Positions 1 to 44,164 of a stretch of 44,164 bases of DNA are shown piece by piece. Numbering within the stretch: position 1 is the stretch's first letter; each line of letters begins with the position of its first letter. The DNA lies in IMG/VR virus record IMGVR_UViG_3300031957_000056, positions 1 to 44,164 of that record, one strand, 5' to 3'. Both the position numbers and the translations under genes were made by a program. The stretch comes from a virus. The notes under the pieces are model-generated. The model did no database searches, was not told where the DNA came from, and worked only from the letters and a program-made list of their open reading frames with translations.

Positions 1-7
1 GTACAAC

Positions 8-1165
8 ATGGGCGGGAGTGTTCCGCGTGAGACCAACATCGGCGGCCAGCGTCATAGTTTAGCGTATATCAATCCTTTTGAGGAGGATTTACTAAACACG
101 CAGTATCGGGGTGGCGAGGGTCAACCTATGCCGCCGGTCCCTGGTCCTGGGGGCATTCCTGCTTATCCGCCAACGGGCAGAAAAGATGGTTCTGGTTACA
201 CGACTACGGCTCCAAAAACTACCACTTACAAGCGTGGCAGTGGCAGAGATGAGCGTTTGCAAGAGGAAGCGAACAAAAACAAAGCGGCAAATTTACAAAA
301 TACTTTAGATACTCTGGCAAGCGATGCAAATAAACAAGCTGCGGAATCTATGTTGTTGGCTGGCGTAACTAATGTTGGTGGTTCTGGCCCAGCAAAACGA
401 GCAGAACAAAAGATTAAGCTTCAAAAGACTTTGGATACTTTAACCGCAGGTGCCGCCCGTCAAAATGAGATTGATGCGGCGGACAATAGAGAAAAGGGCA
501 TAGCTCCTGCGGCGGCAGTTGCACCTTCAGTCAATGTCGGCCCTCAAGGTCCATTAGCTGTTGAGACATCTGTCCGTCCAGTTATTCGTCCTGACGATCT
601 CAAGGGCGAACGCACTGGAATTATGGGTATTGTTGATGACATAGTACGCGGTGGAAAAACCATTCTTTCTGACATACGGATGGGAATCACGGCAAATCCG
701 TTTGGTAGCCTTGCTGAACAAAGAAAAAACCTTGAAAATTTAAAAGATGCAGACGGTAACCGAGTGTACTCTGACTTTGAAATAGATGAGTATTTTCTTG
801 CAACTGCTGAATCTCAAGAACGTATGAAGAACCAACCGATATTCAGAGACGACGACAAAGACATGGCTGCTGCCGTTATAGACGATTCGTGTCCTGAAGG
901 TTACAAGCTTGATCCGATTACCAACGAATGTGTTATGGATGACACAATAGACGTGTTGAATCCAGGTGGTCAGCAAGTTACGGACTTTGTGATGCCATCG
1001 GTTAATCCTGTAATTGGTCAAGCGGCTAACTACACTGGGGCCGTTGCACCTACAAACATGCCGATGCCGTTACAGCCTTACGCTCCTGGGACCTCGGGCA
1101 ACTTACTTCAGTCCTCGGCCCCTGGACTAGCCCGCACTCGAGCGGGTGGAATCATGGGTCTTTAA
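8..1165 (+). CDS. Putative virion-associated protein, possibly 5'-truncated
   Basis: I do not recognise a defined family. The frame is open to the left edge (two sense codons before the ATG), so the true start may lie outside the window. The 385-residue product is rich in Pro, Gly and Ala in its first 80 residues, has a charged helical middle, and carries a Cys-containing CPEGYKLDPITNEC motif near residue 300. It ends in a Pro/Ala-rich tail, RTRAGGIMGL. Similar low-complexity proteins occur among internal virion proteins of marine phages, and the proteins at 26-30 kb have a comparable style. It lies 5 bp upstream of the terminase gene, which fits a late structural role. Function is unknown. 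Confidence 0.6.
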   Translation: MGGSVPRETNIGGQRHSLAYINPFEEDLLNTQYRGGEGQPMPPVPGPGGIPAYPPTGRKDGSGYTTTAPKTTTYKRGSGRDERLQEEANKNKAANLQNTLDTLASDANKQAAESMLLAGVTNVGGSGPAKRAEQKIKLQKTLDTLTAGAARQNEIDAADNREKGIAPAAAVAPSVNVGPQGPLAVETSVRPVIRPDDLKGERTGIMGIVDDIVRGGKTILSDIRMGITANPFGSLAEQRKNLENLKDADGNRVYSDFEIDEYFLATAESQERMKNQPIFRDDDKDMAAAVIDDSCPEGYKLDPITNECVMDDTIDVLNPGGQQVTDFVMPSVNPVIGQAANYTGAVAPTNMPMPLQPYAPGTSGNLLQSSAPGLARTRAGGIMGL

Positions 1166-1170
1166 GGACG

Positions 1171-2637
1171 GTGAACCTACAGGCACTACCGGAGGAAGCA
1201 TTAAAAGAGATCTTAGCCTTAACCGAGGCGAAGAAGAATCTGGATCTCCGTGAAAAAGCGCATGAAAACTTCATGCCGTTTGTACATCATGTGTATGATA
1301 ACTTCATCGAGGGCCGTCACCATCGGGTAATCGCCAAGAAACTTGAGGCTGTTGCACGAGGAGAGCTCAAGCGGCTTATAATTAACATGCCACCTCGGCA
1401 TTCTAAGTCTGAGTTTGCAAGCTACTTGATGCCTGCTTGGTTCTTGGGCCGTAATCCGAAGCTAAAGATCATACAAGCTACACACAACACGGAGCTTGCG
1501 GTGCGTTTTGGTCGTAAAGTGAGGGATTTAATTGATGACCCAGAGTACAAAACCATCTTTCCGAACACAAATCTCAAAGAAGACAACAAAGGCGCGGGCA
1601 AATGGGGCACGGACAAGGGCGCAGAATACTTTGCGGCGGGTGTTGGGGCTGCAATTACTGGCCGTGGTGCGGACTTGTTGGTCATTGACGACCCTCATTC
1701 GGAACAAGACGCACTAAGCGAGACGGCATTCGACCATGCCTACGAATGGTACACTTCTGGACCCCGTCAGCGTCTCCAACCTGGTGGCGCAATCATAATT
1801 GTTATGACGAGATGGGGAAAAAAGGACTTGACAGGCAGATTATTGGCCCAACAGGGCGGTGATTTGATGTCTGACAAGTGGGATGTGGTGGAATTTCCTG
1901 CGATTTTGCCCAGTGACAAGCCATTATGGCCTGAGTTCTGGGAAAAAGACGCATTATTATCGATTAAGGCGTCCTTGCCTGCCAGTAAGTGGAACGCGCA
2001 GTGGCAACAAGAGCCTACATCCTCGGAATCTGCGATAATCAAGCGCGATTGGTGGAAGATGTGGGACAAACCCAAGATCCCTCCACTTAAATACATACTT
2101 CAGTCTTATGATACGGCGTTTTCCAAGAAACAAACGGCTGACTACTCTGCGATTACGACTTGGGGGGTGTTTGAGCCTGAAGAAGGGGGCGCGGACCACG
2201 TTGTTTTGTTGGATGCCCAGCGCGGAAGGTGGAATTTTCCTGAATTAAAGGAGGTTGCCTTTGAGGAATACGAGTATTGGGAGCCAGATATGGTGTTGGT
2301 TGAGGCAAAAGCGACAGGTACGCCACTCATTGACGAGTTGCGGCTTCGTGGTATTCCAGCATTGGGCTTCTCACCAGGCAAAGGAACTGATAAGATAACG
2401 CGAATGCACATGGTTGCACCGTTGTTTGAAGCGGGTATGGTATGGGCACCGGAAGACAAGTCTTTCGCTGATGATGTAATTGAGGAAGTAGTTTCGTTTC
2501 CTAATGGTGACAACGACGACTTTTGTGATAGTATGACATTAGCACTGATGCGTTTTCGCAGGGGCGGGTTTATTTCTCTGGCAGGAGAAGAGGACCTTGA
2601 TGATGATTGGCGACCCAAGAAGAGGGAATATTACTGA
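1171..2637 (+). CDS. terL: Terminase large subunit
   Basis: This is the ATP-driven DNA packaging motor and headful nuclease, acting at the portal vertex. The 488 residues show an N-terminal ATPase with a degenerate Walker A at about 74-80 (PPRHSKS), Walker B at 169-175 (LLVIDDP) and a coupling motif TRW at 213-215. The C-terminal RNase H-like nuclease starts at QSYDTAF (Asp314), with a further acidic stretch VLVEAKATG and DDFCDSMTLALMRF near the end. Length is normal for the family. The start is a GTG, with AGGA only a few bases upstream; the next in-frame ATG would remove about 34 residues. No small subunit is visible. The stop overlaps the portal ATG (TGATG). Confidence 0.96.
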   Translation: MNLQALPEEALKEILALTEAKKNLDLREKAHENFMPFVHHVYDNFIEGRHHRVIAKKLEAVARGELKRLIINMPPRHSKSEFASYLMPAWFLGRNPKLKIIQATHNTELAVRFGRKVRDLIDDPEYKTIFPNTNLKEDNKGAGKWGTDKGAEYFAAGVGAAITGRGADLLVIDDPHSEQDALSETAFDHAYEWYTSGPRQRLQPGGAIIIVMTRWGKKDLTGRLLAQQGGDLMSDKWDVVEFPAILPSDKPLWPEFWEKDALLSIKASLPASKWNAQWQQEPTSSESAIIKRDWWKMWDKPKIPPLKYILQSYDTAFSKKQTADYSAITTWGVFEPEEGGADHVVLLDAQRGRWNFPELKEVAFEEYEYWEPDMVLVEAKATGTPLIDELRLRGIPALGFSPGKGTDKITRMHMVAPLFEAGMVWAPEDKSFADDVIEEVVSFPNGDNDDFCDSMTLALMRFRRGGFISLAGEEDLDDDWRPKKREYY

Positions 2638-5180
2638 TGGCACTACCACCAAACATGGTTGCACCAGGTTTAGACCTTGATGATACAATGGGTCTCCCTG
2701 ATGTAGAAATTTCAATTGACGCACCGATAGAGTTTCCTGGGGGAGCCGAGGTCATTGATGATGGGATGGGTGGAGCTTTGATACAGCCCATGGATCTGCA
2801 ACAAGAGATGATGGCTCAAGAGGAATTGATTCCGTTTGATGCTAATCTAGCAGAGTTTTTGGACAATGGGGCCCTTGGGGAGTTATCTACCGAGTTGCGT
2901 GGACTTTACGACGAGGACCTAGAATCACGATCCGAGTGGGAAGAAGCGTATGTCAAGGGCTTAGATTTACTTGGAATTAAGATGGACGAGCGCACAACTC
3001 CGTTTGAGGGTGCATCTGGAATCACGCATCCGCTGGTTGCGGAGAGCGTTACGCAGTTCCAAGCGCAGGCGTATAAGGAGCTTTTGCCATCAGGTGGACC
3101 GGTTAAGACGGGTGTACTGGGGGCCAAGACTCCAGAGCGGGAGGCACAGGCTGGCCGCGTAAAAGATTTTATGAACTACCAGATTACGGAAGTTATGGAA
3201 GAGTACGATCCAGATATGGATCAACTTCTGTATTACCTCCCGTTGAGTGGTTCGACATTCAAGAAGGTATACTACGATCCGACTCGTCAACGTGCGGTAT
3301 CTAAGTTCATACCGGCACAGGACTTGGTTGTTCCGTATTCGGCGTCTGATCTTACTACGGCCAATCGGGTAACGCATGTGTTACGGATGGACGAGAACGA
3401 GGTTCGCAAGATGCAGGTTGCGGGCATGTACCGCGATGTTGATCTAAAGAGTTCGGACGATATTGAGGAAGATCCTGTTCGCCAGAAGGTTAACGAGCTT
3501 GAGGGCTTGTCGAAGAACTACAGCGAGGATGTTCTTACGATTCTTGAGATCCACGCTGATTTGGACATCGAGGGGTTTGAGGACATAGACATGGCAACGG
3601 GGGAGCCTACTGGCATTCGTCTTCCGTACATTGTCACGATTGACCACACCTCGGGACAGATACTTTCTATCCGCAGAAACTATTCCATGGATGATCCGCT
3701 TCGTCGGAAGCGTCCGTACTTTGTGCACTATAAATTTACTCCAGGTCTGGGGTTCTACGGCTTTGGATTGATCCACATGATTGGTGGTCTCGGCAGAGCC
3801 GCTACAAGCCTCCTACGACAGCTAATCGACGCTGGAACCCTCGCGAACCTCCCCGCTGGCTTTAAGGCCCGTGGAGTGCGTGTACGCAACTCTGATGAGC
3901 CGCTACAGCCTGGGGAGTGGAGAGACATTGACGCGCCAGGTGGGAGCATCAGGGACGCTATTGTACCTTTGCCCTACAAGGAGCCTTCAGGTACATTGGC
4001 ACAAATGCTTGGTGGATTGGTCAACGATGGGCGTAGGTTCATTGCATTAGCGGATCAATCTATATCAGACATGGGGCAAGAGACTCCTGTAGGTACTACG
4101 GTTGCTATGTTGGAGCGCGGCATGAAGGTCATGTCTGCGATTCACAAACGGTTGCACTACGCTCAGAAGACTGAGTTCCGGTTACTGGCGCGTATCTTCG
4201 CCGAAAACCTACCACCGATGTATCCTTACGAAGTAATGGGTGCACCGCAGCAAGTTAAGGTTGAAGACTTTGACGCCAGGATCGACGTCCTCCCCGTCTC
4301 AGATCCGAACATCTTTTCGATGGCACAGCGCGTAACACTGGCCCAGACTCAACTTCAACTGGCCCAGTCCAATCCGCAAATGCACAATCTGCATGCGGCT
4401 TATCGTAGGATGTATCAGGCGTTAGAGGTGCAAAACATAGACGAGATATTGCCTCCGCCACCTCCACCTCCACCGCCTCAAGATCCAGCCGTGGAGAATG
4501 GTTCGATGATCAATGGGCAGACTCCGCAGGCATCTCCTGAACAGGACCATGATGCACACATTCAAGCGCACTTATCTCTACTGGATCTATCGGTTCTACA
4601 GACTGCGCCACCTGTGTTAGCGGCTGTGTTCTCTCACATCTTCCAGCACATTAGCATGAAGGCCCGTGAGATGGTTGATGCAGAGATCCAAGCTTTGGGC
4701 GAAGAGAACATGATGCAGCAAGAAACGGCGATGCAACAGCAGAACCAACAGCTACAGCTTATGGTGCAGGCAGGTGCGATTAATCCTGCGAGTGCCCAAC
4801 AGATGGCGGCACAGCAGATGCAACAGCAGGCTCCGCCACAACAGTTTACTCCAGAGCAGATTGAGGCTCGAGTTGCTCAGATTGAAGCTGAACTAACTAA
4901 AGAACTTGTACCGATGCTTTCTGCGAAGAGTGAGGCTGATGAGAAAGATCCATTGGTTGACATTCGCATGCAGGAACTTGCGATTAAAGAGGCGGAGGCC
5001 GAGCACAAGCTGGCGCTTGACCAAGCCAAATTAGAACTTGAGGGCATGAAGATTGAGCAACGTGCCGTCACAGATGCTGCTCGATTGGAACTTCAAGAGC
5101 AGATTGCGGATGATCGGAGTGACGTGAACCGAGAACGCATTGACGTTCAGCGTCAAGCCACAGAGAAGAAAGTTGATTAA
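2637..5180 (+). CDS. Portal protein, P22-like long form
   Basis: This protein should form the dodecameric portal ring at the head-tail vertex. An upstream in-frame TTG at 2607 exists, but I place the start at the ATG at 2637, which overlaps the terminase stop and has AGAGGG upstream. The 847-residue product carries the conserved core of the P22-type podovirus portal, with segments such as RRKRPYFVHYKFTPG and GFYGFGLIHMIGGLGRAATS, and then GQETPVGTTVAMLERGMKVM. A run of prolines near 4449-4480 separates the core from a long Gln/Glu-rich, coiled-coil C-terminus that could form the barrel. It is longer than the 725-residue P22 portal. Confidence 0.93.
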   Translation: MALPPNMVAPGLDLDDTMGLPDVEISIDAPIEFPGGAEVIDDGMGGALIQPMDLQQEMMAQEELIPFDANLAEFLDNGALGELSTELRGLYDEDLESRSEWEEAYVKGLDLLGIKMDERTTPFEGASGITHPLVAESVTQFQAQAYKELLPSGGPVKTGVLGAKTPEREAQAGRVKDFMNYQITEVMEEYDPDMDQLLYYLPLSGSTFKKVYYDPTRQRAVSKFIPAQDLVVPYSASDLTTANRVTHVLRMDENEVRKMQVAGMYRDVDLKSSDDIEEDPVRQKVNELEGLSKNYSEDVLTILEIHADLDIEGFEDIDMATGEPTGIRLPYIVTIDHTSGQILSIRRNYSMDDPLRRKRPYFVHYKFTPGLGFYGFGLIHMIGGLGRAATSLLRQLIDAGTLANLPAGFKARGVRVRNSDEPLQPGEWRDIDAPGGSIRDAIVPLPYKEPSGTLAQMLGGLVNDGRRFIALADQSISDMGQETPVGTTVAMLERGMKVMSAIHKRLHYAQKTEFRLLARIFAENLPPMYPYEVMGAPQQVKVEDFDARIDVLPVSDPNIFSMAQRVTLAQTQLQLAQSNPQMHNLHAAYRRMYQALEVQNIDEILPPPPPPPPPQDPAVENGSMINGQTPQASPEQDHDAHIQAHLSLLDLSVLQTAPPVLAAVFSHIFQHISMKAREMVDAEIQALGEENMMQQETAMQQQNQQLQLMVQAGAINPASAQQMAAQQMQQQAPPQQFTPEQIEARVAQIEAELTKELVPMLSAKSEADEKDPLVDIRMQELAIKEAEAEHKLALDQAKLELEGMKIEQRAVTDAARLELQEQIADDRSDVNRERIDVQRQATEKKVD

Positions 5181-5219
5181 GACGGGGGACAACTAAAAAC
5201 TTTAGGGGCTTGTTTAGCC

Positions 5220-5696
5220 ATGATCGATCCCGTTTCAGCTATTGCAACCGCAACAGCGGCCTATAAGGGTATCAAGAAAGCGTGTGAGGTAGGCAAGGAG
5301 ATTTCGAGCTTTGCGGGTACGATTTCACAGTTTGCCAAAGCCTCAAGTGACATGGATTTCCTTGAAAAACGGGCAGCAAACCCTTCTCTGTATCACAAGT
5401 TATTTTCTAATACTGAGGCTACGGCTTTAGAGATTTGGACTCAAAAGAAAAAGATGTCTCAAATGCGTGAGGACTTACGTGAATACGTTAGTTTTGTGTA
5501 TGGTCCATCAGCTTGGAAGGAAATTGTAACTTTGGAAGCAGAACAAAGAAAGCGCCAGAGGGAACTGGTTTACAAAAAGAAAGAGTTTATTGACAACTGC
5601 ATTAACGCCGTAGTGGTTACGGTATTGCTTGCGATTGGGTTAGGTATTCTTGGCATAGTTTTGTATTTTATAGGTGCAAAACAGGGAAAGTGGTAA
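5220..5696 (+). CDS. Small membrane-anchored protein of the lysis cassette
   Basis: A 158-residue protein with a mostly helical, charged N-terminal domain (a Lys/Arg/Gln-rich coiled-coil stretch near residues 95-125) and one strong C-terminal membrane segment at about 129-152 (VVVTVLLAIGLGILGIVLYF). It opens the membrane-protein cluster that leads to the holin and endolysin. The topology, long soluble helix plus membrane anchor, could suit a spanin-like or holin-accessory role, but I recognise no family. AGGGG about ten bases before the ATG can serve as ribosome binding site. Confidence 0.75.
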   Translation: MIDPVSAIATATAAYKGIKKACEVGKEISSFAGTISQFAKASSDMDFLEKRAANPSLYHKLFSNTEATALEIWTQKKKMSQMREDLREYVSFVYGPSAWKEIVTLEAEQRKRQRELVYKKKEFIDNCINAVVVTVLLAIGLGILGIVLYFIGAKQGKW

Positions 5697-5842
5697 TTGA
5701 AGAATATAAGAACAAATGGGTGGTTATAGACAAAAACAATAAAATAGTCATAATTACCTCAAACAAAAAGATTGCGGCGAAAGCGGCGTTGGATTGGAGA
5801 TTAAAGAATGACAGAGTTCGACAAGGCAGATCTAAACAATAA
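5690..5842 (+). CDS. Small overlapping ORF, 50 residues
   Basis: A GTG-started frame that overlaps the end of the preceding gene by 7 bases and the start of the next by 35. It would encode a 50-residue, Lys-rich peptide with a beta-like core (KWVVIDKNNKIVIITSN) followed by a basic helix. It fills the only gap in this cassette, and AGGGA sits just upstream of the GTG. The composition looks protein-like rather than random, but no family is recognised and the non-ATG start makes it uncertain. Confidence 0.42.
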   Translation: MVIEEYKNKWVVIDKNNKIVIITSNKKIAAKAALDWRLKNDRVRQGRSKQ

Positions 5843-6167
5843 CTCAACCATTGAGCGCAGCGAATGGAACTTACTTGCGCTCGAGGACCGAAGGCTTGAG
5901 ATACATGACCAAGATTTAAAACGTAATGCAGAGCGGAGGTTTACGGGTTTTGCTTTAGCTGGCATGTTGATCTATCCATTCATCATTCTTTTTGCTTCTG
6001 TTCTTGGCTTCGATCAGGCTGCATCGTTAATCACAGATATTGCAAGCGTATATGTTATTGCGGCTTCTGGCGTTGTTGCTGCTTACATGGGCTTCAATGC
6101 GTACTCTGCAAATGCGGATAAGAAGAAAGCGTCTATAAGCTACGATAATAGGGAGCTAGAGAAATGA
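5808..6167 (+). CDS. Membrane protein with an EF-hand-like loop
   Basis: A 119-residue protein. Residues 8-19 (DLNNNSTIERSE) match the calcium-binding EF-hand loop pattern: D at 1, N at 3, N at 5, I at 8, E at 12. A charged linker is followed by two hydrophobic segments (about 47-67 and 75-100), consistent with a two-pass membrane protein. Position just before the 3TM holin and a 4-base overlap with it suggest a holin partner or antiholin role; this is inference. Calcium binding is suggested only by the loop pattern. Confidence 0.8.
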   Translation: MTEFDKADLNNNSTIERSEWNLLALEDRRLEIHDQDLKRNAERRFTGFALAGMLIYPFIILFASVLGFDQAASLITDIASVYVIAASGVVAAYMGFNAYSANADKKKASISYDNRELEK

Positions 6168-6565
6168 GTATAATATCTAGTCTTATTGGTCCCGTTTCAG
6201 GTATCTTAGATAAGTTTGTCGAGGACAAAGACCAGAAAGCGGCCTTGGCTCACGAAATAGCTACCATGAGCGACAAATATGCCCAGCAAAGTCTGCTTGC
6301 TCAGTTAGAGATTAACAAGGCTGAAGCGGCTTCTGGTAGCTTGTTCAAGGGAGGATGGAGGCCAGCGGTAGGATGGACATGTGCAATTGCGTTTGGATAT
6401 CACTTCGTGCTTCAACCCCTGTTAGTCTTCGTTTTAACCGCCTCGGGGGTAGATCTACCTGATTTACCTGAGTTTGATATGGGCACACTTCTTACAGTTT
6501 TGGGAGGCATGCTCGGAATTGGCGGGCTAAGAACTGTAGAAAAAGCAAAAGGATTAACAAAATGA
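6164..6565 (+). CDS. Holin, GTA-type 3TM family
   Basis: A 133-residue protein resembling the 3TM holins found in gene transfer agents and marine phages. It has an N-terminal helical region with EDKDQKAALAHEI, the signature FKGGWRPAVGWTCAIAFGYH leading into hydrophobic segments at about 66-90, and a C-terminal GTLLTVLGGMLGIGGLRTVEKAKG. Holins make inner-membrane lesions that let the endolysin reach the cell wall. It overlaps its neighbours by 4 bases on both sides (ATGA), so translation is probably coupled. The M15 endolysin lies 0.6 kb downstream. Confidence 0.88.
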   Translation: MSIISSLIGPVSGILDKFVEDKDQKAALAHEIATMSDKYAQQSLLAQLEINKAEAASGSLFKGGWRPAVGWTCAIAFGYHFVLQPLLVFVLTASGVDLPDLPEFDMGTLLTVLGGMLGIGGLRTVEKAKGLTK

Positions 6566-6732
6566 AATGGTTTTCACGAGCTTATTGGTGGAATCTCTTG
6601 ATGGGAGATTCTGAAGAAGAGAAAGAAACACCTGTTGCAGTTGTACCTTCGCCTGTAAAAAAGGCACCAACCAAACGTGGACGACCCAAAGGGTCTAAAA
6701 ACAAACCTAAGACCCGCAAGAAAAAAAAATAA
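6562..6732 (+). CDS. Small basic AT-hook protein
   Basis: The ATG overlaps the holin stop (ATGA). The 56-residue product has an aromatic N-terminus (MKWFSRAYWWNLLMG), an acidic patch, and a Lys/Arg/Pro-rich tail containing TKRGRPKGSKNK (residues 37-48), a good match to the AT-hook core GRP that binds the minor groove of AT-rich DNA. Phage DNA binding or host regulation is possible; a nucleic-acid role inside a lysis cassette would be unexpected. It is too short for most gene callers, but the overlap and the motif support it. Confidence 0.68.
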   Translation: MKWFSRAYWWNLLMGDSEEEKETPVAVVPSPVKKAPTKRGRPKGSKNKPKTRKKKK

Positions 6733-6738
6733 AGTCTT

Positions 6739-6948
6739 ATGGAGAACGACATTGAGATGAGCCAGACAGTAGGCTCAATAGGAACTAAAACAATCAACAT
6801 TGGTACAGGGGGTGGGAGTGATGTTGAAGCTGGCATCGAGTTTATCTATCACATGCGTGAACATTTAGTCGATGTTACCGTAGCTACAGTCTATGGTCTT
6901 GTGGTGTTTGCAATTGTTCTGTGGTTGAAAAAGAAGTTCTCCAGTTGA
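6739..6948 (+). CDS. Small single-pass membrane protein
   Basis: A 69-residue protein with a polar, Gly-rich N-terminus (INIGTGGGSD) and one C-terminal membrane segment (about 45-63, VTVATVYGLVVFAIVLWL) followed by a short KKK anchor, so the N-terminus is probably periplasmic or the tail cytoplasmic. Its stop overlaps the next ATG. It is part of the lysis/membrane cassette; no family recognised. Confidence 0.65.
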   Translation: MENDIEMSQTVGSIGTKTINIGTGGGSDVEAGIEFIYHMREHLVDVTVATVYGLVVFAIVLWLKKKFSS

Positions 6949-7112
6949 TGTGGGTGCTGGTCTGGATGCAGTTAATATCGGGACAACCGGTAGATCATTT
7001 TCAGTTAGCTGTATACGAAACCAGTGTTGAATGCGAAAAGAATAGAAAACGTGCAGAGATTATGGTAACTCATAATGGAATTGCTGTAGCTTGTTTGGAG
7101 GTTAAGTTATGA
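6948..7112 (+). CDS. Small Cys-containing, possibly exported protein
   Basis: The frame opens at 6921 with a GTG, but the ATG at 6948 overlaps the upstream stop (TGATG) and gives 54 residues. A hydrophobic N-terminus (MWVLVWMQLISGQPV) could be a short signal sequence; two Cys residues (VECEKNR and AVACLEV) could then pair in the periplasm. A role at the envelope, for example as a small spanin-like partner, is conceivable, but no lipobox is clear. GGAGG just before its stop serves the next small ORF. Confidence 0.58.
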   Translation: MWVLVWMQLISGQPVDHFQLAVYETSVECEKNRKRAEIMVTHNGIAVACLEVKL

Positions 7113-7189
7113 AAATGTTGGTAAACCTATATTACAAAATTAAATACAAACTGTTTGGAGTTTTGTATCACAAGGGAAAAACAAAATGA
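7109..7189 (+). CDS. Tiny ORF, 26 residues
   Basis: ATG overlaps the previous stop (ATGA), a GGAGG lies 9 bases upstream, and its own TGA overlaps the endolysin ATG. The product is a basic, aromatic amphipathic peptide (MKMLVNLYYKIKYKLFGVLY then HKGKTK). It may be a real peptide or simply a coupling device that carries ribosomes to the endolysin. Confidence 0.45.
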   Translation: MKMLVNLYYKIKYKLFGVLYHKGKTK

Positions 7190-7641
7190 CATTTAAATTA
7201 TCCAAGCGTAGTCTTGACAGACTAATCGGAGTAGATGAGCGCATGGTTGCTGTAGTTAAGTCAGCAATTCATAAATCTAAAATAGACTTTGGCGTCATCT
7301 GCGGAATGAGAACTTCCAAAGAACAAGAGGAATTAGTTGCAAAGGGTGCATCTAAAACCATGAAGTCAAAACATCTTCTAGGCCACGCTGTAGATCTGAT
7401 GGCATATATAGGTTCAAGGTCCTCTTGGGAATTAAACTTGTATGATGACATAGCAGACGCTATGGCTGAAGCAGCCCGTGAGGTAGACGTTCCTGTTCGT
7501 TGGGGTGCTGCATGGACAGTGCCAAATATTGCTTACTTTGATGGCACAATGGAAGATGCTATGAACAGTTACATCGACACAAGAAGAACTCAAAGCCGTA
7601 GACCTTTTATTGACGGCCCACATTTTGAACTTATGATATAG
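7186..7641 (+). CDS. Endolysin, M15 (VanY-type) peptidase
   Basis: A zinc peptidase expected to cut peptide cross-links of peptidoglycan at lysis. The 151-residue product is a single domain with CGMRTSKEQEEL, the zinc motif SKHLLGHAVD (His63 and Asp70 as likely ligands), a conserved DVPVRWGAAW, and a C-terminal GPHFEL providing the last His (His146). Size and architecture match single-domain phage L-Ala-D-Glu or D-Ala-D-Ala peptidases. There is no signal peptide, so release depends on the holin upstream. Confidence 0.92.
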   Translation: MTFKLSKRSLDRLIGVDERMVAVVKSAIHKSKIDFGVICGMRTSKEQEELVAKGASKTMKSKHLLGHAVDLMAYIGSRSSWELNLYDDIADAMAEAAREVDVPVRWGAAWTVPNIAYFDGTMEDAMNSYIDTRRTQSRRPFIDGPHFELMI

Positions 7642-7651
7642 GAGAAATGAC

Positions 7652-8143
7652 ATGAGTGCCCCTGAAAGATCATTACGGCCAAAGAGACGGCCAAAGAAAA
7701 AAATGTCTGATATTGATAAAGCGGTCATTGAAGCATTAAACTATGGACGGCCCCCTGGTGTTGCTTACTATGACTCTGAAGGAAAACTTAGATCTCCCGA
7801 GCAAGACTTCAAAGATGGTGGTCTTGTAGGGGATCAAGCTGAACTTGATTTAAATAAGAATAACAAAATTGACAAAGGAGATTTTGAAATGATGAACAAA
7901 AAATCCAAAGGCATGGCTATGGGCGGTAAGGTTAAGTCCAAAGGCATGGCTATGGGCGGCAAAGTTAAGTCCAAGGGTTACGCCATGGGCGGCAAAGTAA
8001 AAGCTAAAGGTATGGCGATGGGTGGTAAAGTTAAGTCCAAGGGTTATGCGATGGGTGGTAAGGTTAATTCCAAGGGACAAGCTATGGGTGGTGCAGGTTT
8101 CGGTGCGGCTCGGTCTTCAGGAAAACCTATCATAACCTATTAA
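7652..8143 (+). CDS. GMAMGGKV-repeat protein with EF-hand-like loop
   Basis: A 163-residue protein of unknown function in three parts: a basic N-terminus (RSLRPKRRPKKKM), a middle with an EF-hand-like loop at residues 66-77 (DLNKNNKIDKGD), and six 11-residue repeats of the form KSKGMAMGGKV, ending AARSSGKPIITY. Such Met/Gly/Lys repeats recur in marine phage proteins of unknown role. GGAGA lies 8-9 bases before the ATG. Its stop overlaps the next ATG (TAATG). It could be a virion or DNA-condensing protein, given its net positive charge. Confidence 0.75.
   Translation: MSAPERSLRPKRRPKKKMSDIDKAVIEALNYGRPPGVAYYDSEGKLRSPEQDFKDGGLVGDQAELDLNKNNKIDKGDFEMMNKKSKGMAMGGKVKSKGMAMGGKVKSKGYAMGGKVKAKGMAMGGKVKSKGYAMGGKVNSKGQAMGGAGFGAARSSGKPIITY
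7901..8098 (+). repeat. Six tandem 33-bp coding repeats
   Basis: Six in-frame 33-base units encode KSKGMAMGGKV and variants; two units carry YAM and the last QAM. Silent differences between units (GGC/GGT, AAG/AAA) show the repeat has been kept at the protein level rather than by very recent DNA duplication alone. Confidence 0.9.
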
Positions 8144-8844
8144 TGGCTTTTTTACAAAGTAACATCCCGCACTTTAAGTGCTGGGTGCGGCGTGAGTACA
8201 CACACAACCATACTGCGTACCACGGAGAGTTTTTACATGCGATGGCGATTGGCGTCACCACCATGCCGAACAGATGCCTGAGTTTTCAGGTGATTTTTAC
8301 TGGCTGCGAAGCGGACATCGAGGGTACGCCCAATGTCCACGGCGGAGCAATGTGGGCTCGAATGCCCATTACAGCGTTGGTAGGGGATACTCCGTTTGAG
8401 GAGTGGCCCGAGCCTATGCCTGTTCATGCGGCACAACCTTGGGACTGCTCGTCTCGTACACATGCTGTATATCAGATGGATCGAACCACACCTTGTCCTT
8501 GGATGGCGAAGGTAGAAAGTGAGTTCTACCCTGCTAAATACTTGTTTACTGTGGACTATACAGATAGCGAGATTGCAGATGATCCTGCACAACACAAGCA
8601 AAGTCACGTTTTAGAACTGCTTGATGCCGGTCGATATACTGGTAACATTGTTGCTTTACCAAACAACAGAGTAAGAGTTACGCATCCTGCTTGGTTTAAC
8701 ACTGGAGAAGGCGCACCAGACTTCAGACCTTCTCAGCATATTCATTACTCAAAGTCTGATTTAGACTATACCCTCGATGTAAACAGGGTCTTTGATAATC
8801 TTTATAACGACAGTTCTGAAGAAGAGGTGGAGGATAATCTTTAA
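8143..8844 (+). CDS. Conserved hypothetical protein
   Basis: A 233-residue soluble protein with no membrane segment. It has several Cys and Trp residues and conserved-looking stretches such as HAMAIGVTTMPNRCLSFQVI, HGGAMWARMPITALVGD, WDCSSRTHAVYQM and YPAKYLFTVDYTDSE. It ends in an acidic tail (SSEEEVEDNL). I do not recognise a family. It lies between the lysis cassette and the co-chaperonin/scaffold genes, with TAATG overlaps on both sides, so it is co-translated with late genes and may be a virion or assembly protein. Confidence 0.7.
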   Translation: MAFLQSNIPHFKCWVRREYTHNHTAYHGEFLHAMAIGVTTMPNRCLSFQVIFTGCEADIEGTPNVHGGAMWARMPITALVGDTPFEEWPEPMPVHAAQPWDCSSRTHAVYQMDRTTPCPWMAKVESEFYPAKYLFTVDYTDSEIADDPAQHKQSHVLELLDAGRYTGNIVALPNNRVRVTHPAWFNTGEGAPDFRPSQHIHYSKSDLDYTLDVNRVFDNLYNDSSEEEVEDNL

Positions 8845-9056
8845 TGGACCTTGTAGACTTCTCGGCATATATGTATAAGCTACTACGAGAGCGCGAACAA
8901 GATATTGCAAGTGCTCTTGCTAATGATGTTGCTAAAGATTGGGAGCATTACAAACTCATGGTAGGTGAGATACGGGGCCTGGCCTACGCCCGTGAGGAAA
9001 TAAAAGCCCTGCTGGAGAGAAACGCAGACGATGTCGAAGACCTTATATCTTCCTGA
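8844..9056 (+). CDS. Small helical hypothetical protein
   Basis: A 70-residue, highly charged, all-helical protein (KLLREREQDIASALANDVAK, then YAREEIKALLERN) likely to form a small coiled coil. The spacing resembles the short conserved proteins that precede scaffold genes in podoviruses, but no family is assigned. The start overlaps the upstream stop (TAATG), and its 3' end overlaps the co-chaperonin gene by 26 bases in another frame. Confidence 0.68.
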   Translation: MDLVDFSAYMYKLLREREQDIASALANDVAKDWEHYKLMVGEIRGLAYAREEIKALLERNADDVEDLISS

Positions 9057-9519
9057 TCACGTTGCGCAGAAAATGAACAAAGACAAAGAGAAGGCTTCGG
9101 CTGACTCGTCTGATGTACATAGCGCGTATGTTGACGCCACCGAGAAGGTTTTAGATCCTTCTTTACTAGATAAACCCCTTTTGGAACGACTGCCGCAGCC
9201 TACGGGCTGGCGTTTATTGGTGATGCCTTACAAAGGTGCATCCAAGACGCAGGGCGGTTTACATATCCCAGATGAGATTCGAGCTCGTGAGGCCGTGGCT
9301 ACTGTTGTAGCTTACGTTTTAAAGCTTGGGCCTTTGGCATATAAAGACCCAGACAAGTTTGGACAGGACGCAGCACCTTGGTGCGCGGAAGGTCAGTGGG
9401 TTTGCATTGGTAGATATTCAGGATCACGTTTTAGAATTGATGGCGGGGAGGTTCGTATCATTAATGATGACGAAGTTATCGCTACTATTCTTGAGCCTGA
9501 TGACATCAAGCAAGTTTAG
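9031..9519 (+). CDS. GroES-like co-chaperonin
   Basis: A 162-residue protein whose residues 55-155 follow the Cpn10 fold. PTGWRLLVMPYKGASKTQGG aligns with the start of GroES, and SKTQGGLHIPDEIR (71-84) corresponds to the GroEL-binding mobile loop (GGIVL in E. coli). These are followed by beta strands AVATVVAYVLKLGP, and by GQWVCIGRYSG and DDEVIATI. About 50 extra residues lie at the N-terminus. Like T4 gp31, it would cap host GroEL to fold a large capsid protein. The position just before scaffold and capsid genes fits. Start at 9031 has GGAGAG upstream; an ATG at 9073 is an alternative. Confidence 0.85.
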   Translation: MSKTLYLPDHVAQKMNKDKEKASADSSDVHSAYVDATEKVLDPSLLDKPLLERLPQPTGWRLLVMPYKGASKTQGGLHIPDEIRAREAVATVVAYVLKLGPLAYKDPDKFGQDAAPWCAEGQWVCIGRYSGSRFRIDGGEVRIINDDEVIATILEPDDIKQV

Positions 9520-9528
9520 GAGGAACAG

Positions 9529-10464
9529 ATGGCTGAAGAAAAACTAGAGCAAGAAGTCCTTGAAGACGAGGGCGTCGAAGTTGAAATTGAGGTTAAGGAG
9601 GAAGAGTCCTCTAAAACTGAGATACCAGTTGTTACGGAGGAGGTTAAAGAGGAGGAACCTGCACCCGTTGAAACCACAGAGGCTGAAACAACTGAAGATG
9701 AGTTAGAAACCTATAGCACCAAAGTCCAGAACAGGATTAAGAAGCTAACGGAGAAGTATCGCAAAGAAGAACGTGACCGTGAGGAAGCTGTTCGGATGGC
9801 GCAACAACTCTTAGGTGAAAACCAACAACTTAAAAACCGAATGCAAAATTTAGACAAAGGGTATCTAACCGAATATGGTACACGTTTGGATAGCGAAGTT
9901 ATAAATGCAAAACGGTTGTACAAAGAGGCTTACGAGGCTGGTGATGCAGACAAAATGATGGAAGCCCAAGAGGCCATGTCAAAAATGTCTATTGAACAAG
10001 AGCGTTTGCGAATAGCAAAGCAGCGTTCAGAACAAGTTGAGGTCGAGCAGGGTCAAGCACAAGGCCAGCCTGCGCCACAACAAGCAGCACAGCAACAAGC
10101 TCCTGCCCCAAAACCGGATCCTAAAGCCGAGGCTTGGGCAGAAAAAAATGAATGGTTTGGCAGCGACGAGGTAATGACCTATGCTGCATTTGGTATTCAT
10201 CGCAAACTGGTTGAAGAAGAAGGAATTGACCCGAGCGCAGAAGAATACTATACTGAAGTTGATCGCAGGATGCGTGTGGAATTTCCACACAAGTTTCAAG
10301 CGAAGAAATCGGGCGGAGCACAGGTCGCACCTGCTGGCGCTTCAGCTACCCGCAGTACAGCAAAAACAGGGCGCAGGTCGGTGAAACTGTCACCATCACA
10401 AATTGCGATGGCGAAACGTCTGAACGTACCGCTTGAAGAATATGCAAAATATGTGAAGGAGTAA
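9529..10464 (+). CDS. Putative head scaffolding protein
   Basis: A 311-residue protein with the layout of a phage scaffold. It has a very acidic Glu/Val/Thr-rich N-terminus (about 1-65), a central charged coiled coil (70-165), a Gln/Ala/Pro linker near 175-200, and a basic C-terminus (SATRSTAKTGRRSVKLSPS) that could contact the capsid protein. A small folded segment around 200-250 (EKNEWFGSDEVMTYAAFGIH) is conserved-looking. It lies two genes upstream of the capsid gene pair. AGGAGGA lies 8 bases before the ATG. The call is by composition and position. Confidence 0.75.
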   Translation: MAEEKLEQEVLEDEGVEVEIEVKEEESSKTEIPVVTEEVKEEEPAPVETTEAETTEDELETYSTKVQNRIKKLTEKYRKEERDREEAVRMAQQLLGENQQLKNRMQNLDKGYLTEYGTRLDSEVINAKRLYKEAYEAGDADKMMEAQEAMSKMSIEQERLRIAKQRSEQVEVEQGQAQGQPAPQQAAQQQAPAPKPDPKAEAWAEKNEWFGSDEVMTYAAFGIHRKLVEEEGIDPSAEEYYTEVDRRMRVEFPHKFQAKKSGGAQVAPAGASATRSTAKTGRRSVKLSPSQIAMAKRLNVPLEEYAKYVKE

Positions 10465-10468
10465 TGAT

Positions 10469-10927
10469 ATGACTGACAGAAAATCTCGTGAAAGCGAAAC
10501 TCGCGAAACACAAACGCGCCGTAAACCATGGGCTCCGCCCAGCCGCCTTGAAGCACCTGAAGCCCCTGCGGGCTATGTGCATCGTTGGATTCGAGTTGCA
10601 ATGCGTGGTGAAGAAGACAAGATGAACGTCAACACCAAGCTGCGCGAAGGATGGGAACCCGTTCGTAAGGACGAGTATCCAGACTATGAAGCTCCCACTA
10701 TTGACGAAGGTCGATATGAAGGAGTTATCGGACAAGGTGGGCTGATGCTGTGTCGCATACCTGTAGAAACCGCCCAAGAACGATCCGCGTATTACGGGAA
10801 CCGGACCCGCGAACAAATGGTAGCTGTTGATCAGGACCTAATGAAGGACCAACATCCTTCGATGCCTATTAGTAATAACAGGCAAAGTCGTGTATCTTTC
10901 GGAGGCTCACGAAGGGACTCCGAGTAA
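10469..10927 (+). CDS. Conserved head-region protein
   Basis: A 152-residue, Arg/Glu-rich protein with no membrane segment. It contains a compact motif region (PAGYVHRWIRVAMRGEEDKM, LREGWEPVRKDEYP and EGVIGQGGLMLCRIP) and a disordered, Ser/Arg-rich tail. I associate this with the short protein often found between scaffold and capsid genes of marine podoviruses; its role is unknown. AAGGAG lies 8 bases upstream of the ATG. Confidence 0.72.
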   Translation: MTDRKSRESETRETQTRRKPWAPPSRLEAPEAPAGYVHRWIRVAMRGEEDKMNVNTKLREGWEPVRKDEYPDYEAPTIDEGRYEGVIGQGGLMLCRIPVETAQERSAYYGNRTREQMVAVDQDLMKDQHPSMPISNNRQSRVSFGGSRRDSE

Positions 10928-10943
10928 CTTTTGAGGTGCTATT

Positions 10944-11588
10944 ATGGCAAATTCTAACGGATCCTTTGGGCTACGCCCCATTGGGAAAATTGGTCAATCG
11001 ACCAATTCTACCGGTATGACTGAGTATCGAATTGCATCCGACAACAGTAACCCAATCTTCCAAGGCATGGCGGTAATTCCGTTAGCTGCGGGCGTTATTG
11101 ACGATCTACAAGCTGCGGCTGGTGGTAACGTCTCTATCGTGGGTGTGTTTGGCGGTTGTGAGTATGTCTCATCTACTACTGGTGAAACTATCTACTCTAA
11201 CTACTGGCCTGGTTCTGGCGCGGATTCTAATTATCCGGTCAAAGCTTTTCTGTACGACGACCCAAATCAATTGTTTACGATTGCAACATCTAATGTTGTT
11301 GCAGGACAGAACACTGAAGCGGAAGTTCGTACATCTGTATTCGCAAACATTGCTTTTGCTACGGGTAACAGTGGTTCTACAACTACTGGTATTTCTTCTG
11401 CTTCAGCGGATTTGAATACAGTCGCAACCACCAACACATTGGCATTAAGAATTATGGGCATCCAAGATGATCCAGACAATTCTGATTTCACTGCTGCTGG
11501 TATTCCACTAATCGTTCGTATAAACAACCACTTCAATGCGCCTACTGGTTCCATTGCAGCGGCAACTGTTTCTACGACCGGCGTATAA
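10944..11588 (+). CDS. Putative capsid decoration or head-stabilising protein
   Basis: A 214-residue beta-rich protein rich in Ser, Thr, Ala and Gly, starting MANSNGSFGLRPIGKIGQ and ending with an Ala/Thr/Ser tail. It has no signal peptide. It sits directly before the major capsid gene, 14 bases away with its own ribosome site, the usual place for a decoration protein. The family is not recognised; it could alternatively be a minor head protein. Confidence 0.68.
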   Translation: MANSNGSFGLRPIGKIGQSTNSTGMTEYRIASDNSNPIFQGMAVIPLAAGVIDDLQAAAGGNVSIVGVFGGCEYVSSTTGETIYSNYWPGSGADSNYPVKAFLYDDPNQLFTIATSNVVAGQNTEAEVRTSVFANIAFATGNSGSTTTGISSASADLNTVATTNTLALRIMGIQDDPDNSDFTAAGIPLIVRINNHFNAPTGSIAAATVSTTGV

Positions 11589-11602
11589 GGAGGGTATAGA
11601 TT

Positions 11603-12514
11603 ATGGCTATTTCTCGCGCACAACTAGCGAAAGAGCTAGAACCCGGCCTGAACGCTTTGTTTGGAATGGAGTATGATCGTTACGAAAACCAACATGCGGA
11701 AATATACACAACAGAATCTTCAGATCGTGCATTTGAAGAAGAGGTCATGTTATCCGGATTTGGTGCGGCTCCTACTAAGTCAGAAGGTTCAGCCGTTAAT
11801 TTTGACGATGCTAACGAAGCTTACACAGCTCGTTACAACCACGAAACCGTTGCGCTTGCATTCTCAATTACTGAGGAAGCAATCGAGGACAACTTGTATG
11901 ACCGCCTCGGCAGTCGTTACACACGCGCCCTCGCACGTTCAATGGCCCACTCTAAGCAGGTTAAAGCTGCCGCTGTATTGAACAATGCGTTCACTGCGGG
12001 TGCTTCTGCTGGCGGAGACGGGGTTGCACTTTGTGACCTTTCACACCCGCTTACAAACGGTGGAACTTTGGCTAACGAACCATCAACTGCTGCTGATTTA
12101 AACGAAACATCTCTTGAAGATGCTTTGATTAACATCGCTGGTTTTGTTGATGAGCGTGGTCTAAAGGTTGCTCTTCGTGGCATGAAGTTGATGATCCCTC
12201 GTCAACTGCAATTCGTTGCAGAGCGTTTGATGGTTTCTAACCTTCGCCCTGGCACATCAGACAACGATACTAACGCAATGCGTTCAATGGGGATGTTACC
12301 TGAAGGCTATGCCGTCAATGACTTCCTTACTGATCCAGATGCGTTCTTTATCAAAACTGATGCGCCTCGTGGTTTTGTTCACTTTGAGCGGACTCCGCTT
12401 TCCACTAACATGGAAGCTGACTTCGACACAGGAAACATGCGCTTTAAAGCTCGTGAGCGTTATAGCTTTGGCTTTAGCGACCCACGTTGTGTGTTTGGTT
12501 CACCAGGCGCATAA
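11603..12514 (+). CDS. Major capsid protein
   Basis: A 303-residue protein expected to build the icosahedral shell. It starts MAISRAQLAKELEPGLNALFG and continues with the N-arm/E-loop-like EEEVMLSGFGAAPTKSEGSA, the helix ERHE-like region SITEEAIEDNLYDRLG, and the central KVALRGMKLMIPRQLQFVAE. The end, ARERYSFGFSDPRCVFGS, is typical of HK97-fold capsid proteins of this type. Length and position after scaffold fit well. AAGGAGGG lies 11-12 bases upstream, a strong ribosome site, and a strong terminator follows, consistent with very high expression. Confidence 0.9.
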   Translation: MAISRAQLAKELEPGLNALFGMEYDRYENQHAEIYTTESSDRAFEEEVMLSGFGAAPTKSEGSAVNFDDANEAYTARYNHETVALAFSITEEAIEDNLYDRLGSRYTRALARSMAHSKQVKAAAVLNNAFTAGASAGGDGVALCDLSHPLTNGGTLANEPSTAADLNETSLEDALINIAGFVDERGLKVALRGMKLMIPRQLQFVAERLMVSNLRPGTSDNDTNAMRSMGMLPEGYAVNDFLTDPDAFFIKTDAPRGFVHFERTPLSTNMEADFDTGNMRFKARERYSFGFSDPRCVFGSPGA

Positions 12515-12566
12515 GTTACCTAGATTCAACCTTTAGCCACCCTATCGGAAGAATCTATTTAAGTTG

Positions 12567-12597
12567 GAGGCGGTCTTCGGATCGCCTCTTTCTTTTT
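12567..12597 (+). terminator. Rho-independent terminator after the capsid gene
   Basis: A 9-bp stem, GAGGCGGTC paired with GATCGCCTC (one G-U pair), closes a TTCG tetraloop and is followed by TTTCTTTTTG. The c(UUCG)g loop and U-rich tail make this a textbook intrinsic terminator. It lies 52 bases after the capsid stop. Confidence 0.93.
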
Positions 12598-12625
12598 GTT
12601 TAAATATGATATATTGTTTTAGTAT

Positions 12626-12665
12626 CCCTGACAGTTGCATTGGGCAACTGACTTAACCCTGACAG
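12626..12665 (+). promoter_or_regulatory. Structured leader before the next late gene
   Basis: The 9-base sequence CCCTGACAG occurs twice (12626 and 12657). Between the copies lies a perfect 7-bp hairpin, CAGTTGC and GCAACTG (12632-12638 and 12644-12650), with loop ATTGG. The second repeat runs into the ribosome site AGGAGA of the gene at 12675. An AT-rich stretch upstream (12601-12625) could hold a promoter (TTGTTT, then TAGTAT 18 bases later), but the match is weak. Confidence 0.5.
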
Positions 12666-12674
12666 GAGATTCTC

Positions 12675-13223
12675 ATGGGTAATTCTACATTTAGCGGACC
12701 AGTACGTTCGCAAAACGGCTTTCAAGTAATTTCTACAAATGCCACCACAGGTGCAGTTACAACTGTAGCAAGCACAGCTTCAACAGGCATTGTCACTAAC
12801 AAGTATGTGAAGCATGTTGGTTTCGCTACTGGCGTTACGGTAAACACAACTGCGGGTGATAGCCCTACAATTGGTGAGTTTACACAGCCCGCAAACACAA
12901 TTATCACTGACATTAAAATATTTTGTGACACATCTCCTGTTATCGGAGAAGGTGATATTGGTTACGAAGTTGGCACGTCTTCCTCTGGTGCGCAGATTGT
13001 TGCGGCTCAGACTGATGAGATTTTAGACGGCGGTACAACTGTTGTTGAGCATAACGTAACGGTAACTGCATTAGTTCTTCAGACACAGGATGGCACAACA
13101 GCGCCAGCCTCTGTTCAGTATACAGACACCGAAAGAACTATTTACTGCAACATTACAAATACCGTTGATGCTACAACAGCAGGATCGTTCACATTCATCA
13201 TTGAGTACGTCCAGATTGCGTAA
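12675..13223 (+). CDS. Putative virion protein
   Basis: A 182-residue, Thr/Val/Gly-rich, beta-strand protein starting MGNSTFSGPVRSQNGFQVIS. The N-terminal motif NSTFSGPVRS, seen in virion proteins of marine phages, and the closing FTFIIEYVQIA suggest a compact beta-sandwich. The strong ribosome site AGGAGA and its own structured leader suggest separate control after the capsid terminator. Function is not established; a capsid or tail surface protein is likely from composition and place. Confidence 0.68.
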   Translation: MGNSTFSGPVRSQNGFQVISTNATTGAVTTVASTASTGIVTNKYVKHVGFATGVTVNTTAGDSPTIGEFTQPANTIITDIKIFCDTSPVIGEGDIGYEVGTSSSGAQIVAAQTDEILDGGTTVVEHNVTVTALVLQTQDGTTAPASVQYTDTERTIYCNITNTVDATTAGSFTFIIEYVQIA

Positions 13224-13233
13224 TTATTAATTT

Positions 13234-13253
13234 GGTGGGGTTAACTCCCCACC
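13234..13253 (+). terminator. Stem-loop between two virion genes, weak terminator
   Basis: A perfect 7-bp stem (GGTGGGG and CCCCACC) with loop TTAACT lies 10 bases after the upstream stop and is followed by TATATTTTATAGGAG. The tail has several T residues but is not a clean T run, so it may attenuate transcription, or protect or separate the two messages, rather than fully terminate. Confidence 0.6.
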
Positions 13254-13274
13254 TATATTTTATAGGAGATTAAT

Positions 13275-13889
13275 ATGGCAGGCTCAGACGTAACCCCAGT
13301 CATCATCAGCGATGAGGTGGCTTTGGATGCAGACGGTATTTCCACTGCCGCCGCTGTTGGCAACAACGCGGCTTTAACAATTGGCGGTGCCTTAGCTGAT
13401 GGTGGAAGTGTAACTAACGCTTCAGGTAGACAAGTAACAATTTTGTCTGCGGGAGATGATTCTTCAAAATCATTTACTGTTGTTGGTACTGATGTAAATG
13501 GTGCAGCTTTAACTGAATCGGTAACTGGTGCTAACAGTGGAACAGCGACAAGTTCAGGTTATTTTAAAACAATTACAAGCATAACCGCAGTTGGCAACCC
13601 AGCAGGAAACGTATCTGCTGGAATTAACAACAATGCTTTAGGTGTTATTTTTGCAGGGCGCACTCGATTACAAGGATTTTCTTTTGTATCCGGTGGATCA
13701 GCAGGCAAAGCTAACCTTAGAGACGGAGGTGCCACGGGTACAGAGCTCATACAGTTTCGCTCGATTGGTACAGATAGTCAATCAGACGGTGCCCGTGGGT
13801 TTCCTGATGAAGGCATTTTGTTTAAAGACGGCGCGTATGTTACCTTTATCGTAGGAACTATGGACCTAATGATGTTCTACCACGCTTAA
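13275..13889 (+). CDS. Putative virion protein
   Basis: A 204-residue, Gly/Ala/Thr/Ser-rich beta protein with no Cys and no membrane segment. Segments such as GNNAALTIGGALADGGSVTN and SGRQVTILSAGDDSSKSFTV, plus VGTDVNGAALTESVTG, look like repeated beta-hairpins of a surface or tail protein. The C-terminus is better ordered (EGILFKDGAYVTFIVGTMDL). TAGGAG lies 8 bases before the ATG. Together with the previous gene it forms a virion pair after the capsid gene. The family is not recognised. Confidence 0.67.
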   Translation: MAGSDVTPVIISDEVALDADGISTAAAVGNNAALTIGGALADGGSVTNASGRQVTILSAGDDSSKSFTVVGTDVNGAALTESVTGANSGTATSSGYFKTITSITAVGNPAGNVSAGINNNALGVIFAGRTRLQGFSFVSGGSAGKANLRDGGATGTELIQFRSIGTDSQSDGARGFPDEGILFKDGAYVTFIVGTMDLMMFYHA

Positions 13890-13906
13890 AACTAGGACGG
13901 CGTACA

Positions 13907-14152
13907 ATGGCTAAGATCGACAAGTCCAAAATGAAGTGCAACAGCCCCAAAAGACAAAAGTCTGGGGGCAAAAAGTTTGTTGTAAAAGCGTGTGCCAAGG
14001 GTAAAGAAAAGATAGTTCGTTTTGGCGATGCCAATATGACTATTAAGAAGTCCAACCCAAAACGCCGTAAGTCATTTCGTGCGAGGCATGGGTGCGATAC
14101 AAAGAAACTGGACAAGCTTTCCGCTCGTTACTGGTCCTGTAGTAAATGGTGA
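13907..14152 (+). CDS. Small basic Cys-containing marine-phage protein
   Basis: An 81-residue, very basic protein with the pattern KKFVVKACAKGKEKIVRFGD, then SFRARHGCD and a closing SARYWSCSKW. I know this arrangement from small proteins of unknown function that recur in marine phages. Four Cys and many Lys/Arg suggest a compact fold, possibly metal-binding or nucleic-acid-binding. It is the first of three short basic proteins before the head-tail adaptor. Confidence 0.72.
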   Translation: MAKIDKSKMKCNSPKRQKSGGKKFVVKACAKGKEKIVRFGDANMTIKKSNPKRRKSFRARHGCDTKKLDKLSARYWSCSKW

Positions 14153-14156
14153 TGCA

Positions 14157-14396
14157 ATGAGATTGGACATACATCAAACAGTTTCTTTTATTGTACTTGG
14201 TTTAGTTAGCTGGGGGGCGTTACAGCTTTACCAGATGAATGCCAATCTATCCTTGGTGACATACAAGGTTGAAGAAAACCACGCTATGATAAAACCTATG
14301 TGGCAAGACTTTTTAATACGGAAGGCGAAGTATGACTCTATCTCGATCACAGATGTCGAAACAAATATCCACGCCTCCAACAAGGAGACAAACTAA
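14157..14396 (+). CDS. Small membrane-anchored protein
   Basis: The open frame begins upstream at 14079, inside the previous gene; the ATG at 14157, just after the previous stop, is the sensible start. The 79-residue product has one N-terminal hydrophobic segment (FIVLGLVSWGALQLY, about residues 10-24) and a soluble charged C-terminus, giving a single-pass protein. No family recognised. Its stop overlaps the next ATG (TAATG). Confidence 0.6.
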   Translation: MRLDIHQTVSFIVLGLVSWGALQLYQMNANLSLVTYKVEENHAMIKPMWQDFLIRKAKYDSISITDVETNIHASNKETN

Positions 14397-14626
14397 TGCC
14401 CAAAGACGCTTGTTACAAGAAAGTCAAAGCCAGGTACAAGGTGTTCCCAAGCGCCTACGCCTCGGGAGCAATAGCAAAATGTCGAAAGGTGGGCGCGTCA
14501 AATTGGGGAGAATCTTCTAAGAAACGCAAACGCAAGGTTAAAAAGAAACTTCGTGAGGGAGGGTTTATTGCCTTTGGCTGTGGCGAGGTTGCAGAAAACA
14601 GACGCAAAGAAACAAGAACTTTCTGA
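14396..14626 (+). CDS. Small basic protein, KDACYKKVKARYKVFPSAYA type
   Basis: A 76-residue Lys/Arg-rich protein with the motif CYKKVKARYKVFPSAYASGA at the N-terminus, followed by KCRKVGASNWG and a C-terminal GGFIAFGCGEVAENRRKETR. Proteins of this form are common in marine phage genomes, often beside capsid or tail genes, and have no known function. The second half resembles a short Gly/Asn/Arg motif found separately in other phage proteins, so this may be a two-part protein. Confidence 0.7.
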   Translation: MPKDACYKKVKARYKVFPSAYASGAIAKCRKVGASNWGESSKKRKRKVKKKLREGGFIAFGCGEVAENRRKETRTF

Positions 14627-14910
14627 TGGCTGTTCGTAAAACAAAAAAAGGTGCGGCTCTCAAGCGTTGGTTCAAAGAGGACTGGGTCGATGTTAAAACG
14701 GGCAAGCCTTGTGGACGCAAGAAGGGGGAAAAAAGAGGTACTCCTTACTGCCGTCCGAGTAAGAGGGTGAGTTCAAAAACACCTAAGACATCGAAAGAAA
14801 TGACAAAGTCAGAAAAACGTAGTAAGATACGCGAGAAGAATAAACTTGGTCAACCCGCTGGCAAGCCCCGTAGAGTGTCTGCCGCAAAGCGTAAAACGAG
14901 GAACTACTAA
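14626..14910 (+). CDS. Small basic protein, LKRWFKEDWVDVKTGKPCGR type
   Basis: A 94-residue, very basic protein with the motif RWFKEDWVDVKTGKPCGRK, then GTPYCRPSKRVSSKTPKT and a Lys/Arg-rich tail. This resembles the DUF5872 family as I remember it; an HMM search should decide. The two Cys and high charge suggest nucleic-acid contact or a virion DNA-associated role. TGATG and TAATG overlaps join it to both neighbours. Confidence 0.7.
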   Translation: MAVRKTKKGAALKRWFKEDWVDVKTGKPCGRKKGEKRGTPYCRPSKRVSSKTPKTSKEMTKSEKRSKIREKNKLGQPAGKPRRVSAAKRKTRNY

Positions 14911-15575
14911 TGACAACATCAGATTCAAGAGACTTTAATCTCGACGTTGGTGAGATCATCGAGGAAGCGTTTGAGCGGTGCGGCTTAGAGGTTCGTACAG
15001 GTTATGACGCTCGTACTGCTCGACGTTCTTTGAACCTGATGTTTGCAGAGTGGGCTAACCGTGGGCTTAACATGTGGACCGTGCAGCAAGGCACGATAAC
15101 CTTAACTCAAGGTCAGGCAACGGAGACATTGCTTGCGGATGTGGTTGATATCTTAGAGGTGGTGCTTCGCAGAGACGGCACAGATTATGATATGGATCGG
15201 ATTAGTCGTGGTGATTATGCCACCTTGCCCAGTAAAACAACGCAGGGAAGGCCAAGCCAGTTTTGGTTTAATCGTCAGATTGCTCCTGTTATTAACCTTT
15301 GGGCAGTCCCTGAGAACTCTACAGATCAAATAGTTTACTACTACCTGCAACGGATTGATGATGCAGATACGCTGGTCAATACTACAGATATGCCATTTAG
15401 GTTTTATCCTTGTATGGTTGCAGGCTTGGCGTATTATCTTGCAATGAAACGAGCTCCCGAGCGTCTTCAACTGTTAAAGGTTGTTTACGAAGAGGAGTTC
15501 CAACGTGCCGCAGACGAGGACGAAGATCGAGTTCCGTTAAAGTTGCAGCCTAGCATTCAATATTTGAGGTTGTAA
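14910..15575 (+). CDS. Head-tail adaptor protein (P22 gp4-like role)
   Basis: A 221-residue, mostly helical protein. The N-terminal part (VGEIIEEAFERCGLEVRTGY, then ARRSLNLMFAEWANRGLNMW) is a signature I associate with the adaptor that joins portal to tail in marine podoviruses. A middle beta part (QIAPVINLWAVPENS) and C-terminal helices (MVAGLAYYLAMKRAPERLQL) follow. The fold type matches connector proteins of the gp4/gp11 class. It would seal the DNA-filled head after packaging. The gp11-like protein two genes on is the likely partner. Confidence 0.8.
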   Translation: MTTSDSRDFNLDVGEIIEEAFERCGLEVRTGYDARTARRSLNLMFAEWANRGLNMWTVQQGTITLTQGQATETLLADVVDILEVVLRRDGTDYDMDRISRGDYATLPSKTTQGRPSQFWFNRQIAPVINLWAVPENSTDQIVYYYLQRIDDADTLVNTTDMPFRFYPCMVAGLAYYLAMKRAPERLQLLKVVYEEEFQRAADEDEDRVPLKLQPSIQYLRL

Positions 15576-15898
15576 TGGCGTTTGCATCTGGAAACAAAGC
15601 ATGGGGAATATCGGATCGTTCTGGGTTTAGATACCGTTTGAAGGATATGAAGAAGGAGTGGACTGGTGCTTTAGTTGGTCCAGATGAGTTTGAGCCCAAG
15701 CACCCTCAGTTGTTTCCTATACGCATAGGTCCAGATCCACAGGCGTTACGCAACCCAAGACCCGAGCCCAACCTTCCAGAAGAAAGAAACATACAATACG
15801 GTTGGAACCCTGTTGGAGGTCCAACGGACAATGGAATTAACCCCCCTAACAACTTGGTAGCTACTGGGTCGGTAGGCGAAGTGACGGTGACAACATGA
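15575..15898 (+). CDS. Small virion protein with a VGEVTVTT tail
   Basis: A 107-residue protein with an N-terminal KAWGISDRSGFRYRLKDMKK, then a Pro-rich region (FEPKHPQLFPIRIGPDPQAL and NPRPEPNLPEER), and a C-terminal tag NLVATGSVGEVTVTT. Similar Pro-rich small proteins sit between adaptor genes in marine podoviruses; function unknown. The C-terminal tag recurs in the protein at 24890. Overlaps are TAATG upstream and ATGA downstream. Confidence 0.72.
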   Translation: MAFASGNKAWGISDRSGFRYRLKDMKKEWTGALVGPDEFEPKHPQLFPIRIGPDPQALRNPRPEPNLPEERNIQYGWNPVGGPTDNGINPPNNLVATGSVGEVTVTT

Positions 15899-16752
15899 GT
15901 TTTACATACACGCAGTTAAAGACAGCTATAGAAGACTACACTGAAAATAACGAAACGTCTTTTCTTACAAATCTTCCTTTGTTTATCCGTCTTACTGAGG
16001 AGCGTATTCTAAAGAACGTGCAACTTAATCTTTTTAAGAAAAACGTGTCTGGGTCTATGACATCTTCTAATCAGTATTTAGCAATGCCTTCTGACTTTCT
16101 AGCACCGTTTTCATTGTCGTTTACCAACAGTAGTAGCAACACTACCTTTGTAGAATACAAGGACACGGACTTTGTTCAAACGTATACTCCTAACGTAGCT
16201 ACGACTGGAGCTCCCAGATACTATGCGGCTTATGACTTAGATAACTTCATCTTAGGACCTACGCCAAACAGCAGTTATGTTACAGAACTCCATTATTTTT
16301 ATAGACCTCAGAGTCTAACACAAAGCACATACACTTTGACGTTAACAAGTGTGACCGGAACATTTACTGCCAGTGACACAATTACGGGTGGAACAAGTGG
16401 TGAAAGCAGTGACGTAGATTCTGTTCCAAGTTCAACGTCTATAGTTGTGGTTATACCAAGCAGTAACTACACCGTGGGCGAAACGGTAACCGCCAGCCCA
16501 AGTGGGGCAACGGGAGTGGTTTCGGCAATTGGGGCGGACACTACACTGACTTGGCTAAGTGAGAATGCCGAGATGGCATTACTCTTTGGTAGTTTAAGTG
16601 AGGCATACTTGTATATGAAGGGTGATCCTCAGATGATGCAGATGTACTCTCAGAGGTTTGCTGAATCAGTTGGTCGTTTAAAGAATCTAGGCGAAGCTCA
16701 AGAGGTTACGGATCAGTATCGCACTGGACAGATTATTCGTAAAAAGACGTAA
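15895..16752 (+). CDS. Tail adaptor, T7 gp11-like, with inserted beta domain
   Basis: A 285-residue protein with the standard adaptor frame: helical N-terminus (LPLFIRLTEERILKNVQLNL), the motif NQYLAMPSDFLAPFSLSF, GAPRYYAAYDLDNFILGPTP, and the C-terminal SENAEMALLFGSLSEAYLYM. Between about residues 143 and 215 lies a Thr/Ser/Val-rich insert (for example SVTGTFTASDTITGGTSG) absent from the minimal form I know. It is expected to form a ring below the portal. A good AGGAG precedes the following gene. Confidence 0.85.
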   Translation: MSFTYTQLKTAIEDYTENNETSFLTNLPLFIRLTEERILKNVQLNLFKKNVSGSMTSSNQYLAMPSDFLAPFSLSFTNSSSNTTFVEYKDTDFVQTYTPNVATTGAPRYYAAYDLDNFILGPTPNSSYVTELHYFYRPQSLTQSTYTLTLTSVTGTFTASDTITGGTSGESSDVDSVPSSTSIVVVIPSSNYTVGETVTASPSGATGVVSAIGADTTLTWLSENAEMALLFGSLSEAYLYMKGDPQMMQMYSQRFAESVGRLKNLGEAQEVTDQYRTGQIIRKKT

Positions 16753-16764
16753 GGAGATTAACGT

Positions 16765-17064
16765 ATGAACAACATGTCTTTTCCGGTCACAATGTCTAAT
16801 GACTTCAAGGTTGAAGTTGCTACGACCAATGGCCGAGGGTCTACGCCCGAAGAAGTTGCTCAACGCTGTGTGAATAAAATAGTTGGGATTTCTGAAAATG
16901 CACCTCCTGCAATTCGGGACCAGGCTAGAGAGTACCGGAACGCCTTGGAGAAGACTATCGCAATATATATGCGACAGGCTATCCAAAGCGATAGAACTAC
17001 GGTATATAATGCAATTAAAGATGCTGGTCAGCTAGAGTTGGCCGAATATATAAGGAAAATGTAA
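16765..17064 (+). CDS. Small conserved tail-region protein
   Basis: A 99-residue protein with a beta-rich start (FPVTMSNDFKVEVATTNGRG) and a helical rest (APPAIRDQAREYRNALEKTI). The position right after the gp11-like gene and its compact size are typical of this module in marine podoviruses. Function unknown, perhaps a tail or assembly factor. AAGGAGA is 8-9 bases upstream of the ATG. Its stop abuts the next ATG (TAAATG). Confidence 0.7.
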   Translation: MNNMSFPVTMSNDFKVEVATTNGRGSTPEEVAQRCVNKIVGISENAPPAIRDQAREYRNALEKTIAIYMRQAIQSDRTTVYNAIKDAGQLELAEYIRKM

Positions 17065-17502
17065 ATGGCTTTTAGTGGCAACTTCTTATGTACCTCGTTC
17101 AAAGTAGAACTGATGAAGGGGGTTCACAACTTCACCTCAAGTGGTGGCAACACGTTTAACATCGCACTGTATGACAACAGTGCTAGTTTTACTGCGGCAA
17201 CTACTGCATACACCTCGAGCAACGAGATCAGTGGTACTAACTACACTGCGAAGGGTCAGGCGTTAAACCCTGTAACTCCTGTGGCAAGCAGCACTACCGC
17301 TCTTGTAGACTTTGCGGATGAGGTGTTTTCAAACGTAACGATTTCATCAGTTCGAGGAGCGTTGATCTTTAACGACTCTGCCTCTGGTGATCCTTCGGTT
17401 TGCGTGTTGGATTTTGGCGCTGACAAAGCAGCCAGTTCTGGGGACTTTACGATTGTCTTTCCAACAGCGGATGCGTCTAACGCTATTATCCGGATAGCCT
17501 AA
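17065..17502 (+). CDS. Putative tail or virion surface protein
   Basis: A 145-residue, Ser/Thr/Asn/Ala-rich beta protein with the motif CTSFKVELMKGVHNFTSSGG, then NTFNIALYDNSASF and a jelly-roll-like end (SGDFTIVFPTADASNAIIRI). Proteins of this kind are frequent in marine phage tail modules. The next gene overlaps it by one base (TAATG), so the two are likely a functional pair. No enzyme motif is visible. Confidence 0.7.
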   Translation: MAFSGNFLCTSFKVELMKGVHNFTSSGGNTFNIALYDNSASFTAATTAYTSSNEISGTNYTAKGQALNPVTPVASSTTALVDFADEVFSNVTISSVRGALIFNDSASGDPSVCVLDFGADKAASSGDFTIVFPTADASNAIIRIA

Positions 17503-18191
17503 TGTCTGACGCCATCGTTGCACTTCATGGGTGGAATAGCTCTACCAGAGGGTGGAACGAAGGCGCGTGGAACTCAGAGGTTGCGCTTCCTGGCGCTGCT
17601 GGATCTGTGGGTGCAACCACAGTTACTGCTGATTCAAACCTTTCGGTTACGGGAGTTGCAGGAACCAGCGCAATTGGATCTGTGTCAGTTACTGCTGATT
17701 CAAACCTTTCGGTTACGGGAGTTGCGGGCACAAGTGCAGTTGGTTCAACCACAGTTACTGCTGATTCAAACCTTTCGGTTACGGGAGTTGCGGGCACATC
17801 GGCTTTAGGAAGTTTCTTTACCACCAATACGATGGTAACGATGACAGCTTCGATCAACAGTGTAACCGTAACGGGTGCGGCCGACATATCGGTTACGGGA
17901 GTTGCAGGAACAGGCTCTGTCGGATCAGTTACGGCATCTGCTGATTCAAACATATCGGTTACGGGAGTTGCGGGCACTGGTTCCGTTGGCTCCGTTACTA
18001 TCACAGGTGCAGGCAACATATCGGTTACGGGCGTTGCGGGCACTGGAGAAATCGGTGAATTGCAACAACCATGGGGATTGATTATACCATCGCAAACACC
18101 AAACTTTTCGGGGGTAACGCCCTCGCAAACACCAAACTTTTCGGGGGTAACGCCCTCGCAAACACCGTCTTGGACGGACATTGCAGCATAG
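17502..18191 (+). CDS. VTGVAG-repeat virion protein
   Basis: A 229-residue protein built almost wholly of repeats. After a short head (VALHGWNSSTRGWNEGAWNS) come 22-residue units of the form TSAIGSVSVTADSNLSVTGV followed by AG, then degenerate units. It ends with two copies of PSQTPNFSGVT and a final PSQTPSWTDIAA. Such beta-solenoid-like proteins occur beside tail fibre genes in marine phages and are plausible adhesins or fibre spacers. A long antisense frame here is a by-product of the repeats. Confidence 0.8.
   Translation: MSDAIVALHGWNSSTRGWNEGAWNSEVALPGAAGSVGATTVTADSNLSVTGVAGTSAIGSVSVTADSNLSVTGVAGTSAVGSTTVTADSNLSVTGVAGTSALGSFFTTNTMVTMTASINSVTVTGAADISVTGVAGTGSVGSVTASADSNISVTGVAGTGSVGSVTITGAGNISVTGVAGTGEIGELQQPWGLIIPSQTPNFSGVTPSQTPNFSGVTPSQTPSWTDIAA
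17625..17822 (+). repeat. Three tandem 66-bp coding repeats
   Basis: Near-identical units start at 17625, 17691 and 17757 with ACTGCTGATTCAAACC, an exact 66-base period encoding 22 residues. A shorter, diverged part of the same unit continues to about 18050. Confidence 0.9.
18087..18167 (+). repeat. 33-bp coding repeat, two full copies and a partial
   Basis: Copies at 18087 and 18120 differ in only two bases and are followed by a 15-base partial at 18153. The unit encodes PSQTPNFSGVT. The identity suggests recent duplication, giving a variable-length C-terminal linker. Confidence 0.92.
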
Positions 18192-18200
18192 GATAGAAAA

Positions 18201-21200
18201 ATGGCTAGTACATATGTAAATGACTTACGGTTAGAGGAAATTGGTTCCGGCGAACAGTCAGGAACCTGGGGTGATACCACTAACACAAACTTAGAACTCA
18301 TTGCGGAGGCGTTTTCTTTTGGCACAGAAGCCATAACAACAAACGCTGACACGCACACAACTACAATTGCGGATGGGGCAACGGACCCTGGACGCTCGAT
18401 GTTCTTGAAATACACAGGAACTTTGGACTCTGCTTGTACAATTACAATAGGGCCGAACACGGTCAGCAAGTTGTGGTTTATTGAGAACGGAACTTCTGGT
18501 TCCCAGAACATTATTATATCTCAAGGGTCTGGGGCTAACGTCACAATTCCAGCGGGACAAACCAAGGCAGTTTACTCGAACGGTGGTGGTTCTGGCGCGG
18601 CTATGGTTGATGCGTTTGCTACGCTTAACGTGGTGGACTTGTTGGTTGATGACGATCTGACTGTTACGGATGATGTAGCAATTGGTGGCGCGTTGGCCGT
18701 GACGGGTGATTATTCTTCCACAACTTCTGGTACATCCAACCTACGCCTTGGCGTCAACGCAGGTAACTCAATAGCCTCTGGCGGTAACTACAACGTGGTT
18801 GTGGGCGATGAGGCAGGTACTGCGATTAGTACTGGAGATGCTAATACAGCAATAGGTTATGCTGCTTTAGATGCTTTAGATACAGGTATTAATAATACTA
18901 CGGTTGGATGGTCTTCTGGTGGTGCTTTAACACAAGGAACTAGAAATACTGCTATTGGATACGCCTCGTTAGATGCTGATACATTAGGCAGCAGGTCAAC
19001 TGCATTAGGTTATTCCGCTTTAGGTGTTCAAAACTTCACTACTGCAACAGATAGTTACAATGTGGCAGTAGGGCATGAGGCAGGAGCAGCAGTCACAACT
19101 GGCATAAAAAACTCCATCCTTGGTGGCCTTGCAGGCGACGCACTAACTGATGCTGACTTTAATATTGCTGTTGGGTTTGCGGCTTTATCCTCAGATACTT
19201 TGGGTAGTAAGTCTGTAGCTATAGGTGAAAGTGCATTAGGCTCACAAAACTTCACTACAGCTACAGATACCTTTAATACGGCTGTTGGTCATAGAGCAGG
19301 ATCAGCAGTCACCACGGGCGATTCAAACACGCTTATTGGTGCTTTAGCAGGTGATGCATTAACTGTTGGAAATAGTAATGTTGCTATGGGTTTAAATTCA
19401 CTAGGCTCCGACACAAAAGGTGACAGAAGCGTAGCTATCGGTATGGCAGCTTTAACTGCACAAAACTTTACGACAACTACAGATACTTACAATACTGCCG
19501 TTGGTTATACAGCAGGAGCAGCAATCACCACAGGCGTAGAAAACACCCTCATCGGTGGACTTGCAGGTGACGCACTTCTGACAGGTAATTATAATACAGC
19601 AGTTGGTAAAAGTGCGGGAGGTGCGCTAACGACTGGTATTGAAAATGTTTTTGTTGGCGTTATAGCAGGTGATGCCTTAACTGACGCAGATTACAACGTA
19701 GCGATGGGTAGCAATTCCCTAACTACTGATACACTAGGTAGTAAATCAACTGCTATTGGTGCGTACACTTTAGCTACACAAAACTTTACGACTGCAACAG
19801 AAACTTGGAATGTAGCCGTTGGTTATAACGCAGGTAATGACATCACAACTGGCAGGTCTAACACCCTAATAGGCAGTCTAGCAGGTGATGCACTTACGGA
19901 TGCAGATTATAATGTTGCTATTGGAACAGATGCTTTAACTGCTGACACATTAGGTAGTAACTCTGTAGCAGTTGGAGTTGGTGCTTTATACTCTCAAAAC
20001 TTCACTACTGCTACAGATACTTACAACGTAGCCGTTGGACGTTCAGCAGGAGGAGCAATCACCACTGGCATAAGCAATACCATTGTCGGTGGCCTTACAG
20101 GAGATGCACTCACCGATGCAGATTATAATGTGGCAATCGGTTTAGGTTCTTTAGGTGCAGATACAAAAGGTAATAAATCAGTTGCGGTAGGAACTGCTTG
20201 TTTGCAAGCTCAAAACTTTACCACATCTACTGATACTCTTAATACAGCCATAGGACATAATGCAGGTAATGATGTCACCACAGGCATACACAACACCCTC
20301 ATAGGTGGGCTAGCAGGGGATGCATTAACAGATGCTGATTACAACGTAGCTGTAGGAAAAGACGCATTAGGTGCGGATACTTTAGGTTCAAGGTCCGTTG
20401 CAATAGGTCGTATGGCTTTAGGTAATCAAAACTTTACAACCGCTACAAATAGTTACAATACAGCCGTAGGCTATGGCGCAGGTATTCAAGTAACCACGGG
20501 CACACTCAACGTCCTCATTGGTGGTGATGCAGGTGACGCTCTTACAGACGCAGATAAGAATACTGCTGTAGGTTATAGTGCCTTGAGCAGTGATACGATG
20601 GGTTCTCAATCAACGGCTGTAGGATACCAAGCTTTATTTTCACAAAACTACACTACGGCAACGAATACTCGTAATACAGCGGTAGGTTATAACGCAGGTA
20701 GTGAAGTCACCACAGGTACAGATAACACCTTAATTGGACATGAAACAGGAAATGCTCTTACAACAGGATACCACAACACGGCTCTCGGACATGATGCTTT
20801 AGGTGCTACTGATGATGGTATAAATAACGTAGCTATCGGTATGGAAGCTATGGCAAGCGGTAATGCAGGGTCAAACAACACCGTAGTAGGAAAAGGTGCT
20901 GGCGCACTTATGACGGGAGCTAACAATGTTGCGTTGGGGGATCGTGCGCTTGAAAAAGCCACAAGTCCAACCATAAACATTGCTATAGGATCTGGTGCAG
21001 CAAAAGAGGTAACAACGGGCATCGCTAATATAGTAATAGGTTACTTAGCAGGTAATCATGGAGTAAATCTTCAAACGGGTAGATATAATACAGTGATTGG
21101 TCATTACGCAGATGTTGCTGCTACTGACACAGACGCTGCAAATGTTATTGGATATAATGTTATTGGGGATGGTGGATATACAACGCTTGGAGAAAGTACT

Positions 21201-21596
21201 GATGACATTAGGGCAGCACACGGTAACGTAACATGGGCAACTGTATCAGACCAAAGATACAAAAAAGACATTGTAGATTCTACAGCGGGTTTGTCATTTA
21301 TTAAAGCTTTAAAGCCACGAACATTTAAGTATAAAAACCTTGGTGAACTACCAGAAACATTTAGAGCTTATAAGGCTGACTCAACAGATGTCTTTAAAAA
21401 CTCTAATACAAACCACGGATTTATAGCACAAGAAGTAAAGACAGCCATAGATGCAGATAGTGGTATTAAAGATGGCTTTAAACTTTGGGATGAAAGACCA
21501 GATGGTTCACAGGAAGTTGCGGAAGCTGCGCTCATACCAATCTTAGTCAAAGCAATACAAGAGCTAGAAGCTCGTGTTGCAGAGCTAGAAGGTTAA
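18201..21596 (+). CDS. Tail fibre with head-like repeats and S74 auto-cleaving chaperone
   Basis: A 1131-residue fibre for receptor binding. The N-terminus (about 1-190) starts YVNDLRLEEIGSGEQSGTWG, a marine-phage virion-attachment motif. Residues about 200-980 consist of units such as YNTAVGYNAG, TTGIENTLIGGLAGDAL and SVAIG, a pattern close to the trimeric left-handed coil repeats of YadA-like adhesins. The C-terminus from residue 1015 (VSDQRYKKDI) is an intramolecular chaperone of peptidase family S74, with Ser1016 and Lys1021 as the likely dyad; it should cut itself off after assembly. It ends in a coiled coil (AIQELEARVAELEG). GGTTAAACATGG marks the next start. Confidence 0.92.
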   Translation: MASTYVNDLRLEEIGSGEQSGTWGDTTNTNLELIAEAFSFGTEAITTNADTHTTTIADGATDPGRSMFLKYTGTLDSACTITIGPNTVSKLWFIENGTSGSQNIIISQGSGANVTIPAGQTKAVYSNGGGSGAAMVDAFATLNVVDLLVDDDLTVTDDVAIGGALAVTGDYSSTTSGTSNLRLGVNAGNSIASGGNYNVVVGDEAGTAISTGDANTAIGYAALDALDTGINNTTVGWSSGGALTQGTRNTAIGYASLDADTLGSRSTALGYSALGVQNFTTATDSYNVAVGHEAGAAVTTGIKNSILGGLAGDALTDADFNIAVGFAALSSDTLGSKSVAIGESALGSQNFTTATDTFNTAVGHRAGSAVTTGDSNTLIGALAGDALTVGNSNVAMGLNSLGSDTKGDRSVAIGMAALTAQNFTTTTDTYNTAVGYTAGAAITTGVENTLIGGLAGDALLTGNYNTAVGKSAGGALTTGIENVFVGVIAGDALTDADYNVAMGSNSLTTDTLGSKSTAIGAYTLATQNFTTATETWNVAVGYNAGNDITTGRSNTLIGSLAGDALTDADYNVAIGTDALTADTLGSNSVAVGVGALYSQNFTTATDTYNVAVGRSAGGAITTGISNTIVGGLTGDALTDADYNVAIGLGSLGADTKGNKSVAVGTACLQAQNFTTSTDTLNTAIGHNAGNDVTTGIHNTLIGGLAGDALTDADYNVAVGKDALGADTLGSRSVAIGRMALGNQNFTTATNSYNTAVGYGAGIQVTTGTLNVLIGGDAGDALTDADKNTAVGYSALSSDTMGSQSTAVGYQALFSQNYTTATNTRNTAVGYNAGSEVTTGTDNTLIGHETGNALTTGYHNTALGHDALGATDDGINNVAIGMEAMASGNAGSNNTVVGKGAGALMTGANNVALGDRALEKATSPTINIAIGSGAAKEVTTGIANIVIGYLAGNHGVNLQTGRYNTVIGHYADVAATDTDAANVIGYNVIGDGGYTTLGESTDDIRAAHGNVTWATVSDQRYKKDIVDSTAGLSFIKALKPRTFKYKNLGELPETFRAYKADSTDVFKNSNTNHGFIAQEVKTAIDADSGIKDGFKLWDERPDGSQEVAEAALIPILVKAIQELEARVAELEG
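19029..20858 (+). repeat. 216-bp tandem coding repeat, nine anchors
   Basis: The anchor CAAAACTTYACNAC (QNFTT) begins at 19029, 19245, 19461, 19779, 19995, 20211, 20427 and 20643. Every interval is exactly 216 bases (72 residues), except one of 318 (216 plus 102, an extra 34-residue sub-unit). The repeat ends near 20858. Units differ at many silent positions. Confidence 0.93.
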
Positions 21597-21598
21597 AC

Positions 21599-22240
21599 AT
21601 GGACCTAATACAAAGAAACTTTCCTAACGTAGGGGTTGTCGAGGGGCAACTACCAGAAGACGTTGTGGACAACATATGGAAAGTTGTGAACGAAGCAAGA
21701 GAAGAGCCAGAGGACATGAAGCCTGAACTTGCAGGTAACATTAGTACGTCTATCAGGCTGGATGGTGACTCACCCCTGCTCAAGGAGTTTGTGACTGAGC
21801 TACTGCCCTCGTTTATTCAAAGCCACATTGAGGCGTATGGCGCACCTTGGCGTGAAACTATGCGTGAGGGTGAAGGTTGGAACTTGGAAAGTCTCTGGGT
21901 TAACTTCCAGAAGCAGCATGAGTTTAACCCACCACATGACCACAGTGGCGTGTACAGCTTTGTGATATGGATGCAGATACCTACGTCCTATGCAGAGCAG
22001 AAGAAACTTCCTATTTGTGCCAACTCAAATGCAGATAACCACATATCTAACTTTGCATTTAGCTACACAAATACGTTGGGCAGGGTGTCAACCTTTGCCT
22101 ACAACATGGAGAAAGAGGCAGAAGGTTACATGGTTATGTTTCCCTCAACTATGCTTCATCAGGTTTTCCCGTTTTACGACAATGACGGGGAAAGAATATC
22201 AATCTCAGGCAATATTAACATTGCAAACCTAGAAGGATAA
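21599..22240 (+). CDS. Putative 2OG-Fe(II) oxygenase-like protein
   Basis: A 213-residue protein resembling phage 2-oxoglutarate/Fe(II) dioxygenases. It has an N-terminal segment with a conserved acidic start, then WNLESLWVNFQKQHEFNPPH, HDHSGVYSFVIWMQIP (113-128), and a C-terminal YMVMFPSTMLHQVFPFYDND, then GERISISGNI. His113, His187 and Arg199 are at places expected for iron and 2OG binding, but the usual HxD is HDH here, so the second ligand is unclear. Substrate is unknown; similar proteins sit beside tail fibre genes in marine phages and may modify virion or host surface. Confidence 0.72.
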   Translation: MDLIQRNFPNVGVVEGQLPEDVVDNIWKVVNEAREEPEDMKPELAGNISTSIRLDGDSPLLKEFVTELLPSFIQSHIEAYGAPWRETMREGEGWNLESLWVNFQKQHEFNPPHDHSGVYSFVIWMQIPTSYAEQKKLPICANSNADNHISNFAFSYTNTLGRVSTFAYNMEKEAEGYMVMFPSTMLHQVFPFYDNDGERISISGNINIANLEG

Positions 22241-22245
22241 ATACA

Positions 22246-22515
22246 ATGGCAAGAGAAGCAGATCAAATCGCACAGGACCACTCAGCAATGCTGGGCAGTG
22301 TGTCAGTAATCAACAGCGTTATCGCTACACATAATAAAGGTAGTGACGCAACGGATGCAGACTTCGGACATGACATGACGCATGACGAAAAGAAAGAACG
22401 TGTAGCTCGTAGCAATGGCTATCTCGTTCACATGAAGGCACTTGATGATTGGGGCAGTGAAAGTTTTACAGAAATAGACAAAGCTATTACTGCCGCTAAT
22501 ACATTTGTAGGATAA
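22246..22515 (+). CDS. Small hypothetical helical protein
   Basis: An 89-residue acidic protein, soluble, with a helical core (DQIAQDHSAMLGSVSVINSV) and a second helical segment (KERVARSNGYLVHMKALDDW). I have seen this kind of protein following tail-fibre or 2OG oxygenase genes of marine phages; function unknown. It could be a fibre-assembly helper by position. Confidence 0.65.
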   Translation: MAREADQIAQDHSAMLGSVSVINSVIATHNKGSDATDADFGHDMTHDEKKERVARSNGYLVHMKALDDWGSESFTEIDKAITAANTFVG

Positions 22516-22537
22516 ATTTAATTGAAAGGAGATCACG

Positions 22538-22765
22538 ATGGCTAAAAAAAACACAAACACCGTCACGATCAATGGCACTGAACATAACTACGATGATTTA
22601 AACGACACTCAAAAAGTATTCTTGAGTGACGTTGTTGACTTGGAAAGAAAGATTGCATCGGCACAAGCTCACTTGCGTCAGGTGCAGATAGGTCATCAAG
22701 CGTGTTTAAGTATGCTGACAACATCGTTAGCGTCTGATACAGAGGAAGCAGACGTTGTAAACTAA
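22538..22765 (+). CDS. Small protein of the DUF6447-like type
   Basis: A 75-residue protein starting with a beta-hairpin, NTVTINGTEHNYDDLNDTQK, followed by one long helix (VVDLERKIASAQAHLRQVQI). This resembles short proteins common in cyanophages and other marine phages, which I recall as DUF6447. The role is unknown; tail-fibre linked chaperone or linker is a guess. The ribosome site AAAGGAGA lies 8 bases before the ATG. Confidence 0.7.
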   Translation: MAKKNTNTVTINGTEHNYDDLNDTQKVFLSDVVDLERKIASAQAHLRQVQIGHQACLSMLTTSLASDTEEADVVN

Positions 22766-22778
22766 ACGGAGTAAGTAA

Positions 22779-24890
22779 ATGCCCCTGACTAAACTCCAAT
22801 TCAAGCCAGGTATAAACCGAGAAGTTACTTCCTACAGCAATGAAGGCGGTTGGTTTGATATGGACAAGGTCAGGTTTCGCATGGGGTTTCCTGAGAAAAT
22901 TGGCGGTTGGCTAAAAAACAACGAGAACAATTACTTGGGAACCTGCCGTGCTTTACACCCTTGGGTGGCTCTTGACGGTACGCAATACGTTGGAGTTGGC
23001 ACACATTTAAAATACTATCTCTTAGAGGGTGGTGCCTTTTATGACATCACCCCTATTCGAGCAACCACGTCAGCAGGAGATGTAACATTTCTAACTGGTG
23101 CGGACACTCTTAATGGCGCAATAACTGCTGAAGCTGAAACCATTGTTTTAAACAGTGCAACCGGCTTTCCTCCTACGGGCCGCATAAAAATAGGCAGTGA
23201 GATAATAACCTATGCTGCTATATCATCCGCTACGTTGACCGGCTGTGCTCGAGGACAAAGTGGAACTACAGCGGCGACTCACTCAGACAGTGCCGCAGTT
23301 GGTTGCACAACCGTTAAGGTAACAGATTCAAACCATGGTGCATTGGACAACGACTTTGTAACATACACCGATGCAGCGGCCCTTGGTGGCAACATCACTG
23401 CTGCCGTTTTAAACCAAGAATACCAGATAATAACGATTGTAGACGACAACACCTACTTGATTGAGGCTCGATCTGTTCAAACTATGGCCGATATCACCAC
23501 CACAAATGGCCTAGAACCGACGCTCGTGTTCTCAACCACCTCGGACAGTGGAACTGGCGGCTCGTCTACGGTAGGCGCATATCAGATTAACACGGGTCTT
23601 GACACAACAATCACCGGCAACGGGTGGAACGCTGGCTCCTGGGGCCGTGGAACATGGAACTCGGCTGCTGACCTTTCTATCGACGGGCAGACCCTACGAG
23701 TATGGAGCCATGACAACTTCGGCGAGGACTTGGTTATCAACCCAAGGGACGAAAGCGTGTATTACTGGGACAAAAGCGGGGGCACTGGTTCTCGGGCCGT
23801 GGTCCTCGGTTCTTTGTCCAACGCCCAGAGTCCACCTACCTCGGCAAAAATCGTTCTGGTGTCTGACAACGACCGGCATGTCATTGCATTCGGCTGTAAC
23901 CCAGAGGGCTCTACAACTCAGGATCCATTGCTTGTTAGGTTTAGCAGCCAGGGTGCGGCTAACGACTGGGCGGCAACGGCAACAAACACGGCGGGTGATC
24001 TAACGATTGGCTCGGGCTCTGAAATCATTGCAGCGATAGAAACAAAACAACAGGTCCTTGTATTTACTGATGTATCGCTTCACGCCATGCAGTTCTTAGG
24101 GCCACCGTTTACCTTTGGTATCAGCGTAGTGTCAGAAAACATCACGATTGCCAGTCCACTAGCGGCGGTAAACATAGAAGACACAGTCTACTGGATGGGG
24201 CGCAACGAGTTCTATGCCTATGCTGGTACGGTAAAACGTCTCCCATGTACGGTTCGAGACTATGTGTTTGACGATATAAACATCTTCCAGTTAAGCAAGA
24301 TCACCGCTGGAACCAACAGTGCGTTTGGAGAGATCTGGTGGTTTTACCCGTCTTCTTCCAGTCAAGAGAACGACCGATACGTTGTTTACAACTACATGGA
24401 GAACGTCTGGTCTTACGGAAACCTAGCTCGAACAGCTTGGTTGGACCGTGGTATCATCGATCTTCCACTGGTCGCGGCTCCTGATCACTTCTTATACAAC
24501 CACGAAACAGGGTTTGATGACGGCAGCACCACCCCGCTATCGCCGATCACAGCCTACATCGAAAGCAGTCAGATGGACATGGGAGATGGCGACGAGTTTA
24601 TCTTTATGAACCGCATGATTCCGGACTTGACGTTCAGAGATTCGACTGCGGACTCACCTTCGGCAACTATGACGTTGTCTGCTAGAAACTACCCTGGAGG
24701 TTTATACTTACAGTCACAGGCCAAAGCGGTTACACGCACGTCTACCACGCCGATTGAGCAGTGGACACAACAGGTTAACTTGCGACTGCGGGGACGAGCC
24801 TTCGCATTGAAGTTGGAAACCACGGGAGAAGGAGTTGGATGGAGGTTGGGTACGCCAAGGGTTGATATCCGAAGCGATGGACGTAGATAA
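22779..24890 (+). CDS. Tail hub or nozzle protein, P22 gp10 / T7 gp12-like
   Basis: A 703-residue protein with the N-terminal signature of podovirus tail hub proteins (LTKLQFKPGINREVTSYSNE, WFDMDKVRFRMGFPEKIGGW). An inserted module at about 111-175 (SATGFPPTGRIKIGSEIITY, then CARGQSGTTAATHSDS) follows. The rest forms beta propeller-like repeats such as GRGTWNSAADL and NVWSYGNLARTAWLDRG, ending with GVGWRLGTPRVDIRSDG. It would assemble below the gp11-like adaptor as the tail tube or nozzle. The stop overlaps the next ATG. Confidence 0.85.
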   Translation: MPLTKLQFKPGINREVTSYSNEGGWFDMDKVRFRMGFPEKIGGWLKNNENNYLGTCRALHPWVALDGTQYVGVGTHLKYYLLEGGAFYDITPIRATTSAGDVTFLTGADTLNGAITAEAETIVLNSATGFPPTGRIKIGSEIITYAAISSATLTGCARGQSGTTAATHSDSAAVGCTTVKVTDSNHGALDNDFVTYTDAAALGGNITAAVLNQEYQIITIVDDNTYLIEARSVQTMADITTTNGLEPTLVFSTTSDSGTGGSSTVGAYQINTGLDTTITGNGWNAGSWGRGTWNSAADLSIDGQTLRVWSHDNFGEDLVINPRDESVYYWDKSGGTGSRAVVLGSLSNAQSPPTSAKIVLVSDNDRHVIAFGCNPEGSTTQDPLLVRFSSQGAANDWAATATNTAGDLTIGSGSEIIAAIETKQQVLVFTDVSLHAMQFLGPPFTFGISVVSENITIASPLAAVNIEDTVYWMGRNEFYAYAGTVKRLPCTVRDYVFDDINIFQLSKITAGTNSAFGEIWWFYPSSSSQENDRYVVYNYMENVWSYGNLARTAWLDRGIIDLPLVAAPDHFLYNHETGFDDGSTTPLSPITAYIESSQMDMGDGDEFIFMNRMIPDLTFRDSTADSPSATMTLSARNYPGGLYLQSQAKAVTRTSTTPIEQWTQQVNLRLRGRAFALKLETTGEGVGWRLGTPRVDIRSDGRR

Positions 24891-25201
24891 TGTCTCGTAA
24901 TCTTAACAAACCATTCTTTGCAAATCCCCCTGCCGAGTATGATCAATCGTACATGGCAGACTTAATACGATCATTTGCCATTTACTTGGAGCAAATGCAG
25001 AACCCTGGAGAGGGCCGTCACACACGGCTCGTGCTTACAGACTTACCTTTAAGTGACCAAGGGTTAGAGGTTGGCGGACTGTTTCAGTACCGAGACGCTG
25101 CGGGTTTAATGGGCGTTGTCAGGATAACGGTAGCCGATCAACCGAATCTTTTAGGAACATCTGCAACAGGTGCAGTAGGTTCAGTTACGGTGACAACATG
25201 A
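24890..25201 (+). CDS. Small virion protein with a VGSVTVTT tail
   Basis: A 103-residue protein. The N-terminal part (YDQSYMADLIRSFAIYLEQM) looks helical, followed by a beta part (TRLVLTDLPLSDQGLEVGGL). The C-terminus is TSATGAVGSVTVTT, nearly the same tag as in the protein at 15575. It sits between the tail hub and the internal virion proteins. The role is unknown, possibly a tail tip or assembly protein. ATGA overlap with the next small frame. Confidence 0.7.
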   Translation: MSRNLNKPFFANPPAEYDQSYMADLIRSFAIYLEQMQNPGEGRHTRLVLTDLPLSDQGLEVGGLFQYRDAAGLMGVVRITVADQPNLLGTSATGAVGSVTVTT

Positions 25202-25272
25202 AGACTAGAAGTTTTAAAGAAGTTCTGTTACGTTGGTTTCAGTTATTGTTAGGTGAAAAACTATGGGCATAG
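25198..25272 (+). CDS. Tiny ORF, 24 residues
   Basis: ATG overlaps the upstream stop (ATGA), and its TAG lies inside the start of the next gene. It encodes a basic amphipathic peptide (MKTRSFKEVLLRWFQLLLGE plus KLWA). Stop/start coupling on both sides argues for translation, but it may be just a ribosome bridge across this gap. Confidence 0.35.
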   Translation: MKTRSFKEVLLRWFQLLLGEKLWA

Positions 25273-26015
25273 GTTCTATACTTGGAGGTATAGCTGGGCT
25301 GTTAATCCCTGGTGGTAACGCTTTGTTTTCATCTATCGGTTCTGGGTTAGGTTCTTTGCTTATAGACAAGGAAAGCCCAAAGGACGCAATTAAGAATGCT
25401 TTGTTTGCAGGATTAGGGGCCAAGATCCTCGGTCCAAGTATTGTAAAAACAGCGGCGGCTCAAAGCGCAACAAAAGGTTTAGCTCGTTTAGGCGTAGGAA
25501 CGTCAGCAGGAATAGAAAGTGTCTTGGGCGCAGCGGCACCAGCAGCGGTAGCAGCAAATACTCCAGCGATAGCAGGAGGACTTTCTGCGGGACAACTTTA
25601 CGGAGGACTTGCTGCGGTAGGCGCAGTTTCTGACATGGTGCGCAAACCAAACCAAGGAACACCGAAGTTTTTCTCTTACCACACGGGTACTCCGTTTGAC
25701 ACTATGGAAGAAGCCAGTGCCGAAGATCGAAGGTTTGAGCAAAAAATGGGATTTAGTTATCCCATGGGACAAATGCCCCAGCCAACTACTCCATTCGCCC
25801 AAGGTGGATATATAGAGGGACCAGGAACAGGGACCAGTGACTCGATTCCTGCTGTGATTAAACAAGATGGCGTTCCTGTACAGGAAGCAGCACTATCAGA
25901 TGGCGAGTTTGTTATGACAGAGGCGGCGGTAAAAGGCGCTGGAAATGGTGACCGAAAACAAGGAGCTGCAAACATGTATGCCATGATGAGAGATTTTGAG
26001 AGAGGGCAAGCGTAA
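25263..26015 (+). CDS. Internal virion / ejection-type protein
   Basis: A 250-residue protein with a Gly/Ala-rich hydrophobic N-terminus (SILGGIAGLLIPGGNALFSS) and Ala-rich helices to residue 120, followed by a disordered region and a C-terminal module, SDSIPAVIKQDGVPVQEAAL plus SDGEFVMTEAAVKGAGNGDR. That module, with GDRKQGAANMYAMMRDFE, is one I know from phage internal and tape-measure-like proteins. The amphipathic Gly/Ala helices suit an ejected, membrane-active protein. The first of four such genes. Confidence 0.75.
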   Translation: MGIGSILGGIAGLLIPGGNALFSSIGSGLGSLLIDKESPKDAIKNALFAGLGAKILGPSIVKTAAAQSATKGLARLGVGTSAGIESVLGAAAPAAVAANTPAIAGGLSAGQLYGGLAAVGAVSDMVRKPNQGTPKFFSYHTGTPFDTMEEASAEDRRFEQKMGFSYPMGQMPQPTTPFAQGGYIEGPGTGTSDSIPAVIKQDGVPVQEAALSDGEFVMTEAAVKGAGNGDRKQGAANMYAMMRDFERGQA

Positions 26016-27511
26016 TGGCCGAACAGTATACCAACACACAGGTTACGGACATACCAGAGTATATGAAGAAGTTTCAGACTACGTCTGATCCTAACTACAC
26101 CGGTATTCTTGACGAGGCGATGCGGCAATACAGAAGCCGAACGGGTAATCTCACCGACCAACAGCTTGCCGATTTACAGATGCCGATGCGTCAGGTTGCA
26201 GGACGAACACCGCTCCAGCAACAAGGAACCGCGTTAGCACAACAGGGCGTTGGCGCTTATATGCCTATGCTTCAAGAGGGCGCGTACACTGTTGGCTCTG
26301 GTGTGCAAAGTCTTGCTGGTGCAGGGGACTTAGCAGGCGGTGCCTATCAGGGTGCAATACCCTACCGTGATTTTGCTGTGGGACAAATGCAACAGGCTAT
26401 CCCACAGATCCAAGAGGCGGGTGCTCGTGGGGAGTTAGCTGCCGCAGGTGGTGCTCTTGGCATTGCAAGTGCTGGTGGCTTGGGACAACAGGCAGGATTT
26501 GATTCTGGAAGAAATATTATGCAAGCTGGTCAACAGGCTGGAAGTTTTGGTCAGTACGGCATGGACGCGGCTCAAGCGGGCATCGCAGGACTGCAAGGAT
26601 CAGCGGCAGAGTTCGATCCGTCCTCGATTACTAACTATATGAACCCATATGAACAGTCTGTTATTGATTCAGCGTTGGCTGACGTGGCTCGTGCTGGACA
26701 GAAACAAATGGGGCAACTTGGTGCAAGTGCTGTTAGCTCTGGAGCCTTTGGCGGAGCACGTCAGGGAATTGCAGAGGGTGAAATTTCTCGCAACATACTA
26801 GAACAACAAGCTAAGACTGCGGCTGGGTTACGTCAGGCAGGGTACGAAAGTGCAGCCAAACGAGCACAAACTGCATACGAAGCAGCTAAAGGTCGTCAGC
26901 AAACAGGTGCCTCGCTCACCGGACAACTTGGTCAAGCAGGTGCTGGCACAGGATTACGGGCCACGCAACTTGGTATGGGAGCGGCTCAACAAGCGGGTGC
27001 CGCACAGATGGCAGGCGCAAGAATGGGCATGCAGGGTGCACAACAGGCAGGGCAGATGGGTCTTGCTGGAGCACAAATGGGCATGCAAGGCGCAGGGCAA
27101 GCGGCTGGTCTTGGTCAGCAAGTCGGACAGATGGGACAACAATACGGACAACTTGGACTAAGCACTGCGGGTCAGATGGCTGGAGTTGGTCAAGGTCTTG
27201 GCTCACTGGGCATGCAACAGGCACAGCTTGGAGAAGCGGCACAGGGTCTCAACCTCAACGACATCAACACTCTTCAAGCCATGGGTCAGCAAGAGCAGAG
27301 CCAAGCACAAAGAGAGATGGATGCGATGTACGCCAACCAGTACGCTCAGTATCAGCAGCCGATGCAGGAGTTGGGTTTCTACTCAGATATCTATCAAGGT
27401 ATGCCGATTGGGCAGTCAACTTACTCACAAAGAACAGAGCCATCGCCAAGCACCCTTTCTCAGTTGGGTGGGTTAGCGACTGGATTGTACGGAATGTACC
27501 GAGGACAGTAA
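26015..27511 (+). CDS. Gln/Gly/Ala-rich internal virion protein
   Basis: A 498-residue protein with a short folded start (DIPEYMKKFQTTSDPNYTGI, ILDEAMRQYRS) and a long low-complexity body of Gln, Gly, Ala and Met. Between about 26930 and 27260 it consists of irregular units such as AGQMGLAGAQMGMQGAG. A conserved-looking stretch is NYMNPYEQSVIDSALADVAR with SGAFGGARQGIAEGE. No transmembrane segment. Likely packed in the head and ejected with the DNA, by analogy with P22 and T7 internal proteins; this is inference from position and composition. Confidence 0.72.
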   Translation: MAEQYTNTQVTDIPEYMKKFQTTSDPNYTGILDEAMRQYRSRTGNLTDQQLADLQMPMRQVAGRTPLQQQGTALAQQGVGAYMPMLQEGAYTVGSGVQSLAGAGDLAGGAYQGAIPYRDFAVGQMQQAIPQIQEAGARGELAAAGGALGIASAGGLGQQAGFDSGRNIMQAGQQAGSFGQYGMDAAQAGIAGLQGSAAEFDPSSITNYMNPYEQSVIDSALADVARAGQKQMGQLGASAVSSGAFGGARQGIAEGEISRNILEQQAKTAAGLRQAGYESAAKRAQTAYEAAKGRQQTGASLTGQLGQAGAGTGLRATQLGMGAAQQAGAAQMAGARMGMQGAQQAGQMGLAGAQMGMQGAGQAAGLGQQVGQMGQQYGQLGLSTAGQMAGVGQGLGSLGMQQAQLGEAAQGLNLNDINTLQAMGQQEQSQAQREMDAMYANQYAQYQQPMQELGFYSDIYQGMPIGQSTYSQRTEPSPSTLSQLGGLATGLYGMYRGQ

Positions 27512-27525
27512 CGTAAGGATTTGTT

Positions 27526-29790
27526 ATGAACGTAGAAAACCGAAAACTGTTTAGGAACAAAGATGCTCGAGCTAGGCTTGCAGGCATGGGTGGGATTATA
27601 GCATCCTCCCCTGAACTCTTGGGCACAGTGCAGAAGTTTTCAAATGGCAGTAGGGAAGTGGTTCAAGCGCAATCTAGAACTACTGGATTTGATGAGTCAA
27701 GAGGGCTAACAGAAAAAGATCTTCAGATGGCAATAATATCTGATTACCGTGTATATATGAAAATGAAAAAATCAAATCCAGATTCTCGTTTTTACAACAT
27801 GCCACTTAATGAGTTTGAAGATCGAGTAAAAGATGCTTTAATTAAAAAATATGCTGGAGGTGATCGAGCATATGGTGAAAGTTTAATTAACAATGCTATT
27901 GGAGAAATTGCTCCCGAGCAAATAGAAAATTACGAGTTGGATGTACGATTTACGGGCCCTGGTCCACGGGACATAAGGCCCTCTACTGGCTTGCCTTTTG
28001 ATCAACAGACATTATTTCGTGATCCAAACCAAGCCGCCGCTGTAGCTCAAGACTTTGTTGCTATGCCCGAGGTGGCTACGCAATCTAATATGGCTCCGTC
28101 AATGGTCGAAACGGCCCCTGTCTTATCTCAACCCAATGTTTCATCCGATACTTTTGCTTCTGAATTAATGATCGATCAACAAGCACGAAGGCCCACGGTC
28201 GGAAAAAACCCAAATGCATTAGATGCTCCATCTGAGGAGACAGGTATTTCTTCATTACCTCAAAGTGCTCCAGCGCGTGAAGGAAGTGCAGTCAATACGT
28301 TTATGCGTAATTTGTTTTCCCCTGTTGGCGATGCAATGCGTAACAATCCTTTACGAGATGCCATTACAACGGGCCGAAATACTATGGCTGAAACCCAAAA
28401 ACAAAAAGATCTTCAAGAGTTTTTTTCTGAAACTCTTGCAAATCAACAATTAGCAATGCCTGGAGGGTCTATTCCAAGACCTGGACCTGGAGAAAGAGAA
28501 AGTTTTGAAAATTATTTAACTCCAGAGTCTATGCGAAAAGCTGAAACAATTCAGGTTGGAAACATGCCGTACTTGTATGATCGAACATCAGGAACAGCTT
28601 ACCGAGTGGACGGGGCTCCTATTACAGATTCAGAGCAAGCCTCCGTAGATAATGTTTTAAAGTCGGATCAATCAATAGAGATGTTGCAGGCTCCTATTGA
28701 AGCAAGTCAGCAAGTGCAAGACAAAAAAATTACAGGGTCAACGCCGTTGCCGTTCTTGCGTGTAGGATCGCAAGAAGACTTAGTCTTTAACATGGATCCC
28801 AGAAAAACAACATTTAGACAACGCGAAAAGGAAAGACAAAAGTTAGAGGATTTAAAAAATAAACCTCTTGTAACTGAAAAAGATGTTGGTCCACAAGAAC
28901 CTCTTGTAACTGAAAAAGAAATTCTTGTAACTGAGAAAGAAATTAAAGACCCCGATGCCGACGATCCTAGAAAAAAACTATTGGGCGCAGAAGGGTACGG
29001 AGCAATAAGTCTTTCCAACGTAGAAAATACATCGGTTACACCAGGTGATCCTGAAGCAACAACCTTAGACTTTATATCAAACGCTTTAGGTGAACCAAGC
29101 GACGATCCAAAAAAGAATGTCAAAAGTTATGAAGCACAGTTTAGAGAGATGCTTGGTATCAAGGACAAGGATAAAGCCAAAGAGATGTGGCACAACTTGT
29201 CAATGATTGGTTTTGCCATAGCCGCAGGTCGAGATCCAAGTGCCTTAGCTAACATCGCACAAGGCATGCTTGAGGGCACGAAGATGATGAAAGCGGACCG
29301 AGACGCTGAAAGAAAACTTGATCAAGACATTGCTTTGTTGGCTCTTTCAGAACGCAACAAGGACAAGAGACTTGCTGCTCAATTATCAAGTCAAGAAACA
29401 ATTGCTGAAATGAAAAAAACGTCTGGGTTTAGAAATTCTAGGAACCCAGACGAATTTGCACAAAACCAATACGACAATGCTTTTAAACAGTATGGTGAAG
29501 CCGTGCTAGACGTGCTTGGAGGAAGAAAACCACCTGCTGATGCATTGCCTGGGGAGACTCAAGAGCAGTATGCAGCGCGAAAAGGAAATTTAGCACGAGC
29601 TTACGCAGTTGGACTGCTTGATTCAACAGAAGGTAATGACACAGCAACTGAATCCTCTTCTGTTACCGCTGAAGCCGATCCTAAAATAATAGAGCAAATT
29701 AAAGAGGCAAAAAAAACAGGTTCTTCTGATGAAAAAATTAAAGAACAACTTATAGAAAAGGGGCATGACCCGAAAGCATATGGATTGTAA
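27526..29790 (+). CDS. Internal virion protein with VTEKE repeats
   Basis: A 754-residue, mostly hydrophilic protein. The start NRKLFRNKDARARLAGMGGI plus SSPELLGTVQKFSNG is a motif of marine podovirus internal proteins. The middle is disordered and Pro/Gln-rich, with three copies of LVTEKE-like units near 28864-28942. The C-terminal third is helical (MWHNLSMIGFAIAAGRDPSA, NIAQGMLEGTKMMKADRDAE) and could bind membrane or DNA. AAGGAT lies before the ATG. The stop lies 2 bases from the next start. Confidence 0.73.
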   Translation: MNVENRKLFRNKDARARLAGMGGIIASSPELLGTVQKFSNGSREVVQAQSRTTGFDESRGLTEKDLQMAIISDYRVYMKMKKSNPDSRFYNMPLNEFEDRVKDALIKKYAGGDRAYGESLINNAIGEIAPEQIENYELDVRFTGPGPRDIRPSTGLPFDQQTLFRDPNQAAAVAQDFVAMPEVATQSNMAPSMVETAPVLSQPNVSSDTFASELMIDQQARRPTVGKNPNALDAPSEETGISSLPQSAPAREGSAVNTFMRNLFSPVGDAMRNNPLRDAITTGRNTMAETQKQKDLQEFFSETLANQQLAMPGGSIPRPGPGERESFENYLTPESMRKAETIQVGNMPYLYDRTSGTAYRVDGAPITDSEQASVDNVLKSDQSIEMLQAPIEASQQVQDKKITGSTPLPFLRVGSQEDLVFNMDPRKTTFRQREKERQKLEDLKNKPLVTEKDVGPQEPLVTEKEILVTEKEIKDPDADDPRKKLLGAEGYGAISLSNVENTSVTPGDPEATTLDFISNALGEPSDDPKKNVKSYEAQFREMLGIKDKDKAKEMWHNLSMIGFAIAAGRDPSALANIAQGMLEGTKMMKADRDAERKLDQDIALLALSERNKDKRLAAQLSSQETIAEMKKTSGFRNSRNPDEFAQNQYDNAFKQYGEAVLDVLGGRKPPADALPGETQEQYAARKGNLARAYAVGLLDSTEGNDTATESSSVTAEADPKIIEQIKEAKKTGSSDEKIKEQLIEKGHDPKAYGL

Positions 29791-29792
29791 AG

Positions 29793-32700
29793 ATGGCAGA
29801 AGAAAACCCGTTTAGCCTATACGTTCCTCCTGAAGTTGCAGAAGAAAACCCGTTTAGCCTATACGTTCCTCCTGAATCTAAAGATCCTAACGAAAAAGGT
29901 GTGTTTCAAGACATTGGTCAAGGACTTGGGGCGGGTGTTATTAACATCGGACAAGGAATCACGGAGCTGGGTGCTGCGGGTTTAGATGTTGTGTTTGACA
30001 CAGACACCAGTCGTGATGTTACCGAGTTCTTTGAAGGTACAAAAGAAGCTTTAAATTTAACGCCTACTGGAACAGCAGGAAAAGTAGCTGAAGGTATTGT
30101 AACTTTTGGCTCTGTAGCTATTCCTATTGTAGGTTGGTTGGGTCGAGCAAACGCTGTAGCTAAAGGAGCAAAGGTTATTCCTGGGGCCAGTAAGTTTGCA
30201 AAGTCAGCCGAAGCCTTTGGTCGTTCTACTACAGGGAAAGCATTACTCGGCAACAGACTTAAACTAGCTGCATCTACTTCTTTAGCTACTGGTGCAGCGG
30301 ATGTGTTTGTTGCACCTACTACGTTTAATACCGTGTCCGATAGTTTTGATGCACTTCCAGATTTTTTAAAAACAGAAGAGGACGTAGGGCTTTCTGGATC
30401 CGAAGAAGGGTTTCGTCGGCTTCGCAATAAGTTTCGTTTTGGAGTTGAGGGTGTAGCCGCAGGTGCCGCAGTAGAAACAGCTTTTCCTGTCATTGGTGCC
30501 GTAGCTAGAGCCCCCGCATATGTCCCTGGTGTTCCACAAGCAGCACGTCTTATCACTTCAGGGTTTGATAAACTTGGAAACAAATTATCAGGCGGTGCAC
30601 TTCAAAAATACTTTACCTCCGCAGGACTAATGCCTCGAGAACTTTACGAAGGAGTAGAAGATGTAAAGGGGGTTGTTGCCTCAACTACTCGTGAAGCGGC
30701 CAAAAAGTTTATTGCTTTTGAAAAAGCCGCAAAGAAAACGGTTAAGGCGTCTAAACTGTTTGGCAAAGGAAAAGAAGGTATAGATAAAGTTTACACGGAT
30801 CTTCACAGATATTTGATTGGGTCAATGAAAGAGGATGATTTTGTTAAAGCACACGGAGCAGAAGTTGGCAAAGCTGCTGTTGACATGCGTGGTCAAATAG
30901 ATGGTCTTACTGACATCTTTATGAAAAATATAGAAGATGTACCAGAAAGCGTGTTGAACGCTGGCGCTAAACAAAAATTAATAAATGAATTTGCTTCTAA
31001 TCAAGGCAAGTATTTACGACGTATGTATGAAATACATTTGAATCCTGAAAAATTCCTTAAAGATGGGTTAGATAAAAAGTTGTATGACGATTCAGTTAAA
31101 GAAGTAGCGGGTTTAATCCAAGACAAAAGTGGTCTTGTGGGTGATGAACTTATTACAGAGGCTACAAAAGTTGTAGATCAGACTTTGTACAAGCAAACTA
31201 CTGAAGGAGGCACAAATCTACAAGATGCTCTTAAAAAACTAAAGGGAGGTTTAAAAAAGGGAAACAAAGGAGCAAACGGTCAACCTGTTCCCTTGTTTAA
31301 AATCGCTCAAGGTATGTTGCAACCTCGGTTAAAATGGATGGATGCGGCTCCTACTCTTAGAAAACTTATGGGAGAAGTTAACGATCCCAAAAAACTTTAC
31401 CTTCGCACGGTGGGAGACATGTCCACGACGCTCGCGGCAAACCAATTTTACCGTCAGTACGCTAACACTTCATTAAGTTTAGATGATGCTATAGCAGCCA
31501 TAAACAGAAACCCTAATGCAAAACCTTTAGCTATTGATGGACGCACTGTTAGCCCAGAACAAGCAGAGATTTTAAAACAAAACGGATACACCCAGCTTGG
31601 AGAGTTTCCAGATTTAGCCAAACAAGCAAAGATGACCGATGCAGAAAAGGCTTTTGGTGGTCAGTTTGGTGCAATGACGGGGTCGTTTGTTCCAGTGGAA
31701 GTTAAAGAGGGTTTTACTATCGCGTCTCGAGTTCAAGATCCTTTGCAAGAAATACTAGCTGTTTCGCTACAGGCTAAAGGTTTATCTCAGATGACTAAGA
31801 CTGTGTTAAATCCTTTGTCTCATATTCGTAACTTTCACTCTGGCGTATTCATGCTTGGAGCCAACGGCAACGTGGCTCGGGACATGAACCTTGCTGAAAG
31901 TGCTCGTTTAACAGTCGGTCGATTGCTTGACATGGAAGATGCAGAGTTTGCTAAGACTTTTAATACCCTACAGAAAGCTGGAATTGTTGATCAAAACTAT
32001 GTTGTAAACGAATTTCAAGCGTTGTTAAGAGAAGGTGCTGATCTTAAAGTTGCAGGAAAAGTTTCTGACGGCACTACATCGTTGCTAAAAAGTATTCCAT
32101 TTGCTTCATCCTTGGCTAAAGGTGCACAGAATGTGTACTCTGGCACAGATAATTTCTGGAAGACAGTAGGATTTTCGGGAGAAAAGGCTAAGTTTACCAA
32201 CGCTATTCGCCGTGGAATAGAAGGTACAAGTGCAACGATGGACGATGTTGCTGAAGAGTTTAGTCGTTCGGGTCTAGCAGCTCGAACCACGGAACTTACA
32301 AAAGACATGGACTTCATGGACTTGATGTCTGCGGACATTGTAAAGTCAACAATGCCTACATATAGTCGTGTGCCTGAGTCTATTAAAATGATTCGTCGTA
32401 TACCTTTTATTGGTAACTTTGTGGCGTTTCCTGCGGAAATTATGAGAACCACTACAAACATCACGCGACAAGGTATGCGCGAGTTAGGGTTTAAAATAGA
32501 CCCAAGCAGCGCATTAGCTAAAAAACTTGGTCCTCAAAAAGTTAAAGAGTTTGAACGTCAAGTCAGAGCCATTGGAGCCAAAAGATTAAGCAGTTATATT
32601 GGCATGGCATACATGGTTCCTCTTGGCGCACAAAAGGCAGCAATGGAACTAACTGATTTTAGTCAAGAACAAATGAATGCGTTAGAAAGATTAGCTCCAT

Positions 32701-33938
32701 ATTACACAAAAGGTGATACTCTTGCACCTATTCGCAGTGAAGATGTAAACGGTAAGCCAAAAGTAGATTACGTTAATCTGTCTTACATGATGCCCTATGA
32801 CTTTATGATGGCTCCTGCTCGTGCTGCAATGCAAGCGTACTCTGAAACAGGAGAGGTTTCAGACTCTCAAATGAGAATGATAGCAGAGTCTATGCAGGCC
32901 GCAGTATTAAAAGCTACCCAACCGTTTGCTTCAGAAGCGTTGCTTGCAGAACGTATTGCTGACGTAGTCGTCCGGAACGGTGAAACAAAAACAGGAGCCT
33001 CAATATTTATTAAAGGAGAAAATCCAGTAGATCGTGCACAGAAATCAGCCCTCCACATTTTAGGGGGTTTTACTCCAGGGGCATTTGAAATGTTGATCAG
33101 AGAACGCCGTGGAGAACTGGAAGCAGGACGATTAACAAAAGCTGTGACCGGAGATCCAAGTCTTTATGGAGAAGAGTTTAGTGCAGCAGAAGAAGCTGCA
33201 AGCATGGTTACAGGTTTTCGTGAATTACAAACGGATCTTGATAAAAACTTTTATTACAGAGGTGCAGAGTACACAGGAAAAAGATCATCTCTTCGTTCAA
33301 GTTTTACTGCGTTTGCAAAAAGAAATGACGTTACTCCAGAAGATATTTTGGCTCGATACAAACAAGCGAATCAAGATCTTTTGTCTGCACAAGCTAGTTT
33401 AACCGCAGATATGAAAGCCGCAGAAGCATTAGGTTTATCTGAAAATCAAATTATTCAACAACTTTCTGTAAAATCTAAAATGGGTCGAGACGAATTAGGC
33501 GCAATCTTATCTGGAAAATTTAGACCAATCACTATAACCAAGCAGTTAATTGAAGATATAATGATGGAGTCTATAGAAGGTCAGGCTAGAGTAACAACAG
33601 CAGAAAACTTGCCAATTGACAAACTTATTGATCTGTCAATTGAGTTTTCTCAAATTAATTTAAATCCTAAAGTTAGATCACCACAACCTAATGTGGTATC
33701 AGAAGACAATCCGTTTCCACCGTTTGTTCCTAGTCAACCACAAGCCGTGGTCCAACAACCACAAGCCCAACCCACTGAATCATTCATTGCCCCTGTAACT
33801 GAGGCAGTCAGTGGAGCGGTGGACACGGTCAGTGATATAGGTGGAAACCTGTTAAACAGAGCACGGACCTTGGCCCCTGGTCTTTTAGGGGATCCTAAGA
33901 ACCAAGCAATCGTGGATCGAGCACAAACGAATCAGTGA
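29793..33938 (+). CDS. Large internal virion protein
   Basis: At 1381 residues this is the largest protein in the window. It resembles the giant internal proteins of marine podoviruses, in the role of T7 gp16. It starts with a tandem copy of AEENPFSLYVPPE, then has hydrophobic Gly/Ala-rich helices (about 40-130), a central helical body, and segments such as MPYDFMMAPARAAMQAYSET and SRVPESIKMIRRIPFIGNFV. The tail is Pro/Gln-rich. No lysozyme motif is apparent. It likely forms the channel through which DNA enters the host. Its last bases overlap a minus-strand gene. Confidence 0.8.
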   Translation: MAEENPFSLYVPPEVAEENPFSLYVPPESKDPNEKGVFQDIGQGLGAGVINIGQGITELGAAGLDVVFDTDTSRDVTEFFEGTKEALNLTPTGTAGKVAEGIVTFGSVAIPIVGWLGRANAVAKGAKVIPGASKFAKSAEAFGRSTTGKALLGNRLKLAASTSLATGAADVFVAPTTFNTVSDSFDALPDFLKTEEDVGLSGSEEGFRRLRNKFRFGVEGVAAGAAVETAFPVIGAVARAPAYVPGVPQAARLITSGFDKLGNKLSGGALQKYFTSAGLMPRELYEGVEDVKGVVASTTREAAKKFIAFEKAAKKTVKASKLFGKGKEGIDKVYTDLHRYLIGSMKEDDFVKAHGAEVGKAAVDMRGQIDGLTDIFMKNIEDVPESVLNAGAKQKLINEFASNQGKYLRRMYEIHLNPEKFLKDGLDKKLYDDSVKEVAGLIQDKSGLVGDELITEATKVVDQTLYKQTTEGGTNLQDALKKLKGGLKKGNKGANGQPVPLFKIAQGMLQPRLKWMDAAPTLRKLMGEVNDPKKLYLRTVGDMSTTLAANQFYRQYANTSLSLDDAIAAINRNPNAKPLAIDGRTVSPEQAEILKQNGYTQLGEFPDLAKQAKMTDAEKAFGGQFGAMTGSFVPVEVKEGFTIASRVQDPLQEILAVSLQAKGLSQMTKTVLNPLSHIRNFHSGVFMLGANGNVARDMNLAESARLTVGRLLDMEDAEFAKTFNTLQKAGIVDQNYVVNEFQALLREGADLKVAGKVSDGTTSLLKSIPFASSLAKGAQNVYSGTDNFWKTVGFSGEKAKFTNAIRRGIEGTSATMDDVAEEFSRSGLAARTTELTKDMDFMDLMSADIVKSTMPTYSRVPESIKMIRRIPFIGNFVAFPAEIMRTTTNITRQGMRELGFKIDPSSALAKKLGPQKVKEFERQVRAIGAKRLSSYIGMAYMVPLGAQKAAMELTDFSQEQMNALERLAPYYTKGDTLAPIRSEDVNGKPKVDYVNLSYMMPYDFMMAPARAAMQAYSETGEVSDSQMRMIAESMQAAVLKATQPFASEALLAERIADVVVRNGETKTGASIFIKGENPVDRAQKSALHILGGFTPGAFEMLIRERRGELEAGRLTKAVTGDPSLYGEEFSAAEEAASMVTGFRELQTDLDKNFYYRGAEYTGKRSSLRSSFTAFAKRNDVTPEDILARYKQANQDLLSAQASLTADMKAAEALGLSENQIIQQLSVKSKMGRDELGAILSGKFRPITITKQLIEDIMMESIEGQARVTTAENLPIDKLIDLSIEFSQINLNPKVRSPQPNVVSEDNPFPPFVPSQPQAVVQQPQAQPTESFIAPVTEAVSGAVDTVSDIGGNLLNRARTLAPGLLGDPKNQAIVDRAQTNQ
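29796..29876 (+). repeat. 39-bp perfect tandem duplication at the start of the large virion gene
   Basis: Two identical 39-base copies at 29796 and 29838 (period 42) encode AEENPFSLYVPPE twice. They begin one codon after the ATG. Confidence 0.93.
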
Positions 33939-34138
33939 GTTTCAATCGTTAACTTAATACCGTTGCCCCCAAACAAACGAACCATCTCGTCTGCTGCGGC
34001 TTCGGCCTCTTCTATTATCTTATCGTCGTCTGTCATAGATGCTAGGTTCAAGGACATTCCAACGAAGTCCATGAGAGCCTTAACTTGCATAGGGTGCATC
34101 TGTCTTAGCCCGAGGCTTGGCATATCTGGTTCTATCAT
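33932..34138 (-). CDS. Small acidic protein downstream of the polymerase
   Basis: The frame opens at 34153, but the ATG at 34138 overlaps the polymerase stop (ATGA) and gives 68 residues. The product is a mostly helical, acidic protein (LRQMHPMQVKALMDFVGMSL and DDKIIEEAEAAADEMVRLFG). No family recognised. It is the last gene of the minus-strand replication operon; its stop lies inside the end of the convergent late gene. Confidence 0.65.
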   Translation of the reverse strand: MIEPDMPSLGLRQMHPMQVKALMDFVGMSLNLASMTDDDKIIEEAEAAADEMVRLFGGNGIKLTIETH

Positions 34139-36045
34139 TCTATTTCTCCCCAATCATCTTGGATATCTACGTCAATTTTAGATGGCACCTTGAGCTCTAC
34201 GCCTGTCTCCATGATATTTTTAATTTGTTCCGCTTGCTCTGTGCCATCTATGTTAAAGCATAACTCATCATGGACCGTGAGCATAGGAGTATGTCCCGCG
34301 TTGTAGCAATCAAGCATCGCTTTTTTAGTCTGGTCTGCTGCCGATCCTTGGATCAATCTGTTTAACGCCTTGTAAGTAAACGCTCTTCTGATCCCCGTGC
34401 CGTTGATCCCTGCATATTCTGTCAGGGCTTCGTCGTAGGGTAGAGGTTTGCCTGCACCAAACTTGGTGGGTTCCCAGAGATGAAACCGGCACTTGCGGCC
34501 CAAGAGTGTACGGATCTGCCCGTTGCCAGCGGCTCGTCGAGACGCCATCTCGGCTAGGGCTTTAACAAACGGCACCTTGTTACGGTGCTGGGACAGAAGT
34601 TCTTTTGCCGTCTCTGGCTCCACATCTATCTGGTCTGCCAGTTTACCCACGCCCATGCCGTACATAATCCCCAGGTTCACGGCCTTTGCTTCCTTACGGG
34701 TGATGCTTGCTAAGTCTGCCACCATCTGGTGCAGGTCTACATCTGAGTTGTTGTACTCATGGACGATTTCATCAAGCAGGTCTTGGCGTGGCATGTCCCC
34801 AACGCTGGCCGCAAAGTGCACCAAGAGCCTTGGTTCTTGGCTCGAGTAATCGAACGACCCCCACTTGTAGCCCTCGTCTGGTACAAACAAACCACGGATT
34901 AACTTCTTGATGTCCTTGTCCCTTGCAGGAATCTGCTGGAGGTTTGGGTTTGACGATGAGAACCTGCCCGTGACAGTGCCTCCCTCGTCCCTTCTGGTAG
35001 AGTGCAACTCGGTGTGAATACGTCCGTTGTGCTCGTGCCGCAGGATGCTATCGATAAATGTAGAGTCAGCCTTGTCGAACTCACGGAGCTTGACTAACTG
35101 CTGGCAGATCTCGGACGGGTGGCTGTTGAGCCATGCCTTGGTAAACGATACAGCACCCTTCTCGGTCCTTGGGTAGTTCAGTCCTAGCTTGTCAAACATC
35201 TTGGCTATCGAGGCAGACGCCCAGATATCTACGTCTAATCCTGATGTCGTCTTTATAGACTGACGCAGTTCCTTGGTCTTTGCACGAATGGACTTCTTGT
35301 TCTTATCCGCTTTGTCCAAGTCCACCCGCACTCCCTTGGTTCTCATGTCTAGCAAGCAGGGTATTAGGTCAGTCTCTATGCCCCATATGCCCCACAGTTC
35401 TTGGTCTTCAAGTTCAACCTTCAACGCTTGCCACAGCTTGAGCGTAGCTACAGCATCGCGCTCGGCGTAGGCTCCCACATACATAGGAGGAAGTTGCCAC
35501 ATCTCTGCCTTGGGATCGATGCCCCATGCCTTGGCCGCAGCCTTCAACAACTTCTCGTCCTTGCGGATTCCAGCGTAGTCTCGAGCCATAGCGTCAAGGC
35601 CAAAGGACCAACGGTTCTCGTCCACCAATGCACCAGTAATCATAGTGTCAATGATCTTGCCTTTGATCTCTACGCCCTCTGCCCGCATCCAGCCCGCATC
35701 ATACGTTGCATTGTGCATGATCACATGCATGTCAGGCACGTCCATCTGTTGGCCCAACCACCGCATGGCTATCTTGGCATCCAAGTTGTGGCCGTTCTCG
35801 TGTCGAATCGGGAAGTACCCTTGGTATTCTCCAGCCGCAACAGCGATGCCTATGATATGTCCGTCCTTGCGTGACCAACCTGGGCCCAAGGTCTTGATGT
35901 TCGGATCCTTAGTTTCAAGGTCTACAGCCACCTCTTTGTACCCTGTTAGATCAGGGAACTCCGTGGGTATATTCCAGTCTTTATCCACCAGGTTCAACTC
36001 TCCCTTGAACTCATGGTGCAAATCGCTACCAAACAAACTAGCCAT
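34135..36045 (-). CDS. DNA polymerase, family A, with 3'-5' exonuclease
   Basis: The phage replicase, 636 residues. Exonuclease motifs: VDLETKD (Asp42, Glu44), HNATYDAGWM (Asp116), YAERD (Tyr193, Asp197). Polymerase motif A is SFDYSSQEPRLL (Asp399, Glu404), with SS-Q-E-P in place of the usual SQIELR. Motif B is RKEAKAVNLGIMYG (Arg450, Lys454, Leu458, Tyr462), and motif C is VHDE (591-594). Leu458 is at the place of E. coli Phe762. There is no 5'-3' exonuclease domain, as is common in phages, and no DnaJ insert. The ATG overlaps the upstream gene by 8 bases. Confidence 0.95.
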   Translation of the reverse strand: MASLFGSDLHHEFKGELNLVDKDWNIPTEFPDLTGYKEVAVDLETKDPNIKTLGPGWSRKDGHIIGIAVAAGEYQGYFPIRHENGHNLDAKIAMRWLGQQMDVPDMHVIMHNATYDAGWMRAEGVEIKGKIIDTMITGALVDENRWSFGLDAMARDYAGIRKDEKLLKAAAKAWGIDPKAEMWQLPPMYVGAYAERDAVATLKLWQALKVELEDQELWGIWGIETDLIPCLLDMRTKGVRVDLDKADKNKKSIRAKTKELRQSIKTTSGLDVDIWASASIAKMFDKLGLNYPRTEKGAVSFTKAWLNSHPSEICQQLVKLREFDKADSTFIDSILRHEHNGRIHTELHSTRRDEGGTVTGRFSSSNPNLQQIPARDKDIKKLIRGLFVPDEGYKWGSFDYSSQEPRLLVHFAASVGDMPRQDLLDEIVHEYNNSDVDLHQMVADLASITRKEAKAVNLGIMYGMGVGKLADQIDVEPETAKELLSQHRNKVPFVKALAEMASRRAAGNGQIRTLLGRKCRFHLWEPTKFGAGKPLPYDEALTEYAGINGTGIRRAFTYKALNRLIQGSAADQTKKAMLDCYNAGHTPMLTVHDELCFNIDGTEQAEQIKNIMETGVELKVPSKIDVDIQDDWGEIE

Positions 36046-36406
36046 CCTTTTTATTCATCTTTCTTTTTACTGCTTCGACTTCTCTCAGCGTGTCGATGTC
36101 TATGCCAAGATTGTCTAGTTCTTCGCTTTTTCCAGAGAACTCTCCTCCAAGAGCGGAATAACCAACTTTATCCAGCCACGAGTCCTCATGGCTTATGGTT
36201 TGTAAAAGACGGGCCGTCTTCACCCAGTCCATCATTAGGATAACATGTTGCTCCGTCAGGTAGCCGTGGCTTAATAAAGCCCCATTCATTATGACGTTCC
36301 ATCCATTGGCAATGCGGCTGTGGTTTTCAAACGCATCGCCGTAGTCCTTGGCGCGTTGTCCATTGATAAGTTCTTTTGACTTATCTAAAATTTCATCACG
36401 TTTCAT
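36038..36406 (-). CDS. DUF6378-like protein
   Basis: A 122-residue helical protein with ELINGQRAKDYGDAFENHSR, a middle (LTEQHVILMMDWVKTARLLQ) and DSWLDKVGYSALGGE. This fits the phage family I recall as DUF6378, whose pattern (DRxxDYG, VxxMMxLxKxAR, DxxxDxxGYaAL) is visible. The family is of unknown function; a link to nucleotide-pool enzymes has been suggested to me by its fold-like pattern but is not established. It lies between the SleB-like gene and the polymerase gene. Confidence 0.8.
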   Translation of the reverse strand: MKRDEILDKSKELINGQRAKDYGDAFENHSRIANGWNVIMNGALLSHGYLTEQHVILMMDWVKTARLLQTISHEDSWLDKVGYSALGGEFSGKSEELDNLGIDIDTLREVEAVKRKMNKKDG

Positions 36407-36840
36407 TTTGTAGTCTCCAGTTTATTAGGTCGCCTCTTCGGGCGAAGGCTGCTCTCTAGTGGTCTTGGTCGATTGTAAGAATAGAATACATGCTGATCTA
36501 TCCGCACTATCCTATATAACTTTCTACGCCACACCGGACGCACTCTTGTAGTGTGGTAGTGGTCCGCGTCACTGTAAGGTAAGATCCCATGATCCTCGAT
36601 GATCTGCTTTGCTAAACTCCTAGAGTTCTGCCACGCATCTTGGTCCTTGGTGTTTGGTACTTTTCCATTCCTTACAAACGAAAACTGTTGGTCCTCCATG
36701 ACCACGCCACATACGGACGAGGGCCATCGCTTAGACTCCACTCTGTTTATTATAACCCTCGCAACCATAAGCTGGGCTTGTCGGGATTCTCCTCGCGCTT
36801 CATGGTATAAAGCCAACGCGAGACACATTGATGCTATCAT
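36403..36840 (-). CDS. SleB-like cell wall hydrolase
   Basis: A 145-residue protein of the Hydrolase_2 (SleB) type, which cuts peptidoglycan. The start LALALYHEARGE contains the expected catalytic Glu14. VARVIINRVESKRWPSSVCG, then DQQFSFVRNG, a HYHTTRVRPVWRRKLYRIVR, and DQHVFY follow the family pattern. No signal peptide is visible. The C-terminus is basic (SLRPKRRPNKLETTK). Being in the early minus-strand operon, away from the late lysis cassette, is unusual. ATGA overlaps on both sides. Confidence 0.88.
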   Translation of the reverse strand: MIASMCLALALYHEARGESRQAQLMVARVIINRVESKRWPSSVCGVVMEDQQFSFVRNGKVPNTKDQDAWQNSRSLAKQIIEDHGILPYSDADHYHTTRVRPVWRRKLYRIVRIDQHVFYSYNRPRPLESSLRPKRRPNKLETTK

Positions 36841-38369
36841 TATATTGTGTACCTGTATTTGTTGTCCGATTGTAGGATGTAAAGCCTATGTCTGGCCCTT
36901 GTTACTCCAACGTAGAACGCTCGATGTTCATCGTCTTGGTGCTTTGACTCGACACATGCTTTGGTCGAGGCCGTGTAAACTACGCAGTTGTCATCCTCGC
37001 CACCTTTCATAGCGTGGAACGTAGATATCTTAATCCTTGGCGGAGACAGAAGGTCCTCGCCCCTCCGTTCTATTGCCGCAATGTACCGACGCATGCTCTC
37101 CGATACTTTCAATACGTCATAGGCCGCGTAGTTTGCACCACGCAGAAGTCCGTAGTCCGCCATCAACGTGTCCATGCCCACTTCTGCATCAGGTGCCAGA
37201 GCGTCCAGTAATTTAGTAGCCCCACGTTTTACAACAGCGTCTTTTCCCTGCTTGGGTAACCCAGAGTACAGTTTCTTGATACGATCCACCCCAAGCTTCT
37301 TATCCTGGCACAACTCGTCCCAAGCCATAATGTTTTCTACCAACTTCTCAGATATACTGGGTCTGCCCTTGACCGAATACTTAAACCCTGTGTTAGAAAA
37401 CCACTTCGCCAACTCTCGAACGTAGGTGTTTGTACGCGCCATCACGGTCCATGATCCCTCGGTAAAAGGAATACTGTCCATATGTTGAACGTACTCTACC
37501 TCTCCTGTTTCCTCTCGAGGTAAAAATGTTTTAGAAGCACGGTCCTTGATCCTCTGAACAATACCCCTCGCCAACCGGTGTACGTCATGTGGTATGCGGT
37601 ATGACTGCGTTAACACCTCTACATCTGTGGAGGAATCAACAAACAATTTAACATCCACCCCTGTCCAACGGTGCACGGCTTGGTCATCGTCTCCCGCAAT
37701 AATTGTTTTGTCGGAGAACTCAGCCAGTTTCTCGGCCATCTTCCACTGCAACGGTGTGAAGTCTTGAGCCTCATCAATAAACAGATAGTCCAAGTGGGGC
37801 GGCTCCCCGATCTCGATGTACTTCTCAATCATATCAACGAAGTCATACTTATTTAAAGTTCTTTTATACTCATCAATCTGCTTGGCTACCTGCGTTAATT
37901 TAAACGAATGCAGATCTCGGTCGGCTGTTTGATTAAACTCCTTGTTCAATGAAATCATACGATACCGAGAACGAATAATCATCTGTAGGTACTGAGCTCC
38001 TGATCCACCAATCGTAGGAAGAGTTATCCCATCATCGATGCTGGTCTTGTCTTCCCCCTCAAAATTTAATCCTACGGCCTCTCCAATAACTTTATAGTCT
38101 GCCATCTGCATTACGTCTTGCGACTGCAAGCCTAGCCCGTTGTACCCAAACGAGTGGCTCGTTCTCATAAACGGAAAGTCTGAAGGCTCTAATGAGAACT
38201 CCGCACATGATCGAGTAACCATCTCTTCAATAGCCTTACGAGTAAACGATATCACCCCGATGCGTGACGGGTGCGTCCCTAATTCCAATGCGGCTTTGAT
38301 CTCTTGAATCAAACGATAGGTCTTACCGCAACCTGGAGGTCCCAGTATAAGTTTAGAGTTGGGGATCAT
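36840..38369 (-). CDS. UvrD/Rep-like superfamily 1 helicase
   Basis: A 509-residue ATP-dependent 3'-5' DNA helicase for replication or repair. Motifs: Walker A LGPPGCGKT (Gly10 to Thr17), Walker B LFIDEAQD, motif III GDDDQAVHRW, motif IV-like QSYRIP, motif V KISTFHAMKGGEDD and motif VI FYVGVTRARHRLYI. Several accessory domains of full-length UvrD are shortened, as in other phage helicases. It follows the AlpA-like gene with a 4-base overlap and precedes the SleB-like gene. Confidence 0.92.
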   Translation of the reverse strand: MIPNSKLILGPPGCGKTYRLIQEIKAALELGTHPSRIGVISFTRKAIEEMVTRSCAEFSLEPSDFPFMRTSHSFGYNGLGLQSQDVMQMADYKVIGEAVGLNFEGEDKTSIDDGITLPTIGGSGAQYLQMIIRSRYRMISLNKEFNQTADRDLHSFKLTQVAKQIDEYKRTLNKYDFVDMIEKYIEIGEPPHLDYLFIDEAQDFTPLQWKMAEKLAEFSDKTIIAGDDDQAVHRWTGVDVKLFVDSSTDVEVLTQSYRIPHDVHRLARGIVQRIKDRASKTFLPREETGEVEYVQHMDSIPFTEGSWTVMARTNTYVRELAKWFSNTGFKYSVKGRPSISEKLVENIMAWDELCQDKKLGVDRIKKLYSGLPKQGKDAVVKRGATKLLDALAPDAEVGMDTLMADYGLLRGANYAAYDVLKVSESMRRYIAAIERRGEDLLSPPRIKISTFHAMKGGEDDNCVVYTASTKACVESKHQDDEHRAFYVGVTRARHRLYILQSDNKYRYTI

Positions 38370-38581
38370 AGGTCCTTGCCCCTTGGTCTGGAGTTCACCC
38401 AGTCTTCAATCTCCGTCAGTACCCAGCGGCTAGACGAACGCTTGTTGTTCTCGTCCCCCAGTACAATCGGCTGCGGGAAGTCTGCCTTCTGAGCCGACAG
38501 TTTATAAATGTATGACTTGGATACACCCAACATACGGGCAACCTCTCCTACACGGAGAAGTCTATTAGAAGGGTATGTCAT
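38366..38581 (-). CDS. AlpA/MerR-like HTH regulator
   Basis: A 71-residue protein with a winged HTH of the AlpA/excisionase type (LRVGEVARMLGVSKSYIYKL, then DFPQPIVLGD, SSSRWVLTEIEDWVNSR). It could act as a transcription regulator of the early operon or as an architectural protein; no integrase exists nearby for an excisionase role. GTAGGAGAGG lies inside the coding region; the start at 38581 overlaps the primase gene by 17 bases. Confidence 0.83.
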   Translation of the reverse strand: MTYPSNRLLRVGEVARMLGVSKSYIYKLSAQKADFPQPIVLGDENNKRSSSRWVLTEIEDWVNSRPRGKDL

Positions 38582-40088
38582 CGCTCATCTCCTTAATTGG
38601 TAATTCAATTTTGTTTTCTTCAAACGAGGGTATGTACCAGCAACGAATTGTGCTTTTGGTATTGTCTGATCTCCGAATGTTCTGGTGAACTGAATCTCCC
38701 CCTAAATCTCTGATCATCTGGATCAAGTGTCCACGGTTATCTACCTTAAACCTGCGGTGGTGCAGGAAATCGATCAAGCCCTCTAGTTTAAACTTGGTTG
38801 TGTTGCCATCGGTCCACGGCTTGCCCATCTCTAGTTCTTCTGGAGCCATGGCTCTAATCTGGCTGGTGCAGTATGATTGAAGGTGATCTTTAAACTGGCC
38901 TTTGATCGTGGCTTCTTCTGGCACGTCTAGGTATGTAGCAGACTGCATCATAAGGTTGATCATAACCTGCCACTTCTGAGGTTTAACTGTCGGAGGCATA
39001 ATATTCATCTGCTCCATGCAAGCACGTTGCCATAGCACTTGGTTCTGCAACTGCTCTGTTGTTAGTTGGATCCGAGAACCATCCACGTCCATGAAATAAA
39101 CACGGGGCTCTGACAAGAGTATTGTCAGGCCCCCGACCACTGGTGCATCAGGTGCATCCTTGCCAATCCCAAACTTACGAACCGCACACAGCACTGGATC
39201 ACAGTAACTTTTAAACGGTTCGTCTTTGCAGGTGTAGCCCCAGTCCTTTTTGGTCAGGGACTTTCTGAGGTTCAATACCTCATGTGAAGGCAAAGGCTCT
39301 GAGCATAAGGTTCGGTTGTCCTCCTCCAACCTGGCCTCCCAGTCGTCGTTAAATTTTAGCTTGTTGTACACACCGCACATAAACATAGTCTTGTTGCGCT
39401 CGTCCGTGATCGGACCTTCGGCAAACAAATGTTCCAAGCACGGAGGACCATCGGTGAAATGCTTGCGCTCCCCTGCAAACTTCATCCCTTCAAGATCCGC
39501 TAACGAAACACGCGCCTTGTCTACCGCATCAAGGAACTCGTCTAGTTCTAACGCTTCCGTCTTTTTGTTAAAGCAATACCTCTGGGTCAGTTCGGCTTTG
39601 AAGTAAGGCATGTTAATAAAGTTGCCCACATCTCCACGCTCGGCAATAATCGTATCCTGCTTGGGGAATATCTCGCAGCCACTGTGGCCCAGCGCAATCG
39701 ACATCTCTGATAAGTAATCTCTAATCTGTGCTGCTGATTCCCAATCCTTCATAAATAAATAAAGATGAGCACCTCCCGACTTGGACCGGCAGTGCATCAA
39801 CGGCAACTTCATCTTTTGTATCTTAGCTTGGAGTTCGTCGTGGTTAAGATCATATACATCTATATCCAAGCATCCAAACTGACACTGGTTCTCATCGTTG
39901 ATTGGAATAGCACCAACACCTTGGTCCCCATCAATGTGCGCTTGTACAAGTTCCTCGGTCAACGGCTCTCGGATTATTCGGCTCTGTGATTCGGCCTTTC
40001 CATTACGCCCTACGCGACCAACGATTGTTGTACCATGTGCGTTTCTCGCCCCTGCAAAGGTGGCAAGTAGTCTCTTTGCTTGTGACAT
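38565..40088 (-). CDS. Archaeo-eukaryotic-type primase (TOTE-like AEP)
   Basis: A 507-residue protein with an AEP catalytic core. It has FGCLDIDVYD (Asp75, Asp77: metal-binding DxD), the sugar-binding motif SKSGGAHLYLFM (Ser104, His108), and a third motif near GCEIFPKQDTI, followed by GDVGNFINMPYF. The C-terminal half is helical and may bind DNA or partner proteins. It would make primers for the family A polymerase. The C-terminus EMSDDIPF is an SSB-like tail. AGGGAG lies before the ATG; a terminator separates it from the upstream SSB-like gene. Confidence 0.85.
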   Translation of the reverse strand: MSQAKRLLATFAGARNAHGTTIVGRVGRNGKAESQSRIIREPLTEELVQAHIDGDQGVGAIPINDENQCQFGCLDIDVYDLNHDELQAKIQKMKLPLMHCRSKSGGAHLYLFMKDWESAAQIRDYLSEMSIALGHSGCEIFPKQDTIIAERGDVGNFINMPYFKAELTQRYCFNKKTEALELDEFLDAVDKARVSLADLEGMKFAGERKHFTDGPPCLEHLFAEGPITDERNKTMFMCGVYNKLKFNDDWEARLEEDNRTLCSEPLPSHEVLNLRKSLTKKDWGYTCKDEPFKSYCDPVLCAVRKFGIGKDAPDAPVVGGLTILLSEPRVYFMDVDGSRIQLTTEQLQNQVLWQRACMEQMNIMPPTVKPQKWQVMINLMMQSATYLDVPEEATIKGQFKDHLQSYCTSQIRAMAPEELEMGKPWTDGNTTKFKLEGLIDFLHHRRFKVDNRGHLIQMIRDLGGDSVHQNIRRSDNTKSTIRCWYIPSFEENKIELPIKEMSDDIPF

Positions 40089-40108
40089 TTACTGCTCCCT
40101 TAGTGATT

Positions 40109-40142
40109 AAAAAGGGACGCACCGTGTCCAAAAGTGCGTCCC
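40109..40142 (-). terminator. Minus-strand terminator between SSB-like and primase genes
   Basis: Read on the minus strand, GGGACGCAC pairs with GTGCGTCCC (perfect 9-bp stem, 11-base loop) and is followed at once by TTTTTAATC. This is a good intrinsic terminator inside the operon, likely leaky, giving more SSB-like protein than primase. Confidence 0.85.
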
Positions 40143-40157
40143 CCTCAAAGCTGCAAC

Positions 40158-40952
40158 CTAAAACGGGATGTCATCATCCACAGGTTTGGAGTCGGAAGTG
40201 GAGCTACCTTCCTCCGATACAGCCTTTGCTTCACCTGCGGCCACACTATCACGAAACGCTTTGGCCTCAAGCATAAGATCACGGTCCTCGATCAAGCCAA
40301 GCTTCTCAATCGAAAAGTTAAACCATGATCCTTGGTCATTGCTTTCTTCAACAGTAGTAAACTTCCACTGTGTAGCAAACAAAGGTGGTGTGATCATTGC
40401 ACCAGTCTTCGGGTGCTTGATCTTTTGCATGGCAATCTGAGTTTTCCAACGTCGGCTAACCTTCAGTTGTGTAGACTTCATGTCAATCACAACAGGCTGG
40501 CTGATGCCATCCTCGTCAATTACCAAGCAGTAATGTTGATCCGACTTCACCAACTCGTTGCCTGTGGGCAGGATCTCTTTTGAACCCTGACGCTCAGTTC
40601 GTTGAAGAACAGGATCTGTTGGCGGTATTTCACCACGGAACCCACCACCTTGATCGCGTGGTGTGAACTCAAGATACTTAGTAGTCTGGTAGCAAGGGAT
40701 TACAGTGAGCCCCTTGTCCCCACCAAAGAACTGACCAGTGACAGTATTAAACATGTCCCCCTGCTCTGCGCCCTCGATGTAGTCAGCCTCACGTTTCTTC
40801 AACTGAGGTGACATCGCCTGGAGTACACGGACGAACGGGATTTGCATCTCGCTGCTGTCAAATGATGCGCCTTCACCCGCGAACTCTAGGATGTCGTCCA
40901 TGACGTCCGTTGCTACTGCTGTTTCTTTTGCTTTTGCTACTGCGTTAGCCAT
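40158..40952 (-). CDS. Putative single-stranded DNA-binding protein
   Basis: A 264-residue protein, second gene of the minus operon. The segment QIPFVRVLQAMSPQLKKREA and the beta-rich middle (KGLTVIPCYQTTKYLEFTPR, HYCLVIDEDGISQPVVIDMK) fit a phage SSB-type OB-fold protein. The disordered, Ser/Asp-rich C-terminus ends VDDDIPF, the same tip as bacterial SSB, where it recruits replication and repair partners. Terminator directly after the gene supports high dosage. The family assignment is tentative. Confidence 0.68.
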   Translation of the reverse strand: MANAVAKAKETAVATDVMDDILEFAGEGASFDSSEMQIPFVRVLQAMSPQLKKREADYIEGAEQGDMFNTVTGQFFGGDKGLTVIPCYQTTKYLEFTPRDQGGGFRGEIPPTDPVLQRTERQGSKEILPTGNELVKSDQHYCLVIDEDGISQPVVIDMKSTQLKVSRRWKTQIAMQKIKHPKTGAMITPPLFATQWKFTTVEESNDQGSWFNFSIEKLGLIEDRDLMLEAKAFRDSVAAGEAKAVSEEGSSTSDSKPVDDDIPF

Positions 40953-41512
40953 TATGCTTTCCTCTTTATCTGTGCTGTGTTGTTTACAAATGCCCCGAAC
41001 ATATCGAGATCGATTGGTTTACCATCCGTGATGCGCTCCTTAACGAACGCCTTCAATGTAGATGGATGTACATGGGTCTTGGTACTTGGATCAAACCCCC
41101 GATCCTTGAGCAGTCCGACCACGTCACCTGCTTGATTGTCTTGGCCCTTACCGAAAGACAAGACCACATCATTCTTGATGATGTCATCCAAATGGTTTTC
41201 GCGTAGCCAAGTGTATGCCTCGTCTCTCCGATCAACGGGGATCGATGCGCTAACAACCATCCTTCGTTCCACGGTAAGCCCGTCAACATCCAAACGCTCT
41301 ACACCCATCTCGTCCATGAGAGCTGGTATGTTTTCCACAGAGAGTTTGTGCTTCTCTTGTTTTAATGATTTAAGATGTGTCTCCGCATCAGCAATCTGAT
41401 CTTCTACTCCACGGAGTGTACGAACCAGTTGGCTAAGTTGCTTGCCGGTTCCTACGTCAATGTTCGATACGGCACCTGCCTCATCGAATAAGTCTTCAAA
41501 GATATCGTCCAT
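40952..41512 (-). CDS. Early protein with coiled coil, function unknown
   Basis: A 186-residue protein, first gene of the minus operon. An acidic start (MDDIFEDLFDEAG) leads to a coiled coil (VRTLRGVEDQIADAETHLKS), then a region with VERLDVDGLTVERRMVVSAS and SIPVDRRDEAYTWLRENHLD. Similar proteins sit next to SSB-like genes in marine podoviruses. A role as a replication or recombination accessory is likely only by position. Its stop overlaps the SSB-like start. Confidence 0.72.
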   Translation of the reverse strand: MDDIFEDLFDEAGAVSNIDVGTGKQLSQLVRTLRGVEDQIADAETHLKSLKQEKHKLSVENIPALMDEMGVERLDVDGLTVERRMVVSASIPVDRRDEAYTWLRENHLDDIIKNDVVLSFGKGQDNQAGDVVGLLKDRGFDPSTKTHVHPSTLKAFVKERITDGKPIDLDMFGAFVNNTAQIKRKA

Positions 41513-41590
41513 AAAAGTTTTTCCTCTTCAGGGTTGATTTATCCGGTAGCCTCGTGCTATCCGTACTGTAGACAATAGTGGAGCTATGTA
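41513..41590. promoter_or_regulatory. Divergent early control region
   Basis: The only gap between divergent transcription units, 78 bases. It must hold promoters for both, but no clear -35/-10 pair is visible; TTGATT at 41534 is the best candidate for the plus strand. TATCCG occurs twice 18 bases apart (41540, 41558), and CGGTAGC with GCTATCCG forms an imperfect inverted repeat. GTGGAG lies 8-9 bases before the plus-strand ATG. Confidence 0.5.
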
Positions 41591-43060
41591 ATGACTGTCA
41601 AGTTAAATTTTAAATTAAAACCATTTGACCACCAGGTAGATGCGTTAGACTACGGTTGGAGCAAACCAGAGTTCGGCCTGTTCATGGAGATGGGAACTGG
41701 TAAGTCCAAGGTTCTCATCGATAACATGGCGATGCTGTACTTAGATGGGCAGATTAACTTCGCCTTGGTTATTGCACCCAAGGGCGTGTACCGCAACTGG
41801 GTAGCCAAAGAAATCCCCGAACATATGTCAGATGACATACCCCATAGGGTGATTCGCTGGGTATCTGGCCCCAACAAAAAACAAAAAGAAGAGATGCGCT
41901 CGGTCCAAGATACGTTCGAGGGACTGACAATCTTTGTAATGAATGTCGAGGCATACTCCACAATCAAGGGCCAGAAGGCAGGGCAGTGGATGGCTCGGAT
42001 GCTTGGTTCCCATGGCATGATTGCAGTGGACGAATCAACGACAATCAAAAACCACAAAGCAAAACGCACCAAGTCCCTGATGAAGATAGCCGCTGGCTTC
42101 AAGTACAAGAGGCTGTTGACTGGATCTCCCATAACCAAAAGCCCAATGGATATCTATTCGCAGTGCGAGTTCCTCCGCCCTGGGCTCTTGGGTTTTGAAT
42201 CATACTACGCATTCCAGGGACGGTATGCAGTAGTGCAACGCAGAAAGATGGGTGCCGCTGCTTTCCAACAGATCGTAGGGTTCCGCAATCTTGATGAGCT
42301 TACCCGAAGAATAGACATGTTTTCCTTTCGTGTGCTCAAAAAAGACTGCCTCGATCTACCCGAGAAGATATACACCGCCCGTTATGTGGGCATGACCCCC
42401 CAACAATTTGATATGTACGAACAGATCAGACGCCATGCTATGGTGCTGTTGGACAGTGGCGAGATGTCCACGGCTCCCGCTGTAATCACCCAGATGCTAC
42501 GACTCCAACAGATTATGTCAGGGCACCTCAAAACTGATGATGGTGACATGCTGTACTTCCCATCCAAAAGAATGGATGCGCTTGAGGAAATCATCAACGA
42601 GCATGACGGCAAAGCAATCATCTGGTCACGGTTCCGATACGATATCCAACAGATCACAGAGACACTCAACAAGAAGTTCGGGCAGGGATGTGCGGTGTCA
42701 TACTATGGAGATACGTCTGACGATGATCGTGCCAATGCAGTTCTTAACTTCCAGAACCCCGACCACCCGCTCAAGTTCTTCGTTGGCAACCCAGCAACCG
42801 CTGGATACGGACTGACTTTGACGGAAGCAAACCTGGTGGTATACTATGCTAATGACTTCAACCTTGAAACACGGATACAGTCAGAGGATAGAGCCCACCG
42901 TATTGGACAAAAGAACAACGTAACATACATCGATCTGATCTGTGAGGGCAGCATTGACGAACGTATCGTCAAAGCCCTTCGTGCTAAGATAGATATAGGA
43001 GCAAAAGTTTTAGGAGAGGATGCAAGAGAATGGCTAAGTCTGAAACCCACGATGAAATGA
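41591..43060 (+). CDS. SNF2-type DNA helicase/translocase
   Basis: A 489-residue SF2 enzyme of the SNF2 class. N-terminal part: FDHQVDALDYGWSKPEFGLF, Walker A MGTGKS (residues 34-39), motif Ia VIAPKGVYRNW, DEST box (147-150), TGSPITKSP (177-185). C-terminal part: IIWSRFRYDIQQI, GYGLTLTEANLVVYY, and motif VI SEDRAHRIGQ (431-440). Such proteins move along duplex DNA; phages use them in replication, recombination or to remodel bound proteins. It is the lead gene of a plus-strand operon divergent from the replication genes. The next gene overlaps by 31 bases. Confidence 0.92.
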   Translation: MTVKLNFKLKPFDHQVDALDYGWSKPEFGLFMEMGTGKSKVLIDNMAMLYLDGQINFALVIAPKGVYRNWVAKEIPEHMSDDIPHRVIRWVSGPNKKQKEEMRSVQDTFEGLTIFVMNVEAYSTIKGQKAGQWMARMLGSHGMIAVDESTTIKNHKAKRTKSLMKIAAGFKYKRLLTGSPITKSPMDIYSQCEFLRPGLLGFESYYAFQGRYAVVQRRKMGAAAFQQIVGFRNLDELTRRIDMFSFRVLKKDCLDLPEKIYTARYVGMTPQQFDMYEQIRRHAMVLLDSGEMSTAPAVITQMLRLQQIMSGHLKTDDGDMLYFPSKRMDALEEIINEHDGKAIIWSRFRYDIQQITETLNKKFGQGCAVSYYGDTSDDDRANAVLNFQNPDHPLKFFVGNPATAGYGLTLTEANLVVYYANDFNLETRIQSEDRAHRIGQKNNVTYIDLICEGSIDERIVKALRAKIDIGAKVLGEDAREWLSLKPTMK

Positions 43061-43272
43061 TCGAGGCAATATGCGATTACAAAAAAGGCTGGACCAATCT
43101 AGCCAGCGCAACCAAAGAACTGGAGGATCTGACCGGTCTCTCCCCCGATATTGCCGCCTCACTGCTTACAAATATGAAACGTAACAACGTCACCCAGATT
43201 CGTGGATACAGCAAAGAGCCCAGCCGTTTGGCAAAAGGCAAGAAGGGTAAGTTTAACGAGACTAAGAAGTGA
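43030..43272 (+). CDS. Small hypothetical protein
   Basis: An 80-residue protein with a helical N-terminus (EMIEAICDYKKGWTNLASAT) and a Lys-rich C-terminus (RLAKGKKGKFNETKK). It overlaps the end of the SNF2 gene by 31 bases, with AGGAGAGG 9 bases upstream, and its stop overlaps the GTG of the next gene. The overlapping arrangement suggests a functional link to both neighbours. No family recognised. Confidence 0.65.
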   Translation: MAKSETHDEMIEAICDYKKGWTNLASATKELEDLTGLSPDIAASLLTNMKRNNVTQIRGYSKEPSRLAKGKKGKFNETKK

Positions 43273-44075
43273 ACTACAAATTACCAAATGGTAACGTGGT
43301 AGTAAGTTTTTCGGGAGGACGAACCAGTGGGTTTATGCTCCACGAAATACTGAAAGCAAACGACGGTCTTCCCGAAAGATGCAAGGTAGTGTTTGCCAAC
43401 ACGGGTAGGGAAATGCCTGAGACTTTAGAATTTGTTCAAGAGTGCAGTGATCGTTGGGATATTCCAATAACTTGGGTTGAATATGACAGTTTATCTAATA
43501 TTGGATTTGCTAAAGTTAATTTTAAAACTGCAAGCAGAAACGGTGAACCGTTTGATCAAATGATTAATGACGACAAGCGTTTGCCTGACGCAGTTCGCAG
43601 GTTTTGTACTAGAAAATTAAAAATTAGACCTGCCACACGTTATTTACAAAGCTTAGGGTGGAAAAAATGGGGTAACGCCGTAGGTATTAGAGCTGACGAA
43701 GCTAACAGAGTGAAGCCAGCGCCAGTAAAATACATTACTCAATGGTTTCCATTAGTTTCTGCATCAGTCAGAAAACATGACGTAAATAAATTTTGGATAA
43801 ATCAAAAAAATAGTCAAGGGTTTGATTTAAATTTATCTACTACCAGCAATTGCGATGGTTGTTTTCTTAAATCTGAGGCAAACAGAGCTGCAATGTTTAA
43901 GTCTCACCCTGATCGTATGCAGTGGTGGATTGATGCAGAAGAACGAATTGGAAATAATTTTATATATAATCAAAAATATTCAGAATTAGGATCGTTTGTT
44001 GATAGGCAGGGCGATTGGATATTTGATGATGATGCATATTTGTGTCAGCAAGACGACGGAGAATGCACTGGATAA
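43269..44075 (+). CDS. PAPS reductase-like PP-loop protein
   Basis: A 268-residue member of the PAPS reductase / adenine nucleotide alpha-hydrolase class. PP-loop SFSGGRTSGF (13-22), VVFANTGREMPETLEFVQEC, FCTRKLKIRPATRY (Cys113), WGNAVGIRADEANR, and CDGC (Cys195, Cys198) followed by FLKSEANRAAMF. The Cys set could hold a cofactor such as an iron-sulfur cluster. These enzymes activate sulfate or thiolate nucleic acids; which applies is not decidable here. Start is the GTG at 43269 (overlap GTGA). The gene is AT-rich compared with the SNF2 gene. Confidence 0.88.
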   Translation: MNYKLPNGNVVVSFSGGRTSGFMLHEILKANDGLPERCKVVFANTGREMPETLEFVQECSDRWDIPITWVEYDSLSNIGFAKVNFKTASRNGEPFDQMINDDKRLPDAVRRFCTRKLKIRPATRYLQSLGWKKWGNAVGIRADEANRVKPAPVKYITQWFPLVSASVRKHDVNKFWINQKNSQGFDLNLSTTSNCDGCFLKSEANRAAMFKSHPDRMQWWIDAEERIGNNFIYNQKYSELGSFVDRQGDWIFDDDAYLCQQDDGECTG

Positions 44076-44097
44076 AAAATAGCCCCCGTGAGGGGGC
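44074..44097 (-). terminator. Minus-strand terminator at the right edge
   Basis: GCCCCC and GGGGGC form a perfect 6-bp stem with loop GTGA (44082-44097). On the minus strand the stem is followed by TATTTTTTATC, a U-tract, so it would end transcripts coming leftward from beyond the window. On the plus strand no T-run follows, so it is not a clear terminator for the PP-loop gene. Confidence 0.65.
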
Positions 44098-44109
44098 CAG
44101 TTAAATAAT

Positions 44110-44129
44110 GGATCTCAGGCTAGAGATCC
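44110..44129. other. Second hairpin at the right edge
   Basis: GGATCTC and GAGATCC form a perfect 7-bp stem with a 6-base loop, 12 bases beyond the first hairpin. No U-tract on either strand. It may be a transcript-end structure or protein-binding palindrome. Confidence 0.6.
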
Positions 44130-44164
44130 ACCGAGCAGTACCCGAAGTATATTAAACCCCCTCC

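Follow-up and report, generated by a model that had tools for sequence, protein, structure and literature searches.

The AEP-type primase of this phage and the SSB-like protein encoded next to it end in the same short peptide, and this shared tip is real and conserved. Across lineages, sequence comparison indicates that the tips of these two unrelated proteins tend to change together, which suggests a shared partner, and the tips are probably functional. We hypothesize, with a probability of about 60%, that both would be docking peptides for one pocket on a phage-encoded replication protein, serving a primase/SSB hand-over at the fork. The peptide binding, the phage origin of the pocket and the hand-over role are what we infer from the patterns described below.

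Two adjacent replication genes share a C-terminal tip

In the window (the whole 44,164-nucleotide stretch of DNA that we analysed), a minus-strand operon carries, in order, the genes for a gp33-like protein (DUF7307), the gp34-like SSB-like protein, the AEP primase, an AlpA-like HTH protein, a UvrD-like helicase, a cell-wall hydrolase, a DUF6378 protein and a family A polymerase, whose nearest solved chains are Pol I-type polymerases (Table 1). The primase and the SSB-like protein both end in an acidic run followed by a terminal I-P-F, the form of the SSB-Ct peptide, and the ORFs, coordinates and endings given in the original prediction were exact. No third tip-bearing protein was found among the window ORFs of at least 60 aa: only these two end in PF or [DE][ILV]P-x, and the other ORFs picked up by a loose scan of protein ends have unrelated C-termini. 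As a separate observation, the UvrD-like helicases of the window and its relatives have a conserved C-terminus of the form aromatic-X-[IL] (YTI, FRL, YTL, YQL), which may serve as a further docking end or may only be the final strand of the fold.

Table 1. Genes and tip codons of the replication module in the window.
Feature	Position	Strand	Remarks
AEP-type primase	38565..40088	-	507 aa, ends SDDIPF (...KEMSDDIPF)
Codons of primase tip S-D-D-I-P-F	38568..38585	-	Read from sequence
SSB-like protein, Pam3 gp34 family	40158..40952	-	264 aa, ends VDDDIPF (...DSKPVDDDIPF)
Codons of SSB-like tip V-D-D-D-I-P-F	40161..40181	-	Read from sequence
AlpA-like HTH protein	38366..38581	-	Pfam Phage_AlpA 1.1e-9; ATG (38581) within primase tip codons
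UvrD-like helicase	36840..38369	-	Pfam UvrD-helicase 4.8e-25; candidate tip partner
Family A DNA polymerase	34135..36045	-	Pfam DNA_pol_A 3.2e-60; candidate tip partner by T7 analogy
Pam3 gp33-like protein (DUF7307)	40952..41512	-	Pfam PF23984 9.3e-28; same operon, upstream of SSB-like gene
Cell wall hydrolase-like gene	36403-36840		PF07486; situated within replication module

Identity of the two tip-bearing proteins

The assignment of the first protein as an AEP primase is well supported by sequence and by its structure model, and primer synthesis is predicted. It matches Pfam AEP-TOTE (PF22548, 2.7e-14, above cut-off) and PHROG 21866, primase (2.9e-94), and its family profile resembles the Marinitoga CAPP sequence (7.7e-14). 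In Foldseek, the AF2 model matches the Marinitoga CAPP Prim-Pol 7nqd (2.2e-11) and also the cyanophage S-2L PrimPol (8e-5). AEP motifs I (hhhDhD) and II (sxH) are both present, with D75, D77, S104, G106 and H108 invariant in 67 sequences.

The SSB-like identity of the gp34-family protein is only plausible, and its binding to ssDNA is predicted. The protein matches PF23977 (Pam3_Gp34, 3.9e-67) and PHROG 2402, both families of unknown function; PF23977 is its sole Pfam domain, and the bacterial-type SSB domain PF00436 is absent from the window record. Its AF2 model is strand-rich (pLDDT 81.5), with residues 248-264 below 50, so that the acidic C-terminal tail ending in DDDIPF is disordered in the model. 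Against the PDB the model gave weak matches (E 0.02 and above), in which RPA, Rim1, CST and PrgE occur among unrelated folds; several of these (RPA, Rim1, PrgE) are OB-fold proteins. Viral hits named SSB were also weak, and the family profile found no match among PDB sequences.

Vibrio phage 69E27.1 (L332:7146-7625) encodes a separate small SSB (PHROG 7364) ending in NEPPMDFDDDIPF, identical to the last 13 residues of E. coli SSB, and the corresponding protein of Alteromonas phage ZP6 (L335:5882-6169; PHROG 7364) ends in DFDDDIPF. In these two phages the gp34-like protein ends in AEM or EEFA, and the primase, of the Prim-Pol/PriCT-2 type, lacks a tip. Adenylosuccinate synthetase-like (PurZ-type) genes adjoin the replication module in several phages with this SSB-like family (L170, L332 and L335), which hints at modified-base genomes.

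The tips are conserved, and selection acts on the primase frame

Absence of the tail in close relatives, named beforehand as the observation that would count against the prediction, was looked for and the tail was found to be kept. The motif [DE][IV]PF ends 61/62 non-redundant complete primases from close relatives (the lone exception ends in SSVRLI), and IPF ends 54/54 SSB-like proteins, in which the linker ahead of the tip varies freely. This conservation argues that the shared tips are more than chance, and we rejected a chance origin.

The end of the primase gene overlaps the start of the AlpA-like gene, whose Shine-Dalgarno sequence AAGGAG (38594-38589) and ATG are embedded in the last primase codons; an ATG at this position within the tip codons was present in 47/52 relatives examined. 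In the window clade, residue 4 of the AlpA-like frame is H, P or R and residue 3 is S or Y, while in the primase frame the tip Pro is fixed and the Ile almost fixed, and substitutions in the overlap are mostly silent in the primase frame. Since the second frame varies while the primase Pro is fixed, selection acts on the primase frame. Most other lineages keep a tip with no long overlap between the primase and the next gene. Thus, we rejected the overlapping gene as a full explanation of the primase tip.

The two tips change together between lineages

For viral contigs, we compared the endings of 363 primase/SSB-like pairs, which form 46 clusters at 60% identity. The last two residues were identical within a phage at a frequency of 0.23, versus 0.06 with shuffled partners (p=0.0003), and the terminal residue at 0.42 versus 0.27 (p=0.0017); in an earlier subset of 206 pairs, agreement of the last two residues was 0.39 versus 0.05. 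In 38 further pairs, sampled separately from contigs of bacterial assemblies (26 clusters), the values were 0.44 versus 0.14 (p=0.0002), and the matching persisted with 10 clusters at 40% identity (p=0.004); the smallest of these p-values are the floor of the shuffles, and the clusters are not fully independent by descent. Matched endings within a phage (primase/SSB-like) include IPF/IPF, IV/IV, PY/PY, NY/NY and EF/EF. Examples are ENIV/QDIV in Pelagibacter phage HTVC027P, GSPF/NIPF in DSL-LC04, KAEF/HSEF in Kokobel2, KSEF/SGEF in SH-Ab 15497 and PPFV/IPFA in ct3Et533. The terminal residue is hydrophobic in 85% of the primases and 88% of the SSB-like proteins (cluster-weighted), and both proteins have the T7-type shared tail form, polar or acidic with a hydrophobic last residue.

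The C-termini of UvrD, PolA, gp33-like and SNF2 proteins showed no matching in the same genomes (206-pair subset); with these control proteins unmatched, we rejected a clade-specific bias of protein ends in general. Copying of the tail as DNA, or gene conversion, was also rejected, as codon identity of the tails is practically equal within and between genomes (0.466 and 0.445, respectively). When the distances of four or five protein bodies were removed, the tip-tip partial correlation was 0.34-0.37 (p<=0.001) in partial Mantel tests, which can be liberal. Tree contrasts for terminal F yielded 4 independent contrasts, of which, on average, 2.1 showed agreement of the tips and 0.2 disagreement, a result that is underpowered and not significant; the count of independent changes on the tree points the same way as the matching, with too few changes for significance. 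The matching is weak or missing when clades are taken one at a time (L251 cluster, p=0.14).

Exceptions were also found. Primases of the HTVC023P type end in GKFRT, mostly overlapping the next gene, while the SSB-like protein ends in VPF; in these primases (L166 and similar loci) an MDDDF upstream of GKFRT may be what is left of a former tip. In Nanhaivirus the primase lacks a tip, and the SSB-like protein retains a PF ending. Among relatives of ct3Et533 (L341 cluster), primases often end in EIF, EVF or PF and SSB-like proteins in HF or NAF, so that only the terminal Phe agrees. A scan with the Kokobel2 primase gave no match, and no relative was detected in an initial scan of genome contigs with the HTVC027P primase.

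A docking model and its candidate receptors

Our model proposes that the primase and the SSB-like protein would each bear a flexible C-terminal docking peptide, consisting of a polar or acidic stretch that ends in a hydrophobic residue, in most cases an aromatic one. A pocket of one kind, on a replication protein encoded by the phage, would accept both peptides, so that the SSB-coated single strand and the primase could be joined or swapped at the fork. The peptide of the window lineage happens to equal the bacterial consensus DDIPF.

A more specific form of this model takes the phage family A DNA polymerase as the shared receptor, binding the primase and SSB tails in turn, as in T7. The T7 SSB, gp2.5, has an acidic tail that contacts the T7 polymerase (gp5). 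In the T7 primase-helicase gp4, contact with T7 DNA polymerase likewise requires the terminal Phe of an acidic C-terminal tail (PMC12230644, PMC12593628), so the earlier remark that no primase with such a tip was known is incorrect. The PolA gene of the window lies in the same module. However, once the other proteins are taken into account, PolA divergence does not explain either tip, and members of the SSB-like family also accompany different sets of replication genes and there have endings like EEF (Pbunavirus LMA2, Wifcevirus F13). We treat the polymerase as a tentative and somewhat unlikely receptor.

The same partial correlations extend to the helicases: once the other proteins are included, the divergence of UvrD, PolA and SNF2 adds nothing to either tip, and none of the three has covariation support as a co-evolving receptor. 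The UvrD-like helicase, which the original prediction had put forward as a partner, thus gains no support. In contrast, each tip tracks the body of the other protein beyond that of its own: r=0.22-0.375 for the SSB-like tip with the primase body and r=0.17-0.26 for the primase tip with the SSB-like body. This pattern weakly favours a pocket on the primase or the SSB-like protein over the T7 solution, and it leans weakly towards the primase/SSB pair itself, rather than the polymerase or the helicases, as the receptor. Joint recombination of neighbouring genes can imitate covariation with a receptor, and part of the primase/SSB signal may come from gene adjacency.

Two arrangements within the pair can be considered. 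SSB tails can dock on their own OB folds, and, as another specific form of the docking model, the primase tip might dock on the DNA-binding surface of the SSB-like protein, recruiting the primase to SSB-coated DNA. The tracking of the SSB-like body by the primase tip is what this arrangement would produce; nevertheless, the effect is small and gene adjacency may account for it, and both the OB fold and the ssDNA binding of the SSB-like protein are putative, so we consider it doubtful. Alternatively, the pocket might lie on the primase, by analogy with E. coli DnaG, which has a pocket for the SSB tip that binds the carboxylate of the terminal Phe and the acidic run (PMC5872125); the primase's own tip could also occupy such a pocket. 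Taken further, the tip would be a lineage 'password' common to both proteins and read by the primase pocket, which the primase's own tip would occupy until SSB-coated DNA displaced it. Although we think this elaboration improbable, it would mean, if true, that priming is switched on where phage SSB, and not host SSB, covers the strand.

In some lineages, phage tips depart from the host SSB tip

A different explanation is that both tips imitate the tip of bacterial SSB, so as to capture or block the host proteins ExoI, RecO, PriA, Pol III chi or DnaG. The window-clade tips indeed equal the bacterial consensus D-D-[DE]-I-P-F, and the host SSBs examined mostly end in IPF, LPF or VPF. We read these host tips from the same assemblies as the phage contigs; several are single-cell genomes, which makes the host link better than by binning alone, though it is no proof. 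The SSBs of SAR11 and related cells end in DDDIPF, DDEIPF or DEDIPF, whereas the phage pairs in their assemblies (primase/SSB-like) end in EEAPY/KQPY, PETPY/SEAPY, EEDPY/EEAPY and PKDAF/TDVPY. In a Flavobacterium single cell, the host SSB ends in DDDLPF and the phage pair in EEDIV/TKDII. Both tips have thus left the IPF form together (PY, IV, EF) in the SAR11 assemblies, as they have in HTVC027P and in Acinetobacter and Providencia phages.

The departure of both phage tips from the host form, in many cases jointly, speaks for a pocket encoded by the phage, and on these endings we consider a phage-encoded socket likelier than mimicry of the host SSB tip. Copying of the host tip is in our view an unlikely general explanation, and host docking may occur in the window clade, where the tip coincides with the bacterial form. 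The earlier proposal that both proteins engage the same host or phage partners holds in part: the matched tips suggest a shared partner, while docking on host ExoI, RecO or PriA as the main role is not supported, given the pairs that leave the host form together (PY/PY and DAF/VPY in SAR11 assemblies, ENIV/QDIV in HTVC027P).

It is very unlikely that the tips have no function, the primase tip being a by-product of the overlapping AlpA-like start and the matching a product of shared ancestry alone, for although the overlap is real in the window clade and related phages inherit both genes together, the second-frame residues vary around a fixed primase Pro, most other lineages keep a tip without the overlap, control proteins of the same genomes do not match, and the tip matching persists given the body distances.

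Discussion

The docking model has precedents, and each differs from the system described here. As in T7, a priming enzyme has a flexible C-terminal tail with an aromatic end, and the SSB of the same phage has an acidic tail. Unlike T7, this phage has an AEP primase without a fused helicase, an SSB-like protein of an unrelated family and a Pol I-type polymerase, and the tips change together between lineages. The window clade uses the same class of hexapeptide as the bacterial SSB-Ct hub (DDDIPF). Here, however, the tip occurs on both the primase and the SSB-like protein, and the phage tips of other lineages depart from IPF while host SSBs keep it. Human PrimPol, which binds RPA through C-terminal motifs (PMC5457501), is similarly an AEP primase recruited via C-terminal motifs tied to the SSB of its system; its motifs bind RPA, whereas the phage primase tip resembles the SSB-like protein's own tip. 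Marinitoga CAPP provides the nearest solved fold to the primase catalytic domain, the likeness resting on the fold of that domain in a different genetic context.

Neither SSB-like tips on AEP primases nor matched tip pairs turned up in any report in the open-access library that we searched. Tail docking itself is already known, and what appears to be new is the lineage-specific matching of tips in an AEP-primase system.

SSB tips are usually studied as one near-invariant sequence. The many natural tip variants found here with a matching primase offer a ready test set for the co-evolution of peptide and pocket, and they bear on the ways in which phage replication machinery could stay apart from that of the host. 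Finally, the docking model offers a specific proposal for the way in which AEP primases of phages, those of the abundant SAR11 phages among them, may be brought to single-stranded DNA.
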